Shown piece by piece: positions 1 to 64,000 of a DNA stretch of 64,000 bases. The notes beneath the pieces are model-generated. The model worked only from the letters and a program-made list of their open reading frames with translations, was not told where the DNA came from and did no database searches. The translations under genes and the position numbers were made by a program. The stretch's first letter is position 1; every line of letters starts with the position of its first letter. The stretch comes from Nitrospira sp. (GTDB lineage: Bacteria > Nitrospirota > Nitrospiria > Nitrospirales > Nitrospiraceae), in the NCBI GenBank assembly GCA_023248215.1, contig JAHFEW010000001.1, forward strand, positions 1 through 64,000, given 5' to 3'.

Positions 1-9
1 AAGCACTCA

Positions 10-137
10 CAGGATGTTCAAAAAGGCCGTCCAGCGAGGCCGCAGCGAGCGAAGAGGCAAAGCGTACTCTGCGCCGTACGTTGAGCCTCTGAGCGACGCG
101 AGAACAAAGCTGGCGGCCTTTTTCAACATCCTGCTAG
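10..137 (-). repeat. Interspersed structured element, copy E1 (short type, possibly cut off by window start)
   Basis: Minus strand reads CTAGCAGGATGTTGAAAAAGGCCGCCAGC...GCTGGACGGCCTTTTTGAACATCCTG; L and M arms are near-perfect inverted repeats; shares sequence with the six other copies. Confidence 0.85.
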
Positions 138-430
138 ATGATAGGCGGTCGCTTGTCATCGATGACCAGCATCAGTCGGCGATGTTTCAGCGGTCGATCC
201 GGATTCCGGGTATAGTGGGACAGATCTTCGGACACTTCAGTGCGACTGAGCGGCACGGAGATGCGTTGTGTGACGTGAAGCACGCGAGTCTCGATGGACA
301 GGTCCACGAGCTCCGCATTGCAGTCTGTTACTGTTGCGTTCAAGTCCTGTTCGTCACGGAAATGGACCGTGATCCGTTCTTCCGGATCAATCCATTGGCG
401 AATCTTCTCCACTTTTTCCTCATTGGTCAT
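134..430 (-). CDS. small conserved-looking hypothetical protein (MTNEEKVEKIRQWIDPEERITVHF...)
   Basis: Minus-strand ORF with plausible acidic N-terminus; its TAG stop (136-134) coincides with the edge of repeat element E1. Confidence 0.5.
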   Translation of the reverse strand: MTNEEKVEKIRQWIDPEERITVHFRDEQDLNATVTDCNAELVDLSIETRVLHVTQRISVPLSRTEVSEDLSHYTRNPDRPLKHRRLMLVIDDKRPPII

Positions 431-580
431 CCTTGTCCCCTTTCCCATGCCCAACGACTTCGATCAAGAACATGCTCCTAAGAGAGGCCTGGTTGATATA
501 GTTGGTGGATTCAAGGTCCAAGTGCAACGGATGAATGATGACGCAGTTGCGTCAAAACTTCCAGTGGCGTGGCCCAGAGC

Positions 581-610
581 GAATTAAAATGTACCGAATT
601 AAAATGTACC
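581..610. repeat. Exact 2 x 15-bp tandem repeat GAATTAAAATGTACC
   Basis: Read directly: gaattaaaatgtacc gaattaaaatgtacc. Confidence 0.9.
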
Positions 611-1002
611 GGGAGTCTTTTTTAAACACTTGTGTCGCGGATCGAACGGATGCGCGATGCGGTGATCGCCATAGCGCTCGCAGCCACATGACCAGCTTGA
701 ACGGCGTCGGGTGCGACGGCATTGCGCCGCTGCGGCGCAGCTTCAGAGAACCACACGAACGAATTTATTAGGCCGGGCTGATTGCTGAAGCATGCATCAG
801 AGCCGTTTTGTGCTCCGTCGTTGACGAGGTAAAGCGGTCCGCGATAAGCGGATGGCGAGGACTGTTTGAAGCTCCGTTCAATGAGAGTTATGGACGGAGC
901 GAGTTCCGCAGCCAAGCGAAACCGAGGCTTACGACGGACCAAAACGGCTTTGGCGAGGGCGAAATCATTCAGCCCGGCCTGGTCTTCAGGTTTCCGCTCC
1001 CG

Positions 1003-1440
1003 TCAATTCGGCAGGCGAGGCGTTTCTATCGTTGAATCGAGTGCCTCCCGGACGGTCCTCGTCAACATGTCGGGCGTGTAAGGTTTTGGCAGAAATGCGG
1101 CGCGCGACCCAAAACATTTGAGAAATTCTTCTCCTCTATCCATATAGCCGAATGTCATGATCACCTTGATGGCCAGCTGAAGGGCTTTGAGTTCGGCTGC
1201 CAGTTGTGAACCGGCCATGCCGGGCAGAATCATGTCGGTCAACAGGAGTGCGATGCTCTGTCGATGCATTCGGGTGACGGACAGGGCTTCCTCGGCGTTC
1301 CGCGCCGATAACACGTTAAGCGCTGGGTGGGCAGCACGGTGTGAGCCAAGGTCCGGACGTGTCGCAAGGGATGCAGCTTGATGGAAGATACATCGGGATA
1401 AGCGACGACGCGTCGTCATTGATCCCCAGGATGATCAATC
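1003..1440 (-). pseudogene. Response-regulator receiver domain remnant (N-terminus out of frame)
   Basis: ...NAEEALSVTRMHRQSIALLLTDMILPGMAGSQLAAELKAL...FLPKPYTPDMLTRTVREAL resembles a REC domain; the N-terminal beta1/acidic patch only appears in another frame (LIILGINDDASSLIPM). Confidence 0.5.
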
Positions 1441-1471
1441 CGAGTCCCTATCTAAGGATCGTGAGGGTCGG

Positions 1472-2893
1472 CTAGAAATTCGTTTCCATGCTGGAGGGAG
1501 TCTTATTCAGAACGGTGGCGGCGGCTTTTGAGAGGGCGGCGTCCTGTTCGTGGTCGAGCGCATAGAGGCGAAATTGCACGAGGCGGGTGGGAAGCAGATC
1601 CAGGAATTCTTCCAACGGCTCGGTCGACAGGCCCTTCGTGCCGGGATCGTAAACGAGCAGGGGAATGCCGCGGGTATCCTTGGGGTCGGGGCGTGGATCA
1701 AGCGGCGCCATATCAACGCGGAATGGCAGGGTCTGCAATTTTGCCGGCAGCGCTTTCTGGATTTGCTGTTGGAATTGTTCATGGCTGGGAAAATCCATCC
1801 CCCGCTCGATGCCCTTTTCTTTAAGCACCGTACTATAGGCCATTTTCCATTTCACATCCCGTCCGAGGATGTGCGCCCACTCTTGATGCAGGCGCCGCAG
1901 GCGGCTCTGGCCGGCCTTCTTCCATCGCCGAACATCTTCCAGCAACGACCAGTCTGTCAATGTCAGGTACTCGTCCATGTGTGTGGCTGGATTAGACGGA
2001 AACAGCAGCTTCATGGTGTCCCCGAAGATGTCCCGCAGGTGAATGTCGATGGCCCTGGTCGTCCGGTGATAGTACACGTTTGAGTACAGATACATTCTTG
2101 TGTTCAGGAACATGTGCAGGGCCGGCAGGCCGGTCTTATGAATCGTAAAGCCCCTGTCGGTGATGATGGTGTAGTGAATCAACCGGGTCAGGTCGACCGG
2201 CCCGACCGCGACGCCGCACATGTAGGCGTCACGCAGCACATAGTCCAGGTTGTCGGCGGTGTAACTTCCCGAAATCACCGGCTGGAGGAAGTTGATCCAA
2301 CGCGGAATACGCGAGTTGTCTTTGCCCTTTTCCTTCAGGATGACGTGTGCGATCAGATCGGGATTCAGTTCTTCGCCCCGAGCGAATGAACCGGACGGAC
2401 TGCGGCGGATTTTTTTGATCAGCGGTCCCAGATGCTCCCGCACAATGATCTGGCCCAGCTTTTCATGCGAAAGGCCAAACCCGTGCAAGTAGTTATCGTC
2501 GAAGAAATGGCAAAAGGGCCCATGCCCGATATCGTGCACGAGAGCCGTGACCCGCAGGAATTCTTCGACGAAGGCCGCCGAGGGGACGTCGGGTACGGCC
2601 TTCTGCAAGAAAGGATAGAGATGGCGTGCAAACCGACCGGCCACGTGCATGGTGCCCAGCGAGTGCACGAACCGCGTATGTTCCGCCGAAGGGTAGACCC
2701 ATCGGGCGCTCTGGAGTTGATAGATATACCGCAGCCGCTGGACCCAGGGAGAATCGATCAGATCTTTTTCGGTGCGTTCCGAGGGATCCGGAGTCGCACT
2801 GGGAACGGTGAACGAGACGTATTCATGGATGGGATCGGCGATGAGGGCCGACCCATCATGGGGAGCGGGAGGGTTTGCGGGCGGTAGTTTCAT
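1472..2893 (-). CDS. HD domain-containing phosphohydrolase
   Basis: DPIHEYVSFT...DSPWVQRLRYIYQLQSARWVYPSAEHTRFVHSLGTMHVAG...VHDIGHGPFCHFFD HD motif; start at MKLPPANPP. Confidence 0.85.
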   Translation of the reverse strand: MKLPPANPPAPHDGSALIADPIHEYVSFTVPSATPDPSERTEKDLIDSPWVQRLRYIYQLQSARWVYPSAEHTRFVHSLGTMHVAGRFARHLYPFLQKAVPDVPSAAFVEEFLRVTALVHDIGHGPFCHFFDDNYLHGFGLSHEKLGQIIVREHLGPLIKKIRRSPSGSFARGEELNPDLIAHVILKEKGKDNSRIPRWINFLQPVISGSYTADNLDYVLRDAYMCGVAVGPVDLTRLIHYTIITDRGFTIHKTGLPALHMFLNTRMYLYSNVYYHRTTRAIDIHLRDIFGDTMKLLFPSNPATHMDEYLTLTDWSLLEDVRRWKKAGQSRLRRLHQEWAHILGRDVKWKMAYSTVLKEKGIERGMDFPSHEQFQQQIQKALPAKLQTLPFRVDMAPLDPRPDPKDTRGIPLLVYDPGTKGLSTEPLEEFLDLLPTRLVQFRLYALDHEQDAALSKAAATVLNKTPSSMETNF

Positions 2894-2916
2894 GTGCCGA
2901 TCGTAGAGAGCTGATC

Positions 2917-3396
2917 TTAGCGCAGGCCCGGCGGAGGGGGCAATGGTTCCTGCCCTTCGATCGGTCTGCCGTGACGGTATTTGGAGAGTAAGGCGTACGC
3001 GAGAGGATAGGACAGGAGACCACCGACGATGCTCAGGACCATCCCGCCGATGAAAAACGGCCAGGCATAGGGCATTACTTGATGATAAATCCCCATGAAG
3101 GTCAGGTCGCTCCAATCGAAGGACGGAAACTCACGTACGCCCAACAATGTCGCTCCGGTCCAGTAGGTCCCCCCGAGAATGGGAATGAGGGTCCAAGGAT
3201 TGTTGAGAAATGCGCCGGCGAGCAGTGCGATCAAATTCAACCCGAAGGCCCAGGCACAGAAGCCCACCAGCAGCATATGCAGACCGTAAGCCGGGGAAAA
3301 GCCGATGAAGACGCCGACGGCAAAGGCCAGCGCTGTGCGGTGCGGTGTTTCGTGAAGGTGGAGAATTTGGCGAAACAGCGATCGAACGTTTGACAA
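2917..3396 (-). CDS. DUF2062 family membrane protein (TTG start inferred)
   Basis: HLHETPHRTALAFAVGVFIGFSPAYGLHMLLVGFCAWAFGLNLIALLAGAFLNNPWT is DUF2062-like; start codon uncertain. Confidence 0.7.
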   Translation of the reverse strand: MSNVRSLFRQILHLHETPHRTALAFAVGVFIGFSPAYGLHMLLVGFCAWAFGLNLIALLAGAFLNNPWTLIPILGGTYWTGATLLGVREFPSFDWSDLTFMGIYHQVMPYAWPFFIGGMVLSIVGGLLSYPLAYALLSKYRHGRPIEGQEPLPPPPGLR

Positions 3397-3419
3397 TGGC
3401 GGCCTCGTCCCAGATGCTA

Positions 3420-4469
3420 TTAGAACGGTCTGAGAAAATGTTCGTAACTGGTGACCGGCAGGGTTTGGGTCCCACCCTCGTCTGTCCGCACACGTAGGCC
3501 GAACGGTTTGGGAGTGATCGAGCCGATACAGGTAAAGCGAAACGTGGTTCTGGCCGCCAGCCGTTCGAACCGTGATTGCTTGCTGAGGGGAACCGTGAAC
3601 AGCAACTCGTAGTCCTCGCCACCCTGTAAGGCGATCTGTCGTGCATCGAGGTGATGCGTCGCGGCATAGGCTCGACAAGCCGGGGAGAGGGGGAGCGAGG
3701 CTGCCACGATGTCTGCTCCCACGCCGCTCTCTTCACAGAGATGACGAAGATCGCCGGTCAGCCCGTCGGAGAGGTCGATCGCCGCACCGGCAAACCCATG
3801 CTTCACGAGCCACAGACCTTCTGCGACGCGGGCGGAAGGCCGGTGGTGCCGCGCCAGAAGAAACCGGGCCTGTGTGGGTCGCATGACGGGGTGGCCTGTG
3901 CTGGGGCGTTTCCTCAAGAGGTCGAGGCCAGCATGGGAGTCGCCGAGTGTCCCGGTGACGTAGAGCCGGTCGCCGACTCGGGCGCCGCTTCGCAGCAAGG
4001 CCTGACCCGGTTTCACGGTTCCCGTGAGCGTGATGCTGAGAAACAGTCCGCGTTTCGATGCCGACGTGTCACCGCCGACCAGGCGCACGCGATAGGGACT
4101 GGCCGCCTGCATTATGCCGCGGTAGAGCTGCTGGATCTGTCCCGTGGAACAGATCGGAGGGATAGCTATCGCTACCAGCATGAAGCGGGGTGTGCCGCCC
4201 ATGGCGGCGATATCGCTCAAGTTGGCGATAGCGGCCCGGTACCCGATGTCTTCGAAGGAAGAGGTCGCGGGATCGAAATGCACACCTTCAGCCAGAAGAT
4301 CCGTCGTGATGAGCATCCACTCGGAGGGCGAGGTCTTGAGGATGGCGGTGTCGTCGCCGATCCCTTGGAACACCTGCCGGTCTGGCTGTGCCACCTGCGC
4401 CTGGAGAAGCTGGATCAGGCCGAATTCGCTGCTGACTGGGCTGGTCCGCCGGGATCGGCCTGTTGGCAT
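3420..4469 (-). CDS. thiL: Thiamine-monophosphate kinase
   Basis: EFGLIQLL...GIGDDTAIL...MLITTDLLAEGVHFD...GGDTSASKRGLFLSITLTG...ALQGGEDYELLFTV. Confidence 0.92.
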   Translation of the reverse strand: MPTGRSRRTSPVSSEFGLIQLLQAQVAQPDRQVFQGIGDDTAILKTSPSEWMLITTDLLAEGVHFDPATSSFEDIGYRAAIANLSDIAAMGGTPRFMLVAIAIPPICSTGQIQQLYRGIMQAASPYRVRLVGGDTSASKRGLFLSITLTGTVKPGQALLRSGARVGDRLYVTGTLGDSHAGLDLLRKRPSTGHPVMRPTQARFLLARHHRPSARVAEGLWLVKHGFAGAAIDLSDGLTGDLRHLCEESGVGADIVAASLPLSPACRAYAATHHLDARQIALQGGEDYELLFTVPLSKQSRFERLAARTTFRFTCIGSITPKPFGLRVRTDEGGTQTLPVTSYEHFLRPF

Positions 4470-4470
4470 G

Positions 4471-6966
4471 CTAGAGGGAGAACGCCGGAGAGGCCGCGGA
4501 AAGGTGGAGGCTCCTCCGAAGCGAGCCCGTCGTCCGCTTTGCCGTAGCAGCCCGCACCGGCTTCTTCGGCGGATTCTTCAGTGCCGCTGCACTCGGCTTG
4601 CGCGACAGTGGTCGTCGCAGGGCCACCTTGATGACGTCGTCCACCGTATCGACGAAGATCAGCTCAATGCCTTTGAGTAGATGTTTTGGAATTTCCTCCA
4701 GGTCCTTCTTGTTGCGTTTCGGAAGCACCACGGCCGCCAGCTTGGCCCGTTTCGCGGCCAGAATTTTTTCCTTCAGGCCTCCGATCGGCAGGACGCGTCC
4801 ACGCAGGGTAATTTCCCCGGTCATCGCCAGATCGCGCCGTACTGGGATCTGTGCCAGCGCGGAAGCGATCGCCGTTGCCATGGTGATGCCGGCAGAGGGC
4901 CCGTCCTTGGGGGTGGCGCCGGCCGGCACGTGGATGTGAATGTCGTTCTTTGCGAAGATGTCGGGGCTGATCCCCAGCGTCTTCTCGCGCGACCGCACAT
5001 AACTGAGGGCAGCTTGGGCCGATTCCTTCATGACGTCGCCGAGATGTCCGGTGAGGGTGAGCTGGCCCTTGCCCTTCATCACGGTTGCTTCGATGTACAA
5101 GACATCGCCGCCGCTTTCCGTCCAGGCGAGGCCTGTGGCGACGCCCACTTCGTCTTTTTCGAGTTCCGCCTCGGGGACGAATTTGGGGACGCCCAAAAAT
5201 TTGTGCAGATTGTTTTGATCGATGGAATGGCAGTCCGTCTTGCCTTCCGCGACCTTCTTCGCCACTTTCCGCATGAGGTTGGCGATCTCACGTTCGAGGT
5301 TGCGCACTCCCGCTTCGCGTGTGTAGTGCGAGATGACGTGGCGAATCGTCGTTTCTGCGATGCGGATGTGTTTCTCGGTGATGCCGTGTTCATTCATCTG
5401 GCGGGGAATCAGATATTTCTGCGCGATGCCGAGTTTTTCTTCTTCCGTATATCCGGGGATGTCGATGACTTCCATGCGATCCCGCAGGGCGGGCAGGATC
5501 GGGTCCATCAAGTTCGCCGTCGTGACGAACATGACTTCCGTCAAATCGAAGGGCACAGCGAGGTAGTGATCGGCGAAGGTGTTGTTCTGTTCGGGATCCA
5601 ACACTTCCAAGAGGGCGGCCGAAGGATCTCCACGAAAATCCATGCCGACTTTGTCCACTTCGTCGAGCATAAACACGGGATTGTTCGTGCCGGCCTGTTT
5701 CATTCCCTGGATAATCCGTCCCGGCAGCGCGCCGACGTAGGTTCGACGATGGCCGCGGATTTCAGCTTCGTCCCGTACCCCGCCTAGACTGATGCGTACG
5801 AACTCGCGGCCCAACGCGCGCGCAATGGATTTGCCCAGCGAGGTTTTGCCGACACCCGGCGGTCCCACGAAACAGAGGATGGGGCCTTTCATTTTCTCTT
5901 TCAGTTTGCGCACGGCGAGATACTCGACGATCCGCTCTTTCACCTTTTCCAAGTCGTAGTGGTCCTCGTTGAGGACCTTCATGGCGGCCTTCAGGTCGAG
6001 GTTGTCCTTCGACCTTTTATTCCATGGTAGCTCGACCATCCATTCCAGGTAGGTCCGAACCGTGGCCGACTCCGCCGTATCCGGGTGCATTTTTTCCAGC
6101 CGCTTGAGCTGCTTTTCGGTTTCCTTGAGCACCTTTTCGGGCATCTTGGCATCTTTGATGCGCTTGCGGAACTCCGCCACTTCTTCCGCCCGCTCGTCCA
6201 ACTCGCCGAGTTCCTTCTGAATCGCCTTCAATTGCTCGCGCAGGAAGTATTCGCGCTGGGTCTTGTCCATCTCCCCTTTCGCTTGGGCCTGAATCTTCTG
6301 TTGCATGGAGAGGACATCGATCTCTTTGGCGAGAATCTCGCTGATCTGCCGCAGCCGTTGAATCGGGTCCACGATCTCCAAGACGGTCTGCGTGATGTCG
6401 ACCTTCAACCCGAGGTTGGAGGCCACCATGTCGGCCAGCCGGCCGGGGTCTTCCAGGTTCTCGATCACGACCATGACGTCCGGGATCAAGACCTTGCCGA
6501 GGCTGACGATCTTCTCGATTTGCTCCTTGACGGTGCGCATGACCGCTTCCGTTTCCAGCGTCGAACCGGGTTGCTTCACCTCGACCAGTTTTTCGATCCG
6601 GACCGAATAGTAGGGATCGTTCTGGATGTATTCTTCAATCCGTCCCTTGGCGAGACCCTGCACCAAAATCTTGATGCGCTCGTCGGGCAGCTTGAGCATC
6701 CGCATGATGATGCCCACGGTGCCGACCGGGTGAATGTCGTCAGGCTGCGGGTTTTCCACATCCAGGGATTTTTGCGTCGCGAGGAACAACATGCGGTTGC
6801 CCGCGAGCGCCGCTTCGATCGCCTTGATCGACATTTCGCGACCGACGAACAGCGGGAGCACCATATAGGGGAAGACCACGATATCTCGCACGGGCAGCAG
6901 GGGCAGCTGGTCCGGCGGTTCGAGGTTCTGATTGCTTGAAAAATCTTGTTCTACTGCTTCAGCCAT
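4471..6966 (-). CDS. lon: ATP-dependent endopeptidase La (Lon)
   Basis: [53 protein letters not shown]; catalytic region [22 protein letters not shown]; start at MAEAVEQDF. Confidence 0.97.
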
Positions 6967-7053
6967 GAGGCTCCAGTCTGCTGAGTGTCTAGTCTTAGTG
7001 ACGATGTCGTGCTGTGGCACGGTTTGGGCGACGGTAATCCGTCATGCCCAAGG

Positions 7054-7995
7054 CTAGCTGATGGCGCGTACCCGACCTGAGCCGGAGCGTCCGGTGCCGC
7101 GACGACGCGCATCGTTGGCTGCCGGTTGGAGTCGTTGTTGCAGGAACTCGCCGAACGCAGGTCCAAGGGACGGATTCTTCAGTGCCAATTCGACGGTGGC
7201 GATGAGAAACCCGAGTTTATCGCCTGCATCATGCCGTTGCCCCTGGATTTCGTGCGCGAACATCGGGGTGTGCCGGACGAGTTGCCGCAAGGCATCGGTC
7301 AGCTGAATTTCTCCGTTCTTGCCCGGGGGAGTCTTGCGGAGGATCGGAAAAATTTCCGGCGGTAGAACATAGCGTCCGATGACGGCCAGATTCGACGGCG
7401 CATCGGCGGGCGCGGGCTTTTCAATCAGATCTTCGACCCGGTGCAGCCCGTTGCGCACACGGCGCGCGGAGATGATGCCGTATCGGCTCACTTCTTGATG
7501 CGGAACTTCCTGCACGCCCAAGACGGCGCCTTTGCGTTGCTTGTAAATATGGATGAGTTGCGCGAGGCCGGGGACCGCCGCGTCGATGATTTCATCGCCC
7601 AAGATCACGGCAAATGGCTCATCGCCGATCAGGTGTTGCGCGCAGAGTACGGCATGTCCCAACCCCATGGCTTCCGGTTGGCGGACGTAACAGAAGTTCG
7701 CCAGATTTGAAATATGCCGCATCTGATTCAGCACCTGCCCCTTGCCGCTGCCCTTGAGATTTTCTTCCAATTCCAACGAGCGGTCGAAGTGATCTTCGAT
7801 TGCTCGTTTGCCCCGGCCGGTGATGATGATGATGTCTTCGATGCCGGACGCGACGGCTTCCTCTACGACATATTGAATCAGCGGTTTGTCGACCAGCGGC
7901 AGCATCTCTTTCGGGGAGGCTTTGGTGGCGGGAAGGAAGCGTGTGCCCAGTCCGGCAGCGGGAATAATAGCTTTACGTACGTCTGTGCGAGTCAT
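7054..7995 (-). CDS. galU: UTP--glucose-1-phosphate uridylyltransferase
   Basis: VRKAIIPAAGLGTRFLPATKASPKEMLPLVDKPLIQYVVEEAVASGIEDIIIITGRGKRAIEDHFD. Confidence 0.93.
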   Translation of the reverse strand: MTRTDVRKAIIPAAGLGTRFLPATKASPKEMLPLVDKPLIQYVVEEAVASGIEDIIIITGRGKRAIEDHFDRSLELEENLKGSGKGQVLNQMRHISNLANFCYVRQPEAMGLGHAVLCAQHLIGDEPFAVILGDEIIDAAVPGLAQLIHIYKQRKGAVLGVQEVPHQEVSRYGIISARRVRNGLHRVEDLIEKPAPADAPSNLAVIGRYVLPPEIFPILRKTPPGKNGEIQLTDALRQLVRHTPMFAHEIQGQRHDAGDKLGFLIATVELALKNPSLGPAFGEFLQQRLQPAANDARRRGTGRSGSGRVRAIS

Positions 7996-8313
7996 ATGGG
8001 CGATAGTATGTGATGGGGTAGGTGAAGTCAAGATTTCGTCCGGTCTTTTCGGTGGTTGCAGATGCGTCGCTGTGCCGGGAAACTCCTTTACATTGAAAAA
8101 TGTGGTCAATATAATCCGAGAGTTTTCCTGCAGATGTGCGGTGGTGCTGCAAAGAAAGCGGCGCATCGGTGATGGTAAAGGTGACAGTTCGCAGGTGCCA
8201 GCGCGGGGTCGGTCGGCTCGGCGCAAGGGACGTGACACGGAACCTGACGGTTTCCTATCTCGAGGTCCGGTACAACCAGTGCTTGCATTCCCAGGCGGTA
8301 CAGAAGGATTGCG

Positions 8314-10638
8314 GTGATCAAGGCGGGAGGCAGGCGATGGGTGCCGATTTTCTTTCTTGCGCTAGTGGTGCTCTACACGATCGGTGCGGGAGAACTCCTG
8401 TACGCGCAGGACGGCGTGCCGCTGGTGACATCGGCCACGATCCGTGGCCAGAAACGCATTGAATTGCAGGCGATCGAGGGGCGTCTCACGCTCAAGGCGA
8501 ACGACCGTTTTACCGCCGACGCGCTCCGTGAGCAGGTCAAAATTCTGTATGGAACCGGCTACTTCGAGGATGTGCAGGTCGAGACGGAACCCGGTCCAGG
8601 CGGCGTGGCCGTCGTGTTTGTCGTCCGGGAAAAGCCCTTCATTACAGAAATCGTGTTCGATGGGAACGAGGAATTGAGCGACGATAAGCTCAAAGAAAAG
8701 ATTACCATCAAGAGCCAAACGTTTCTCGACCAGCAGCAAGCCAAGGAGAGCGCGGAGAAGATCCGGCTCGCCTATCAAGAAGACGGGTTTTTCAACTGCC
8801 AGGTGATCCCCGTGATTCAGGCGGTGGATGAAGACCGGAAGCGGCTGACGTATTTCATCAAGGAAGGCACCAAGGCCAAGGTCAGACACATCAATTTCGA
8901 GGGCATGCGGGCCGTGACCAAGGAAGAAATGTTCAAGGTGACGGCGACCCGCGAATGGATTCCGTGGTATGGAATCATCACGCAGCTGAAGGTGCCGTCG
9001 CTGCTCTCCGATGCCGGCGTGCTCAAGCGCGAGGAACTCGGCAACGACATCGAACGCATGCGGGAAGTCTATTTGAACAAGGGCTACCTAAACGTGCAGA
9101 TCAGCCAGCCGTCCCTGGAACTCAGCGAAGACAAAAAATGGTTTGAGATCAGCTATTCGATCGTCGAGGGTGAGCCGTTCATCGTGCAGGAAGTGGGCTT
9201 TCGCGGGAATACGGTCTTCGAGGATCATGAATTGCGGGAAGGGTTGAATATCAAACCCGGCGAAATTTTTCAGCGGGCCAAGATTCGCGGGGAAATCACG
9301 CGCATCACGGACATGTACGGCGCCAAGGGGTATGCCTTCGCCGACGTGGTTCCGAACGTGACGCCCGACAACAATACGCGCACGGCCACGATTCTCCTCA
9401 ATGTGAAGGAAGGGGAGATGATGCGGATCCGAGAGATCCACGTCAACGGTAACGACAAGACACGCGACAACGTGGTGCGCCGGGAACTGCGGTTGGATGA
9501 GCAGGATGTCATCGATACCCTGGCGTTAAAACGCAGCTTTCAGCGGTTGAACAATCTCAACTTTTTCGAGACCGTGGAAATTCTGCCGCAGCAGGTCGAT
9601 GTCGACAAGGTCGATCTCAACGTGAAAGTCAAAGAGAAGCCGACCGGCCAGTTCAGCATCGGCGGCGGATTCAGCACGCTGGATAAGTTGGTCGCGATTG
9701 CGGATATCACCGAAGGCAATCTCGGCGGCAACGGCTGGCTGGGGCGTATCCGCGGACAATTGGGTCAGCAGCGGTCCTTGGGATTGGTCACCTTCCGCAA
9801 TCCCTATGTGAACGACTCCTACAATGCCTTGCAGTTGGATATCTATCGGACGATGACCAATTACATTTCCTATTTCGAATCGAAGTCGGGCGTGAGTGCG
9901 ACCTGGAGCCGATGGTTGTCGGAGTATGTGAATGCGAGCGTTAGCCTTTTCGGTGAGCAACTCACCTACCGAGATCCTGAGCCGGGCTTGTGCCCGGACC
10001 TGATTCCGTTGATCTGCAGTCAGCTGGGGTCGCAATCCTCGACCGGCATTCGCACGTCCATCTTTCGGGATACCCGGGACTACTATCTGGACCCTCGGAC
10101 CGGATGGCGACTGAGCCTCGGCGCCGACTACGGCACTCCCGCTCTTGGAGGGTCGAACCACTTTTATAAATTGTATGCCGATGTGATCAAATATACGCCG
10201 TTGATCTATGACACGCGCTTCTCGGTGCATGTTCGCTACGGGCAAACAGAGGGAATCGGGGGCAAGCCCATTCCCTTAACCGAGCGGTTTTTCGTCGGAG
10301 GCATCAACACCATGCGCGGGTTCGTGTTCGGACGGGCGGGTCCCGTGACGCCGAACGGGTCCCTGTTGGGTGCCGCCAAGGAGCTCATTTTCAACAACGA
10401 TTTTATCTTTACGATATCGTCCGAAGCGAAATTGAACGGCGTGATCTTTTTCGACTATGGCAACGGATTCGATGACAACGAGCCGGTGCAGTTTAATAAA
10501 CTGCGGAGCGCGGCCGGTTTCGAGGCCAGGTGGATTTCCCCATTTGGCCCACTGCGGGCGGCGTACGGAATCAATCTCGATCCCCGGCCGACCGAGCGCA
10601 TGGGGGTCTTTGAGTTTACGATTGGATCGCTGTTCTGA
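8314..10638 (+). CDS. bamA: Outer membrane protein assembly factor BamA
   Basis: POTRA-like repeats and C-terminal surface-antigen barrel; followed by ompH-fabZ-lpxA. Confidence 0.95.
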   Translation: MIKAGGRRWVPIFFLALVVLYTIGAGELLYAQDGVPLVTSATIRGQKRIELQAIEGRLTLKANDRFTADALREQVKILYGTGYFEDVQVETEPGPGGVAVVFVVREKPFITEIVFDGNEELSDDKLKEKITIKSQTFLDQQQAKESAEKIRLAYQEDGFFNCQVIPVIQAVDEDRKRLTYFIKEGTKAKVRHINFEGMRAVTKEEMFKVTATREWIPWYGIITQLKVPSLLSDAGVLKREELGNDIERMREVYLNKGYLNVQISQPSLELSEDKKWFEISYSIVEGEPFIVQEVGFRGNTVFEDHELREGLNIKPGEIFQRAKIRGEITRITDMYGAKGYAFADVVPNVTPDNNTRTATILLNVKEGEMMRIREIHVNGNDKTRDNVVRRELRLDEQDVIDTLALKRSFQRLNNLNFFETVEILPQQVDVDKVDLNVKVKEKPTGQFSIGGGFSTLDKLVAIADITEGNLGGNGWLGRIRGQLGQQRSLGLVTFRNPYVNDSYNALQLDIYRTMTNYISYFESKSGVSATWSRWLSEYVNASVSLFGEQLTYRDPEPGLCPDLIPLICSQLGSQSSTGIRTSIFRDTRDYYLDPRTGWRLSLGADYGTPALGGSNHFYKLYADVIKYTPLIYDTRFSVHVRYGQTEGIGGKPIPLTERFFVGGINTMRGFVFGRAGPVTPNGSLLGAAKELIFNNDFIFTISSEAKLNGVIFFDYGNGFDDNEPVQFNKLRSAAGFEARWISPFGPLRAAYGINLDPRPTERMGVFEFTIGSLF

Positions 10639-10679
10639 GGCGTTCTGCGTGAAGTGTGTCCGAGAAAGGAATCACCGGA

Positions 10680-11255
10680 ATGGGTGGACAAGTGTTCCGT
10701 ACAGGGTTGAGGGGCGCCGGGTGGGCCGGATGCTGTGTGGCGCTCCTGGCCACGGCGTTGCTGGTCGGCGGGTGTCGGTCGAACCATTCGACGGTGCCGG
10801 CATCAACGCGTATCGGAGTGGTGGATCCTCAGCGGGTGCTGAGCGAGACCAACGTGGGGAAAAAGGCGAAGGAGATGTTGGCGTCCTTTGCGAAGAATCG
10901 GCAGGCGCTCATCGAGTTGGAGGAAAAAGAGTTGCGTCGGATGGAAGAAGATTTCATGAAGCAGGGCAGTGTGCTGAGTGCCAATGCCAAGCGTGAACGG
11001 GAAGAACAATTCCGGCGCCGCATGGCGGAATACCAGCAGAAGGTCACCGACCTGAATCGCGAAGTGCAGGACAAGCAAAAGGATGTGTTGGACGGCTTTC
11101 GCGACAAGATCGAAGCCATGTGTGGCAAGGTGGCCAAGCGCCTGGAGCTGCAGGCGATTTTCGATCGCGGGCGTGGGGGGCCGACGATGTACTTCGACGA
11201 GGCGGTGGATGTGTCGTCGCAATTGATCGAGGAATTCAATAAAACCTACCCATGA
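10680..11255 (+). CDS. OmpH/Skp family periplasmic chaperone, lipoprotein-like (start uncertain, 10656 GTG possible)
   Basis: Signal region with ...VGGC; IGVVDPQRVLSETNVGKKAKEML...; coiled coil. Confidence 0.8.
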   Translation: MGGQVFRTGLRGAGWAGCCVALLATALLVGGCRSNHSTVPASTRIGVVDPQRVLSETNVGKKAKEMLASFAKNRQALIELEEKELRRMEEDFMKQGSVLSANAKREREEQFRRRMAEYQQKVTDLNREVQDKQKDVLDGFRDKIEAMCGKVAKRLELQAIFDRGRGGPTMYFDEAVDVSSQLIEEFNKTYP

Positions 11256-11803
11256 TGAGGGACTCCATGAATGGACGAATGTGGATCGTAGTTGGTGTCG
11301 TGCAGGTGCTGCTGACATGGCTGGCGCAGCCCGCCCAGGCTGCGGAGCGTCTGAAGGTGGCGATGATGGACCAGCAGCAGGTCATTGAGCGGAGCGTGGC
11401 CGGGAAGCGCGCCCTCGACGATCTCAAAAGTTATTCCACCACGCGTCAGAAAATCATCGACTCCGACGACCAGGAATTGAAAGAGCTCGAGAAGGGGGTC
11501 CAGGACGCGAATCTCTCTGAGGAGGTTCGCAAGGAGAAACAGGAGCATTTCAGGACGAAGCTCGAGGCCTATCAGCGGCGGATTCAGGACTTCAATCGTG
11601 AAGTACAGGAAAAACAACGAGCGATGGTTGCGGAGTATGCCCAAAAGATCCACGCCGCGGCGTCGGCGGTGGCTCAAAAAGAGGGATATACAGCCGTCAT
11701 CGACAAAGGGAGCGACTCGACGGTCAAGATTGTGCTCTATAGCCACCCGTCAGTCGATCTCACGGAGCAGATCATCAAGGAGTTTGATCGGCAGAACAGG
11801 TAG
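11252..11803 (+). CDS. OmpH/Skp family periplasmic chaperone, second tandem copy
   Basis: Signal peptide; LKVAMMDQQQVIERSVAGKRALDDLKSY..., coiled coil, ...GYTAVIDKGSDS...VDLTEQIIKEFD. Confidence 0.85.
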   Translation: MMRDSMNGRMWIVVGVVQVLLTWLAQPAQAAERLKVAMMDQQQVIERSVAGKRALDDLKSYSTTRQKIIDSDDQELKELEKGVQDANLSEEVRKEKQEHFRTKLEAYQRRIQDFNREVQEKQRAMVAEYAQKIHAAASAVAQKEGYTAVIDKGSDSTVKIVLYSHPSVDLTEQIIKEFDRQNR

Positions 11804-11846
11804 CCAGGTCGTCGCAGTCGTCTACGCAACACAGGAGGCGGGGCTG

Positions 11847-12302
11847 ATGTCAGTGATGGACAGCATTGAGATTCAAGCGATCCTTCCCCACCGGTATCCG
11901 TTCTTGCTCGTCGATCGTATTCGCGAGCTGGATCCGGACCGCCGTATCGTGGGCATCAAAAATGTGTCGATCAACGAACCGTTTTTCCAAGGGCATTTCC
12001 CCGGCCGCCCGGTCATGCCGGGAGTCTTGATACTCGAGGCCCTGGCCCAGGTCGGCGGCGTGCTGGCCTTCAAGTCGCTCGGGTCGGTCGGCCGTCCGGT
12101 GGTGTACCTCACGGGGATCGATGCGGCGAAATTCAGGAAGCCCGTCCTGCCGGGAGATATTCTCCGATTGGAAGTCGATGTCATCAAGAAGCGCCCCCCA
12201 TTCTGGAAGATGCAGGGACGAGCCTTCGTCGAAACCGAATTGGTGTGCGAAGCGGAAGTCACTGCCATGGTGACGGACGAGAAGGCAGCGGGGGGCCAGT
12301 AA
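11847..12302 (+). CDS. fabZ: 3-hydroxyacyl-[acyl-carrier-protein] dehydratase FabZ
   Basis: IQAILPHRYPFLLVDRI...NEPFFQGHFPGRPVMPGVLILEALAQVGG. Confidence 0.95.
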   Translation: MSVMDSIEIQAILPHRYPFLLVDRIRELDPDRRIVGIKNVSINEPFFQGHFPGRPVMPGVLILEALAQVGGVLAFKSLGSVGRPVVYLTGIDAAKFRKPVLPGDILRLEVDVIKKRPPFWKMQGRAFVETELVCEAEVTAMVTDEKAAGGQ

Positions 12303-12371
12303 CCCGAGTCTTCATGGACGACGCCGCATGTGCGTTGAACAGGAAAAGAGGGCGATGGCGAGGAGGTGTGA

Positions 12372-13181
12372 GTGAAGATACATCCGACTGCGGTGATCCA
12401 TCCCAAAGCGGTGCTCGAGGACGACGTGGAAGTGGGAGCCTATTCCGTCGTCGGTGAACACGTCAGGATCGGCGCCGGCACGCGAGTGTTGTCCCATGTA
12501 TGCATCGATGGATGGACTGATATCGGGCAGCGATGCGAATTGCATCCCTTTGTGTCGGTCGGAGGACCGCCGCAACACATGCAGTATAAGGGCGAGCCGA
12601 CCAAGGTCGTGATCGGCCATGACAACATTTTGCGCGAATACGTCACGGTGAATCGCGCGACCGTGCAAGGCGGCGGCATCACCAGCATCGGCCATTCCAA
12701 CTTTCTGATGGCCTATGTGCATGTGGCACATGATTGTCACCTCGGAAATCATCTCATTCTGGCGAATGCGGCGAGTTTGGCCGGGCATATCACCATCGGG
12801 GACCATGCCATCGTCGGCGGGCTCTCGGGCATTCACCAGTACGTGCGTATCGGCGCCTATGCCATGGTCGGAGGCTGCTGCGCGCTCGGCCAGGATCTGC
12901 CCCCTTTCATGCGGGCGGCAGGTGGATATCGCGCCCGCATGTACGGGTTGAACTCGATCGGTCTGCGCCGGCACGGCTTTTCGACCGATCGCATCGCGGC
13001 CCTGAAGCAGGCGTACGAATTGCTGTTTCGATCGGGACATCGGGTGGCCGAAGCCGTCAAGCTGGCGCGCGACACCTTCCAAGGAAGCCAGGACGTCATG
13101 CAGGTCGCCGATTTCATGGAAAGGACTAAGCGTGGCATCTGCCGTTCGGTCGGCAAAAACCAGGAAGGCGAAGAGGAGTAG
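12372..13181 (+). CDS. lpxA: UDP-N-acetylglucosamine acyltransferase
   Basis: KIHPTAVIHPKAVLEDDVEVGAYSVVGEHVRIG hexapeptide repeats; NHLILANAASLAGHITIGDHAIVGGLSGIHQYVRIG. Confidence 0.95.
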   Translation: MKIHPTAVIHPKAVLEDDVEVGAYSVVGEHVRIGAGTRVLSHVCIDGWTDIGQRCELHPFVSVGGPPQHMQYKGEPTKVVIGHDNILREYVTVNRATVQGGGITSIGHSNFLMAYVHVAHDCHLGNHLILANAASLAGHITIGDHAIVGGLSGIHQYVRIGAYAMVGGCCALGQDLPPFMRAAGGYRARMYGLNSIGLRRHGFSTDRIAALKQAYELLFRSGHRVAEAVKLARDTFQGSQDVMQVADFMERTKRGICRSVGKNQEGEEE

Positions 13182-13184
13182 GCA

Positions 13185-14027
13185 GTGGTCGAGCACGGAG
13201 GCCATAAAAAACAGGCGTCCGACCGCCCGCGGATCGGACTCATCGCGGGCAACGGCCGCTTTCCGATCATTTTTGCCGAGAATGCGAGGAAGCTTGGCTA
13301 TTCCGTGTCCGCGGTGGCGCACGAAGGCGAAACGGAACCGGAGTTGGAGCGGTACGTCGATCGGATTCACTGGATCAAGATCGGACAGTTCAACAAGTTG
13401 ATCAAGCTGCTGAAGACCGACGGCGTCCGGCAAGCCGTGATGCTGGGAGGCATCAGGAAGACACATGTATTTACCACCGTCCGGCCGGACTTCCGCGCCC
13501 TGGCTCTGGCCGCCCGGTTGATTCACCTGAAAGATGACGACATTCTTCGTACGGTGGCCGAGGAAATCGAGAGCGAAGGCATTCAGATCCGCGAATCCAC
13601 CTTTGGGCTTCAAGGTATTCTCGTCGAACAGGGCACGCTCACAACGCGCAAACCCAGCAAGAAAGAATGGGAGGATATCCGCTACGGGTGGGACGTGGGA
13701 AAACAGGTCGGGGCCTTGGATATCGGGCAGTGCGTCGTGGTGAAGGATCGTGTGATCGTCGCCGTCGAAGCCGTGGAGGGAACGGATGGGGCGATCCTCC
13801 GTGGCGGAGAACTGGCGCGTGAGGGCGCCGTAGTGGTGAAGCGATGCAAGCCTCAGCAGGATCTCCGGTTCGACCTGCCGGCCGTCGGCCCCCGCACGAT
13901 CGAGGTGATGGAAACCGTCAAGGCATCGGTGTTGGCACTTGAAGCAGGGCGCGGCATCCTCCTGGACCGTGACGAGACGATCGCCAAGGCGAACCGCGCC
14001 GGAATCGCCATCGTCGGGTTGATATGA
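13185..14027 (+). CDS. lpxI: UDP-2,3-diacylglucosamine diphosphatase LpxI (DUF1009)
   Basis: RIGLIAGNGRFPIIFAENARKLGYSVSAVAHEGE...; DLPAVGPRTIEVMETVKASVLALEAGRGILLDRDETIAKAN. Confidence 0.9.
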   Translation: MVEHGGHKKQASDRPRIGLIAGNGRFPIIFAENARKLGYSVSAVAHEGETEPELERYVDRIHWIKIGQFNKLIKLLKTDGVRQAVMLGGIRKTHVFTTVRPDFRALALAARLIHLKDDDILRTVAEEIESEGIQIRESTFGLQGILVEQGTLTTRKPSKKEWEDIRYGWDVGKQVGALDIGQCVVVKDRVIVAVEAVEGTDGAILRGGELAREGAVVVKRCKPQQDLRFDLPAVGPRTIEVMETVKASVLALEAGRGILLDRDETIAKANRAGIAIVGLI

Positions 14028-14076
14028 TGTCATCCGGCACAGGAACGGAAGCAGACGCGATGCGGAGCAGACCTTG

Positions 14077-15066
14077 ATGAAGCGGCTTCGAGCCGGGGTG
14101 ATCGGCGTCGGGCATCTCGGGCAGCACCATGCCAGGCATTATGCGAATCTCCCGGGCGCGACGCTGGTAGGGGTCTTCGATGCGGAGCCGAGTCGGGCCA
14201 AGTTGATTGCCGACCGGCATGGCGTGCAGGCCTGGACCCATCTTAACGACCTTTTGCAGCAGGTCGATATCGTCAGCATAGCCGCCCCGACATCCGCGCA
14301 TTTCGCGACGGCCAAGGCCAGCCTGGAAGCCGGCAAGCATGTGCTGGTCGAAAAACCGATTGCCGTGACGCCGGCGGAAGCCCATGAATTGGTTGAACTG
14401 GCCGCACGACGCGGCTGTCTCTTGCAAGTCGGACATAGCGAGCGGTTCAACCCGATCATGCAGCGCATGCGTTCCCATATCGAACGTCCCGCCTTTATCG
14501 AATGTCACCGGTTAAGTGCCTTCGGGGAACGTGGGACCGACGTCGATGTGGTGCTGGATTTGATGATTCACGATCTGGACCTGGTGCTGTCTTTCAATCC
14601 GGGGCCGGTCGAAGAGGTCCGAGCGGCTGGTGTTCCTGTGCTCTCGTCCAATATCGATATCGCGAACGCCCGCATTGCCTTCGCGAGCGGATGCGTTGCC
14701 AATTTGACGGCGAGCCGCGTCTCGACGAACAAAATGCGCCGCCTGCGGGTTTTTCAGCGCGACCGCTACGTGTCGATCGATTTCCAAACGCGCCAGGCCG
14801 TCGTGTTCCGCCGCACGCTGGGCAGCGGATCGCGGCCGACGATCGACGTCGAACCGTACCATGCCGGAGATGAAGAGCCGTTGCGGCTCGAATTGGAGTC
14901 GTTCATCCAGGCGGTGACGACCGGGTCGCGTCCCGTCGTCTCCGGCGAGGATGGCGAGGCGGCGCTCACTTTAGCCGGTCTTGTGCTGGAAGCCATCGGT
15001 CAATTTACCCAACGCCATTCGGAGGACCATGCATCGGGAGTGGCGTCCGGCCTGGAGAATGTGTAA
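14077..15066 (+). CDS. Gfo/Idh/MocA family oxidoreductase
   Basis: RAGVIGVGHLGQHHARHYANLPGATLVGVFD...GKHVLVEKPIAVTPAEA. Confidence 0.9.
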   Translation: MKRLRAGVIGVGHLGQHHARHYANLPGATLVGVFDAEPSRAKLIADRHGVQAWTHLNDLLQQVDIVSIAAPTSAHFATAKASLEAGKHVLVEKPIAVTPAEAHELVELAARRGCLLQVGHSERFNPIMQRMRSHIERPAFIECHRLSAFGERGTDVDVVLDLMIHDLDLVLSFNPGPVEEVRAAGVPVLSSNIDIANARIAFASGCVANLTASRVSTNKMRRLRVFQRDRYVSIDFQTRQAVVFRRTLGSGSRPTIDVEPYHAGDEEPLRLELESFIQAVTTGSRPVVSGEDGEAALTLAGLVLEAIGQFTQRHSEDHASGVASGLENV

Positions 15067-15105
15067 CGGTGTTCCCTCTGTGTCCATCCGCGTGAGAAGA
15101 TCGAC

Positions 15106-16239
15106 ATGCCGCGCATTTTAATCGTGACCGGAGAAGCCTCCGGCGACCTGCACGGAGCTCACTTGGTCAAGGCGTTGAAGGAACTGTCTCCCTCCCTGCA
15201 GGTGGTCGGCATTGGCGGCGCGTCGATGCAGGCGGCCGGCGCGGAACTGGTCAAGGATATCCCTCAACTGGATGTGATGGGCCTCATCGGCCTGTCTGCG
15301 GTGAAAGCGTTGCTGCAGCGAATCTCACGGATCAGGCGACTGATCAAGGGGGAGCGCTGGGATCTTGTCGTATTGATCGACAATCCCGGTCTGAATTTTC
15401 ATTTTGCACGGGTGGCCAAGGCCTGCGGTCTCAAAGTCCTGTACTACATTGCCCCGCAGGTATGGGCCTGGCGCCAGGGGCGGATGCGCTGGATTCAGCA
15501 GCGCGTCGATCACGTGCTCGCGATTCTTCCGTTCGAGGAGGCGCTCTACAAAAAATCCGGCGTGCGCTGCACGTTTGTCGGCAATCCCATTCTGGACGAG
15601 GTGGCTCCGTCCTACGACCGGCAGGCGCTGCGCCGACAGTTCGGCTTGTCGGACGCGGGACCGGTGATCGGACTGTTTCCGGGCAGTCGAAAGGGCGAAT
15701 TGCATGAACATATGCCGCTGTTGCTGGAGACGGTGAAGCGCCTCGCGGAACGGCACCCGGCCATGCAATTTATCCTGGCGCAGGCCTCCTCGATTCAAGA
15801 CCAGCTTCTCGAGGGGTTCGTGCGGGAGAGTCCGGTTCCCATTCGGGTCTTTCGCAACCAGGCCAGTGAAGTCATGGCGGCATCGGACCTTCTCGTCGTC
15901 AAGTCGGGAACCTCCACATTGCAGGCGGCGGTGGTGGGAACTCCCATGATCTTGTTCTATCGGGCTTCCTCCTGGATCACGTACCGGCTGGCGCGCCTGT
16001 TGATCCGGGTGCCCTGGATTGGATTGGCCAATCTGGTCGCGGGGCGGGGGATCGTGCCGGAATTGATTCATGATGAGGCGACACCGGAGCGACTGATGCA
16101 AGAAACCGAACGGTTGTTGGCGGATTCTCGCGCGTATCAGGACATGCAGGCCGCCTTGTTGTCGGTACGACAGGCGTTGGGCCCCCCCGGGGCCTCGCGT
16201 CGCGCTGCGGAAGCGGTTCTGGCCGAGTGCCGACTATGA
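15106..16239 (+). CDS. lpxB: Lipid-A-disaccharide synthase
   Basis: ILIVTGEASGDLHGAHLVKAL...YYIAPQVWAWRQGRMRWIQQRVDHVLAILPFEEALYKKSGV. Confidence 0.96.
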   Translation: MPRILIVTGEASGDLHGAHLVKALKELSPSLQVVGIGGASMQAAGAELVKDIPQLDVMGLIGLSAVKALLQRISRIRRLIKGERWDLVVLIDNPGLNFHFARVAKACGLKVLYYIAPQVWAWRQGRMRWIQQRVDHVLAILPFEEALYKKSGVRCTFVGNPILDEVAPSYDRQALRRQFGLSDAGPVIGLFPGSRKGELHEHMPLLLETVKRLAERHPAMQFILAQASSIQDQLLEGFVRESPVPIRVFRNQASEVMAASDLLVVKSGTSTLQAAVVGTPMILFYRASSWITYRLARLLIRVPWIGLANLVAGRGIVPELIHDEATPERLMQETERLLADSRAYQDMQAALLSVRQALGPPGASRRAAEAVLAECRL

Positions 16240-17972
16240 AACATTATCTCCGCCTACTCAAGTATCTGGATCCCTACCGATTTCGGCTGGGGGCGGCGTT
16301 CATCTGCGCGCTGCTCGTGGCTGGACTCTCGGCCGCCTACGCCTGGCTGGTTCGCCCGGTTCTCGATGGCCTGTTCATCAGCAAAGATGAAAGCCTGTTG
16401 CTGGTGCTGCCCATCGCCATTCTTGCCGTGGCGGTGTTCAAGGGCGTGTTCAACTACGGCCAGAATTACTTGATGAATTATGTCGGGAACCAGGTGATCG
16501 GTGACATCAGGGAACAGCTCTTTTCCAAGCTGGTTCAGTTGCCGGTTCGATTCCACGATACCAACACGTCCGGTCGCTTGGTGTCGCGTGTCATCAACGA
16601 TGTGAATCAGATGGCCAACGCCGTCGCCGGGGTCTTGAAAGATTTGTTCCAGCAGGGACTGACGTTCCTGGCGATGATCGGCGTGATTGTCTACCAAAAC
16701 TGGAAATTGGCGATGGTCTCGATGATCGTCGTACCCCTCTCCGTCGTGACCATGGTGCGGATGGGACAGCGGTTGAGGAACCTTGCCACGCGCGGACAGG
16801 AGCGGATGGGGGACATGGCCTCGACGCTCCAGGAAACCCTGGCCGGTATCCGGATGGTGAAGTCGTTCGGACGGGAAGAGGAAGAAGCCAAGCGGTTTCG
16901 ACAGAGTAACGACGCCTTCATCTATACGACCATGAAGGCCATTCAGGTCTCCTCGCTGGGTTCCTCGCATATGGAGGTCATCGGCGTGCTCGGCGTGGCG
17001 GGGATTATCTGGTACGGAGGCTACCTGGTGATCCATGACGAAATGACCCCCGGCGCCTTCTTCTCGTTTCTGGCTGCCATGTTCATGGCATATACGCCGA
17101 TCAGAAGACTGTCGGGCGCCAACAACACGGTGCAGCAGGCACTCGCGGCCGCCGAACGGGTCTTTGAAGTGCTCGATCTGCCGACTGAGCAGGATGCCAA
17201 CGGGGGGCAAAAGGATCTGCCGTCGATTTCTCGCTCCCTCGAGTTCCGGCAGGTCGCATTTCGGTATGACGGCCAGAGTGATTCGGCGCTGACCGGCATC
17301 GACTTAACAATCCGCGCAGGCGAAGTCATTGCGTTCGTGGGCAGCAGCGGAAGCGGAAAGACGACACTGGTAAGCCTATTGCCGAGATTCTACGATCCGA
17401 CCGGCGGGCAGATTCTGATCGACGGGGTGGATCTCCGTAGCTGCACCCTGAGCTCGGTGCGCGGCCAAATTGGGATTGTGTCGCAAGAAGTCGTGCTGTT
17501 CGACGATACGGTCCTCAACAACATCGGGTATGGGCGGCAGGGCGCCACGCCGGAGGACGTGATGCAGGCCGCACAGCTGGCCTATGCCCATGAGTTCATC
17601 GTCCGGATGCCGGAGGGGTATGACACCTTGATCGGAGAGCGCGGGCTCAAGCTGTCAGGCGGCGAGCGCCAGCGGCTGGCGATCGCCAGGGCCATTCTCC
17701 GCGACCCGCCGATTTTGATTTTGGATGAAGCGACCTCGGCGCTGGACACGCAGTCGGAACGGATCGTACAAATGGCGCTGGCCAATTTGATGCAGAACCG
17801 GACGACCCTGGTCGTTGCCCACCGCCTGTCCACGATTCAAAATGCCGATCGTATCGTGGTCTTGGATCGAGGCACGATCGTCGAAGTCGGGTCGCATGAA
17901 GAATTGCTGCGGAAGGGCGGCATGTACAAGCGGTTGCACGCGATGCAGTTTGCCGATGCGATTCCGGAGTAA
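16236..17972 (+). CDS. msbA: Lipid A ABC transporter, fused permease/ATPase (MsbA-like)
   Basis: Six-TM domain; Walker A GSSGSGKTTLVSLLPRFYDPTGG; LSGGERQRLAIARAIL. Confidence 0.93.
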   Translation: MKHYLRLLKYLDPYRFRLGAAFICALLVAGLSAAYAWLVRPVLDGLFISKDESLLLVLPIAILAVAVFKGVFNYGQNYLMNYVGNQVIGDIREQLFSKLVQLPVRFHDTNTSGRLVSRVINDVNQMANAVAGVLKDLFQQGLTFLAMIGVIVYQNWKLAMVSMIVVPLSVVTMVRMGQRLRNLATRGQERMGDMASTLQETLAGIRMVKSFGREEEEAKRFRQSNDAFIYTTMKAIQVSSLGSSHMEVIGVLGVAGIIWYGGYLVIHDEMTPGAFFSFLAAMFMAYTPIRRLSGANNTVQQALAAAERVFEVLDLPTEQDANGGQKDLPSISRSLEFRQVAFRYDGQSDSALTGIDLTIRAGEVIAFVGSSGSGKTTLVSLLPRFYDPTGGQILIDGVDLRSCTLSSVRGQIGIVSQEVVLFDDTVLNNIGYGRQGATPEDVMQAAQLAYAHEFIVRMPEGYDTLIGERGLKLSGGERQRLAIARAILRDPPILILDEATSALDTQSERIVQMALANLMQNRTTLVVAHRLSTIQNADRIVVLDRGTIVEVGSHEELLRKGGMYKRLHAMQFADAIPE

Positions 17973-17991
17973 CGACTTGCCGGAGGGGGGG

Positions 17992-18716
17992 ATGAGCGGA
18001 CGTATGACGAATGATCCATCGGCGACTCCTCTTCCGAAACAGGCTGTGCTGACGCGTGTGACGAATGCTCTCAAAGTCGCGGTGGTCCCGCCGGTCGGCT
18101 ATCATGTGATTCGGCTGTTGAGCCGGACGATGACGCTGCACGTCGAGGGGGCGGAGCATCTGTCCCGGAGATTCGCACAGGGGAAACGGGTGATCCTCGC
18201 CTTCTGGCATGCCCAGCAACTGATGATGCCGTTGGCCTTTCCTGGGCTTGAGGCCCATGTGTTGATCAGCCAACATCGCGATGGGGAATTGATCCGCCGC
18301 ATCGTGGCGCGGTTCGGCCTGGAGGCGGTTCGCGGGTCCAGCACCAGAGGAGGCGCGGAGGCCTTTCGGAAACTGATTCGCCTCGGCCGCTCGGGATACA
18401 ATTTGGTGCTCACGCCCGATGGACCGAAAGGCCCGCGCCAGATTGCCAAGGTGGGAGTGGTGCAGCTGGCCAGGGCCACCGGGTTGCCGATCGTCCCCAT
18501 GGCGTTTGGCTGCTCAAAAAAAAACTTTTTGCGAGCTGGGATCGCTTCATCATGCCCTATCCGTTCACGCGGGGGCGCATTCTATTCGGGCCGCCGATCG
18601 CCATCCCGCCCGACTCCTCCACTGACGACTTGGAGCGCCATCGCCGGGAGTTGGAAGAGACACTGAACCGCATGACGATCGAGGCCGAAGCGGCGGTCCT
18701 GCGGGCCGGTCCGTAA
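17992..18716 (+). pseudogene. DUF374/lysophospholipid acyltransferase-like protein, reading frame split at a 9-A run (error, slippage or inactivation)
   Basis: Zero frame MSGRMTNDPSA...LARATGLPIVPMAFGCSKK; the continuation KLFASWDRFIMPYPFTRGRILFGPPIAIPPDSSTDDLERHRRELEETLNRMTIEAEAAVLRAGP* is in the -1 frame and ends TAATG on the waaA start. Confidence 0.8.
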
Positions 18717-20077
18717 TGTGGTACCTGCTGTATAATAGCCTTCTGCTCCTTGCTTCCCCGGTTATTCTGTTCGTCTTGCTAGCCAAGCAGCGATGTCGCC
18801 GTGGGCTCCCTCAGCGATTGGGGCTGGTTGCGGAGAAATCTTCGAAGCAGCCTGCCGGCGAGTCGGCCTGCGTCATATGGATTCATGCGGTGTCGTTGGG
18901 CGAAGTCGTGGCGGTGGCGCCGCTCGTGCGCGATCTACACCGGCGTGATCCCAAGGCGAGACTGGTCGTGTCGACCGTGACCGAAACCGGACGTGAGGCG
19001 GTGGAGCAGCGGCTGGAGGGTGTTGCCGAGCATCGTTACGCTCCGCTGGATTTTCCCTGGGTCGTCAACCAGGTGATCGACCAGCTCAGGCCCACCCTCT
19101 ATGTGTTTGTCGAGACGGAACTCTGGCCGAATCTCCTGCGGAGTTTGCGGCGGCGGAACATTCCGTCGATTCTCGTCAACGGACGGTTGTCCACGCGTTC
19201 GTTCGAGCGACAGCGGCTGCCGGTGATCCGGGATTTCTATCGTACGATGCTGAACATGATCAGCTGTTGCCTCATGCAGTCGGAGAGGGACGCACAGCGG
19301 GTGATCGCGCTGGGGGCGGAGCCGTCGCGGGTTCGTTGTACCGGCAATATCAAATTCGATCAGCCGGTTCCGCAGGCGAGTGCCGACGGCAGTGCCCTGT
19401 CGAAAGCCTTGTTGGGGCTGACCGACCGGGAACAGTTGTTGGTGGCTGGGAGCACGCATCCCGGAGAGGAAGAAGCCATCGTCGCCGCCTATCAGGCGCT
19501 GAGCCCTGAATTCCCAGACCTCAGATTGGTTCTGGCGCCTCGCCATATCGAACGGGCGACGCAGGTCGAGCAGATGGTGCGAGCCAGAGGGCTCACGGTC
19601 TCCCGTCGCAGTACGGGCGGCGCAGGGCAGATGGCCGGGACCGGACCGCGGGTGCTCGTCCTGGATACGCGCGGTGAATTGGCTTTACTCTACCGTGAAG
19701 CAGTAGTGGCCTTTGTCGGAGGCACGCTGGCGCCGGTGGGAGGCCATAATCTCTTGGAACCGGCGGTGTGGGGGAAACCGGTCTTTTTCGGCCCGCATAC
19801 CGATCACTGCGCCGAGGTGGCTGCGTTGTTGTCGAACGCTCAAGGGGGGGGAGTCGTGCAGGATGCGCAACATCTTGCGCAGGCCTTGCGGGAACTCCTT
19901 CGCGATCCGGATGCCTTGCGACGGATGGGGCAGGCGGCGCAGCAGGTCGTCGCGGACAACCAAGGCGCACTCCAGCGAACGGCGGACATCATTGGTACGT
20001 TTCTCCCAGGACGAGCGGCTCCAACGGAGTCCAGGGCGGCAGATCGATCGCGGGAGTTGTCGAGTCGGCAATCGTGA
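18716..20077 (+). CDS. waaA: 3-deoxy-D-manno-octulosonic acid transferase
   Basis: IWIHAVSLGEVVAVAPLVRDL...LVVSTVTETGREAVEQRL...FVETELWPNLL. Confidence 0.95.
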   Translation: MWYLLYNSLLLLASPVILFVLLAKQRCRRGLPQRLGLVAEKSSKQPAGESACVIWIHAVSLGEVVAVAPLVRDLHRRDPKARLVVSTVTETGREAVEQRLEGVAEHRYAPLDFPWVVNQVIDQLRPTLYVFVETELWPNLLRSLRRRNIPSILVNGRLSTRSFERQRLPVIRDFYRTMLNMISCCLMQSERDAQRVIALGAEPSRVRCTGNIKFDQPVPQASADGSALSKALLGLTDREQLLVAGSTHPGEEEAIVAAYQALSPEFPDLRLVLAPRHIERATQVEQMVRARGLTVSRRSTGGAGQMAGTGPRVLVLDTRGELALLYREAVVAFVGGTLAPVGGHNLLEPAVWGKPVFFGPHTDHCAEVAALLSNAQGGGVVQDAQHLAQALRELLRDPDALRRMGQAAQQVVADNQGALQRTADIIGTFLPGRAAPTESRAADRSRELSSRQS

Positions 20078-21156
20078 TGGCGACGAGTATGTCGGTGCGG
20101 CTCCGGTCCTGGTTGAGGTGGCTCGGGTTTCCCTACGAACTCGTGGCTCATTTTCGGCTGTGGGGTTATGAGCGAGGCTGGTTCCGCACGCATCGCTTGC
20201 CTCGTCCCGTGATCAGCGTGGGGAATCTCACGGTGGGGGGGACGGGGAAAACACCTGTGGTCATGCACCTGGTCGAACAGCTGACGGCCCAGGGAAAGCG
20301 AGTGGCGGTCCTGAGTCGCGGGTATCGGCGCCGGAGCCAGGCGCGTCAGCTCCTGGTGTCCGACGGACAGCGCGTTCTCGTTGGACCGGAGGAAGCCGGG
20401 GATGAGCCCTATCTGATCGCACGCCGCTGTCCTCAAGCCGTGGTAGCGGTCGGCGCAGACCGCTATGCGCTCGGCCAATGGGTGCTGAGTCGCCTGCCGG
20501 TGGATTGTTTTCTGTTGGATGACGGGTTTCAGCATCTTCAACTCCATCGCGATGTGAATCTATTGCTGGTAGATGCCACGGACCTCGCGGGTATTCAGGC
20601 CGCATTGCCGATCGGGCGATTGCGAGAACCGCTCTCGGCGGCTGCGCGCGCGACGGCCGTCTTGATCACCAGGGCCGGGAAGGAGCAGGAAGCGGAAGCT
20701 GTGTGGTGTCATCTGCTCGAGGCCTGCGGCTCACTCCCGCCTCCGATTCATGTGGGATTTCCTGCTGAGGATTTTCGACGCGTCGGTGGGGAAGAGCGGC
20801 GTCCGTTGGCAGCGTTTCATGGTCGCTTGGCCGTCATCTTCAGCGGGATCGGCAATGCCGAGTCTTTTCATGCGTTGGTGGCGGGGTTGGGTCTGACAGT
20901 GGCTGAGACGCTGGCATTTCCTGATCATGTGCACTATACCCATGTCATGGTGGAGACCATTCGAGCCAAAGCGAAAGCCTGTGGCGCGGATCTGCTGCTG
21001 ACGACCGAGAAGGATGCCGACAAGGTCGCGCCGTTTCTGGGCTCCAATGATTCCTGCTGGGCCATCAGGCTCCGGACGGAGATTCTGACGGGGCACGATC
21101 AATTGGAGCAGTTGTTGCGTCTCGATCCGTCGGCGACGAAGGCAGGATATGCGTAA
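20077..21156 (+). CDS. lpxK: Tetraacyldisaccharide 4'-kinase
   Basis: PVISVGNLTVGGTGKTPVVMHLVEQL...VAVLSRGYRR...FLLDDGFQHLQLHRDVNLLLVD. Confidence 0.95.
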   Translation: MATSMSVRLRSWLRWLGFPYELVAHFRLWGYERGWFRTHRLPRPVISVGNLTVGGTGKTPVVMHLVEQLTAQGKRVAVLSRGYRRRSQARQLLVSDGQRVLVGPEEAGDEPYLIARRCPQAVVAVGADRYALGQWVLSRLPVDCFLLDDGFQHLQLHRDVNLLLVDATDLAGIQAALPIGRLREPLSAAARATAVLITRAGKEQEAEAVWCHLLEACGSLPPPIHVGFPAEDFRRVGGEERRPLAAFHGRLAVIFSGIGNAESFHALVAGLGLTVAETLAFPDHVHYTHVMVETIRAKAKACGADLLLTTEKDADKVAPFLGSNDSCWAIRLRTEILTGHDQLEQLLRLDPSATKAGYA

Positions 21157-22843
21157 GGAAGGGATTCATCGCATCGTCGTCCGCGGCCCCAATTGGCTGG
21201 GAGACGCCGTCATGTGCGAGCCTGCCTTGAGCCAGGTGCGTACGATTTTCCCTCACGCCGAAATCACGCTGCTCGTCAAGCCGGCGATTGCTGACCTGCT
21301 GGCGCAGCACCCGGCCGTGAATCGGACGCTGGTCTATGACGACCGGGGACGCCATGCGGGGCTCACCGGGAAATGGACTCTTGCCGGCGTGTTGCGCCGC
21401 CATCGATTCGATCTCGCCATTTTGTTTCAGAATGCGTTTGAGGCGGCCCTGATCAGTTTCTTGGCAGGCATCCCTCGACGCTTCGGGTATGCGACAGACG
21501 GCCGAAGTCTGTTCCTGACGGACCCGGTGTCCTTGCCGTCACGAAACGGCCAGCGACATCAGGTCGAGTACTATTGGGATCTGTTGAAGCCCCTGGGAGG
21601 CCATGGTTCCGCGCCGGCTCCGCGCCTATTCGTCACGCCGGAAGAATCTGCGTCGATCACCAAACGGTTGGCTGATGCCGGGATCGGCGCGTCAGATCTG
21701 GTCATCGGCGTGAATCCAGGCTCGACCTATGGCCATGCCAAAAGATGGTTGCCAGACCGGTATGCTGAGGTCGTCAATCGCGTGTTAAAGGATATGCAGG
21801 CTCAATCCGGTGCCAGAGTCGGCGTGGCCATCCTAGGTGCCAAGGGCGAAGAACGGTTAGGGCAAGCGATCGCCGAACAGATCAAGACGCGCACGGTCGT
21901 CTGTTCCGGGCAGACCACGGTGCGAGAATTGATGGCGCTCGTGAAGCGCTGCCAGTTGTTTCTGACGAACGATACGGGGCCTATGCATGTGGCGGCGGCT
22001 TTCAAGGTCCCGCTGGTGGCCGTGTTCGGCCCGACCGATTGGCAAACCACATCACCCTATGGAGTCGAAGCGAAGTTAGTCCGGCAGCCGGTTTCTTGTG
22101 CGCCCTGCTTGCTGCGAGAATGTCCCATCGATCACCGCTGTATGACCGGCGTGACGGTGGAGCAAGTATATGGCGCGGCCCTGCAGCATCTGCCGCTCGC
22201 AGCTCCTCTCCTGTTACCCGAACCGGCGTCTTCGCGGCGCAGCATCGACCCTGTTTCGCTGGCGGGAGTCACGGTGTTCCTGGATCGTGACGGCACGCTG
22301 AATGAAGATACCGGCTACGTCAAGTCTCCCGAGAAGATGGCACTGCTGCCGGGCGTAGGAGCAGCTCTCGCCCGGCTCAAGCAGGCCGGCGCGCGCCTAG
22401 TCGTCGTGACGAATCAGTCCGGGGTGGGGCGAGGATATATTGCCGCCAAGGATCTTGAAGCCATTCATGCCAAGCTGCGCCAGTTGCTGGCCGAAGATAA
22501 GGTGACGCTCGATGGGCTATATTTTTGTCCTCACCATCCCGATGATCAATGCAATTGTCGCAAGCCTGCCCCGGGAATGATCGAGCGGGCCGTCGCCGAA
22601 TTGCAGGTGGATCTGAGTCGCGCCTATCTCATTGGGGACAGCGCGCGTGACGTCGAGCTGGCGAAACAGGTCGGCGTGCAGAGCCTGCTGGTCATGACCG
22701 GACCGTCGGGGACGGAGACGTTGGCCGACCTGACCGATCGCGGTCTGTCGCCGGACCATGTGGCCGATGCCTTACCGCATGCGGTTGAGTGGATTCTCGC
22801 GCATGCGACCTGCAGGCCGGCTGCCTCACAGGTGCCTCTCTGA
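21149..22843 (+). CDS. waaF: Fusion: lipopolysaccharide heptosyltransferase II + D-glycero-D-manno-heptose-1,7-bisphosphate phosphatase-type HAD domain
   Basis: N-terminus RIVVRGPNWLGDAVMCEPALSQVR...LTNDTGPMHVAAAFKVPLVAVFGPTDW (GT9); C-terminus VTVFLDRDGTLNEDTGYVKSPEKMALLPGV...CPHHPDDQCNCRKPAPGMI (GmhB-like). Confidence 0.92.
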   Translation: MRKEGIHRIVVRGPNWLGDAVMCEPALSQVRTIFPHAEITLLVKPAIADLLAQHPAVNRTLVYDDRGRHAGLTGKWTLAGVLRRHRFDLAILFQNAFEAALISFLAGIPRRFGYATDGRSLFLTDPVSLPSRNGQRHQVEYYWDLLKPLGGHGSAPAPRLFVTPEESASITKRLADAGIGASDLVIGVNPGSTYGHAKRWLPDRYAEVVNRVLKDMQAQSGARVGVAILGAKGEERLGQAIAEQIKTRTVVCSGQTTVRELMALVKRCQLFLTNDTGPMHVAAAFKVPLVAVFGPTDWQTTSPYGVEAKLVRQPVSCAPCLLRECPIDHRCMTGVTVEQVYGAALQHLPLAAPLLLPEPASSRRSIDPVSLAGVTVFLDRDGTLNEDTGYVKSPEKMALLPGVGAALARLKQAGARLVVVTNQSGVGRGYIAAKDLEAIHAKLRQLLAEDKVTLDGLYFCPHHPDDQCNCRKPAPGMIERAVAELQVDLSRAYLIGDSARDVELAKQVGVQSLLVMTGPSGTETLADLTDRGLSPDHVADALPHAVEWILAHATCRPAASQVPL

Positions 22844-22868
22844 TCGTAGCGTCGTCTCTGGTGGCTTA

Positions 22869-23912
22869 ATGACCGACCCTGTACGCCGACTCCTGCTTAT
22901 CAAACCGAGTTCTCTTGGCGACATCGTACATACGATGCCGACCGTAGCTGCCTTACGCGCGCATTTTCCTCACGCTGAGGTGACCTGGCTGGTGAAGCGG
23001 CAATGGGCGCCGTTGGTGGAAGTCATATGCGGAGTCGATCAGGTCTGCGCAGTGGAGACGGGGCTGACAGGCTGGTTGGGCCGGGTGCTTGAACTTCGCG
23101 CGGCTCGGTTTGATCTGGTTGTTGATTTGCAAGGGCTCCTCCGGAGCGGCGCCATGGCCTGGGTGACCGGTTGTGGCCGTCGGATAGGATTTGCCAACGC
23201 GCGTGAGGGCAGCCCGCTGTTCTATACTCAGCGGGTCGAGGTTCCGGATGCACCCATGCATGCGGTCGATCGGTACCTGTTGGTGGCGGAGGCGCTCGGT
23301 GCGGAGCGTCCGGCGCAGCCTCTCTTCGAATTTATCGATCGTCCAGAAGATCGGCAGTCTGTGGAGGCGATCCTCACCAGAGCTGGCGTTGTATCCTCCT
23401 TGCCTTGGATCGCGATCAACGCATCCGCGCGCTGGGAGACCAAACGCTGGCCTCCGCAGCATTTTGCCGAGGCCGCGGACCAGCTGTCTCAGGCGCATGC
23501 GTTGCCGATCGTCTTCATCGGAGGAGCGGCTGAGCGGCCGGAATCTCTCGCGGTGATGGCGCTCATGCGCACGAAAGCGGTTGATCTCACGGGACAGACC
23601 CCTGTAGGCTTGCTGCCCAGTTTGTTGCGACAGGCGGCTGTCTTGATCACCAACGATTCCGGACCGATGCACATTGCGGCGGCGGTGGGGACGCCGGTGG
23701 TGGCGTTATTCGGGCCGACTGATCCGACCAGAACGGGGCCCTATGGTAGGGGGCATCTCGTCCTGTCGCATGCGGTGGAATGCAGTCCCTGTTTTCGCCG
23801 GGATTGTTTTCGTGCCGTAACGCTCGAATGTCTGACCGCAGTGCGACCGGAGCAGGTCATTCGCGCCGTGCAGCAGCAACTTAACCGGTCACCGAGGCAG
23901 GGATCGTTGTGA
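22869..23912 (+). CDS. waaC: Heptosyltransferase I-like (GT9)
   Basis: RRLLLIKPSSLGDIVHTMPTVAALRAHFPHAEVTWLVKRQWAPLV...VDLQGLLRSGAMAW. Confidence 0.88.
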   Translation: MTDPVRRLLLIKPSSLGDIVHTMPTVAALRAHFPHAEVTWLVKRQWAPLVEVICGVDQVCAVETGLTGWLGRVLELRAARFDLVVDLQGLLRSGAMAWVTGCGRRIGFANAREGSPLFYTQRVEVPDAPMHAVDRYLLVAEALGAERPAQPLFEFIDRPEDRQSVEAILTRAGVVSSLPWIAINASARWETKRWPPQHFAEAADQLSQAHALPIVFIGGAAERPESLAVMALMRTKAVDLTGQTPVGLLPSLLRQAAVLITNDSGPMHIAAAVGTPVVALFGPTDPTRTGPYGRGHLVLSHAVECSPCFRRDCFRAVTLECLTAVRPEQVIRAVQQQLNRSPRQGSL

Positions 23913-25012
23913 ATATTCTGATTGCGGAATCCAGCAGGACGGTAGGCGGGCAGGAACTGGCGGTCCTGTTGCATGCCGAGCGGTTATTGAAGCGCGGCCA
24001 CCGCCTGCGGCTCGTCTTAGAGCCACACAGTCCCATCATGGCGATGGCCAGAGAGCGCGGGCTGCCGGTCGAACCCTTTATGATGCAGCAATGGCGCCTG
24101 CCTCTATCGATCCTCGCCTTTCGCCGTCTGTTGAAGCGGGAACGTCCCAACATCGTCCATGTGAACAGCTCGCGTGACAGCTGGATTGCGGCGCTGGCGG
24201 CACGCCTGGTCGATCCGCGTCCCAAAGTCATTCGCACCCGGCATATTTCCGCGCCGCTCACGAACAATAGGGCTACGCATCTGTTGTACCGGCGCCTGTT
24301 CGACATGGTCATCGTGACCGGCGGAGAACGGAACCGCCAGGATCTCATTCATCGGGACGGGTTGGCGCCGGACCGGGTGGCCGCCTTTCCCATCGGTCTG
24401 GACGTGGAATACTTCTCGCCGGCCAAACCCCTGCACGATATCCGGTCCGAACTCGGGATTCCGTCCGGCTTCAAACTGGTCGGACTCATTTCCTACTTGC
24501 GCGACTATAAGGGGCATACCTATTTTGTCGAGGCGGCCGCCAAGGTGTTGAAGCAGCACCAGGGGGTGGCCTTTCTCATCGTGGGCGAAGGCCCGGAGGA
24601 GCAGAACATCCGCGCGCAGATCGAACGCCTCGGGTTGACTGCCGATGTCCGCATGTTGGGATTTCGCGACGATCTGCTGGATGTGTTTCGGTCGTTGGAT
24701 CTGTTCGTAATTCCCACGATCGAAGGGGATACCATTCCGCAGGTGTTGATGCAAGCCTTGGCGATCGGCCTCCCGGTCGTGTCGACGACGACCGGATCGA
24801 TTCCCGATGTCGTGGCTGATGGGGAGTCTGGGTTCCTCGTGCCGCCGCGCGATGCCGATGCGCTGGCCGATCGGATAGGGCGGTTGTTGGCCGATCCCGA
24901 TCTGCGTGCGGCGATGGGCCGGCACGGCCGTCAGATGGTGGAACGTTCCTATTCGATCGACCGTATGGTGGATGAATTGGAGCGGGTCTATCGACGGGTG
25001 ATCGCGCCATGA
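23909..25012 (+). CDS. Glycosyltransferase family 4
   Basis: MNILIAESSRTVGGQELAVLLHAERLLKRGH...FVIPTIEGDTIPQVLMQALAIGLPVVSTTTGSIPDVV. Confidence 0.9.
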   Translation: MNILIAESSRTVGGQELAVLLHAERLLKRGHRLRLVLEPHSPIMAMARERGLPVEPFMMQQWRLPLSILAFRRLLKRERPNIVHVNSSRDSWIAALAARLVDPRPKVIRTRHISAPLTNNRATHLLYRRLFDMVIVTGGERNRQDLIHRDGLAPDRVAAFPIGLDVEYFSPAKPLHDIRSELGIPSGFKLVGLISYLRDYKGHTYFVEAAAKVLKQHQGVAFLIVGEGPEEQNIRAQIERLGLTADVRMLGFRDDLLDVFRSLDLFVIPTIEGDTIPQVLMQALAIGLPVVSTTTGSIPDVVADGESGFLVPPRDADALADRIGRLLADPDLRAAMGRHGRQMVERSYSIDRMVDELERVYRRVIAP

Positions 25013-27150
25013 TGCAACGATCAACTGAGGCGCGGTCCTCGATCCGCAAGACGGTGCTTTTCTGGTGGATCCTTTTCGTCGTGATGCAAATGGCCGAGCG
25101 TGTCTTCCTGCTCCGTGATGCGTTCGCCCAGGAAACGCCCACGCTCGCGCTTCTCCTCAAGACGCTGGCAGTCGGGGTGCGGGGAGATTTCATCACCGCT
25201 ACTTTTGCACTGGTATTGGCCGCGATCGGCGCAGGGGGATGGGCATTATTGAGGCAAAGATGGACCGGCCTGCGAGGCTCTGCACGGTTATTCGCCCTGT
25301 CGTTCCGGCCGGCCCTGCACGTGAGCTGTGTTCTGTTCGGGGTGCTGCTGTTCGTCCTCTTGTGTGTCGACATGGGGTATTACGGCTTCAATCGGCAACA
25401 TATGGATTTCGTGTTTCTCGAATACCTCGGGGATCTGTTCGGGCCTGCGGCGACGACGGAGGAGACCAACGCGCAGGCGCTGAAACAAACCGGCGCGGAG
25501 CTGGAGGCCGTTGGGAAATGGGCAGGGCGGCTGGTGCTCTTCCTCGGCATTCAGGCGGTGGGGATCGGTCTGTGGTGGTGGTGTTTCTCCGCCGCCGTGG
25601 TTCCGGCGCTCTCCCGATGGCGGCTGGGGTCGGGCTTTCAGGCGAACGCCCTGCTCTGTGTGTGTCTGGTCGGCGGCGGCGCCGGATTCCATCCGTTGGG
25701 GCCTTACGGCATTCGGATTGTCCACATCGGTAGCACGGTCTATTACACGCTGGCCCAAAATCCAATTTTGTTCGCCGGCGAGGCGTTACGAGTGGCCTGG
25801 GTGTCGCGAGGATCGATGGCGCAGCGAGCGAACACCGAGATCATGCCGTACGACGTCGCGGTTCGCACGGCTCAGGACCTGTTGGGACCAGGCGAAGTGT
25901 TTCCGGATCCACGCTACCCCTTGCTCCGAGCCATGGCGCCCGCTGCCGACGGCGTCCGGTTGTCCAAGCCGGCTAACGTGCTCATCCTGTTTCTGGAAGG
26001 GTTGGACCGTCGATACCTTGGGCAGACTTACGGCGAGGTGCGGGGGACTCCGTTTCTGGATCGGTTGAAGGACGACAGCGTCTATTTCACGAATTTTTTT
26101 TCCAACGGTGTCCAGACCTCCCGGGGACTCTTCGCCACCCTCTGCAGCACCTACCCGCGGCATGGGGCCTCCGCAATGAAAACGCGCTATGCCCACGATT
26201 ATCTCTGCCTGCCGTCTCTCTTGCAGCGCCAAGGCTACAGCACGGAGATGGTGATCGGGCAGCATCGGGATCTCAACCGGCTACAAACGTTTCTCTCGCG
26301 AAATGGCCTGCGGCAGTTGTTGGACGAGGGTGATTTTCCTTCGCAGGCGGAACGGGCCGGACTGGGCATTGTCGACGGAGCTCTGTTCGATCTCTGTTAT
26401 GAGCGGATCAAGCAGCGCCAGGCGGAGGGCAAACCGTTCTTTCTCACCACCCTCACGCTGTCGACGCACCATCCCTTTGCCGCCCCGCCTCACCATGACG
26501 AGGTCCGTACGCTCCAGCAGCAGGTTGCGGACCAGTATGTCGGGGCGCTCCGGTATACGGATCTTGAATTAGAGCGAGTGTTCACCAAGCTGGTTCGCGA
26601 GGGACTGTTGCGCAATACCGTCGTCGTGATCGTGGGTGACCATGGGCGGCATGAACCGGTCGGGAGCACCGATGTGGAGCGAAAGGCCGGCCATTTTGCC
26701 TCGCCGATGCTGATATGGATGGATGAATCGTTGCGAACGCCTGCCACCTACCGCCCACGGGCTGTGTCGACGATCGCGAGTCATGTGGACGTCGCGCCGA
26801 CCCTATTAGCCTTGAACGGAATGATGCCGGCGGTGGCGCCGTTCGCGGGGCATGACCTCACCTGCCTCCTCGTGCGGGACTGTTTGCCGGACCAGGTGGC
26901 CTATCTCACTAGCGTCTACGACAATCTGGTTGGGTTGGCCAGTCGTGAAGGTGTCTTGTTGTACTCGTTTCTGACAGAGAGGTTTCAAGAGACGAGTCTG
27001 ACGTTCGAACTCCTGCCTGAAGAACAAGAAGGCCCGCGACAACTCACCGCCTCCCGTTATCGGGAGTTGTTGGCGTTATACGAAGTGTCCAATGTGGCGC
27101 TTGATTCCAATCGCATCTGGTCCTGGCGAGAGTTTGGTCCACGGCTATGA
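25009..27150 (+). CDS. LTA synthase/alkaline-phosphatase-superfamily sulfatase-like membrane protein
   Basis: N-terminal TM segments; NVLILFLEGLDRRYLGQ...FFSNGVQTSRGLFATLCS...VVIVGDHGRHEPVG. Confidence 0.85.
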   Translation: MMQRSTEARSSIRKTVLFWWILFVVMQMAERVFLLRDAFAQETPTLALLLKTLAVGVRGDFITATFALVLAAIGAGGWALLRQRWTGLRGSARLFALSFRPALHVSCVLFGVLLFVLLCVDMGYYGFNRQHMDFVFLEYLGDLFGPAATTEETNAQALKQTGAELEAVGKWAGRLVLFLGIQAVGIGLWWWCFSAAVVPALSRWRLGSGFQANALLCVCLVGGGAGFHPLGPYGIRIVHIGSTVYYTLAQNPILFAGEALRVAWVSRGSMAQRANTEIMPYDVAVRTAQDLLGPGEVFPDPRYPLLRAMAPAADGVRLSKPANVLILFLEGLDRRYLGQTYGEVRGTPFLDRLKDDSVYFTNFFSNGVQTSRGLFATLCSTYPRHGASAMKTRYAHDYLCLPSLLQRQGYSTEMVIGQHRDLNRLQTFLSRNGLRQLLDEGDFPSQAERAGLGIVDGALFDLCYERIKQRQAEGKPFFLTTLTLSTHHPFAAPPHHDEVRTLQQQVADQYVGALRYTDLELERVFTKLVREGLLRNTVVVIVGDHGRHEPVGSTDVERKAGHFASPMLIWMDESLRTPATYRPRAVSTIASHVDVAPTLLALNGMMPAVAPFAGHDLTCLLVRDCLPDQVAYLTSVYDNLVGLASREGVLLYSFLTERFQETSLTFELLPEEQEGPRQLTASRYRELLALYEVSNVALDSNRIWSWREFGPRL

Positions 27151-27212
27151 GAAAGTACCGGCCATTCGGTGTGTAGGGAGGTTGAGTTTCTGTTCGAGAA
27201 GGAATCGTGACC

Positions 27213-28016
27213 GTGAGTCATACACCGATATCGGCCGTGATCATTGCCTATAATGATGAACCCAACATGCGGGCCTGCCTGGAATCAGTCACCTGGGCAG
27301 ATGAAATCATTGTGGTCGATTCTCACAGCACCGATGCCACCGAACGAATCAGCCGGGAGTTCACCGACAAGGTCTATCAGCATGAGTTTCACGGGTTTGG
27401 CCGTCTGCGGAACGAGGCCCTCGTGCATGCCACGCACGACTGGGTGTTCAGTTTGGATACGGACGAGCGGGCGACGCCGGAGTTGCGGGATGAAATCCGG
27501 CATGTATTGGCCGCCGGTCCGGAGGCCGATGCCTATTTTGTGCCCCGCAAAAACTATTTTCTGGGGCGATGGATCAAACATTGCGGCTGGTTCCCCGATT
27601 ATCGACAGCCGCAATTGTTTCGCAAGAGCCGTCTGCGTTATCGAGACGAACTGGTCCATGAAAGCTTCGATCTGGAAGGTCGCCTCGGCTATTTGACGGC
27701 CACGGCGCTGCAATACCCGTTTCGGGATATCGATCATTACTTGGCGAAGCAAGAACGCTACTCCGATCTGATGGCGCAACGCATGGTCGAGCAGGGGCGC
27801 TCCTTCTCGTGGCACCAGCTGCTGTCGCATCCCTGCTTCACCTTTCTGAAAATGTATGTCGGGCGCAAGGGCTGCCTGGACGGTGTGCCGGGCCTCATTT
27901 TGTCCGGGCTCTATGCCTACTATACGTTCATCAAATACGCTCGTTTTTGGGAGCTGCAGGGCGCAGCGGCGCTTGCAGGGCATCCGGCTGCACCAGTGAA
28001 ACAAGGGCATGGATGA
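27213..28016 (+). CDS. Glycosyltransferase family 2 (LPS core beta-glucosyltransferase-like)
   Basis: PISAVIIAYNDEPNMRACLESVTWADEIIVVDSHSTDATERI...WFPDYRQPQLFRKS. Confidence 0.87.
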   Translation: MSHTPISAVIIAYNDEPNMRACLESVTWADEIIVVDSHSTDATERISREFTDKVYQHEFHGFGRLRNEALVHATHDWVFSLDTDERATPELRDEIRHVLAAGPEADAYFVPRKNYFLGRWIKHCGWFPDYRQPQLFRKSRLRYRDELVHESFDLEGRLGYLTATALQYPFRDIDHYLAKQERYSDLMAQRMVEQGRSFSWHQLLSHPCFTFLKMYVGRKGCLDGVPGLILSGLYAYYTFIKYARFWELQGAAALAGHPAAPVKQGHG

Positions 28017-28810
28017 AGGACATCGGGGCGGAACAGAAGCGAGGGTTGATGACGATCGCGGCGGTGGTCATTACCAAGGATGAAGAGAACAACATCGTGG
28101 ACTGTCTTGAGTCGGTGCGCTGGGCTGACGAGCTCATTGTGGTGGATGCCGAGAGCCGGGATCGGACCATCGAGCTGGCGAAGCGTTATACTCCGCGGGT
28201 GTTCGTCCGCCCGTGGCCGGGGTATGGTCCGCAAAAAAACTTCGGGATCGATCAAGCCGACGCGGAATGGATTCTCGTCGTGGATGCCGATGAGCGGGTG
28301 ACCGACGGCCTGCGACGAGAGATTCAAGCGCTTCTGGCCGCGATCCCGCCCGCTGAGATCGGGGGCTATGAGATTCCCCGGCGGAATTTCTTTTACGGGA
28401 AATGGATTCAAGGCGGCGGTCTGTTCCCAGACTACCAATTGAGGCTCTTCCGAAAGACTTCCGGACGATATGACGATGTGCGGTTGCACGAAAACTTCAC
28501 ACTCAGTGGGCGTCGGGAGCGGCTTCGTGAGCCTTTCGATCACTACAGCATGCCCACCGTGAACCATCACATCCGCAAGATGATGCGGTACTCGACCCTG
28601 GGCGCCGATGAGAAACTTAAACGAGTCACCCACATCAGCGGGTGGGTCATCGCGACGCACCATCTCGGCACGATGCTGAAGACCCTGTTCGTGCGTGGCG
28701 GCTACCGGGACGGGGTGCACGGTTTGGTGGTGGCGATGTTCGCCGGCCTCCATACGTTCGTCAAATATGCCAAGGCCTGGGAGCGGTTGAATGTGAGGCG
28801 CGAAGGATGA
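28013..28810 (+). CDS. Glycosyltransferase family 2, paralogue of the preceding gene
   Basis: TIAAVVITKDEENNIVDCLESVRWADELIVVDAESRDRTIELA...LFPDYQLRLFRKTSGRYDDVRLHENF. Confidence 0.87.
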   Translation: MKDIGAEQKRGLMTIAAVVITKDEENNIVDCLESVRWADELIVVDAESRDRTIELAKRYTPRVFVRPWPGYGPQKNFGIDQADAEWILVVDADERVTDGLRREIQALLAAIPPAEIGGYEIPRRNFFYGKWIQGGGLFPDYQLRLFRKTSGRYDDVRLHENFTLSGRRERLREPFDHYSMPTVNHHIRKMMRYSTLGADEKLKRVTHISGWVIATHHLGTMLKTLFVRGGYRDGVHGLVVAMFAGLHTFVKYAKAWERLNVRREG

Positions 28811-28859
28811 GTAGGACTCAAGCCTCTCGCATGGACGCGATGGAGGCGCCTTTCGCCTG

Positions 28860-29963
28860 ATGCGTGTTGGGATCGACGCGGCTTCGATCGTAGGAGACAA
28901 GGGCGGCGTCGGCTGGCATACCTATCATCTTCTGCGAGCCTTACTGGCCTTGAACGAGGAGATCGAGTATGTCGGGTATCTCCGGCCTGGTTCCCTGCGG
29001 GCAGGCCGGCTCGATGGCTGGCCGGTGAACGATCGGATGCGTTGGGTAGAAGTGTCGCGGTGGCTGATGCCCTGGCGGGGAGCTTGGGACGGCCTTGATC
29101 TCTATCATGGCCCCAATTTCAAGATGCACACGACGGGACGGTCGGGCGGCATCGTGACCATCCATGACCTCTGGCTCGCTCGTTATCCGGAATATTCACG
29201 AAAACTATTGGGGCAAGCAGGCTCGTCTCGGCGGGCAAGGGCCACGGCGTTACGGGCACGAAAAGTCGTGACGGTCTCGGAGTTTTCCGCTCAGGAAATC
29301 GAGGGGCTGTACGGCGTTCCGCGTGAGCATCTGGTCGTCATCCATAACGGAGTGTCCGAAGATTTCTCTCCGATGCGCGACCAGCAGGCCATAGTTGAAC
29401 TGCGACAACGTTGGACGATCCCAGCGGCCGGGTTCATCCTGTTCGTCGGGGGCGCCGATCCGAGAAAGAACCATCGCGTCTTTTTGCAGGCGGTGACGCA
29501 GTCGCGTTCGCAACTGGGGGGGCGGGTCATCGTGCTCGTGGGTGACGAGGATCATCCGCAAGGGAGTTACCGGGCAACGGCGCAGGCGCTTGGTTTGGAA
29601 CAGGATGTCCGTTGTACCGGGCGTCTCGACCGCGAAGACTTGCGGCGGCTCTATTCCTTCGCCGACCTGTTTGTATTTCCTTCACGCTACGAGGGATTCG
29701 GTATGCCCATCCTGGAGGCGATGGCCTGCGGAGCGCCGACGATCACCTCGTCGACATCCTCCCTGCCGGAGGTGGCAGGAGACGCGGCATTGCTGGTGGA
29801 TCCCGACGATGTCGAGGCATTGGGAAGGGCGATGGTGACGGTATTGTCCGATCAGGACCTCCGACAGAGACTGCGACAGCGTGGATTCGAACGCGCCCGG
29901 CTCTTCACGTGGGAGCGCGCGGCATTGCGCACCAGTGCCCTGTATCGTGAACTCTGTGCCTAG
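28860..29963 (+). CDS. Glycosyltransferase family 4
   Basis: MRVGIDAASIVGDKGGVGWHTYHLL...FVFPSRYEGFGMPILEAMACGAPTITSSTSSLPEVAGDAALLVDP; TAG stop is the edge of element E2. Confidence 0.9.
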   Translation: MRVGIDAASIVGDKGGVGWHTYHLLRALLALNEEIEYVGYLRPGSLRAGRLDGWPVNDRMRWVEVSRWLMPWRGAWDGLDLYHGPNFKMHTTGRSGGIVTIHDLWLARYPEYSRKLLGQAGSSRRARATALRARKVVTVSEFSAQEIEGLYGVPREHLVVIHNGVSEDFSPMRDQQAIVELRQRWTIPAAGFILFVGGADPRKNHRVFLQAVTQSRSQLGGRVIVLVGDEDHPQGSYRATAQALGLEQDVRCTGRLDREDLRRLYSFADLFVFPSRYEGFGMPILEAMACGAPTITSSTSSLPEVAGDAALLVDPDDVEALGRAMVTVLSDQDLRQRLRQRGFERARLFTWERAALRTSALYRELCA

Positions 29964-30168
29964 CAGGCTGTTGAAAAAGCCCGCCAGCATCGTTCTCGCA
30001 TCGCTCAGAGGCTCACCGTACGGCACAGAGTACGATTCGCCTCTTCGCTTGCTGCGGCCTTGCTGGACGGCCTTTTTGAACAGCCTGCAGGCTATTCTGT
30101 TCCCGTGTGCGACTCCCTGCGGTTCTGTAGTTCAGGGGTGTGGGAGTAGTTTTTCAACAACCTGCTAG
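29960..30168 (+). repeat. Interspersed structured element, copy E2 (short type, complete L-M-R, CTAG both sides)
   Basis: CTAGCAGGCTGTTGAAAAAGCCCGCCAGC...GCTGGACGGCCTTTTTGAACAGCCTGCAGG...GTAGTTTTTCAACAACCTGCTAG. Confidence 0.9.
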
Positions 30169-30181
30169 GGACGACGGCACG

Positions 30182-31225
30182 ATGAATCTGCAGAATATCC
30201 TGGTCATCAAGTTGCGGCACATCGGCGACGTGCTTCTCTCGACACCTGTCTTGCGTGCGTTGCGAGAGGCCTTTCCCGACGCGCGACTGACCATGCTGGT
30301 CAACCGCGGGACGGAAGGGGTGCTTGCGCACAATCCGGATGTGAACGAAGTGTTGTGTGTCGAGAAGGGCACCTGGGAGGCCCAATTAAAGTTTGTGCGC
30401 ATGCTTCGACGGCGCGCGTTCGATTGCGTTATCGATCTGACTGACGGCGATCGATCGGCGGCCATCAGTCTGACGACGAGTGCGCCCGTCCGTGTGGGAT
30501 TCAATGCCGAACATCGCTGGCGAGGGTTGTTGTATAGCGCCGTGGCGAAACCGCGTCCGACGGACCGGCATCGAGTGGATTATGATCTCTGCGCCCTCCG
30601 GAACCTGGGCCTCGATCCGAAACCAGGCACTCCCGTCGTGCATGTGTCGCAGGCGGAGGAAGAGGTGGTGGAGACCTGGTTGCACGATGCCGGTCTGCTT
30701 TCATCGCGGAATTCTCCATTGTTGGTTTTGCTGCAGCCCGGGGCGCGATATTCACTGAAAATCTGGCCGCTTGAACGGTTCGCTGAATTGGCCGATCGTC
30801 TCGCCGACCGGTTTTCCTGTCGGATTCTCTTGGGCGGCGATCAACGGGAACGCGAGATCGCCGAGCAGATCGCCCGCAAGACGCGCTGTGCGCCCAAGGT
30901 GGTGGCGGGAAAATTTTCTCTGCTGCAATTTGCCTCGTTGGCAAAACGGTGCGCGTTGTTCGTCGGGAACGACGGCGGCGCCATGCACATCGCGGCGGCG
31001 ATGGGGACACCGGTGGTGGCGCTCTTCGGCCCGACCTATCCGCAGCGGTGGGGACCACGCGGTGGACCGGCGCAGGTGATCTACAAGGGCCTGGATTGTC
31101 GTGCCTGTTACCATCCGACCTGCTTGCGCGGCGACGACAGTTGCATGCAGCAAATCACTGTGGATGAAGTGTTTGAGGCGGCCAGCCGGATGCTGGAGCG
31201 CACGATTGCAGGGGCTGGGGCATGA
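30182..31225 (+). CDS. Glycosyltransferase family 9 (heptosyltransferase-like)
   Basis: NILVIKLRHIGDVLLSTPVLRALREAFPDARLTMLVNRGTEGVL...FVGNDGGAMHIAAAMGTPVVALFGPTYP. Confidence 0.9.
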   Translation: MNLQNILVIKLRHIGDVLLSTPVLRALREAFPDARLTMLVNRGTEGVLAHNPDVNEVLCVEKGTWEAQLKFVRMLRRRAFDCVIDLTDGDRSAAISLTTSAPVRVGFNAEHRWRGLLYSAVAKPRPTDRHRVDYDLCALRNLGLDPKPGTPVVHVSQAEEEVVETWLHDAGLLSSRNSPLLVLLQPGARYSLKIWPLERFAELADRLADRFSCRILLGGDQREREIAEQIARKTRCAPKVVAGKFSLLQFASLAKRCALFVGNDGGAMHIAAAMGTPVVALFGPTYPQRWGPRGGPAQVIYKGLDCRACYHPTCLRGDDSCMQQITVDEVFEAASRMLERTIAGAGA

Positions 31226-32121
31226 GCGACGAACTGGTGAGCGTGGTGATTCCTGTCTACAACGGTGCGCCGTTTGTCGCGAAGGCCGTGGCGAGTGTGC
31301 GGGCGCAGAAGCACCGCACGGTGGAAATACTGGTGGTCGACGATGGATCGACCGATGGGACGCAGGACGTCTTGAAGCGCCTCGAGCAGAGCGACGGAAT
31401 CCGATGGTTTCAGCGTAGCCATGGGGGGCCGGCGCGCTCTCGGAATTATGGCATCGAAGCAGCACAGGGACAATTCATTGCGCTGTTGGATTGTGACGAC
31501 CAGTGGTTGCCCGGAAAACTCGCCGCCCAGTTGGCGCTCATGCATCAACGGCCTGACGTGGGGCTGGTCCATACGGATTTCGAGGTGCGGTTTGAAGACG
31601 GGACCTTGGAAGAGCGCGTGTCGGCGCGGTCGAGCCGTGAGCCGATGGTCCAGGCGTTTGCCGGCGGCCACGTTGCCCTTCCCTCCACGCTCCTGATAAG
31701 GAAAACGGCACTGGACCAGGTCGGTGGCTTGGATCCGGAACTCTACGGGTCGGAGGATTCCGACCTGACCATCCGGCTGTTTCGGGTCACCGCCTTCGAG
31801 TGTATCGATCAGGTGCTGGTGCACAAACTGCAGCGGGGCCATGGTTATCGGGATATGGCCTTTGATGAACAGACGCATCGAGAGCGCGTGCTTGCCAGCC
31901 GGGATCGTTTTCTCATGCGCCTCGAAGGGTTTGCTCCGCTGACGGCGGCCCAACGGGCGGCATTGGATCGCGAATGGGCGAACTACTTTCTGTTGAAAGG
32001 CGCGGCGGCTGAGCGGGTAGGCCGGCGGAGCGAGGCACGGCGACAGTATCGGGAAGCGATTCGCAAGGCGCCGTTACGGATTCGATGTTATACTCGCTGG
32101 CTCCGTACCTTGAAGCCCTAA
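31222..32121 (+). CDS. Glycosyltransferase family 2
   Basis: VSVVIPVYNGAPFVAKAVASVRAQKHRTVEILVVDDGSTDGTQDVL; TAA stop is the edge of element E3. Confidence 0.9.
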   Translation: MSDELVSVVIPVYNGAPFVAKAVASVRAQKHRTVEILVVDDGSTDGTQDVLKRLEQSDGIRWFQRSHGGPARSRNYGIEAAQGQFIALLDCDDQWLPGKLAAQLALMHQRPDVGLVHTDFEVRFEDGTLEERVSARSSREPMVQAFAGGHVALPSTLLIRKTALDQVGGLDPELYGSEDSDLTIRLFRVTAFECIDQVLVHKLQRGHGYRDMAFDEQTHRERVLASRDRFLMRLEGFAPLTAAQRAALDREWANYFLLKGAAAERVGRRSEARRQYREAIRKAPLRIRCYTRWLRTLKP

Positions 32122-32327
32122 CAGGAGGCTGAAACAGTCCGCCGGCTTCGTGCTCGACACCTGTGAAGCGTGAAGCGTATCTCGTCAGAGACCGCGGCCG
32201 CGCTGCCCCGAGAGACGAACGACGTTTCACGAACGACGGGTGAAGGGGCCGCCTTTTTGAGCCTCCCGTGGCGTGTGGAACATCGAGTTCTTAGAGGCGC
32301 CGAAATAGTTTTTCCGCAGTCTGCTGT
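32118..32327 (+). repeat. Interspersed structured element, copy E3 (diverged loop, degenerate R)
   Basis: CTAACAGGAGGCTGAAACAGTCCGCCGGC...GGGGCCGCCTTTTTGAGCCTCCCG...ATAGTTTTTCCGCAGTCTGCTG. Confidence 0.75.
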
Positions 32328-32380
32328 CGGCTTCCGGCTTCAAGGCCCATGACCCCTGCGAGGACATCACGAAGAACGCT

Positions 32381-33421
32381 ATGGAAACCATCAACTGCGA
32401 AGTGTGCGGAGGGACGTCGGCCACGACGATCTTCAGTCAGTATGATCTCGCCCACCAGGTGACGGACGAGTTGTTTACGGTGGTTCGTTGTCAGGGCTGC
32501 CGCATGCTGTTCTTGAATCCACGCCCGACCCGTGACGAGATCGGCCGCTACTATCCTGCCACGTACTATCCCGATGCTGCGCCGCATGCGGCCAGTGATC
32601 TCCGGCGTGCCGCGAAGCGGTGGTCGGGGAAGGTTCGGCGATGGATCGCTCAGGATTTTTATGGCTATCCGGCGCCGGAACAGGCGCGCGGATGGCAATG
32701 GGCGCGGCGGCTTGTGCTCTGGCCTGAGTTTCTGTGGCGCTGTTGGCGCGGGCGTGGCCTTCTGCCCTGGGCCGGGAGAGGCCGTGCCCTGGATGTCGGC
32801 TGCGGCGCAGGCAACAATCTGTTGTCGTTGCAAGAGCAAGGTTGGGACGTGTCAGGGGTGGATGCGAGCGCCGTGGCGGTGGCGCGCGCGCGGGCTCGCT
32901 TCGGTGATCGGGTGCGCCTGGGTGATTTGGGCTCGATGGCCTATCCGGACCGGACTTTTGATACGGTGTTATTCAGCCATGTGCTGGAACATTTGCACGG
33001 CCCGCAGCCTCTGCTGAAAGAAGTGTGGCGTATTTTGGATTGGGACGGCCGGGTGGTGATTCTCTGCCCCAATGCCGGCAGTCTGGAAGCAAAGCTCTTC
33101 GGTCGATGGTGGTTTCCGTGGGAGTTGCCTCGTCATCTGTTTCACTATGAAAAGGCGACGCTCAGGCGGGTGCTAGAGGCGGCTGGGTTCCAGATCGAAT
33201 CGATCAGGACCGGTCTCGGCTCGCTGTATTTTATGGCGAGCCTGGATCGGCTGTGGGAGCAACGGTTGGGCCGAGCCCTGCCCTATCGCCGGCTCATTGA
33301 AAAGGTATTCGCCCGGCCCTTCTGTTTCTGCGTCGGGCATCTGGGCGGTGGGACTGAGCTGAAGGTCTATGCCAGAAAAGAGCGGAATACACTTGACGCG
33401 GCTAGACAAAGTACGATCTGA
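32381..33421 (+). CDS. Class I SAM-dependent methyltransferase with N-terminal zinc-finger-like motif
   Basis: CEVCGGTSATTIFSQYDLAHQVTDELFTVVRCQGCRMLFLNPRP...ALDVGCGAGNNLLSL...SHVLEHLHGPQPLLKEVWRIL. Confidence 0.9.
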   Translation: METINCEVCGGTSATTIFSQYDLAHQVTDELFTVVRCQGCRMLFLNPRPTRDEIGRYYPATYYPDAAPHAASDLRRAAKRWSGKVRRWIAQDFYGYPAPEQARGWQWARRLVLWPEFLWRCWRGRGLLPWAGRGRALDVGCGAGNNLLSLQEQGWDVSGVDASAVAVARARARFGDRVRLGDLGSMAYPDRTFDTVLFSHVLEHLHGPQPLLKEVWRILDWDGRVVILCPNAGSLEAKLFGRWWFPWELPRHLFHYEKATLRRVLEAAGFQIESIRTGLGSLYFMASLDRLWEQRLGRALPYRRLIEKVFARPFCFCVGHLGGGTELKVYARKERNTLDAARQSTI

Positions 33422-34277
33422 CGAGCCTAGACCATGTCTTGACGTTGAGCGGCTGGTGGCGCAGGGAGGATCGAAACGCGTCGCGTGCCTGCTCCCGCTC
33501 GTGAGTCCGCAGATGGTGCTTTCCCAGGTCTGCATAATAGACGGCCCAATCGCTCGATAGGGCGTCGGCTTCGGCGGTGCCCGAATGGCACGCGGCGGCG
33601 TGTTTTTCGAGGAATCGTCGGCGGCCCTCCAGCGCACGCCGGGAGGGAATACCCCGCGAGGCATTGTGTCCGTACAGGCGATGACGGTACAGCGGTTTCG
33701 GTAGATGGATGAACCGATCGGGTCCGTAGAGGCGGATGGCCAGGTCCATGTCTTCCCAAATCGAGAGCTGTGCGTCGTAGCCACCCACTGCGTCGAAACA
33801 TGCCTTGCGGAACAATGTGCCGGATGTCGCAACATCATGACCGCCTCGGAGTAACTGCGTAATGCTCCCGGTATGTTTCATGGCGGCATCGTATTCAAGA
33901 ATCTTGTTCTGCTCATCCACCTGGTACCCGTCACAATGGACGAGGGTCGCTCGCGTTGTGGGTTCGAGAATGCCGAGCGTCTCTTCCAGAAACGTGGGCT
34001 CCCATAGATCGTCCTGATCGAGAAACGCCAGGTAAGGGCCCTGGGCAAGGTTCGCGCCGGTATTCCGCGCCGCGGCTTGTCCGCCGTTCTGGCTGCGGCG
34101 CAGGTAGCGGACATGGGGGATCTTCCGCACCAGCCCGCCGGTGTCGTCGGTCGACGCATCGTCTACGACGATGATCTCATAGTCGGCATAGGTCTGCGCG
34201 AGCACAGATTGAATCGCCTGCTCCAGATATCTGGATGTACCGTTGTAGGCGGGAATGACGACGCTGACTTGTGTCAC
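33402..34277 (-). CDS. Glycosyltransferase family 2
   Basis: TQVSVVIPAYNGTSRYLEQAIQSVLAQTYADYEIIVVDDASTDDTGGLV...FLDQDDLWEPTFLEETL. Confidence 0.9.
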   Translation of the reverse strand: MTQVSVVIPAYNGTSRYLEQAIQSVLAQTYADYEIIVVDDASTDDTGGLVRKIPHVRYLRRSQNGGQAAARNTGANLAQGPYLAFLDQDDLWEPTFLEETLGILEPTTRATLVHCDGYQVDEQNKILEYDAAMKHTGSITQLLRGGHDVATSGTLFRKACFDAVGGYDAQLSIWEDMDLAIRLYGPDRFIHLPKPLYRHRLYGHNASRGIPSRRALEGRRRFLEKHAAACHSGTAEADALSSDWAVYYADLGKHHLRTHEREQARDAFRSSLRHQPLNVKTWSRLVRSYFV

Positions 34278-34360
34278 CGTGATGATTTCCTTGGCAGTCT
34301 ATGTTGACACGCGAGAATTCCCATGGCCCACATCGAGTGGCACAACAGGAGAATACCCCC

Positions 34361-34600
34361 GCAGGATGCTCAAAAAGGCCGTCCAGCAAGGCCGCAGCGA
34401 GGTGCGCGACGCGATGAATAAAGAGCGTCACGTTTGCGCACGCCGACGAAGTGGTGAGCCGGCAGTGTCTTGGGCCGAGGCGTCACGTTCTTACCCGCCC
34501 ACCCTGAGCCTGCCGGGACAGGCTCTTCTCCCATGGGGGTACGTGGAGCCTCTGAGAGAAGCGAGAACGCTGCTGGCGGACTTTTTCAGCATCCTGTTAA
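34361..34600 (-). repeat. Interspersed structured element, copy E4 (long-loop type, minus orientation, R not identified)
   Basis: Minus strand TTAACAGGATGCTGAAAAAGTCCGCCAGC...GAGCCTGTCCCGGCAGGCTC...GTGCGCAAACGTGACGC...GCGTCGCGCAC...GGCCTTTTTGAGCATCCTG. Confidence 0.85.
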
Positions 34601-34846
34601 AGCGCTCAATCGGTAACACAGGTATGCGGTTCAGTCAACACGTCCGGTTGCTCAGCCAGCTTGAAAGCGTTCCTGTCGATCTCCTCGCCCGCCTTGACTT
34701 GCCGGATGCGCTGTGGTTCCATCGCTTCGAATCCTGTGCGCCAGATTGTTCGTGATATCGTACCATCCAACAGTTCGTAGCCCTGTCCGGGCGGGGCAAG
34801 TGAGCACTCGGGATTCCGCCGCCGTGGTGCATTCCAGCGCAACATT

Positions 34847-35929
34847 GTGAAGATCGTTATCGCCGCGTGGCATCTCAAGAATCCCAACGTCGGGCTCGGG
34901 CGGTATGCTCGGGAATTGATCGATGCCTTGGGGCGCCTCGATCGCACGAATCAGTATGAGATTCTGCTTCCCTGCGCGGAGCATCCGTTCACCGCACAGC
35001 CGAATATGCGGTATCGCGTGGTCCGGTTTCCGCTGTTCCGCCGGCGTGTCTGGGAGCAGGTTGCGCCGCTGTTGGTCGGTCCCTACGACGTGCTGCATTT
35101 TCCTTACGATTCTTGCGTGGCCTGGAAGCGTGGGAAGTTTGTCACGACCATCCACGACGTCAAGCCGTTGCTGTTCCCGGAGCTCCGCGCCCATACGAAC
35201 ATGAACCGTCGAATCGAGCAGTGGGTGGTCGGGGATCGATGGAAGACGATCGACCATGTGATCACCATCTCCGAGCATTCGCGGCAGGATCTCCTTCGGC
35301 ATGTGCCGCTCCGTTCCGACCAGGTGACGGTGACTCCACTCGGCCTCGACGCCGAGCGGTTTCGGCCCGGCGATGGTTGCCGGGAAGGAAGACCCTACGT
35401 GTTCTGCGTCGCCGGGTCCGATCCGACCAAGAACGTCGGCTGTCTTGTCGAAGCATTTGCAAAGTTGCCCGAGACGCTTCGCGGTCGGTTCGATCTCCTA
35501 CTGGCCGGAGATGTGTGCAAACGAGTAGACATTCGAACGGCCATCGATCGCCTGGGCATCGGCGCACAGACCAAGCTGGTCGGAGTGGTGTCCGACGCGG
35601 AGTTGGTCGCCTATTACCAGCAGGCCACAGTGTTTGTCTTTCCTTCGCTGTATGAAGGGTTCGGTCTCCCCGTGTTAGAGGCGATGGGGTGCGGTTGCCC
35701 GGTGATCTGTTCGAACGCGTCCTCGTTGCCCGAGGTCGCTGGCGACGCCGCCTTGCTGATCGATCCGCGCCAGAGCGAGCAGTTGGCAGGAGAACTGGCT
35801 CGCCTGCTCGAGTCTCAGTCTCTGCAGGCCACGCTGAGGGGGCGCGGGTTGGCCAGAGCGAAAGAGTTTGCGTGGGATCGAACAGCAAGGCAAACGATGG
35901 CTGCCTACGAGCGGACCGTTGGACAGTGA
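34847..35929 (+). CDS. Glycosyltransferase family 4
   Basis: KIVIAAWHLKNPNVGLGRYARELIDALGRLDRTNQYEILLP...FVFPSLYEGFGLPVLEAMGCGCPVICSNASSLPEVAGDAALLIDP. Confidence 0.9.
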   Translation: MKIVIAAWHLKNPNVGLGRYARELIDALGRLDRTNQYEILLPCAEHPFTAQPNMRYRVVRFPLFRRRVWEQVAPLLVGPYDVLHFPYDSCVAWKRGKFVTTIHDVKPLLFPELRAHTNMNRRIEQWVVGDRWKTIDHVITISEHSRQDLLRHVPLRSDQVTVTPLGLDAERFRPGDGCREGRPYVFCVAGSDPTKNVGCLVEAFAKLPETLRGRFDLLLAGDVCKRVDIRTAIDRLGIGAQTKLVGVVSDAELVAYYQQATVFVFPSLYEGFGLPVLEAMGCGCPVICSNASSLPEVAGDAALLIDPRQSEQLAGELARLLESQSLQATLRGRGLARAKEFAWDRTARQTMAAYERTVGQ

Positions 35930-35950
35930 GGCAGGAGTCGGCGAGATGAA

Positions 35951-35976
35951 ATCACACCGCCTGCAGACGGTGTGAT
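35951..35976. other. Perfect 9-bp-stem hairpin (ATCACACCG / CGGTGTGAT), 8-nt loop
   Basis: Read directly ~20 bp after the glycosyltransferase stop; no U-tract follows. Confidence 0.7.
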
Positions 35977-36114
35977 GGATGCCGCGGGGTCGGTACGGTG
36001 ATCGAGAGACGGATGATCGCCCACACTCCAGCCATATCATCGAATTTTCTGGTCTGGAGCCCCGACGAAACGCTATGATCCTATCGATGGTTGGTCGGTC
36101 CTGAATATCGTGTA

Positions 36115-36323
36115 CTAGCAGGCTGCGGAAAAACTCGATTGTTGCGTAATACGCCGCGATCAGCTCACGTGCCGTGTCGGTGTCAGAATAGCCCGCAGGA
36201 TGCGCAAAAAGGCCGTCCAGCAAGGCCGCAGCGAGCGAAGAGGCGAATCGTACTCTCTGCCGTACGTTGAGCGTCTGAGCGATGCGAGAACGCCGCTGGC
36301 GGACTTTTTCCGCATCCTGCTAG
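36115..36323 (-). repeat. Interspersed structured element, copy E5 (short type, complete L-M-R, CTAG both sides, minus orientation)
   Basis: Minus strand CTAGCAGGATGCGGAAAAAGTCCGCCAGC...GGACGGCCTTTTTGCGCATCCTGCGGG...GAGTTTTTCCGCAGCCTGCTAG. Confidence 0.9.
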
Positions 36324-36374
36324 AAGATGAGATGCTCGTCTGATCCGATTATTTTGTTACCTTGGGGGTGATGG

Positions 36375-37109
36375 ATGAAGGGTGTCGTGCTTGCCGGAGG
36401 TCTCGGGTCTCGATTGTTGCCTCTCACCAAAGTGACGAACAAGCATCTCCTGCCGGTATACGACAAGCCGATGATCTACTACCCCATCCAGACGCTCGTG
36501 AACGCCGGTATCACTGAGGTCATGCTGGTGACGGGCGGCAACAGTGCCGGCGACTTTCTGCGATTGTTGGGGAATGGCAGGGACTTCGGGCTGAAGCATC
36601 TCAGCTATACCTACCAGCAGGGGGAGGGGGGCATTGCCGATGCGCTGCGATTGGCGGAGCATTTTGCGGACCAGGGGCCGATCTGCGTCGTGTTAGGAGA
36701 CAATCTGATCGAGGGCAATATCGCCAGGGCGGCCGAGGCCTTCCGCGCGCAAAAGACCGGCGCCAAGATTCTGCTCAAGGAAGTGAAAGATCCTCAGCGG
36801 TTCGGTGTGCCGCATCTCGAGGGTGATCGGGTGCTGAGCATCGAAGAGAAGCCGGCGCATCCACGCTCGTCTTATGCGGTGACGGGGATCTATTTCTACG
36901 ATGCCCGCGTCTTCGAGATTACCCGGACGCTCCGGCCTTCCGGGCGTGGCGAGTTGGAAATTACCGACGTCAACAATGCCTATATTGCATCAGGCGCGTT
37001 GACATGGAATGTGCTTGATGGCTGGTGGACGGATGCCGGTACGATCGAATCGCTACTCGCAGCCAACCAACTGGTGGCGCAGACCGGGGCGAACAGGATG
37101 GAGTTTTAA
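36375..37109 (+). CDS. rfbA: Glucose-1-phosphate thymidylyltransferase-like nucleotidyltransferase (short form)
   Basis: MKGVVLAGGLGSRLLPLTKVTNKHLLPVYDKPMIYYPIQTLVNAGITEVMLVTGG. Confidence 0.88.
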   Translation: MKGVVLAGGLGSRLLPLTKVTNKHLLPVYDKPMIYYPIQTLVNAGITEVMLVTGGNSAGDFLRLLGNGRDFGLKHLSYTYQQGEGGIADALRLAEHFADQGPICVVLGDNLIEGNIARAAEAFRAQKTGAKILLKEVKDPQRFGVPHLEGDRVLSIEEKPAHPRSSYAVTGIYFYDARVFEITRTLRPSGRGELEITDVNNAYIASGALTWNVLDGWWTDAGTIESLLAANQLVAQTGANRMEF

Positions 37110-38137
37110 TGCGTATTCTCGTCACGGGCGGCGCGGGCTTTATCGGTTCGCATTTGGTGCGTCGATTGATCGAGGGGGGCCGCCATTCGGTCGTGAATCT
37201 CGATGCGCTCAAGTATTCCGGCAATCTGGAGAATCTCAAGGACCTGGCCGGTCATCCGCAATACAGCTTCGTGCATGCCGATATCTGTGATCAGAAAGTG
37301 GTACATGCGATTCTGCAGGAGCACCGGATCGAAGGCATCATCAATTGTGCGGCGGAAACCCACGTCGACCGCTCGATCCTCGATCCAGGGGCGTTTGCCC
37401 GCACGGATGTGGTGGGCACCGGTCTGCTGCTGGAGGAGGCGCGCCAGGCCGGTATCCGGCGTTTCCTGCAAGTCAGCACCGACGAGGTGTACGGTAGTGT
37501 CGAGCAGGGGAGTTCCACAGAGGAAGACCGGCTGGAGCCGCGGAGTCCCTATTCGGCAAGCAAGGCCGGCGGGGATCTGCTGGTGTTAAGCTATTGGACG
37601 ACCTATCGATTCCCGGTTCTGGTCACGCGCGGCAGCAATACCTATGGGCCGAACCAATATCCCGAGAAATTCATTCCCCTGTTTGTCACGAACGCGATCG
37701 ACGGAGAGCCGCTCCCCCTGTATGGCGACGGCAAGAATTGCCGGGACTGGCTCTCGGTCTACGATCATGCGGCCGGCATCGAGCATGTGTTCGACCAGGG
37801 TCAACCAGGGACCGTCTACAATGTCGGCGGCGGGAACGAACGCGAGAATCTGACGGTGGCTGAACATATCGTTGCGGCGCTGGGCCAACCTCGCTCTCTC
37901 ATCCGGTTGGTGCAGGACCGTCCGGGGCATGACCGCCGATATTCGATCGATTGCAGCCGGCTGCGTGCCTTGGGATGGACGCCGCAGGTGCCGTTCGAGG
38001 AGGGATTGAAGCAGACCGTCGAATGGTATCGCACGCATGAGAACTGGTGGCGGACGATCAAGTCCGGAGAGTTTAAGGAGTACTATCAGCAGCAGTATGC
38101 GAAGCGGTTGCAGAAGGGGACGGCGTGCGGATCGTAA
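37109..38137 (+). CDS. rfbB: dTDP-glucose 4,6-dehydratase
   Basis: MRILVTGGAGFIGSHLVRRLIEGG...STDEVYGSVEQGSSTEEDRLEPRSPYSASKAGGDLLV...RGSNTYGPNQYPEKFIPLF. Confidence 0.93.
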   Translation: MRILVTGGAGFIGSHLVRRLIEGGRHSVVNLDALKYSGNLENLKDLAGHPQYSFVHADICDQKVVHAILQEHRIEGIINCAAETHVDRSILDPGAFARTDVVGTGLLLEEARQAGIRRFLQVSTDEVYGSVEQGSSTEEDRLEPRSPYSASKAGGDLLVLSYWTTYRFPVLVTRGSNTYGPNQYPEKFIPLFVTNAIDGEPLPLYGDGKNCRDWLSVYDHAAGIEHVFDQGQPGTVYNVGGGNERENLTVAEHIVAALGQPRSLIRLVQDRPGHDRRYSIDCSRLRALGWTPQVPFEEGLKQTVEWYRTHENWWRTIKSGEFKEYYQQQYAKRLQKGTACGS

Positions 38138-38976
38138 TCACCGGCGCGCAGGGACAGCTGGGGACAGACCTCCGGCACACGTTGCGGGGGCATCAGCTGA
38201 CGGCGCTCGATCTCCCGACCTTCGATCTCATGAAGCCCGACTGCGCGCAGGCGATCGTCGAGGCGGCGCCCGAGGTTGTGATTCACGCGGGTGCTCACAC
38301 GGATGTGGATGGGGCAGAACGCAACCCCGGTCTAGCCATGGCTGTGAATGCCGACGGGACTGAGCGGGTGGCCCGCGCGGCCGCCAAGACTGGGGCCAGG
38401 ATGATTTATATTTCTACGGATTATGTCTTCGACGGCCGAGGGACTCGCCCCTATGTCGAAACCGATCCGACCAATCCCGTCAATGCCTATGGTGAGTCGA
38501 AACGGGCGGGTGAACAGCGGGCGCTGGCCTGCTGCGACAATACATTGGTGGTGCGCACCGCCTGGCTTTACGGACGGCAGGGTAAGAATTTCGTTAAGAC
38601 CATGCTGCAGCTTGCGGCCGAACGACCCTGCTTGAAAGTTGTGGCCGATCAACGTGGTTGTCCGACCTTCGCTGAAGACCTTGCCGGTATGATTGGCAAT
38701 CTTGTGGCGCATCCGGCGCAGGGTATTCTGCATGTGACGAACGAGGGCCACTGTACCTGGCACGAGTTTGCCACAGAAATTGTCAGGTTATCCGGGCATC
38801 GAGTTCCCGTCGAGCCCATCACGACGGCAGACATGCCCAGACCGGCGAAGCGACCGGCCTACTCCGTTCTGTCAGCAGACCGTCTCCATCATCTGGGGTT
38901 CAGTATGCCGTCTTGGCAGGATGGGTTGCAGCGATTCGTGAAGGCTCTGTCGTCGGCAGCTTCCGCTGTTGGGTGA
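38125..38976 (+). CDS. rfbD: dTDP-4-dehydrorhamnose reductase
   Basis: MRIVITGAQGQLGTDLRHTL...VVIHAGAHTDVDGAERNPGLAMAVNADGTERVARAA...YISTDYVFDGRGTRPY. Confidence 0.92.
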   Translation: MRIVITGAQGQLGTDLRHTLRGHQLTALDLPTFDLMKPDCAQAIVEAAPEVVIHAGAHTDVDGAERNPGLAMAVNADGTERVARAAAKTGARMIYISTDYVFDGRGTRPYVETDPTNPVNAYGESKRAGEQRALACCDNTLVVRTAWLYGRQGKNFVKTMLQLAAERPCLKVVADQRGCPTFAEDLAGMIGNLVAHPAQGILHVTNEGHCTWHEFATEIVRLSGHRVPVEPITTADMPRPAKRPAYSVLSADRLHHLGFSMPSWQDGLQRFVKALSSAASAVG

Positions 38977-38992
38977 TAACGAAGGCCTGTTC

Positions 38993-39082
38993 ATGATGCA
39001 GCGGGTTCTGACGACCGGCATGACGAGACAGGGCGGTTCCTACCTGGCGGAATTCCTGTTAGATCGTGGCTACAATAGTTGA
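38993..39082 (+). pseudogene. Truncated gmd (GDP-mannose 4,6-dehydratase) 5' remnant
   Basis: [29 protein letters not shown] aligns with the intact downstream Gmd N-terminus [29 protein letters not shown]. Confidence 0.75.
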
Positions 39083-39623
39083 CGCGGATCTCCATTGGCT
39101 GGAATCCCGTCGGATCGATGGTCGGCGCGCGGCCTCACGCTGGGCTACGTGCTGCTGCGAGGTCTGGGCCATTCCCCCGTTCCATAGAATTCACCATGCA
39201 GGCGCAGCATTCGGTATGCGGGAAGGCGGCGCTGATCTCCTTTGCTCCATGCTGCATCGCCGCAACGGCGGTCGCGCGTTGGGGACGCATTTCTTGTGCA
39301 ACCATCGTGATTCCTCTATACTGCGATCCTGCTGAGCCCCGTGCCGTCACTACTTCCTGTTGCACAGCGAGCTCGGGCCGATGAGTTCGTGCCTGCGCAC
39401 GTATCTGCTCCGCAAGACCTGTGAGCCATTATCCATCCACCATGCGAATGCGTGATGTGCCGAGAGAAGCGCTGACAGCCTCCGCTATGGACGCGTCTTT
39501 TGAGGGAGGGCATGCTGGCTATGTTCTTTCTGTTTCTGTCGCCGGAGCGGGCCCTCGATGGGACAGCGGTACATGTGCGGGGTGGGCTCTGTCGGTCTTG
39601 GTGAAGCAGCGGCCTCTGATCCT

Positions 39624-40967
39624 ATGAATGCTCCCATGTCGTCATCAGCCAGCACTGTGATCGGGCCTAGCCAGGGAGGGGAGAGGCGCATCCCCGGGAA
39701 CACACTGTTTTGGGCCTTCCAAAGTTACGTGGTGATCGCGGTCGCCTGCTCGAGTTTTTTTCCAATCCTGTTCCGCTTTCAAGAGCATGTCGTCATCATT
39801 TTGGCTGTGCTCTGCTTGGGCAGGTGTTGGCTGGAGAATGTCAATCCCTGGATCAGAAGCCCGCTGGACCTCCCCCTGTGGCTCTTCATCACATGGGTGC
39901 TCTGCACCGTTCCTTTCGCGACCGATCCCTCGTATAGTTTTGCCGAGTGGAAAAAGTTCGTCGCGCAGGTCGTCGTATTGTATTGGTCTCTGCTTGTGCT
40001 CCATCGCCGTCGCCAAGGAGATCTGCCGCGGCATATCCTGTGGGCGCTGGTCCTAGGTGGCGCGGTGCTTGCCCTCTACGCGCTCGTTGAGTTCGTCGAT
40101 AGGGGAGGGACGTGGAAGGATCGTTTTGTCCGGGCCCATGCCTTTGGGTCGGACTACAACTGGCTCAGCACCTACATGGTGATGACGATTCCTGTGGTCG
40201 GAAGTCTCGTGGTCATCTCTCGCATCGCCTGGGTTCGTGGAACCGAGTTGGTGGCTCTTGCGCTGACGGTCGCGGCACAGGTGTTTTCCTATACCCGCGG
40301 CGGCTGGCTTGGTCATGCCGCCCAAGGGGTGACGCTCGCGTTGATCGTCGGTGGAAGACGCCTTGCCTTGGTCGTGCTGGGAGTGTTGGCCATGGCCGGC
40401 GCGGGGCTGCTGGTTGCGTCTCAGGTCGGGTTTCAGAAGGACACCGTGGATTCCACGACCGTCGATACCAGACTGGCGGTCTGGGCCATTGGGTTGCGGG
40501 AAATAACGACGCATCCCGTGGTCGGGATCGGCTATGGGAATAATTCGTTCATCAAGAAGTTTCCGCAGTACTCTCCACAGGTACAGGCCCAGGTTCCTGA
40601 TCGTGAACGAGTGATTCCTGCCATGCATAGCACCTTCCTCATGGTGGCGCTTGGAAGCGGCCTTCCTGCGCTCGTGTTCTTCGTCTGGATCTTCATCGCC
40701 CTCGTGCGGCGGCTCATTCCCGTCCCGTGGTTGTCCGACCGGGGAGATAGGTTCACCGTGATGGCCGTCGGTATCGGGCTGGCCGTGATCGGGTTCGGGG
40801 TACGCAATCTCTTCGACTATATGTTCATGGGCAGCCTGGCCCATGTGTTTTGGTTGTTGGCGGCCATCGGGATCACCGTGACCAGTCCCAACTGGCGGCG
40901 GCTCGTGACCGAACAGGAGCAAGACGATCAGCAGGCAGTGACGCCGGAGCTGCAGGCGCCTGCGTAG
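39624..40967 (+). CDS. O-antigen ligase/polymerase-like (Wzy_C) membrane protein
   Basis: Polytopic; FSYTRGGWLGHAAQGVTLALIVGGRRLALVVLGVLAM...ITTHPVVGIGYGNNSFIKKF...MHSTFLMVALGSGLPALVFFVWIF. Confidence 0.85.
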   Translation: MNAPMSSSASTVIGPSQGGERRIPGNTLFWAFQSYVVIAVACSSFFPILFRFQEHVVIILAVLCLGRCWLENVNPWIRSPLDLPLWLFITWVLCTVPFATDPSYSFAEWKKFVAQVVVLYWSLLVLHRRRQGDLPRHILWALVLGGAVLALYALVEFVDRGGTWKDRFVRAHAFGSDYNWLSTYMVMTIPVVGSLVVISRIAWVRGTELVALALTVAAQVFSYTRGGWLGHAAQGVTLALIVGGRRLALVVLGVLAMAGAGLLVASQVGFQKDTVDSTTVDTRLAVWAIGLREITTHPVVGIGYGNNSFIKKFPQYSPQVQAQVPDRERVIPAMHSTFLMVALGSGLPALVFFVWIFIALVRRLIPVPWLSDRGDRFTVMAVGIGLAVIGFGVRNLFDYMFMGSLAHVFWLLAAIGITVTSPNWRRLVTEQEQDDQQAVTPELQAPA

Positions 40968-41125
40968 GTCGAGACCTGTCGACGTCGACGGTGGTTTCTG
41001 ACGGCAGCGGCTTGACAGGACCTCACAGATCCATCAAAAGTGGATTCTCTGTCGCCGAGGGTGCGAGGAGTTGGCAATGGTTCTCCGGCTCCTGAGGCCG
41101 GAAGACTGATTGGAGTATATCCGTC

Positions 41126-42133
41126 GTGAAAGCCTTGATTACCGGCATTACCGGCCAAGATGGGTCGTACCTCGCCGAATTTCTCCTGGCGAAGGGGTAT
41201 GACGTGTATGGAATCATCCGTCGATCGAGTTCCTTCAACACATCGCGGATTGACGGCATTTACCAGGACCCGCACATTGCCGGTGCCAAACTGCACCTGG
41301 TGTATGGGGATCTCAACGATGCCAGCTCGCTGAATAAGATTCTGCGGACGGTCCGGCCCGACGAGATTTATAACCTTGGGGCTCAGAGTCATGTCCGGGT
41401 CAGTTTCGATATCCCTGAGTACACCGCGGAGATCACGGGCTTGGGGACCGTCCGATTGCTGGAGGCGATCCGTGAATCGGGACTTCGGCCCAAGTTCTAT
41501 CAGGCGTCGTCGAGCGAGATGTACGGCAAGGTGCAGGAGGTCCCGCAGCGGGAAACCACGCCGTTTTATCCGCGCAGCCCCTATGGCGCGGCGAAGGTCT
41601 ACGCCCATTGGATCACCGTCAATTATCGCGAGGCCTACGGCCTGTTCGCCTGCAACGGCATCCTCTTCAATCATGAGTCGCCACGCCGGGGTGAAACGTT
41701 CGTGACGCGCAAGATCACGAAGGCTGCAGCCCGGATCACATTGGGATTGCAACAGGACTTGTTCCTGGGCAATCTGGACGCGAAACGGGATTGGGGCTAT
41801 GCCGGAGACTATGTCGAAGCCATGTGGCTCATGTTGCAGCAGGAGCAGCCGGACGATTACGTCGTCGCGACGGGGGAAACCCACACGGTGCGCGAGTTTC
41901 TCGATGTGGCGTTCGGTCATCTGGGACTCGATTGGCATCGTCACGTGAAAATCGATCCGCGCTATTACCGACCGACGGAGGTCGATCTCCTGATCGGCGA
42001 CCCGGCGAAAGCGCAGCGGCAGCTCGGCTGGAAACCGAATGTGGACTTCCATCGGTTGGCGATCATGATGGTCGAGGCGGATGTGGAAGTTGAACGGCTC
42101 AAACTACAGGGCACCGCATCGAAGGGATCCTAG
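41126..42133 (+). CDS. gmd: GDP-mannose 4,6-dehydratase
   Basis: [42 protein letters not shown]...[18 protein letters not shown]. Confidence 0.96.
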
Positions 42134-42136
42134 GTC

Positions 42137-43084
42137 ATGGATAAGCACGCGCGCATTTACATCGCAGGTCATCAGGGGATGGTCGGGTCTGCGATGGTGC
42201 GGGTCCTCACCGCCTGTGGGTACGACAATCTGATTCTCCGGACCAGCAAGGAACTGGATTTGCGCGACAACGGCCGGGTCGCCGCATTTTTTGCAGAGAC
42301 CAAACCGGAGTATGTCTTCCTGGCTGCGGCGAAGGTGGGAGGGATTCTGGCGAACAGCACGTTCCCCGCCGAGTTCATTTACGATAATCTGGCGATTCAA
42401 ACCAACGTCATCCATCAGGCCTACGTCCAGGGTGTCAAGAAGTTGCTCCTGCTGGGATCATCCTGCATCTATCCACGGGATTCGCCGCAGCCGATGAAGG
42501 AAGAGTATCTGTTGACCGGTTCGCTTGAACCGACCAACGAGTGGTATGCCGTGGCGAAGATCGCCGGCATCAAGATGTGTCAGGCCTACCGTCGGCAGTA
42601 CGGCTGCGATTTTATTGCGGTGATGCCGACGAACCTCTACGGCCCGAACGATAATTTCGATCTGCAGACGGCCCATGTGCTGGCGGCGTTGCTCCGGCGG
42701 TTCCACGAAGCGCACGAGCAGGGGAGCCCTCCCACGCTGTGGGGGTCCGGGACCCCGCGGCGGGAATTTCTGCATGTGGACGATTGCGCGGATGCCTGTT
42801 TGTTTCTGATGGACCGCTATTCCGATGCAATGATCATGAACGTCGGTGCAGGGCAGGACATTGCGATCGCCGAACTGGCGTCACTGGTGGCCGAGGTGGT
42901 CGGGTATCGGGGGGACATTCATTGGGATCGCACCAAGCCGGACGGCATGCCGCGGAAGTTGATGGATTCCAGCCGCATCGCCGCCCTGGGGTGGAAGCCG
43001 GCAATCACCTTGGCAGAAGGACTGCGTCGGACCTATGGCTGGTACCGGCAACAGGTGGGCGCGTCCCAAGCCGGTGTGTCATGA
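42137..43084 (+). CDS. fcl: GDP-L-fucose synthase
   Basis: ARIYIAGHQGMVGSAMVRVL...FLAAAKVGGILANSTFPAEFIYDNL...LLLGSSCIYPRDSPQPMKEEYLLTG. Confidence 0.95.
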   Translation: MDKHARIYIAGHQGMVGSAMVRVLTACGYDNLILRTSKELDLRDNGRVAAFFAETKPEYVFLAAAKVGGILANSTFPAEFIYDNLAIQTNVIHQAYVQGVKKLLLLGSSCIYPRDSPQPMKEEYLLTGSLEPTNEWYAVAKIAGIKMCQAYRRQYGCDFIAVMPTNLYGPNDNFDLQTAHVLAALLRRFHEAHEQGSPPTLWGSGTPRREFLHVDDCADACLFLMDRYSDAMIMNVGAGQDIAIAELASLVAEVVGYRGDIHWDRTKPDGMPRKLMDSSRIAALGWKPAITLAEGLRRTYGWYRQQVGASQAGVS

Positions 43085-43242
43085 ACGGCAGTGGCATGGG
43101 CTGGTCGGCCGGTGCGTAGGCTGACGGGAGCGACACTGCGTTTCGCTTCGTCGTTCACTTCTCCTCTCTGCGATGTTTCACGCAGTCTCCTTCGCAACCG
43201 AGGATGTCTCCTCACCATCGTGAATCGTAGGAACATGTCGTC

Positions 43243-45141
43243 ATGTGTGGTCTAGTCGGGGCCCTGGTCTTCGATGGTGGCTCGTTCCGCCTCTCTGAGC
43301 CATACCTGACCCGGATGCGAGACAGCATGGTCCATCGGGGTCCGGACGGGGCGGGGTTGTGGATAGGGCCTGGTGGTCGGATTGGGCTGGGACATCGGCG
43401 GCTCTCGATCATTGACCTGTCTGAAGCGGCTCGCCAACCGATGGCCAATGAGGATGAAACCCTCTGGGTGGCCTTCAATGGCGAGATATATAACCACGCG
43501 GCGATCAGGCGTGAGTTAGAGGCCCTCGGCGGACATCGCTGGAGGACCGACCACTCGGATACCGAAGTGATCCTCCATGCCTTTGAGACGTGGGGCATCG
43601 ATTGTCTGTCGAGGTTTCGCGGGATGTTTGCGATCGCACTCTGGGATGTGCGTTGCCAAGAGTTGTGGCTGATTCGTGACCGCATCGGGGTGAAGCCCCT
43701 GTATTACAGCCTGCACCATGGGCGACTGACCTTCGCCTCCGAGATCAAGGCGTTGCTGCAGGACCCGGAGCAACCGAAGGCGCTGCACGAGGAATCGCTC
43801 TTCCACTACCTCTCGTTTCTTACGACCCCGGCCCCGCAGACCCTGTTCGACGGAATTCAAAAACTTCCCGGCGGCACCTGGCTGCGCGTGCGCGCGGATG
43901 GGACGATGGAAGAACGTCGTTACTGGGATGTGTGGGAGCAGACCTCTCCCCTGATCGGACAATCGGATGCGGAGATCGCAGCCAGAGTGTTGGAGCAATT
44001 ACGGGAGTCGGTCGCGCTTCGCAAGGTGAGCGATGTGCCGGTCGGTGTGTTTTTGTCAGGCGGCATCGACTCCAGCACCAACGCGGTCTTGTTCTCGCAG
44101 GGCGAGACCCGACCGGTCAACACGTTTACGATCGGGTACGACGGCGAATATCCGAGTTATCGCAATGAACTCGACTATGCCCGCTTGATGGCCGACAAGG
44201 TCGGCGCGAACCATCATGAACGCCTGTTGTCGGTGGAGGATCTCATTGCATTCTTGCCGCGCATGGTCGCGTTGCAGGATGAGCCGATCGCCGATCCGGT
44301 CTGTGTCCCGGTTTATTATGTCTCTCAACTGGCGCGTGACCATGGCGTGATCGTCTGCCAGGTCGGCGAAGGCGCCGACGAACTGTTCTGGGGCTATCCT
44401 GGCTGGAAGACATTTCGGAGGCTGGAGCGATGGAACCAGTGGCCGATTCCATCCTTCGCAAAGCAGCTCGGGCTCAGGGCTCTGCAAGGAGTCGGCGAAG
44501 GGGAGACGTTTCACTATGAACGGTTGCGGCGCGGGGCGCTCAAGCAGCCGATCTTTTGGGGCGGTGCGGAAGCCTTTCCGGAAGCCCTGAAACAGCGTCT
44601 CTTGTCTCCTCGCTTGCAGCGAAGGTTTCGAGGCCTGACGTCCTGGGAAGCCATCCGGCCAATTCATGAACGGTTTCAGGCGAAAGCCTGGGAAAAGGGA
44701 CCGCTCCAATGGATGAGTTACCTTGATCTGAACTTCCGACTCCCCGAGCTGTTGTTGATGCGGGTGGACAAAATGAGTATGGGCGCGAGTCTGGAGGCCA
44801 GGGTTCCGTTTCTCGACCACGAGTTCGTACAATTGGCGATGAGCATTCCGGAGGCCGTCAAAACCAGAGGCGGGGTCCTCAAGACGGTCCTCAAGCAAGC
44901 GGTGCGCGGGGTGATTCCGGACGCCGTGATCGATCGGCCGAAACAGGGGTTTGGCGTGCCGGTGCATGAATGGATGCAGGATCGGCTCGGAACGCTGATG
45001 CAGGAAACGCTCTCTGAGTTTTGCGACAGGACGGACATCTTGGATAAGACCGCAGTCCTGCATTTGGTTCGGGAACAGCGCGATCCTCGCAGCTGGTATC
45101 TCTTTAATCTCGCGTTGTGGTGGAAGGAGTATCTTGCGTAG
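43243..45141 (+). CDS. asnB: Asparagine synthase (glutamine-hydrolysing)
   Basis: MCGLVGALVFDGG...MVHRGPDGAGLWIGPGGRIGLGHRRLSIIDLSEAARQPM...VFLSGGIDSSTNAVL; TAG stop is the edge of element E6. Confidence 0.95.
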   Translation: MCGLVGALVFDGGSFRLSEPYLTRMRDSMVHRGPDGAGLWIGPGGRIGLGHRRLSIIDLSEAARQPMANEDETLWVAFNGEIYNHAAIRRELEALGGHRWRTDHSDTEVILHAFETWGIDCLSRFRGMFAIALWDVRCQELWLIRDRIGVKPLYYSLHHGRLTFASEIKALLQDPEQPKALHEESLFHYLSFLTTPAPQTLFDGIQKLPGGTWLRVRADGTMEERRYWDVWEQTSPLIGQSDAEIAARVLEQLRESVALRKVSDVPVGVFLSGGIDSSTNAVLFSQGETRPVNTFTIGYDGEYPSYRNELDYARLMADKVGANHHERLLSVEDLIAFLPRMVALQDEPIADPVCVPVYYVSQLARDHGVIVCQVGEGADELFWGYPGWKTFRRLERWNQWPIPSFAKQLGLRALQGVGEGETFHYERLRRGALKQPIFWGGAEAFPEALKQRLLSPRLQRRFRGLTSWEAIRPIHERFQAKAWEKGPLQWMSYLDLNFRLPELLLMRVDKMSMGASLEARVPFLDHEFVQLAMSIPEAVKTRGGVLKTVLKQAVRGVIPDAVIDRPKQGFGVPVHEWMQDRLGTLMQETLSEFCDRTDILDKTAVLHLVREQRDPRSWYLFNLALWWKEYLA

Positions 45142-45380
45142 CAGGATGCTGAAAAAATCCGCCAGCTTCGTTCTCGCCTCGTTCAGACCCTCAACGTACC
45201 CCCCATGGGAAAAGAGCCTGTCTCGGCAGGCGTGGGGCGGGCGGGTAAGAACGTCACGCCTCGGCTCAAGACACTGCCGGCTCACCGTCTCGCCGGCGTC
45301 CACACACGTGGCGCTCATTATTCTTCGCGCCGTGGACCTCGCTGCGGCCTTGCTGGGCGGCCTTTTTGAGCCTCCTGCGG
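45138..45380 (+). repeat. Interspersed structured element, copy E6 (long-loop type, R not clear)
   Basis: GTAGCAGGATGCTGAAAAAATCCGCCAGC...GAGCCTGTCTCGGCAGGC...GTCCACACACGTGGCGC...GCGCCGTGGAC...GGCCTTTTTGAGCCTCCTGCGGG. Confidence 0.87.
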
Positions 45381-45456
45381 GATCGTCTGCCATGGCTACA
45401 GCCTCCGCGGGATGCTCGATGACCTGTTGTGACGGTCTCTTCATGGTCAGTGTAGG

Positions 45457-47574
45457 ATGAGCAGCGATTCCCCCATCGATTTTTCCGAACGTATTCGGTC
45501 GAAGATCCGGAGCGTGGGCCTGAGCGCCACCCTTCGCATGGGAGTCCGTAAAGCCTTGCGACCGTTGCTCTCCCGGTGGCATCGCCAGCAAGTCACCCGA
45601 CATCCCTACCTGGTGGGTAGGAAAGAATTGGCGATTGCGTTGGGCACGTCTCCTGAGGAAGTCCTCTCGGTAGTGGCTCGGATGAGGGACGAACTCACCG
45701 GCCGCCTGCCGGTCGCGCCCGGTGATGTACCGGCGATTCGTTCTCTCTATCAACAACGGGTGCCCGGTCTTCTGGAAGCGACGATCGAATCAGCCGGCCA
45801 TGTCTGCAACCATGTGTTCGATCTTCTGGGATCCGGTCCAATGGCATTGGGAGGTACGATCGATTGGCACCGGGACTTCAAAAGCGGCTACCGGTGGAAT
45901 TCCGACCTCTGTTTCTTGGACATTCCTCACGGCCAAGGGAACGGCGTCGATATCAAGGTTCCATGGGAGTTGTCCCGGGGGCACCACCTGGTCCTTCTGG
46001 CACAGACGGCGCTGCTGACTGGAGAAACGAAATATTCCGGCGAATGTGTCGCGCAGATGACGAATTGGATCGCAGCCAATCCACCCGGACATGGGGTCAA
46101 CTGGGCCTGCCCAATGGACGTTGCGATTCGCGCCGTCAATTGGTTGTGGGCGCTGGCTCTTGTGGCGGAGCCGTCGGTTGTGAACGACGCCTGGTTGGCA
46201 GAGGTCCTGGCCATGTTGGTCGCGCATGGCCGGTATCTTATGGCGAATCTGGAAGTCCGCGACGACGGAGTGACGACTAATCACTACCTGGCGGATGTCG
46301 TGGGGTTGCTCTACCTCGGACTCTGTCTGAAAGAAGTGCGCGAAGCCAAGCGATGGCAGGCCTTTGCCGTTCGCGAGTTGGTGCGTGAAATGGATCGGCA
46401 GGTGCTCCCCGATGGCGTGCATTACGAGTCGAGCCTGTCCTATCACCGCCTGGTGACTGAAATGTTTCTGTCTTCGGCGGTGCTCTGCCGGCACCATGGG
46501 GTGGACTTGCCCCATGCCTTTCACAATCGTTTGGCGAAGATGTGTGACTTTGTGCAGGGCTATACGAAACCGAACGGACTAGCTCCACAAATCGGGGATG
46601 GAGACAACGGTCGCTTGCATATCCTGACCGGTTATGGCCGATGCGACGTGCGGGACCACCGCCATCTGCTTGCCGTCGGCGGAATGTTCTATGATCGTGC
46701 GGACTGGCTCGCTGCGGCAGGGCCTTCATGGGTCGAGGGGCTGTGGTTCGGCGGGGCGCGCCATTCGGTGCGGAAGGGGGCGGCAGAGACTGTCGCGCCG
46801 CAGCCCCGGAGCGTGGCGTTTCCGGATGGTGGATTCTACATCCTGCGCGAGCAGAAAGATTATGTCTTGTTCAACTGTAATCCGCCCGGTAGCAGCGGAC
46901 TGGGAACCCATAAACATAACGACTTGCTCTCGCTGGAAATGCAGCTCGGGGGGGAAGATATTCTTGTGGATTCGGGTTGTTTTCTCTATACTTCCGATCC
47001 GCAGGCCTATAATCGATTCCGTCGCACTACCTCCCACTCGACAGTCACGGTGGATCAGGCAGAGCAGAACCGTTTGATTCCCGGAAAACTCTTTTGTCTG
47101 CATCCGGATAGCCGGTTGCATGTGCTGCAATGGGAGACCGGTCGATCGGTCGAACAGGTGACGGCGGAACATGATGGATACGGACGGCTTTCCGACCCGG
47201 TCCGGCACCGGCGTGATGTGCGGTACCACCGGTCGAACGGTTCGTGGCAGGTGAGCGATCATCTATCGAGTCCCGTGAGCCGATCTCTCTCCCATCGTCT
47301 GGAATGGACCTTGACGTTTGCCCCCCATTGCTCGCTGCATCCTGCCGGAACCGGATGGCATGTGGTGACTCCCACCCAGCGTCTATGGCTGGAAGGTCCG
47401 CGGTTGTCCGCGGGTGGCCGGTCCCTGGCCGTTCATCCACAGGTCGATCAGGAGGAGATGGCGCTCCAGTACGGAGTGAAATGCCCGGCTCCCTTCTTGC
47501 GCTGGAGTTGGGAGGGGCCTCTCCCCGTGGAAGGAACTTTCACGATTTCTCGCCTGGGTTCACGTTCTACATGA
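45457..47574 (+). CDS. Heparinase II/III family protein
   Basis: IDWHRDFKSGYRWNSDLCFLDIPHGQGNGVDIKVPWELSRGHHLVLLAQTALLTGE...GLGTHKHNDLLSLEMQLGGEDILVDSGCFLYTSDPQAYNRFRRTTSHSTVTVD. Confidence 0.9.
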   Translation: MSSDSPIDFSERIRSKIRSVGLSATLRMGVRKALRPLLSRWHRQQVTRHPYLVGRKELAIALGTSPEEVLSVVARMRDELTGRLPVAPGDVPAIRSLYQQRVPGLLEATIESAGHVCNHVFDLLGSGPMALGGTIDWHRDFKSGYRWNSDLCFLDIPHGQGNGVDIKVPWELSRGHHLVLLAQTALLTGETKYSGECVAQMTNWIAANPPGHGVNWACPMDVAIRAVNWLWALALVAEPSVVNDAWLAEVLAMLVAHGRYLMANLEVRDDGVTTNHYLADVVGLLYLGLCLKEVREAKRWQAFAVRELVREMDRQVLPDGVHYESSLSYHRLVTEMFLSSAVLCRHHGVDLPHAFHNRLAKMCDFVQGYTKPNGLAPQIGDGDNGRLHILTGYGRCDVRDHRHLLAVGGMFYDRADWLAAAGPSWVEGLWFGGARHSVRKGAAETVAPQPRSVAFPDGGFYILREQKDYVLFNCNPPGSSGLGTHKHNDLLSLEMQLGGEDILVDSGCFLYTSDPQAYNRFRRTTSHSTVTVDQAEQNRLIPGKLFCLHPDSRLHVLQWETGRSVEQVTAEHDGYGRLSDPVRHRRDVRYHRSNGSWQVSDHLSSPVSRSLSHRLEWTLTFAPHCSLHPAGTGWHVVTPTQRLWLEGPRLSAGGRSLAVHPQVDQEEMALQYGVKCPAPFLRWSWEGPLPVEGTFTISRLGSRST

Positions 47575-47604
47575 CGCGACGTTGGGAGGTTGTTAGCTGA
47601 GTTT

Positions 47605-48144
47605 ATGAAGGCGTTGACGATCTGGCTGACCGGGTTGCCCTGTTCCGGAAAGACGACCCTGGCGAACCTGCTGTTTCGCAGTCTGTTGGAGCAGGGTGTG
47701 ACCAACGTGGAGGTGTTGGACGGAGATGTCGTCCGCACGCATTTGTCGAAGGGGCTCGGATTTTCCCGCGCCGACCGCGACACGAACATCTTGCGGATCG
47801 GATGGGTCTGCCAGGTCTTGACCAAGCATGGGGTGTGCAGCATTGTCGCCGCCGTCTCGCCGTTTCGGGCCGGCCGGAACGACGTGCGGGCGATGGTCGA
47901 GAAGGCGGGAGGCCCCGGATCGTTCGTCGAGGTGTGGGTGCGCTGCGGGGTCGAGGAGTGCATCAGGCGCGATGTCAAAGGGATGTACGCCAAGGCGTTG
48001 CGGGGCGAAATTCAGCAGTTCACCGGCGTGTCCGATCCCTATGAGGAGCCGCTCGATGCGGAAGTCGTCGTGGATACGAGCACAGAATCCCCATCGAAGT
48101 CGGTGAGTCGCATCCTGGAGGTCGTCAATCGTGTCACACAATGA
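47605..48144 (+). CDS. cysC: Adenylylsulfate kinase
   Basis: IWLTGLPCSGKTTLANLLFRSLLEQGVTNVEVLDGDVVRTHLSKGLGFSRADRDTNILRIG. Confidence 0.92.
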   Translation: MKALTIWLTGLPCSGKTTLANLLFRSLLEQGVTNVEVLDGDVVRTHLSKGLGFSRADRDTNILRIGWVCQVLTKHGVCSIVAAVSPFRAGRNDVRAMVEKAGGPGSFVEVWVRCGVEECIRRDVKGMYAKALRGEIQQFTGVSDPYEEPLDAEVVVDTSTESPSKSVSRILEVVNRVTQ

Positions 48145-48188
48145 ACGCGGCGGCGCGCGACGACTCGGCCTAAAAGGTTCGACCGGTT

Positions 48189-49610
48189 GTGGATAAGAGC
48201 TTCTTATGGTTTCTGCTTCCGACGCTGCTCCAAACCGTTCTGGGGGTCGGCGTCATGGTTCCGATCACCACCTATTACCTGGATCCGTCCGATCTTGGCA
48301 CAGTCGCCATCCTGACCGCCTTAGCCATGCTGGTGACCCCGCTGGCGTCAACCGGTGACAATTGGGTGTTGTCGACTCACTGGCATGCGACTTCGGCGCG
48401 TGGTCGGAAGGAACTGCTCTTCAATCTCCTGCTCGCCAATCTCGGGATGAAAACGGTCTGGGTTGTCATTTTTTGGCTGCTGTCTCCGCTGGTCTTGCCG
48501 CACCTCATCCGAGACTATCGCCCCGAGTATCACCAGTACTTCGGATTGGCGCTGGCGGGCTTGTTGGCCGGCACGTTGTGGGTCACGCTCAGTTCGCTGA
48601 TGGTGATCGAGCGGGCGCCCGTCAGCCATGCGGTGAACGAATCGCTGCAGTGGGGGGCCGGAGCGATGACCACGTTGGTGGGGCTCTCGGTGGCGAAGAT
48701 CGGGGTCCTGGCCCTGTTTCTGGCGCCGATCGTCGCCGGACTTGTCTCCGTCCTGCATGGGCTCTGGTATGCGGCCCACCGGGTTTCTTTGCGGCCCAGC
48801 CTGCATTGGGGCAAAGCAATTGTTCGGAGCGGCATGCCGGCCATCCCGTTCAGTCTGATGGATGTCGTGGCCAATAGTCTGGATCGATTTGTCATCCAGC
48901 GATGGTTGGATCTCTCGACGTTGGGTATCTATGCCCATTCACAAAGTTATCGCGGCATGTTCGTCACCGTGACGAAGGCCTATTCGAGGACCATGACTCC
49001 GACGTTTCTGGAATTGTTTGCCGGAAATCCCGCCCAGCCGCGACGGCAGGTTGAAGAGACGGTGTCGCTGTGGTACCTCTGTGTAACGGCAGGAGGGATT
49101 CTGGTCACCCTGTTTTCACCCGAGGTGATCCACATCTTGACGCACGGAAAGTTCGACCAGGCCGCGGAACTGGTGCCGATCTGGTTTCTGCTCGTCTTTG
49201 CGCACAGCATGGCGATACCGTATACGCAGTACCTGCTCACGGTCCGTCGGAACTTCCTCCTGTCCTGGTCGTCCATCGTCATGAGCCTGGGAACGATGGG
49301 GCTGGTCTGTGTCGCCACCTGGCAATTCGGGGTGATCGGCGCGACCAGTGCGGCGGTGTTTGGTGCGTTGGCGCTGCATGGGATGCGGTTCTACCTTGCG
49401 CGCCGGTTCGGCTGTCCCTATGGTTTCGAAGCGGGTGTGCTCTGGGGGATGGGCACGGTCCTACTCGTATATCTGGTGACCTCCCGGGTCGGGCTGCCCC
49501 TTTCGGCCAAAATCGTTCTCGCAGGGGTCGTGATGGCGGCGCTGTGGACCAGAATTGCGCCGCGCTTATCCTGGCAGGCGATGAGGCGTGTCTGGGCAGC
49601 GCCGAAATGA
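48189..49610 (+). CDS. Polysaccharide flippase (Wzx-like oligosaccharide transporter)
   Basis: Polytopic; FLLPTLLQTVLGVGVMVPITTYYLDPSDLGTVAILTALAMLVTPLASTGDNWVL. Confidence 0.85.
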   Translation: MDKSFLWFLLPTLLQTVLGVGVMVPITTYYLDPSDLGTVAILTALAMLVTPLASTGDNWVLSTHWHATSARGRKELLFNLLLANLGMKTVWVVIFWLLSPLVLPHLIRDYRPEYHQYFGLALAGLLAGTLWVTLSSLMVIERAPVSHAVNESLQWGAGAMTTLVGLSVAKIGVLALFLAPIVAGLVSVLHGLWYAAHRVSLRPSLHWGKAIVRSGMPAIPFSLMDVVANSLDRFVIQRWLDLSTLGIYAHSQSYRGMFVTVTKAYSRTMTPTFLELFAGNPAQPRRQVEETVSLWYLCVTAGGILVTLFSPEVIHILTHGKFDQAAELVPIWFLLVFAHSMAIPYTQYLLTVRRNFLLSWSSIVMSLGTMGLVCVATWQFGVIGATSAAVFGALALHGMRFYLARRFGCPYGFEAGVLWGMGTVLLVYLVTSRVGLPLSAKIVLAGVVMAALWTRIAPRLSWQAMRRVWAAPK

Positions 49611-49700
49611 GTCGTCCGTGGTGCGCGCACACAGGGCTTCCCGCGGGACCATGAATGAAACAAAAACCGAGACACGCAGGTGGGGCACCTTTGAAAGGAG

Positions 49701-51038
49701 ATGACGATGGCGAGTGAGAGGTCAACTGGTTCTTCGCAGAAGGACGACGGAACGGGGCGTACGTTCGGTCGCCTCGCGGATGATGAGCCAGTGGGAATGG
49801 TCACCGGCCATTTCAACCATTGCCAAAATTGCGGACATGAGCCGCTCATCCCGATCATGGATTTCGGCCACCATCCGCCGTGCGATTCATTGGTCCGCCC
49901 CGCGCAGTTGACCAAGCCCGAGGCCTTCTATCCGTTGCATCTCTTTCGGTGCGACCGCTGCGGGCTGGTGCAGATCGACTATGCGGTCGATCCCGCGGAG
50001 TTGTTCTATGAAGAGTATCCCTATATGACCGGCATCACCGGCGCCCTGAAAAGCAATTTCGATGCGATGGCCGGAAAGGTGATCGAGACCTTGCGGCTTC
50101 AGCCGGGAAGCCTCGTCGTTGACATCGGTTCGAATGACGGCACGATTTTACAGGGGTTCAAAACAAGGGGGATGCGGGTGCTGGGAGTGGAACCCACGGG
50201 GATTGCGAAGATTGCCAATTCGAGAGGGATTACGACCCTGCAGGCGTTCTTCAATCAGGACGTCGCGCAAGACGTCCTGAAAAAGGAAGGCCCGGCGTCT
50301 CTGATCACGGCGGCCAATGTGTTCGCGCACGTCGCCAACCTGGGGCCCTGTCTCCGCGGCATCCATGCATTGCTGGCGGACAACGGCACCTTCATTTCCG
50401 AATCGCACTACTTGCTCGACCTCATCGACACGCTGCAATACGACACCATCTACCACGAGCATCTGCGCTTCTATTCCATCAAGCCCATGCAGGATATGAT
50501 GAAGCGGTTCGGCTTCAGTGTGGTTGATGTGGAGCGTATTCCGAACCATGGCGGCTCCATTCGTGTGTATGCAGTGAAAGGGACCGAGGGGCAACCCAGC
50601 GCGCGCATGCAGGAGCTGGTGAAGCAGGAAGAGGCCTACGGGCTCTACGATTCCGCGCTGTATGTGACATTCAAACAGCGGGTCGAACAATCGAAATGGA
50701 AGCTCATGCACCTGCTGTCCGATCTGAAGTTGAAGGGCCATCGGATCGTGGGCATCGGGTCGCCAGGCCGGTCGAGCACCGTGATGAACTATTGCGGCAT
50801 CGGCCCCGACTATCTGGACTACACCGCCGAGCAGGCCACGTCGCTGAAGGTGGGACTGTTCACGCCCGGCACCCACGTGCCGGTGGTGGATGAGAAGAAA
50901 CTCTTCGAAGATCAACCGGACTATGCGCTCGTGCTGGCGTGGCATCTGGGAGAGACCGTGCCCCGCAAATTGCGCAGCAAGGGATTGCGGTCGAAATTCA
51001 TCATGCCGTTGCCCGATCCCGTCATTCTGGACTGGTAG
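49701..51038 (+). CDS. NDP-sugar C-methyltransferase-like SAM methyltransferase
   Basis: CQNCGHEPLIPIMDFGHHPPCDSLVRP...FRCDRCGLVQIDY...LVVDIGSNDGTILQGFK...GIGSPGRSSTVMNYCGIGPDYLDYTAEQATSLKVGLFTPGTHVPV. Confidence 0.88.
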   Translation: MTMASERSTGSSQKDDGTGRTFGRLADDEPVGMVTGHFNHCQNCGHEPLIPIMDFGHHPPCDSLVRPAQLTKPEAFYPLHLFRCDRCGLVQIDYAVDPAELFYEEYPYMTGITGALKSNFDAMAGKVIETLRLQPGSLVVDIGSNDGTILQGFKTRGMRVLGVEPTGIAKIANSRGITTLQAFFNQDVAQDVLKKEGPASLITAANVFAHVANLGPCLRGIHALLADNGTFISESHYLLDLIDTLQYDTIYHEHLRFYSIKPMQDMMKRFGFSVVDVERIPNHGGSIRVYAVKGTEGQPSARMQELVKQEEAYGLYDSALYVTFKQRVEQSKWKLMHLLSDLKLKGHRIVGIGSPGRSSTVMNYCGIGPDYLDYTAEQATSLKVGLFTPGTHVPVVDEKKLFEDQPDYALVLAWHLGETVPRKLRSKGLRSKFIMPLPDPVILDW

Positions 51039-51059
51039 GGCTGGTTGTCGCAGAGTCAC

Positions 51060-52175
51060 ATGACGACACTCTCCGTCGGAATTATCGGCACCGGGTTCGG
51101 CGCTAGAGTGCATGTGCCGGCGTTCCGACACATTTCGGCTGTCGAGGTGGCGGCGATTGCAGGACAGGACAGGAAGAACGCCGCGCAGGTCGCACAGGCG
51201 CACGGCATCCCGACGGTCCATGACTCGTGGCAGGCCCTGATCGACGACAAGAAGATCAGGGCCGTGGTCGTTGCGGTTCCGCCGGTGTTCCATTACGACA
51301 TGGTGATGCGGGCGCTGCGGGCCGGCAAACACGTGCTCTGCGAAAAGCCGTTCGGAGTCGATGCCGATCAGGCCGCGCAGATGTTGGAGTTGTCGCGAGA
51401 GGTCCAAACCGTTTGTATGGTCGATTATCTGTTTCGAATGGCGCCGGAACGAATGCGGCTGAAGGAACTGCTCACCGCGGGAGCGATCGGCCGGATCGCC
51501 AGGGTCACGATCGAATGGACCATGCGGGGCCGCGCAGCCGGGAACAGCGCCTGGTCGTGGCAATTCGATCCTTCGAGGGGCGGCGGCGTGTTGTTCGCGT
51601 TCGGCGCACATGTGGTGGATTATCTCCAGTGGTTGGTCGGCCCCGTGCGAACCGTGACCGCTCACCTGAGCACCAGAGGTGGACCGGCGGGAATGGTTCC
51701 GGATGATCGTCTCATCGCAGCGGATACGTTGGATGCGATCTTGCTCCTGGAGGACAACACCCCGGTTTCGGTCACGGTGTCCAATGCCACAGCCGGTGGT
51801 CGTGGGCATTGGCTCACGGTCTACGGTGAACGCGGAGCGCTCGCGGTCGGTAACCCCAATTTGGCTGACGCGGTGATCGGAACCCGTCTGTATCAATCGG
51901 ACATGAGCAGCGGGACGTTGCAGGAAATTCCGGTCATGCCGATGGCCGTTGAGGGTGTTGCCGATGGGCGGATGCGGCTCGTTGAACGGATCGCCGACGC
52001 GTTTGTAGCCGCCATTCGTTCCGGGGCTTCAGCCGCTCCCTCGTTCGAGGATGGCTGGCGCGCACAGGTCGTCATGGACGCCATGCAGCAGGCGCATGAA
52101 CAACGGTGTTGGGTGCCGGTTCGTTCGCGGATCGAGGACGGTACGTTAGGGAGTCACCCCCAGCGCGTTTCATGA
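51060..52175 (+). CDS. Gfo/Idh/MocA family oxidoreductase
   Basis: LSVGIIGTGFGARVHVPAFRHISAVEVAAIAGQD...GKHVLCEKPFGVDADQAAQML. Confidence 0.9.
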   Translation: MTTLSVGIIGTGFGARVHVPAFRHISAVEVAAIAGQDRKNAAQVAQAHGIPTVHDSWQALIDDKKIRAVVVAVPPVFHYDMVMRALRAGKHVLCEKPFGVDADQAAQMLELSREVQTVCMVDYLFRMAPERMRLKELLTAGAIGRIARVTIEWTMRGRAAGNSAWSWQFDPSRGGGVLFAFGAHVVDYLQWLVGPVRTVTAHLSTRGGPAGMVPDDRLIAADTLDAILLLEDNTPVSVTVSNATAGGRGHWLTVYGERGALAVGNPNLADAVIGTRLYQSDMSSGTLQEIPVMPMAVEGVADGRMRLVERIADAFVAAIRSGASAAPSFEDGWRAQVVMDAMQQAHEQRCWVPVRSRIEDGTLGSHPQRVS

Positions 52176-53497
52176 AGATCTTCGTCCTGTTGTCCAATGC
52201 GCCGGATCCCGCCGGTGAAGCGATCGAGGTGGTCGGGCATGAAGTGATTGAGAAGGCGCAGCGGCTTGGCCATTCGGTCTGTCTTCAGGTTATCTTCCGC
52301 GATTCACGCGGGAGCCCGGCAGCCGAGCAGGCCGAACAGGCCCTTCGACGGATGACTCTTCCCAATGTCGTCGTCTATCCGATGCTGTACGTCGAGGACG
52401 TGGTGGATAGATCCCAGAACAGGGGAATGGCCGTGCGTCTCGGACGTGTGGTGACTGCCTTCACGGTGCGCCGCATGTTTCCCGCCTCCGGTCTCGGGGC
52501 GATGGTTGAGCGTCGGGTGCGCGAGGCAGCGGTGGACGCCATTCTGAGTATCTGGAGTTGGGAGGCCTTGGCTGCAAGCTATCACATACAGGGGATTCCG
52601 AAGTTCGTGTATTACGGGAATCCGGATCACCTGCCGCCGCGGGCGCGACTCCGCCATCCGGAGTTGTTCGGCATTCCGACGGCGTCGTTCGCTGATCGCC
52701 TCCGGCTGTGGTTTGAGCAACTACGAAACGACAGGCGGAAGCGCTTGAATATCCGAATGATGAATGCCTGCGAGGTCACGGCCAACAATTCCGTGCTGGA
52801 CGCGGAGTTTTATCGGGCCCACGGACATCCGCATTCGATCTACCTTCAGAACATGTGGCCGCCCGTGAAAAGTATGTCGAAAACCGTATCGACGGCCGAG
52901 TCACCGACGCGCCCGATTAAAATCATCGGCAGCGTGGGCAATCTCGGGGCGACCGGCAACACGTTTGCCCTGACGTACCTGGGGCGAGAGATTCTGCCGC
53001 GTCTGGCGGCGCGATTCAACGATCGCCCGTTTGAAATCCATCTGCTGGGGAAAGGCACGCCGGCCGCCTCAGCCGCCGCCTCCCTCACGGATGCGCGCAT
53101 CAAGATTCGCGGGTGGGTGGACGACATCCACGAGGAATTTCGATCAGCGGCGGTGTTTCTGGTGTTGACGAACGTGAATGCGGATTTTCTCGTCGGGAAC
53201 ACGAGGATTCTTCTCGCCTGGGCCCTCGGGACCTGCGTCATCATGCACGAGAACAGTCGCTTGGCGATGCCTGAGATCGAGCACGGCGTTAATGCGTTAT
53301 TAGGCCGTACCCCGGACGAGCTGGTGGAGAGGATTTGTGCTGTGGTGGACGACGTGGCCCTCCGCCGGCAGATCGGTTGGGGTGGCGAACAGACCTTCGA
53401 CAGCTATTATCGATCGGACGTGGTTGTTCCAAAAATGTTTCAACTGGTTCAGGAAATGGTGGACCGTAGCCGAACGGCCTGCGGGCTGCCGGCTTGA
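52172..53497 (+). CDS. Glycosyltransferase (GT4-like)
   Basis: MKIFVLLSNAPDPAGEAIEVVGHEVIEKAQRLGH...EIHLLGKGTPAASAAASLTDARIKIRGWVDDIHEEFRSAAVFLVLTNVN. Confidence 0.75.
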   Translation: MKIFVLLSNAPDPAGEAIEVVGHEVIEKAQRLGHSVCLQVIFRDSRGSPAAEQAEQALRRMTLPNVVVYPMLYVEDVVDRSQNRGMAVRLGRVVTAFTVRRMFPASGLGAMVERRVREAAVDAILSIWSWEALAASYHIQGIPKFVYYGNPDHLPPRARLRHPELFGIPTASFADRLRLWFEQLRNDRRKRLNIRMMNACEVTANNSVLDAEFYRAHGHPHSIYLQNMWPPVKSMSKTVSTAESPTRPIKIIGSVGNLGATGNTFALTYLGREILPRLAARFNDRPFEIHLLGKGTPAASAAASLTDARIKIRGWVDDIHEEFRSAAVFLVLTNVNADFLVGNTRILLAWALGTCVIMHENSRLAMPEIEHGVNALLGRTPDELVERICAVVDDVALRRQIGWGGEQTFDSYYRSDVVVPKMFQLVQEMVDRSRTACGLPA

Positions 53498-53577
53498 GCA
53501 GTCGTTCGTCACCCATGTGCTATCGATAACTGAGACCACGCAACGACTCACTGTGGGAGTCAGATTAAGAGGGGACC

Positions 53578-54360
53578 TTGAAGAACGCCATTGCCAGTCG
53601 AATCGGAGAAGGCCTTGCCACCTTGTTGCCGGACTTCGTCTGTACCGCATTTGCCAAACAACTGGCCGAGCGAAATCCGCAACTTTTGCTGGAGGCCCTC
53701 GGACCGAAACTGAACCGAAGTCCGTCCCTGGATACGATGCCGTTCGACTTGTCCCCGTCCGGGCCGCTGCAATTCGAAGATCTCGCCGGGTTGTTCGCCA
53801 GCACGTCCCTCGATCACGGGGTCATTGCCATGACCGTGCGGCAGACCGCCTATTTGTTCGGGCTGGTGCGCCGGATAAAGCCACGCAAGGTCATTGAAAT
53901 CGGCCGATACAAGGGAGGTTCCACCCTCACCATTGCCGCGGCTATGAACGGACAGGGAGAGTTCTGGTCGATCGATCTCGGCGAGAAGGAAGCACGCCTC
54001 CACCAGCGGGGCGTCACCCGCACCTTCGACGACGAGATCCGCGACATCTGCGCCCGGTTCGGTTTGCCTGTCACTCTGCTGGTCGGCGATTCACGAACCA
54101 TCGAGGTCGAGACCGGCGAGGCAGACCTCGTCTTCATCGACGGCGACCACAGCTATGAGGGGGTGCGGAATGATTTCGAACGGTTCGGCCGGCGTGTGAG
54201 AGTCGGCGGGGCCGTCCTGTTCGACGATGCCTGCGATGAAGCCATGTTCCACACCCATTCGGAATCAGTGGGGAAGCTGCTCCAGGAAATCCTGGCGCAA
54301 CAATCGTTTCGTTTGGTGAAGTCGGTGAATCGTTTGGCCCACATCGAGCGGGTCCGGTAG
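53578..54360 (+). CDS. Class I SAM-dependent methyltransferase (Methyltransf_24-like)
   Basis: KVIEIGRYKGGSTLTIAAAMNGQGEFWSIDLGEKEAR...ADLVFIDGDHSYEGVRNDFERFGRRVRVGGAVLFDDA. Confidence 0.82.
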   Translation: MKNAIASRIGEGLATLLPDFVCTAFAKQLAERNPQLLLEALGPKLNRSPSLDTMPFDLSPSGPLQFEDLAGLFASTSLDHGVIAMTVRQTAYLFGLVRRIKPRKVIEIGRYKGGSTLTIAAAMNGQGEFWSIDLGEKEARLHQRGVTRTFDDEIRDICARFGLPVTLLVGDSRTIEVETGEADLVFIDGDHSYEGVRNDFERFGRRVRVGGAVLFDDACDEAMFHTHSESVGKLLQEILAQQSFRLVKSVNRLAHIERVR

Positions 54361-54370
54361 GAGGAATTCC

Positions 54371-55498
54371 GTGCTGGTTGGTATCTTTGGAGCGGGTCGC
54401 AACGGGTCATCACTTCTGATGCGGCTGTTGGACGGCAGTCCCGGCCTGTGGATTTATCCCATTGAGCTGAACTATTTGCGTGCGTTTGCGCCGCGCTCCC
54501 TGAAAGGAACCGCCAAGCGTGTGGTCTCTTCCTGCGCGTCGAAGCTCCCAGGGCATGTGGGGCATATCTTCGAGGACCGGCAGCGACAGCTGTTCCGCGA
54601 TTGGGCATCCGAACAGTTGCAGGAGTTGAAGGATATCTACCTGGATAAGCTCGTTCAGCCCATCGCGGTGACAGGCGATCCATTGCAAGCGATGATGGCG
54701 CGCGTCACCGGAGACGTCGTCCGAGATCTCGAGTCCTATCTGGACGTGATCCGGTCCTGTTACGACGAACGACGACTCCCGGCGATGCCCTTGCTGATGT
54801 TCAAATCGATTGAGGTCTCGGACCTGTCTCGTTATACGCAGCTGTTCCCCGGCATGAAGTTCATTCACATCATGCGGCATCCCTATTCCAATTACAGCTC
54901 GCTCAAACGAACGGACATGGTCTTGAAGCAAAAGCCGTTCTGGTTCCAGGGGGGCGACATTCTCAGACTGCAACTGGAGTCCCGCTGGATTCCGCATGCG
55001 GAGTTCACGCTGCAGGGCCTCGCGACGGATCCGGCCCGGCACTATCTCGTTCGGTATGAAGACCTCTGCGACTCGCCGTCGCGCACGGTGACGGATATCT
55101 GTTCCTGGTTGGGCGTGGCTCCGCCGGAAGAGCCGACGATTCAGACGGTCCTGGGCGGCAGGCATACCAAGTCGCTCCCGATCAACTCGAGCCTGAAGGG
55201 GGTCGATACCCCGGCTCAGGTCGTGTCCGACATGGCGAAGGAATATGGCTATGATGATATTCTCACCGAGCGCGAGAGAAAGCTGATCCTTTTCCGGACC
55301 TATCAGCTCGGTTGTCGGATCGGGTACTTTTCGGCACAGGACGAGGCGCTGGTGCCTGCCCGGTTGCCGTTGTTGCTCCAGTGGCTCGCCCCGGATCAAT
55401 GGGAATATATGAATGCGTCGTCACGGGCTCGTTTGGTTCGCGCGTTGATACAACGTCGGCTCTATCTTTGCCGGGTCCTGCTCTCGCCACTCTCATAA
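54371..55498 (+). CDS. Sulfotransferase family protein (GTG start)
   Basis: MLVGIFGAGRNGSSLLMRLLDGSPGLWIYPIELNYLRAF (PAPS-binding-like); MKFIHIMRHPYSNYSSLKRTDM; HYLVRYEDLCDSPSRTVTDICSWLGV. Confidence 0.85.
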   Translation: MLVGIFGAGRNGSSLLMRLLDGSPGLWIYPIELNYLRAFAPRSLKGTAKRVVSSCASKLPGHVGHIFEDRQRQLFRDWASEQLQELKDIYLDKLVQPIAVTGDPLQAMMARVTGDVVRDLESYLDVIRSCYDERRLPAMPLLMFKSIEVSDLSRYTQLFPGMKFIHIMRHPYSNYSSLKRTDMVLKQKPFWFQGGDILRLQLESRWIPHAEFTLQGLATDPARHYLVRYEDLCDSPSRTVTDICSWLGVAPPEEPTIQTVLGGRHTKSLPINSSLKGVDTPAQVVSDMAKEYGYDDILTERERKLILFRTYQLGCRIGYFSAQDEALVPARLPLLLQWLAPDQWEYMNASSRARLVRALIQRRLYLCRVLLSPLS

Positions 55499-55529
55499 CA
55501 GCCGACAGTCTGAGGTGTACTGAGATCAG

Positions 55530-56576
55530 ATGAAGTTTTCCGGTCGCGACAAGACGATGTTTCAGACGGTGTTCTCGCCCTCCGCCGATGAGGCGCGTAC
55601 GTTGCTCGACTACGTGCGATATCTGTGGGACGAGCATATCGGAGAACAGATCGCCGAGCATCCGCTGTATCGGCCCTCTACCCTATGGAAACAATGGGCC
55701 GGCCAGACGTTCGCAGGATTTTCCTTGGAGAGGATTCTTCTGCAAGGTGGCCATGCTTTCCCGTCTTCGGTCGAGGTCGGCTTAGGGGAGACCGGTGAGG
55801 AGGGAGCCTCGCGCTGGCGGCGATGTCTCGGGGCGTTGTTCGGCGGGAGAGGGAACGACCGCATCCGGCAGGGACGGGATCCGGTGCAGTTACAGAAATG
55901 GTTCAGGCGGTTCTACCCGCAGGTCGCGGTTTGTCCGGAGCATGAAGGGTGGTATGCCTGGCATCCCAATCCTTACTTTCGCTGTCTGGAAGCCTATGTG
56001 CTTCGAGAAAAACAACCGCTTCCGGAGAACATGCTGGAAGTCGGCGCAGGCGCCTGTGTCAACGTGGCGTTCTATCGCAGTCTCAACCCCGCCATGCACA
56101 CGACCGTCGTCGACCTTCCGGAGACGATCATCTTCGGGTATTGTTTCTTGAAAAGTGTCTTTCCCGATATACGGATCCTGCTGCCGCACGAGGTTGGTCA
56201 GGACCGGGCCGGCCATCGAGCCGATGTCGTGTTTCTCCTGCCGACGCAGGTTGAACTCGTGTCGGACTGCAGCATGGATTTCTGTTTCAACATGTCGTCT
56301 TTTCAGGAAATGACGATCGAGACCGTGAATCATTACCTTCGCTTCATGTCACGGAAGCTCAAACCGGGCGGGACGTTGCTGTCCGTGAACCTGGAGTCCT
56401 CCCGCTACCTGGAGGGAAATGCGTTGAAGAATTACGACTTCGCCTTGTACCATGCGACACCATGCAGGAAGCCGGCGCTGTTCGGCACGGACCTGGTGGG
56501 GCATATTCAGGGATTGAACATCGTGCATGCGGAAGTGACGCAACAACCTCTCAGTGGAGGACCTGAGCAACCGTGA
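55530..56576 (+). CDS. Putative sugar O-methyltransferase
   Basis: ENMLEVGAGACVNVAFYRSLNPAMHTTVVDLPETIIFGYCFLKSVFPDIRILLPHE...CFNMSSFQEMTIETVNHYLRFMSRKLKPGGTLLSVN. Confidence 0.7.
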   Translation: MKFSGRDKTMFQTVFSPSADEARTLLDYVRYLWDEHIGEQIAEHPLYRPSTLWKQWAGQTFAGFSLERILLQGGHAFPSSVEVGLGETGEEGASRWRRCLGALFGGRGNDRIRQGRDPVQLQKWFRRFYPQVAVCPEHEGWYAWHPNPYFRCLEAYVLREKQPLPENMLEVGAGACVNVAFYRSLNPAMHTTVVDLPETIIFGYCFLKSVFPDIRILLPHEVGQDRAGHRADVVFLLPTQVELVSDCSMDFCFNMSSFQEMTIETVNHYLRFMSRKLKPGGTLLSVNLESSRYLEGNALKNYDFALYHATPCRKPALFGTDLVGHIQGLNIVHAEVTQQPLSGGPEQP

Positions 56577-57268
56577 TGCATGCGTTGGCCGTCATCCCGG
56601 CGCGAGGCGGGTCGAAATCGATCCCCCTGAAAAACATCTGTCTTCTGAACGGCACCCCCTTGTTGGCCTTTACGATCGAGACGGCGAAGCACTCGAAGTA
56701 TCTCGATCGCTACGTGGTCTCCACGGACCATCCGGACATCGCCAAAGTGGCGCGTGACTATGGAGCGGAGGTCATCGATCGGCCGGCAGAATTGGCCACC
56801 GATCAGGCACCGACGGAATGGGCGCTGTTACAGGTCTTGGAAGTCTTGGGTAAGGAAGGCTACCGGCCCGAATATGTGGTGACGCTGGAGCCGACCTCTC
56901 CGTTCAGGACGACGGCCTTGATCGATCGGTGCATCGAAGCGGCGATACAACATCAGGACGTCGATTGCGTGCTGACGGTGACGGAAACCCGCAAGTGTTA
57001 CGGACGGTTGGAGGAGGGCAGGTTCGAATATCTGTTCCCCGATCAGCCGCGCCGCCGGCAGGAGCGCCGACCGTTGTATGAGGAAAGCAGCACGGTCTAC
57101 GTGACGAGGACGAGCGCATTGGAGCGTGATCGCTCCGTGCTGGGCCGGACACGTTATGGTCTGGTCGTGGAGGACCCGCGCGAGGCCATCGATATCAATG
57201 AACCCTTAGACTTCATCGTGGCGGAAGCAGTGCTCGCGCAGCGCCTTGTGGAGGACCAGCATGGCTGA
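56573..57268 (+). CDS. neuA: Acylneuraminate cytidylyltransferase family protein
   Basis: MHALAVIPARGGSKSIPLKNICLLNGTPLLAFTIETAKHSKYLDRYVVSTDHPDIAKVARDYGAEVIDRPAELATDQAP. Confidence 0.88.
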   Translation: MMHALAVIPARGGSKSIPLKNICLLNGTPLLAFTIETAKHSKYLDRYVVSTDHPDIAKVARDYGAEVIDRPAELATDQAPTEWALLQVLEVLGKEGYRPEYVVTLEPTSPFRTTALIDRCIEAAIQHQDVDCVLTVTETRKCYGRLEEGRFEYLFPDQPRRRQERRPLYEESSTVYVTRTSALERDRSVLGRTRYGLVVEDPREAIDINEPLDFIVAEAVLAQRLVEDQHG

Positions 57269-58307
57269 GATCACACCGATTCAGATCGGCCCCTATCGCA
57301 TCGGACCCGACCATTCCCCGCTGGTAATTGCCGAGGCGGCGGTGAACCATCAGGGCGATTTTGAGACGGCCAAGCGCATGGTTTATATCGCCCATGCCAT
57401 GGGAGCCCACATCATCAAGTTTCAGATTCATGTGTTGGACAATGAGATGCTCCGCGACACGCCGCAATCCGCCAATTTCGCCGAGCCGCTCTATGTCACG
57501 CTGGATAAGACGAATCTCTCCGTCGATCAACATCGTGAACTGAAGCGGCTCTGTGAGTCGTTGGGCATTCTGTATCTCTGCACGCCGTTCAGCCGGGTGG
57601 GAGCCGATATCCTCGAAGAACTCGGGGTGGTGGCCTACAAGACCGGGTCCGGTGAATTGACCAATCTGCCGCTGATCGAACATATCGGACGGAAGGGGAA
57701 ACCCATGATCGTCTCGACCGGCATGTGCACGATCGAGGAGGTTGGAGAAACGGTCGCGCTGTTGCGAAAGTTGAACACCCCGTTCGCCTTGACCCATTGC
57801 GTGTCCGCCTATCCGACTCCTTATGACCGGGTCAATCTGGGCATGATCGGAAAATATCGAGATCTCTTTTCCGTTCCCGTCGGTCTGTCCGACCATTCAC
57901 GCGGGATCTATACGGCGATCGGGGCCGTGGCGCTCGGTGCCTGCGTCGTGGAGAAGCACTTTACGTTGGACCGACAACAGCAGGGACCGGATCATCCGGT
58001 GTCGATCGAACCGGATGAGTTGAGTGAGTTGGTCACGGGGGTGGATGCCGTGTTTCGAGCGCGAGGGGCCGATCGTGAGATTTTTCCGGAAGAGCGAGAG
58101 ATCGTGGCCTGGGCGCGTGAGAGCGTCGTCTCCGAGGTGGCGATTCCGCGCGGCAGCGTGATCACCAAGGAGATGGTCTGGGTGAAACGACCGAGCCCAG
58201 GCCCCGGTGTCGTCGCGGCAAAGGACCTTGGAAAGGTCATCGGCAAAGTGGCGCAGGTAGATATTCCTAAAGACAGCCAGATTCGCTGGGAGCAGTTGAA
58301 CGCATGA
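57261..58307 (+). CDS. neuB: N-acetylneuraminate synthase family protein
   Basis: PLVIAEAAVNHQGDFETAKRMVYIAHAMGAHIIKFQIH...STGMCTIEEVGETVALL...VGLSDHSRGIYTAIGAVALGACVVEKHFTLDR; SAF-like C-terminus. Confidence 0.9.
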   Translation: MAEITPIQIGPYRIGPDHSPLVIAEAAVNHQGDFETAKRMVYIAHAMGAHIIKFQIHVLDNEMLRDTPQSANFAEPLYVTLDKTNLSVDQHRELKRLCESLGILYLCTPFSRVGADILEELGVVAYKTGSGELTNLPLIEHIGRKGKPMIVSTGMCTIEEVGETVALLRKLNTPFALTHCVSAYPTPYDRVNLGMIGKYRDLFSVPVGLSDHSRGIYTAIGAVALGACVVEKHFTLDRQQQGPDHPVSIEPDELSELVTGVDAVFRARGADREIFPEEREIVAWARESVVSEVAIPRGSVITKEMVWVKRPSPGPGVVAAKDLGKVIGKVAQVDIPKDSQIRWEQLNA

Positions 58308-59455
58308 AGCCGCGCAAGATCGCCGTCGTAACCGAAGCCCGGGCCACCTACGGCTATATCAAGCGGGTGATGCAACTCATCGAGCGGTCCGAGCGGCTGG
58401 AACTTCAGCTCATCGTGACCGGCATGCACCTGTTGAAGGAATACGGTTCGTCGATCGATGAGATCCTGAGGGACGGGTTCAAACCGGCGGCGCGTGTGGA
58501 GATGTACGTGGGAGGGGATACGCCGACGGCCTGGTCGAAATCGCTCGGTGTCGAAATGCAGGGGCTCGCGCAGGTCTTCGACATGTTGAAGCCGGATCTG
58601 CTCCTGGTGGCAGGAGACCGGGCGGAGATACTGGCAGCGACCGTGACGGCCGCCTATATGAACATCCCCATCGCCCACATTCAGTCCGGAGACCTCTCCG
58701 GCCACATCGACGGCTCCGCCCGCCATGCCATCACGAAGCTCGCGCACATCCATTTGCCGGCCTGTGAAGATTCCGCCGAGCGGGTGCGAAAAATGGGCGA
58801 GGAGTCCTGGCGGATCTTCAACGTCGGTGCTCCACAACTCGATGATGTCGTGCACGGCAAAAAAATGGCGCGTGCGGAGTTGTCCAAGATGTTCGGGGTG
58901 GATTTCGACAAGCCGGTCCTGCTGGTGATCCTGCATCCGGTGCTGGCGGAAGTGCATCTGGCCAGAGCACAAATGGAAGAGACGCTGGCTGCCGTGAAGG
59001 ACAGCGGGCATCCAGCGCTGGTAATTTATCCCAATGTGGATGCGGCCGGGCAGGAAATCATCAGCGTCATTCGACAATATGAAAGTGTCCCGGCCATCAA
59101 GACGTTCCGGAATCTCGACCGGGAGGTATTTCTGAGTTTGTTGACCGCCGTCTCGGTCCTCATCGGGAACTCCAGCGTCGGCATTCTCGAAGCGCCGTCT
59201 TTCAAACTGCCGGCGTTGGATATCGGCAGTCGCCAGACGGGACGCATGCGGGCCTGCAATGTGATCACGGTTCCGGAATTCGACCGGCGACTGATCGGGC
59301 AGGCGATCGAGCAGGCGCTCCATGGCAGCCGGTTCAGGACGATGCTGCAGACCTGTGAGAATCCCTATGGTGATGGCAACAGTTCGGAACGGATCTGTCG
59401 AGTCCTGGAAGAGGTCGATCTCGGCAAGCTTCTCAACAAACAGATGACCTATTAG
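58304..59455 (+). CDS. neuC: UDP-N-acetylglucosamine 2-epimerase (hydrolysing), NeuC-like
   Basis: KIAVVTEARATYGYIKRVMQLIERSERLELQLIVTGMHLLKEYGSS...LVAGDRAEILAATVTAAYMNIPIAHIQSGDLSGHIDGSARHAITKLAHIHLP; TAG stop is the edge of element E7. Confidence 0.9.
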   Translation: MKPRKIAVVTEARATYGYIKRVMQLIERSERLELQLIVTGMHLLKEYGSSIDEILRDGFKPAARVEMYVGGDTPTAWSKSLGVEMQGLAQVFDMLKPDLLLVAGDRAEILAATVTAAYMNIPIAHIQSGDLSGHIDGSARHAITKLAHIHLPACEDSAERVRKMGEESWRIFNVGAPQLDDVVHGKKMARAELSKMFGVDFDKPVLLVILHPVLAEVHLARAQMEETLAAVKDSGHPALVIYPNVDAAGQEIISVIRQYESVPAIKTFRNLDREVFLSLLTAVSVLIGNSSVGILEAPSFKLPALDIGSRQTGRMRACNVITVPEFDRRLIGQAIEQALHGSRFRTMLQTCENPYGDGNSSERICRVLEEVDLGKLLNKQMTY

Positions 59456-59773
59456 CAGGATGTTGAAAAAGTCCGCCAGCGTTGTTCTCGCATCGCTCAG
59501 AGTCTCACCGTACGGCCCACGGGAAAAGAGCCTGTCTGGGCAGGCTCGGGGCGGGTGGGTAAGATGATGTGGCTTCGCCTCCAAGACACTGCCGGCTCAC
59601 CGTCTCGCCGGCGTCCACACACGTGGCGCTCATTATGCTTCGCGCCGTGGACCTCGCGGCGGCCGCGCTGGACGGCCTTTTTGACCATCCTGCGGGCTCT
59701 CTCAATGTCGTCTCCGACTCCGCACCATTTGTATTTTTGGAGGTGGCGAAATGGTTTTTCAACAGCCTGTTAG
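59452..59773 (+). repeat. Interspersed structured element, copy E7 (long-loop type, complete L-M-R, TTAG both sides)
   Basis: TTAGCAGGATGTTGAAAAAGTCCGCCAGC...GAGCCTGTCTGGGCAGGCTC...GTCCACACACGTGGCGC...GCGCCGTGGAC...GGACGGCCTTTTTGACCATCCTGCGGG...GGTTTTTCAACAGCCTGTTAG. Confidence 0.92.
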
Positions 59774-59788
59774 AGGGACAGATCTTTT

Positions 59789-60787
59789 ATGAACGCTCCT
59801 GTGTTGGTAACCGGTGGTGCAGGTTGTATCGGGATTCAGGTCTGTCGTGAGCTGGATCGGCGTGGGATCGAAGTGCATCTGCTGGACCTCGGCGAGCAGA
59901 TCGCCCGGGTGAGACATGCGCTACCTCAGACGGCGAAGGTATTCTACGGGTCGATTCTGGATGTCTCCTCGATCCGCGAGGCGATGGACGGCTGTGGAGC
60001 GGTCATTCACTTGGCCGCATTGCTCGGCGTACGGCGCACGGAGGTGAACCGCTTGCGCTGTCTCGAGATCAATGTGGACGGGACGAAGCGGGTCCTCGAT
60101 TGTGCCGTCCAGCACCGTATCAAGCGGCTGGTGTTTGCCTCCTCGTCGGAAGTCTACGGTGAACCGACCGAGAATCCCATCACTGAGGACACCATCACTC
60201 AGGGGAAGACGGTCTATGCAGTCAGTAAACTGGCGGGTGAGGAACTTTGCATCGGTTATGCGCAGCGCTATCCCGAACTCGAGCATGTCATCCTGCGCTT
60301 CTTCAACGCCTACGGACCCTATCAGGCGGCGCAATTCGTGCTGCCCAAGTTCATTCAGAATGCCATGACGGGTAAACCGATCGTGATCAACGGCAGCGGC
60401 GATCAAATTCGTTCCTACTGTTATACGGAAGACACGGCACGAGGAGTGGTGGAGGCGCTCCTCAGACCGGAGGCTGGCAGCCAGGTGATCAATCTCGGCA
60501 ACAGTGACCGGCCGATTTCACTCAAGGAACTGGCAGATCTCGTCGTCAGGGTGAGCGGAAATCCGTCGGTCGAAATCAAATATGCCGGTGATTTTCAAGG
60601 CACGGATCGTCATGCGAGCCGCGAGATCCACCGTCGCTACTGTTCCGGTGAAAAGGCGAAACAGTTGCTGGACTTCGAATCGCGCGTGTCGCTCGAAGAC
60701 GGCATCCGGCGTATCATCGAGATGAACAGCATTTTTGACAAATGGGAAAGTACCGAGTTGCCGTACCTCGTGGATGAGATGACCTAG
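59789..60787 (+). CDS. NAD-dependent epimerase/dehydratase
   Basis: APVLVTGGAGCIGIQVCRELDRRGIEVHLLD...VFASSSEVYGEPTENPITEDTITQGKTVYAVSKLAGEELC...RFFNAYGPYQAAQFVLPKFI. Confidence 0.9.
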   Translation: MNAPVLVTGGAGCIGIQVCRELDRRGIEVHLLDLGEQIARVRHALPQTAKVFYGSILDVSSIREAMDGCGAVIHLAALLGVRRTEVNRLRCLEINVDGTKRVLDCAVQHRIKRLVFASSSEVYGEPTENPITEDTITQGKTVYAVSKLAGEELCIGYAQRYPELEHVILRFFNAYGPYQAAQFVLPKFIQNAMTGKPIVINGSGDQIRSYCYTEDTARGVVEALLRPEAGSQVINLGNSDRPISLKELADLVVRVSGNPSVEIKYAGDFQGTDRHASREIHRRYCSGEKAKQLLDFESRVSLEDGIRRIIEMNSIFDKWESTELPYLVDEMT

Positions 60788-60817
60788 CAGGGGGGCTCCA
60801 AGCTGCTGCATGACTTC

Positions 60818-62506
60818 ATGACCCACGGTAATTGGAAAACGACCCTCAAACGCTTCTTATCACACGCCCGTTTGCTTCCCGCCGTCCGTACCGTTCACTA
60901 TCAACTCCGACGGGCAGTCGATCGTGACTTTCGTGAGCAGGAGTGGCTGCTCGATCAGGAGTTCCGACAATTTGCCAGTGAGTACGGCCAGGCGTTCCGG
61001 CATCCCTTGTCTGCGGAGCCGGGAGAAGGCAAGCGGGTCCTGGTAGTTAGCTCAGGATCGCTGGGCCAACTTGTCGAGATCGCGTTGGTCAAGGCATTCC
61101 AACTGGCCGGCTATCGTCCGCTGGTATTGACGGACTATGATCGCTGGATGGGCGCCTATTACCGTGAGGTTGGCGTCCAGGAGCTGCTGTACTGGCATGA
61201 ATTTGTCTGTCCGGTTCCTGTTTCAGAGGCGGTTCGGGCCCTCGCGACCCTCAGCTCCTTCGAAGACCTCATCAAATTGGACTACTGCGGTGCACGCGTC
61301 GGGAAATATGCGGCCTCCACCGCTTTGCGTCACTTGAGGGTCGGACGCCTCGATGTGAAGAACCAGGCGATCCGCGATGCGCTGCTGCCGTTTCTGCACC
61401 GCGCCATGTCCTATGCAAAGGCGGCACAAGAAATTGTGAAGACTTTGCGTCCGCAGCTGGTGCTGTCGGTCGATCTGGGGTACAGCCCGCGAGGGGAACT
61501 CTTCGACGCGTGCCTGGCGGCCGGCATTAAGACCATTACCTGGAATGCCGCCCACAAGAACAACCAGCTTATGCTCAAGCGTTACAGCCCGGCGAACCGC
61601 GACGTACACCCGGCGTCCCTTTCGACGAAAACCTGGAACGACCTGAAGACCGGACCCTGGACCGAGTCAGACCGGGAGCGTCTCCGCCGTGAAGTGGTCG
61701 GCAGTTATCTGAGCGGCGAATGGTACAGCGAAGTCGGCACCCAGTTTCATACGACCCTGCAGGAGGCAGCGGAGGTCCGGCGAACATTGGACCTCGACGA
61801 TCGGAAAAAGACCGCCGTCATCTTTTCGCATATTTTCTGGGACGGGACGTTCTTTTATGGGACGGATCTCTTTGGGAGCTACGAGGAATGGTTCGTCGAG
61901 ACCATGAAGGTCGCCTGTGCGAATCCCCACATCAATTGGGTCGTCAAAATCCATCCTGCCAATATCGTCAAAAACGTCCGGGATGGAGTCGGGTCCGAGC
62001 CGTCGGAACTGACGGCGATCCGGTCGCTCGGCGGGACCCTGCCGTCTCATGTGCGGATCATTCAACCGGACAGCCGCATGAGTACCCTCTCCCTCTACTC
62101 CGTGATGGACTACTGTGTGACGGTGCGAGGCACCGTTGGGATCGAGGCGGCCAGTTTGGGGATTTCCGTGCTGACGGCTGGCACGGGGCGGTACGACCGG
62201 CTTGGGTTCACCATCGACTCCGACTCGAAGGCTCAGTATCTGAATCGTCTCGCGCACATTCAGGAGATTCCTTCTCTTTCGGCCGATCAGCGGGGTCTTG
62301 CCGAACGGTTTGCTCATGGAGTGTTCGTCTTACGACCCTTTAGTCTGCATACGGTTACCTTGGAGTACCAGCGTGATGCCAAGGCGACCTTGCGATCCAG
62401 GGTGTGCCTGCCGAAGGGGCAGGATGTGCGGGCCGCGACGGATCTCTGCGCCCTGGCGGATTGGATCCGAAGTGGAGAAGAAGATTTTCTCGCGTCGCAT
62501 ACGTAA
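60818..62506 (+). CDS. Capsule polysaccharide biosynthesis-type protein (KpsC/S-like glycosyltransferase fold)
   Basis: GKRVLVVSSGSLGQLVEIALVKAFQLAGYRPLVLTDYD...NPHINWVVKIHPANIVKNV...VMDYCVTVRGTVGIEAASLGISVLTAGTGRYDRLGFTIDS. Confidence 0.65.
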   Translation: MTHGNWKTTLKRFLSHARLLPAVRTVHYQLRRAVDRDFREQEWLLDQEFRQFASEYGQAFRHPLSAEPGEGKRVLVVSSGSLGQLVEIALVKAFQLAGYRPLVLTDYDRWMGAYYREVGVQELLYWHEFVCPVPVSEAVRALATLSSFEDLIKLDYCGARVGKYAASTALRHLRVGRLDVKNQAIRDALLPFLHRAMSYAKAAQEIVKTLRPQLVLSVDLGYSPRGELFDACLAAGIKTITWNAAHKNNQLMLKRYSPANRDVHPASLSTKTWNDLKTGPWTESDRERLRREVVGSYLSGEWYSEVGTQFHTTLQEAAEVRRTLDLDDRKKTAVIFSHIFWDGTFFYGTDLFGSYEEWFVETMKVACANPHINWVVKIHPANIVKNVRDGVGSEPSELTAIRSLGGTLPSHVRIIQPDSRMSTLSLYSVMDYCVTVRGTVGIEAASLGISVLTAGTGRYDRLGFTIDSDSKAQYLNRLAHIQEIPSLSADQRGLAERFAHGVFVLRPFSLHTVTLEYQRDAKATLRSRVCLPKGQDVRAATDLCALADWIRSGEEDFLASHT

Positions 62507-62554
62507 GTCCATTCAACGATATTGCCTCCGCACTCATTCGGTGAGGTCGTCGTC

Positions 62555-64000
62555 ATGTGTGGCATAGCCGGGATGGTGGGATCAGGTGCCGCGGAACGGG
62601 TGCGGGTTATGACGGACGCGCTCATTCATCGCGGGCCGGATGAGGGAGGGTACTATGACGATCCCTCGTCCGACCTGTGCCTGGGCATGCGGCGACTCAG
62701 CATCCTCGATCTCGAACATGGGCACCAGCCGATGGCGAACCGGGATCAATCCGTCTGGATCGTCTATAACGGCGAGATTTTCAATTCACCGGATTTGCGG
62801 CGCCAACTGGAACTGCACGACCACCGGTTCGTGACGGCGAATTCCGATACGGAAACGCTGCTTCAGCTGTACGACGAGAAGCAGGAGGATATGTTGGCGG
62901 ATCTGAACGGCATGTTCGCCTTCGTGTTGTACGACAAGAAGCGCAACCTGTTGTTCGGGGCGCGTGACCGGCTCGGCATCAAGCCGTTGTACTATGCCGG
63001 GACGCCGGCGGGCTTTGCGTTTGCGTCGGAGTTGAAGAGTCTGCTGACGCTGTCCGGGATTGCGCGCGATCTCGATCCTGCCAGCCTCTATCACTATCTG
63101 ACGCTGCGGTTCGTTCCTGGGACGTCCTCCATGGTGAAGGGGGTCTCCCGCCTTGCGCCGGGGCACTGGTTTCGTTACGAGTTGGGAACAGGCCGGCTCA
63201 AGACCCATTGTTATTGGCGGCCCTCCTTTGCCCCGCTGGAAGGTCGTTCGGTTACGGAATGGAGCGAGATCGTGCGTTCGGAGCTGCGGGCCGCTGTGCA
63301 GCGCTGGAGTCTCAGCGATGTGCCGATCGGTTGTTCGTTGTCCGGCGGGTTGGATTCCTCCAGCATCGTCGGGCTGCTCGCAGAGGCGGGCCATCCGCAA
63401 CTCAAAACCTACTCGCTGGGGTTTGTCGGTGAAGGGACCGAGTCTCTCGACGAACTGCCGCTGGCGAGAAAAGTGGCTGAACGCTGGGGGACCGACCATC
63501 ATGAGCTGGTTCTGCAGCCCCACGATCTGCTCCGTGACTTGCTCAAAATGGTCTGGTACTTGGATGAGCCGTACGGCGGAGGGCTGCCCTCCTGGTATGT
63601 CTTTCAGTTCATGCATCGGGATGTCAAAGTCGGCATGACGGGAACCGGTGGCGACGAATTATTCGGAGACTACGGACGTTATATTGGATTGGAGCGACAG
63701 ATTGCCGGCCGACAGGCAGGAACCGAAGCGCCCCCTGTTCCGGCTTGGATGGAGACCTGCTGGCCGCTCGTCTCTTCGCTGGTCGATCGGCTTCCGCATG
63801 GAGTCGGCGGGTTGCGGTCGAGAGAGCGGTGGCGCAACTGGCCCATGGTCGGGCGCGATCCGTTCACGTGGGACTATGTGCATGCGTTCTATTATTTCTC
63901 CGACGCCATGAAGCGGAGCGACGTATTGGCGGACCAAGCCGACGGGGTACCGGTTCAGGACACGACTGAGTTGTTGCGGGACTATTACCGTCAATCGAAC
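62555..64000 (+). CDS. asnB: Asparagine synthase (glutamine-hydrolysing), second copy, truncated by window end
   Basis: Open frame from ATG 62555 to the end (absent from the ORF track): MCGIAGMVGSGAAERVRVMTDALIHRGPDEGGYYDD...LSGGLDSSSIVGLLAEAG...GTGGDELFGDYGRY. Confidence 0.93.
   Translation, partial: MCGIAGMVGSGAAERVRVMTDALIHRGPDEGGYYDDPSSDLCLGMRRLSILDLEHGHQPMANRDQSVWIVYNGEIFNSPDLRRQLELHDHRFVTANSDTETLLQLYDEKQEDMLADLNGMFAFVLYDKKRNLLFGARDRLGIKPLYYAGTPAGFAFASELKSLLTLSGIARDLDPASLYHYLTLRFVPGTSSMVKGVSRLAPGHWFRYELGTGRLKTHCYWRPSFAPLEGRSVTEWSEIVRSELRAAVQRWSLSDVPIGCSLSGGLDSSSIVGLLAEAGHPQLKTYSLGFVGEGTESLDELPLARKVAERWGTDHHELVLQPHDLLRDLLKMVWYLDEPYGGGLPSWYVFQFMHRDVKVGMTGTGGDELFGDYGRYIGLERQIAGRQAGTEAPPVPAWMETCWPLVSSLVDRLPHGVGGLRSRERWRNWPMVGRDPFTWDYVHAFYYFSDAMKRSDVLADQADGVPVQDTTELLRDYYRQSN

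Follow-up and report, generated by a model that had tools for sequence, protein, structure and literature searches.

The closest described case to the repeats analyzed here is MITEPsy1 of Pseudomonas syringae, a putative IS5-family MITE that is related to ISPsy2 and was shown to transpose (PMC3189936). The IS5 element of E. coli targets the sequence 'Py-T-A-Pu', with CTAG accounting for 15, CTAA for 3 and TTAG for 3 of 24 sites (PMC5493358). The window, by which we mean the whole 64,000-nucleotide stretch of Nitrospira sp. DNA that was analyzed, contains seven copies (E1 to E7) of a repeat that begins with CAGG directly behind a TAR trinucleotide. What might explain why this TAR is so often the stop codon of a gene? 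With a probability of about 0.93, the repeats are non-autonomous MITEs of an IS5-family insertion sequence (IS) of Nitrospira, residing in YTAR targets. We re-read the seven copies of the window, with genes called by a genome-trained codon model:

E1, positions 1 to 133, minus strand: a MITE copy truncated where the contig begins, so that its left part is present and its right end not judgeable.
E1 edge, CTAG at 134 to 137, minus strand: contains the stop (134 to 136) of a hypothetical ORF at 134 to 430, minus strand.
E2 left target-site duplication, 29960 to 29963, plus strand: CTAG, its TAG (29961 to 29963) being the stop of the GT4 glycosyltransferase gene at 28860 to 29963.
E2, 29964 to 30164, plus strand: complete 201-bp MITE, with the L end at 29964, M ending at about 30088 and the R end at 30164.
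E2 right target-site duplication, 30165 to 30168, plus strand: CTAG.
E3, 32122 to 32323, plus strand: old, degenerate copy with right edge CTGT.
E3 left edge, CTAA at 32118 to 32121, plus strand: its TAA (32119 to 32121) is the stop of the GT2 glycosyltransferase gene at 31222 to 32121.
E4, 34361 to 34596, minus strand: L-M part with edge TTAA at 34597 to 34600; no R end recognized; at no gene stop.
E5, 36119 to 36319, minus strand: complete 201-bp young copy with CTAG on both sides; not at a stop.
E6, 45142 to 45378, plus strand: L-M part, R end not recognized.
E6 edge, GTAG at 45138 to 45141, plus strand: its TAG (45139 to 45141) is the stop of the asparagine synthase gene at 43243 to 45141.
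E7, 59456 to 59769, plus strand: 314-bp copy with TTAG on both sides (59452 to 59455 and 59770 to 59773).
E7 left TTAG, 59452 to 59455, plus strand: contains the stop (59453 to 59455) of the UDP-GlcNAc 2-epimerase gene at 58304 to 59455.

The original prediction, that the TAR before CAGG is the in-frame stop of a co-oriented neighbor in five of the seven copies, was borne out with its coordinates for E1, E2, E3, E6 and E7. Removal of E2 or E7 does rejoin an operon junction as proposed, with identical 4-bp repeats at both ends (CTAG and TTAG, respectively) and flanks that rejoin. The elements do target and duplicate YTAR, as had been read from their edges, but the edge of E6 is GTAG and falls outside the motif. 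The TAA of E4, which had been read as in frame with an ORF at 34606-34947(-), is not the stop of that ORF: this TAA (34597-34599) lies 9 nt past the ORF's stop, and no gene was called there.

A complete young copy of the MITE is 200-201 bp long. It opens with the L end, CAGGATG(C/T)(G/T)GAAAAAG.CCGCCAGC, continues with an internal inverted copy, M (GCTGGACGGCCTTTTTG..CATCCTGC), and after a further ~75 bp reaches the R end, GTTTTTC..CAGCCTG. The ends CAGGNTGNNGAAAAA are inverted at both sides and no transposase gene lies within the element; in larger copies, of 234-374 bp, additional sequence separates L from M. The window's genome holds approximately 100 copies, its end-motif matches numbering 206 compared with 3 for a reversed-pattern control. 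Young copies are 99-100% identical inside the main subfamily, and six of them, including E5, are identical across their full length. The family is attributed to Nitrospira from its matches to 114 stretches of public genomes, almost all labeled Nitrospira or Nitrospirota and a few Nitrospinota. It goes unmentioned in the literature searched, a silence that is no proof of its being undescribed. Both the MITE family, which is genus-wide in Nitrospira, and its partner of the IS5 family can now be named, and masking is advisable in gene calling. At 45134-45460(+) of the window and in other copies, open frames extend from the L end (MLKKSA..) and can be expected to enter annotations as spurious hypothetical proteins.

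Which element might move a repeat that has no transposase gene of its own? Between the end pairs of the first loci examined there was no autonomous element, and an IS701-type transposase (PF13546), considered as the mover, was absent from the window's genome. The partner was found through PF01609 in a sister genome: an autonomous IS, 1314-1317 bp long in sister genomes, with CAGGCTGCGGAAAAAC at both ends, identical to the MITE R end over 16 bp. Only the terminal ~16-18 bp are common to MITE and IS. A 1316-bp copy stands between TTAG and TTAG in one sister genome (G023), and further full copies stand between CTAG and CTAG, two in a second genome (G001) and one in a third (G019), giving four copies with duplications altogether. 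The 342-aa transposase contains the domains DUF772 (PF05598) and DDE_Tnp_1 (PF01609) and scores 278.9 bits against the NCBIfam IS5 model NF033581, whose cut-off is 140; the partner thus belongs to the IS5 family by its transposase and also by its 4-bp YTAR duplications (TTAG/TTAG, CTAG/CTAG). Among more distant relatives (~43% identity) the ends are related and the duplications mostly of the same kind. Together with the matching target spectrum of E. coli IS5 (PMC5493358) and the similar ends and duplications of the mobile MITEPsy1 (PMC3189936), these findings make the assignment of this IS as partner of the MITE well supported, and its transposase would then have mobilized the MITE in trans. 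No intact partner copy was found in the window's own assembly, where a transposase relative (on contig C183) is decayed, with 62% identity and 3 stops; the intact partner may have been lost from this genome or may be collapsed in the draft.

Identical tetranucleotides stand on both sides of 34 of the 70 two-ended copies in the window's genome. Identical YTAR flanks are found in 20 of 24 young two-ended copies versus 10 of 29 old ones, as expected of duplications that decay. Among 78 non-redundant insertions with identical duplications, the target was CTAG in 55, CTAA in 13, TTAG in 9 and TTAA in 1, and the base adjoining the YTAR target was only slightly biased. At two loci of the window's genome, at or near contig ends (L164 and L224, contigs C21 and C179), an element that starts with GGGTCTGTTCACAA lies immediately on the CTAG of a MITE end, and it is probably a second insertion sequence that uses the CTAG target.

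Clean empty sites in sister species were found for E2, E3, E7 and many other copies when the joined flanks were searched in 40 relatives and the junctions aligned. The E7 site is empty in 6 species (ancestral GACCTATTAGAGG..ATG), for example as GACCTATTAGAGGCTCGGATTTTTATGAATGCT, where the stop is intact and TTAG occurs once. The E2 site is empty in 10 species, in the best match of which the GT4 gene has its stop, here TGA, at the same codon. For the E3 site, at least 8 sister species have the gene pair joined without the element. Many further copies give the same picture of empty sites in sister species; the E5 junction is less clean in relatives, lying in a diverged intergenic stretch. The original claim that the upstream gene owes its stop to the element edge does not survive this comparison. 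At every locus checked where the junction aligned well, element-free sister genes already terminate at the same codon or nearly so; the stop therefore predates the insertion, and the element is not its source. In one sister genome (locus L284 of G016), the stop matching that of a MITE copy elsewhere (L219) is followed by CAGGATGATGAAAAAGCTCG, which is L-end-like, the rest of the element being absent; this stretch is perhaps a relic of the same insertion. The repeats combine a short length (within 50-600 bp), terminal inverted repeats, target-site duplications, empty sites and an autonomous element with the same ends, as is characteristic of MITEs.

The overlap with stops exceeds chance. In the stretches around all 123 end motifs found in the window's genome, on which the statistics are based, stops make up 14% of non-coding YTAR sites, and against this random-site null, which the original prediction had proposed as the yardstick, 29 of 70 two-ended copies lie at stops (p ~1e-8). 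The figures are 17 of 37 against 19% for copies of relatives selected by their R end (p ~2e-4), and 12 of 40 against 19% in other Nitrospirota selected by the L end at 80 loci (p ~0.07); copies with identical duplications lie at stops in 11 of 34, 7 of 21 and 12 of 23 cases. Few copies are found inside genes or in divergent spacers; YTAR sites are commoner in coding than in non-coding sequence, and divergent spacers hold about one fifth of the non-coding sites. Within a spacer the stop was chosen in 17 of 27 cases versus 11.9 expected from the spacer's other YTAR sites (P ~0.035). Because this preference is marginal, most of the genome-wide excess can be attributed to survivors in short spacers, tandem or convergent, that often offer no YTAR besides the stop. 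YTAR targeting combined with loss of harmful insertions, the latter being our inferred cause of the excess, fits the data without dedicated stop-codon targeting.

In the mechanism that we propose, transposase supplied in trans by a full-length IS would recognize the ends CAGGNTGNNGAAAAA, and the YTAR target, mostly CTAG, would be cut with a 4-bp stagger, the filling of the gaps duplicating the four bases. Approximately one gene in five ends in YTAR. Where a stop was the target, the 4-bp duplication rebuilds it: the stop codon would be copied to both sides, so that the protein is unchanged and the element comes to lie in the 3' untranslated region. Selection would remove insertions within genes, and probably those in promoters, and the survivors would be enriched at stops and at other gene-neutral YTAR sites. 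The proposal that survival of a copy requires a rebuilt stop goes too far, as about 60% of copies lie in spacers away from any stop. A striking pattern would be explained with no new mechanism, since a target tetranucleotide that contains TAG or TAA often hits stops and its duplication makes the hit harmless.

Could the element have been co-opted, with a stable L-M hairpin behind the stop ending or protecting the transcript, so that L-first copies behind genes are kept? This is the strongest of the alternatives, although an improbable one. In tandem spacers, the ratio of copies co-oriented with the genes to opposite ones is 43:15 (p ~3e-4) among decayed copies without a recognizable R end, whereas it is 26:22 among young copies with identical duplications. 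In 120 of 139 copies the L and M arms match each other at two variable positions, versus 43 expected by independence; both the orientation and the covariation counts assume independent copies, an assumption that related copies violate. For the L-M stretch of E2 the folding energy is -62.5 kcal/mol (z -5.9), but the opposite strand folds equally well or better (z -7.0). The E2 region has the long L-M hairpin but no match to the intrinsic terminator pattern of a short GC-rich hairpin and T run, and an Rfam scan gave no match to the element. Moreover, copies lie within a co-directional run of glycosyltransferase genes, where a terminator would be harmful. The left:right asymmetry at stops, 23:6 in the window's genome, is partly ascertainment, as right ends decay beyond recognition, and it fades to 10:7 in the R-selected copies of relatives, which are thus without polarity. 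The L-M matching may stem from a few subfamily founders or from arm conversion. Functional placement at gene ends, which the original prediction had offered as an option, finds little backing: a stop is scarcely favored over the other YTAR sites of its spacer, and the orientation bias of decayed copies is the sole hint. This bias and the L-M covariation are nevertheless unexplained by targeting and purifying selection alone; the hairpin could have a role at gene 3' ends, the alternatives being subfamily founder effects and uneven end detection. That the hairpin behind stops now functions as a 3'-end element for the upstream gene, and that copies are kept for this reason, is somewhat less likely still. 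If true, a selfish IS5-type MITE would supply mRNA ends throughout the genus.

Active targeting of stop codons or gene 3' ends by the transposase or a partner is considerably less plausible. A stop overlap 2-3 times the YTAR null and the use of the stop in 17 of 27 spacers that offer a choice would agree with it, but the within-spacer preference is marginal, the majority of copies lie away from stops, the target preference scarcely extends past four bases, and the full-length IS copies are at stops in 2 of 11 cases, near the null. In one case (L347:2667, in G001) a full-length partner IS occupies the TAG stop of a gene whose product has repeated PPPPPP-rich linkers, and so the overlap with stops is not limited to the MITE. 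It is very hard to maintain that the element edge truncates genes and makes new stops, as the in-frame TAG or TAA at the left edge might suggest, for this is refuted at the tested loci by sister genes that have the same or nearly the same end codon without the element. Repeats of the REP/REPIN type moved by a RAYT tyrosine transposase would likewise be palindromic, intergenic and of high copy number, but the chance of this is negligible, as REP/BIME elements are recognized by lack of a target duplication and by short palindromes tied to a Y1 transposase, whereas here the 4-bp duplications, not known to us for REP/RAYT elements, are clean and the ends are common to a DDE (IS5-family) element.

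Reading the repeats as MITEs of an IS5-family element places them among several known systems. The E. coli IS5 element has a terminal sequence that differs from that of the Nitrospira element and, unlike the MITE, it is autonomous. It resembles the Nitrospira MITE and IS in its YTAR target, in CTAG as the commonest site and in its transposase family (PMC5493358). The likeness to MITEPsy1 is closer: it is short and non-autonomous, has 18-nt ends containing CTGAAAAAGCC, makes a 4-bp CTAG or YTAA duplication and has an autonomous partner of the IS5 family (PMC3189936). It is 100 bp long and present in few copies, compared with 200-314 bp and about 100 copies for the Nitrospira MITE, and the accessible part of its description mentions neither an internal third copy of the end nor an excess at stop codons (PMC3189936). 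QMITE1 and QMITE2 of Coxiella burnetii have another sequence, and the accessible portion of that report describes no IS5-family link or YTAR duplication for them (PMC5896051). The consequence for the host genes is reminiscent of the Nitrospira copies at stops, for the Coxiella MITEs share a few bases with the 3' ends of functional genes, the proteins being of normal size (PMC5896051).
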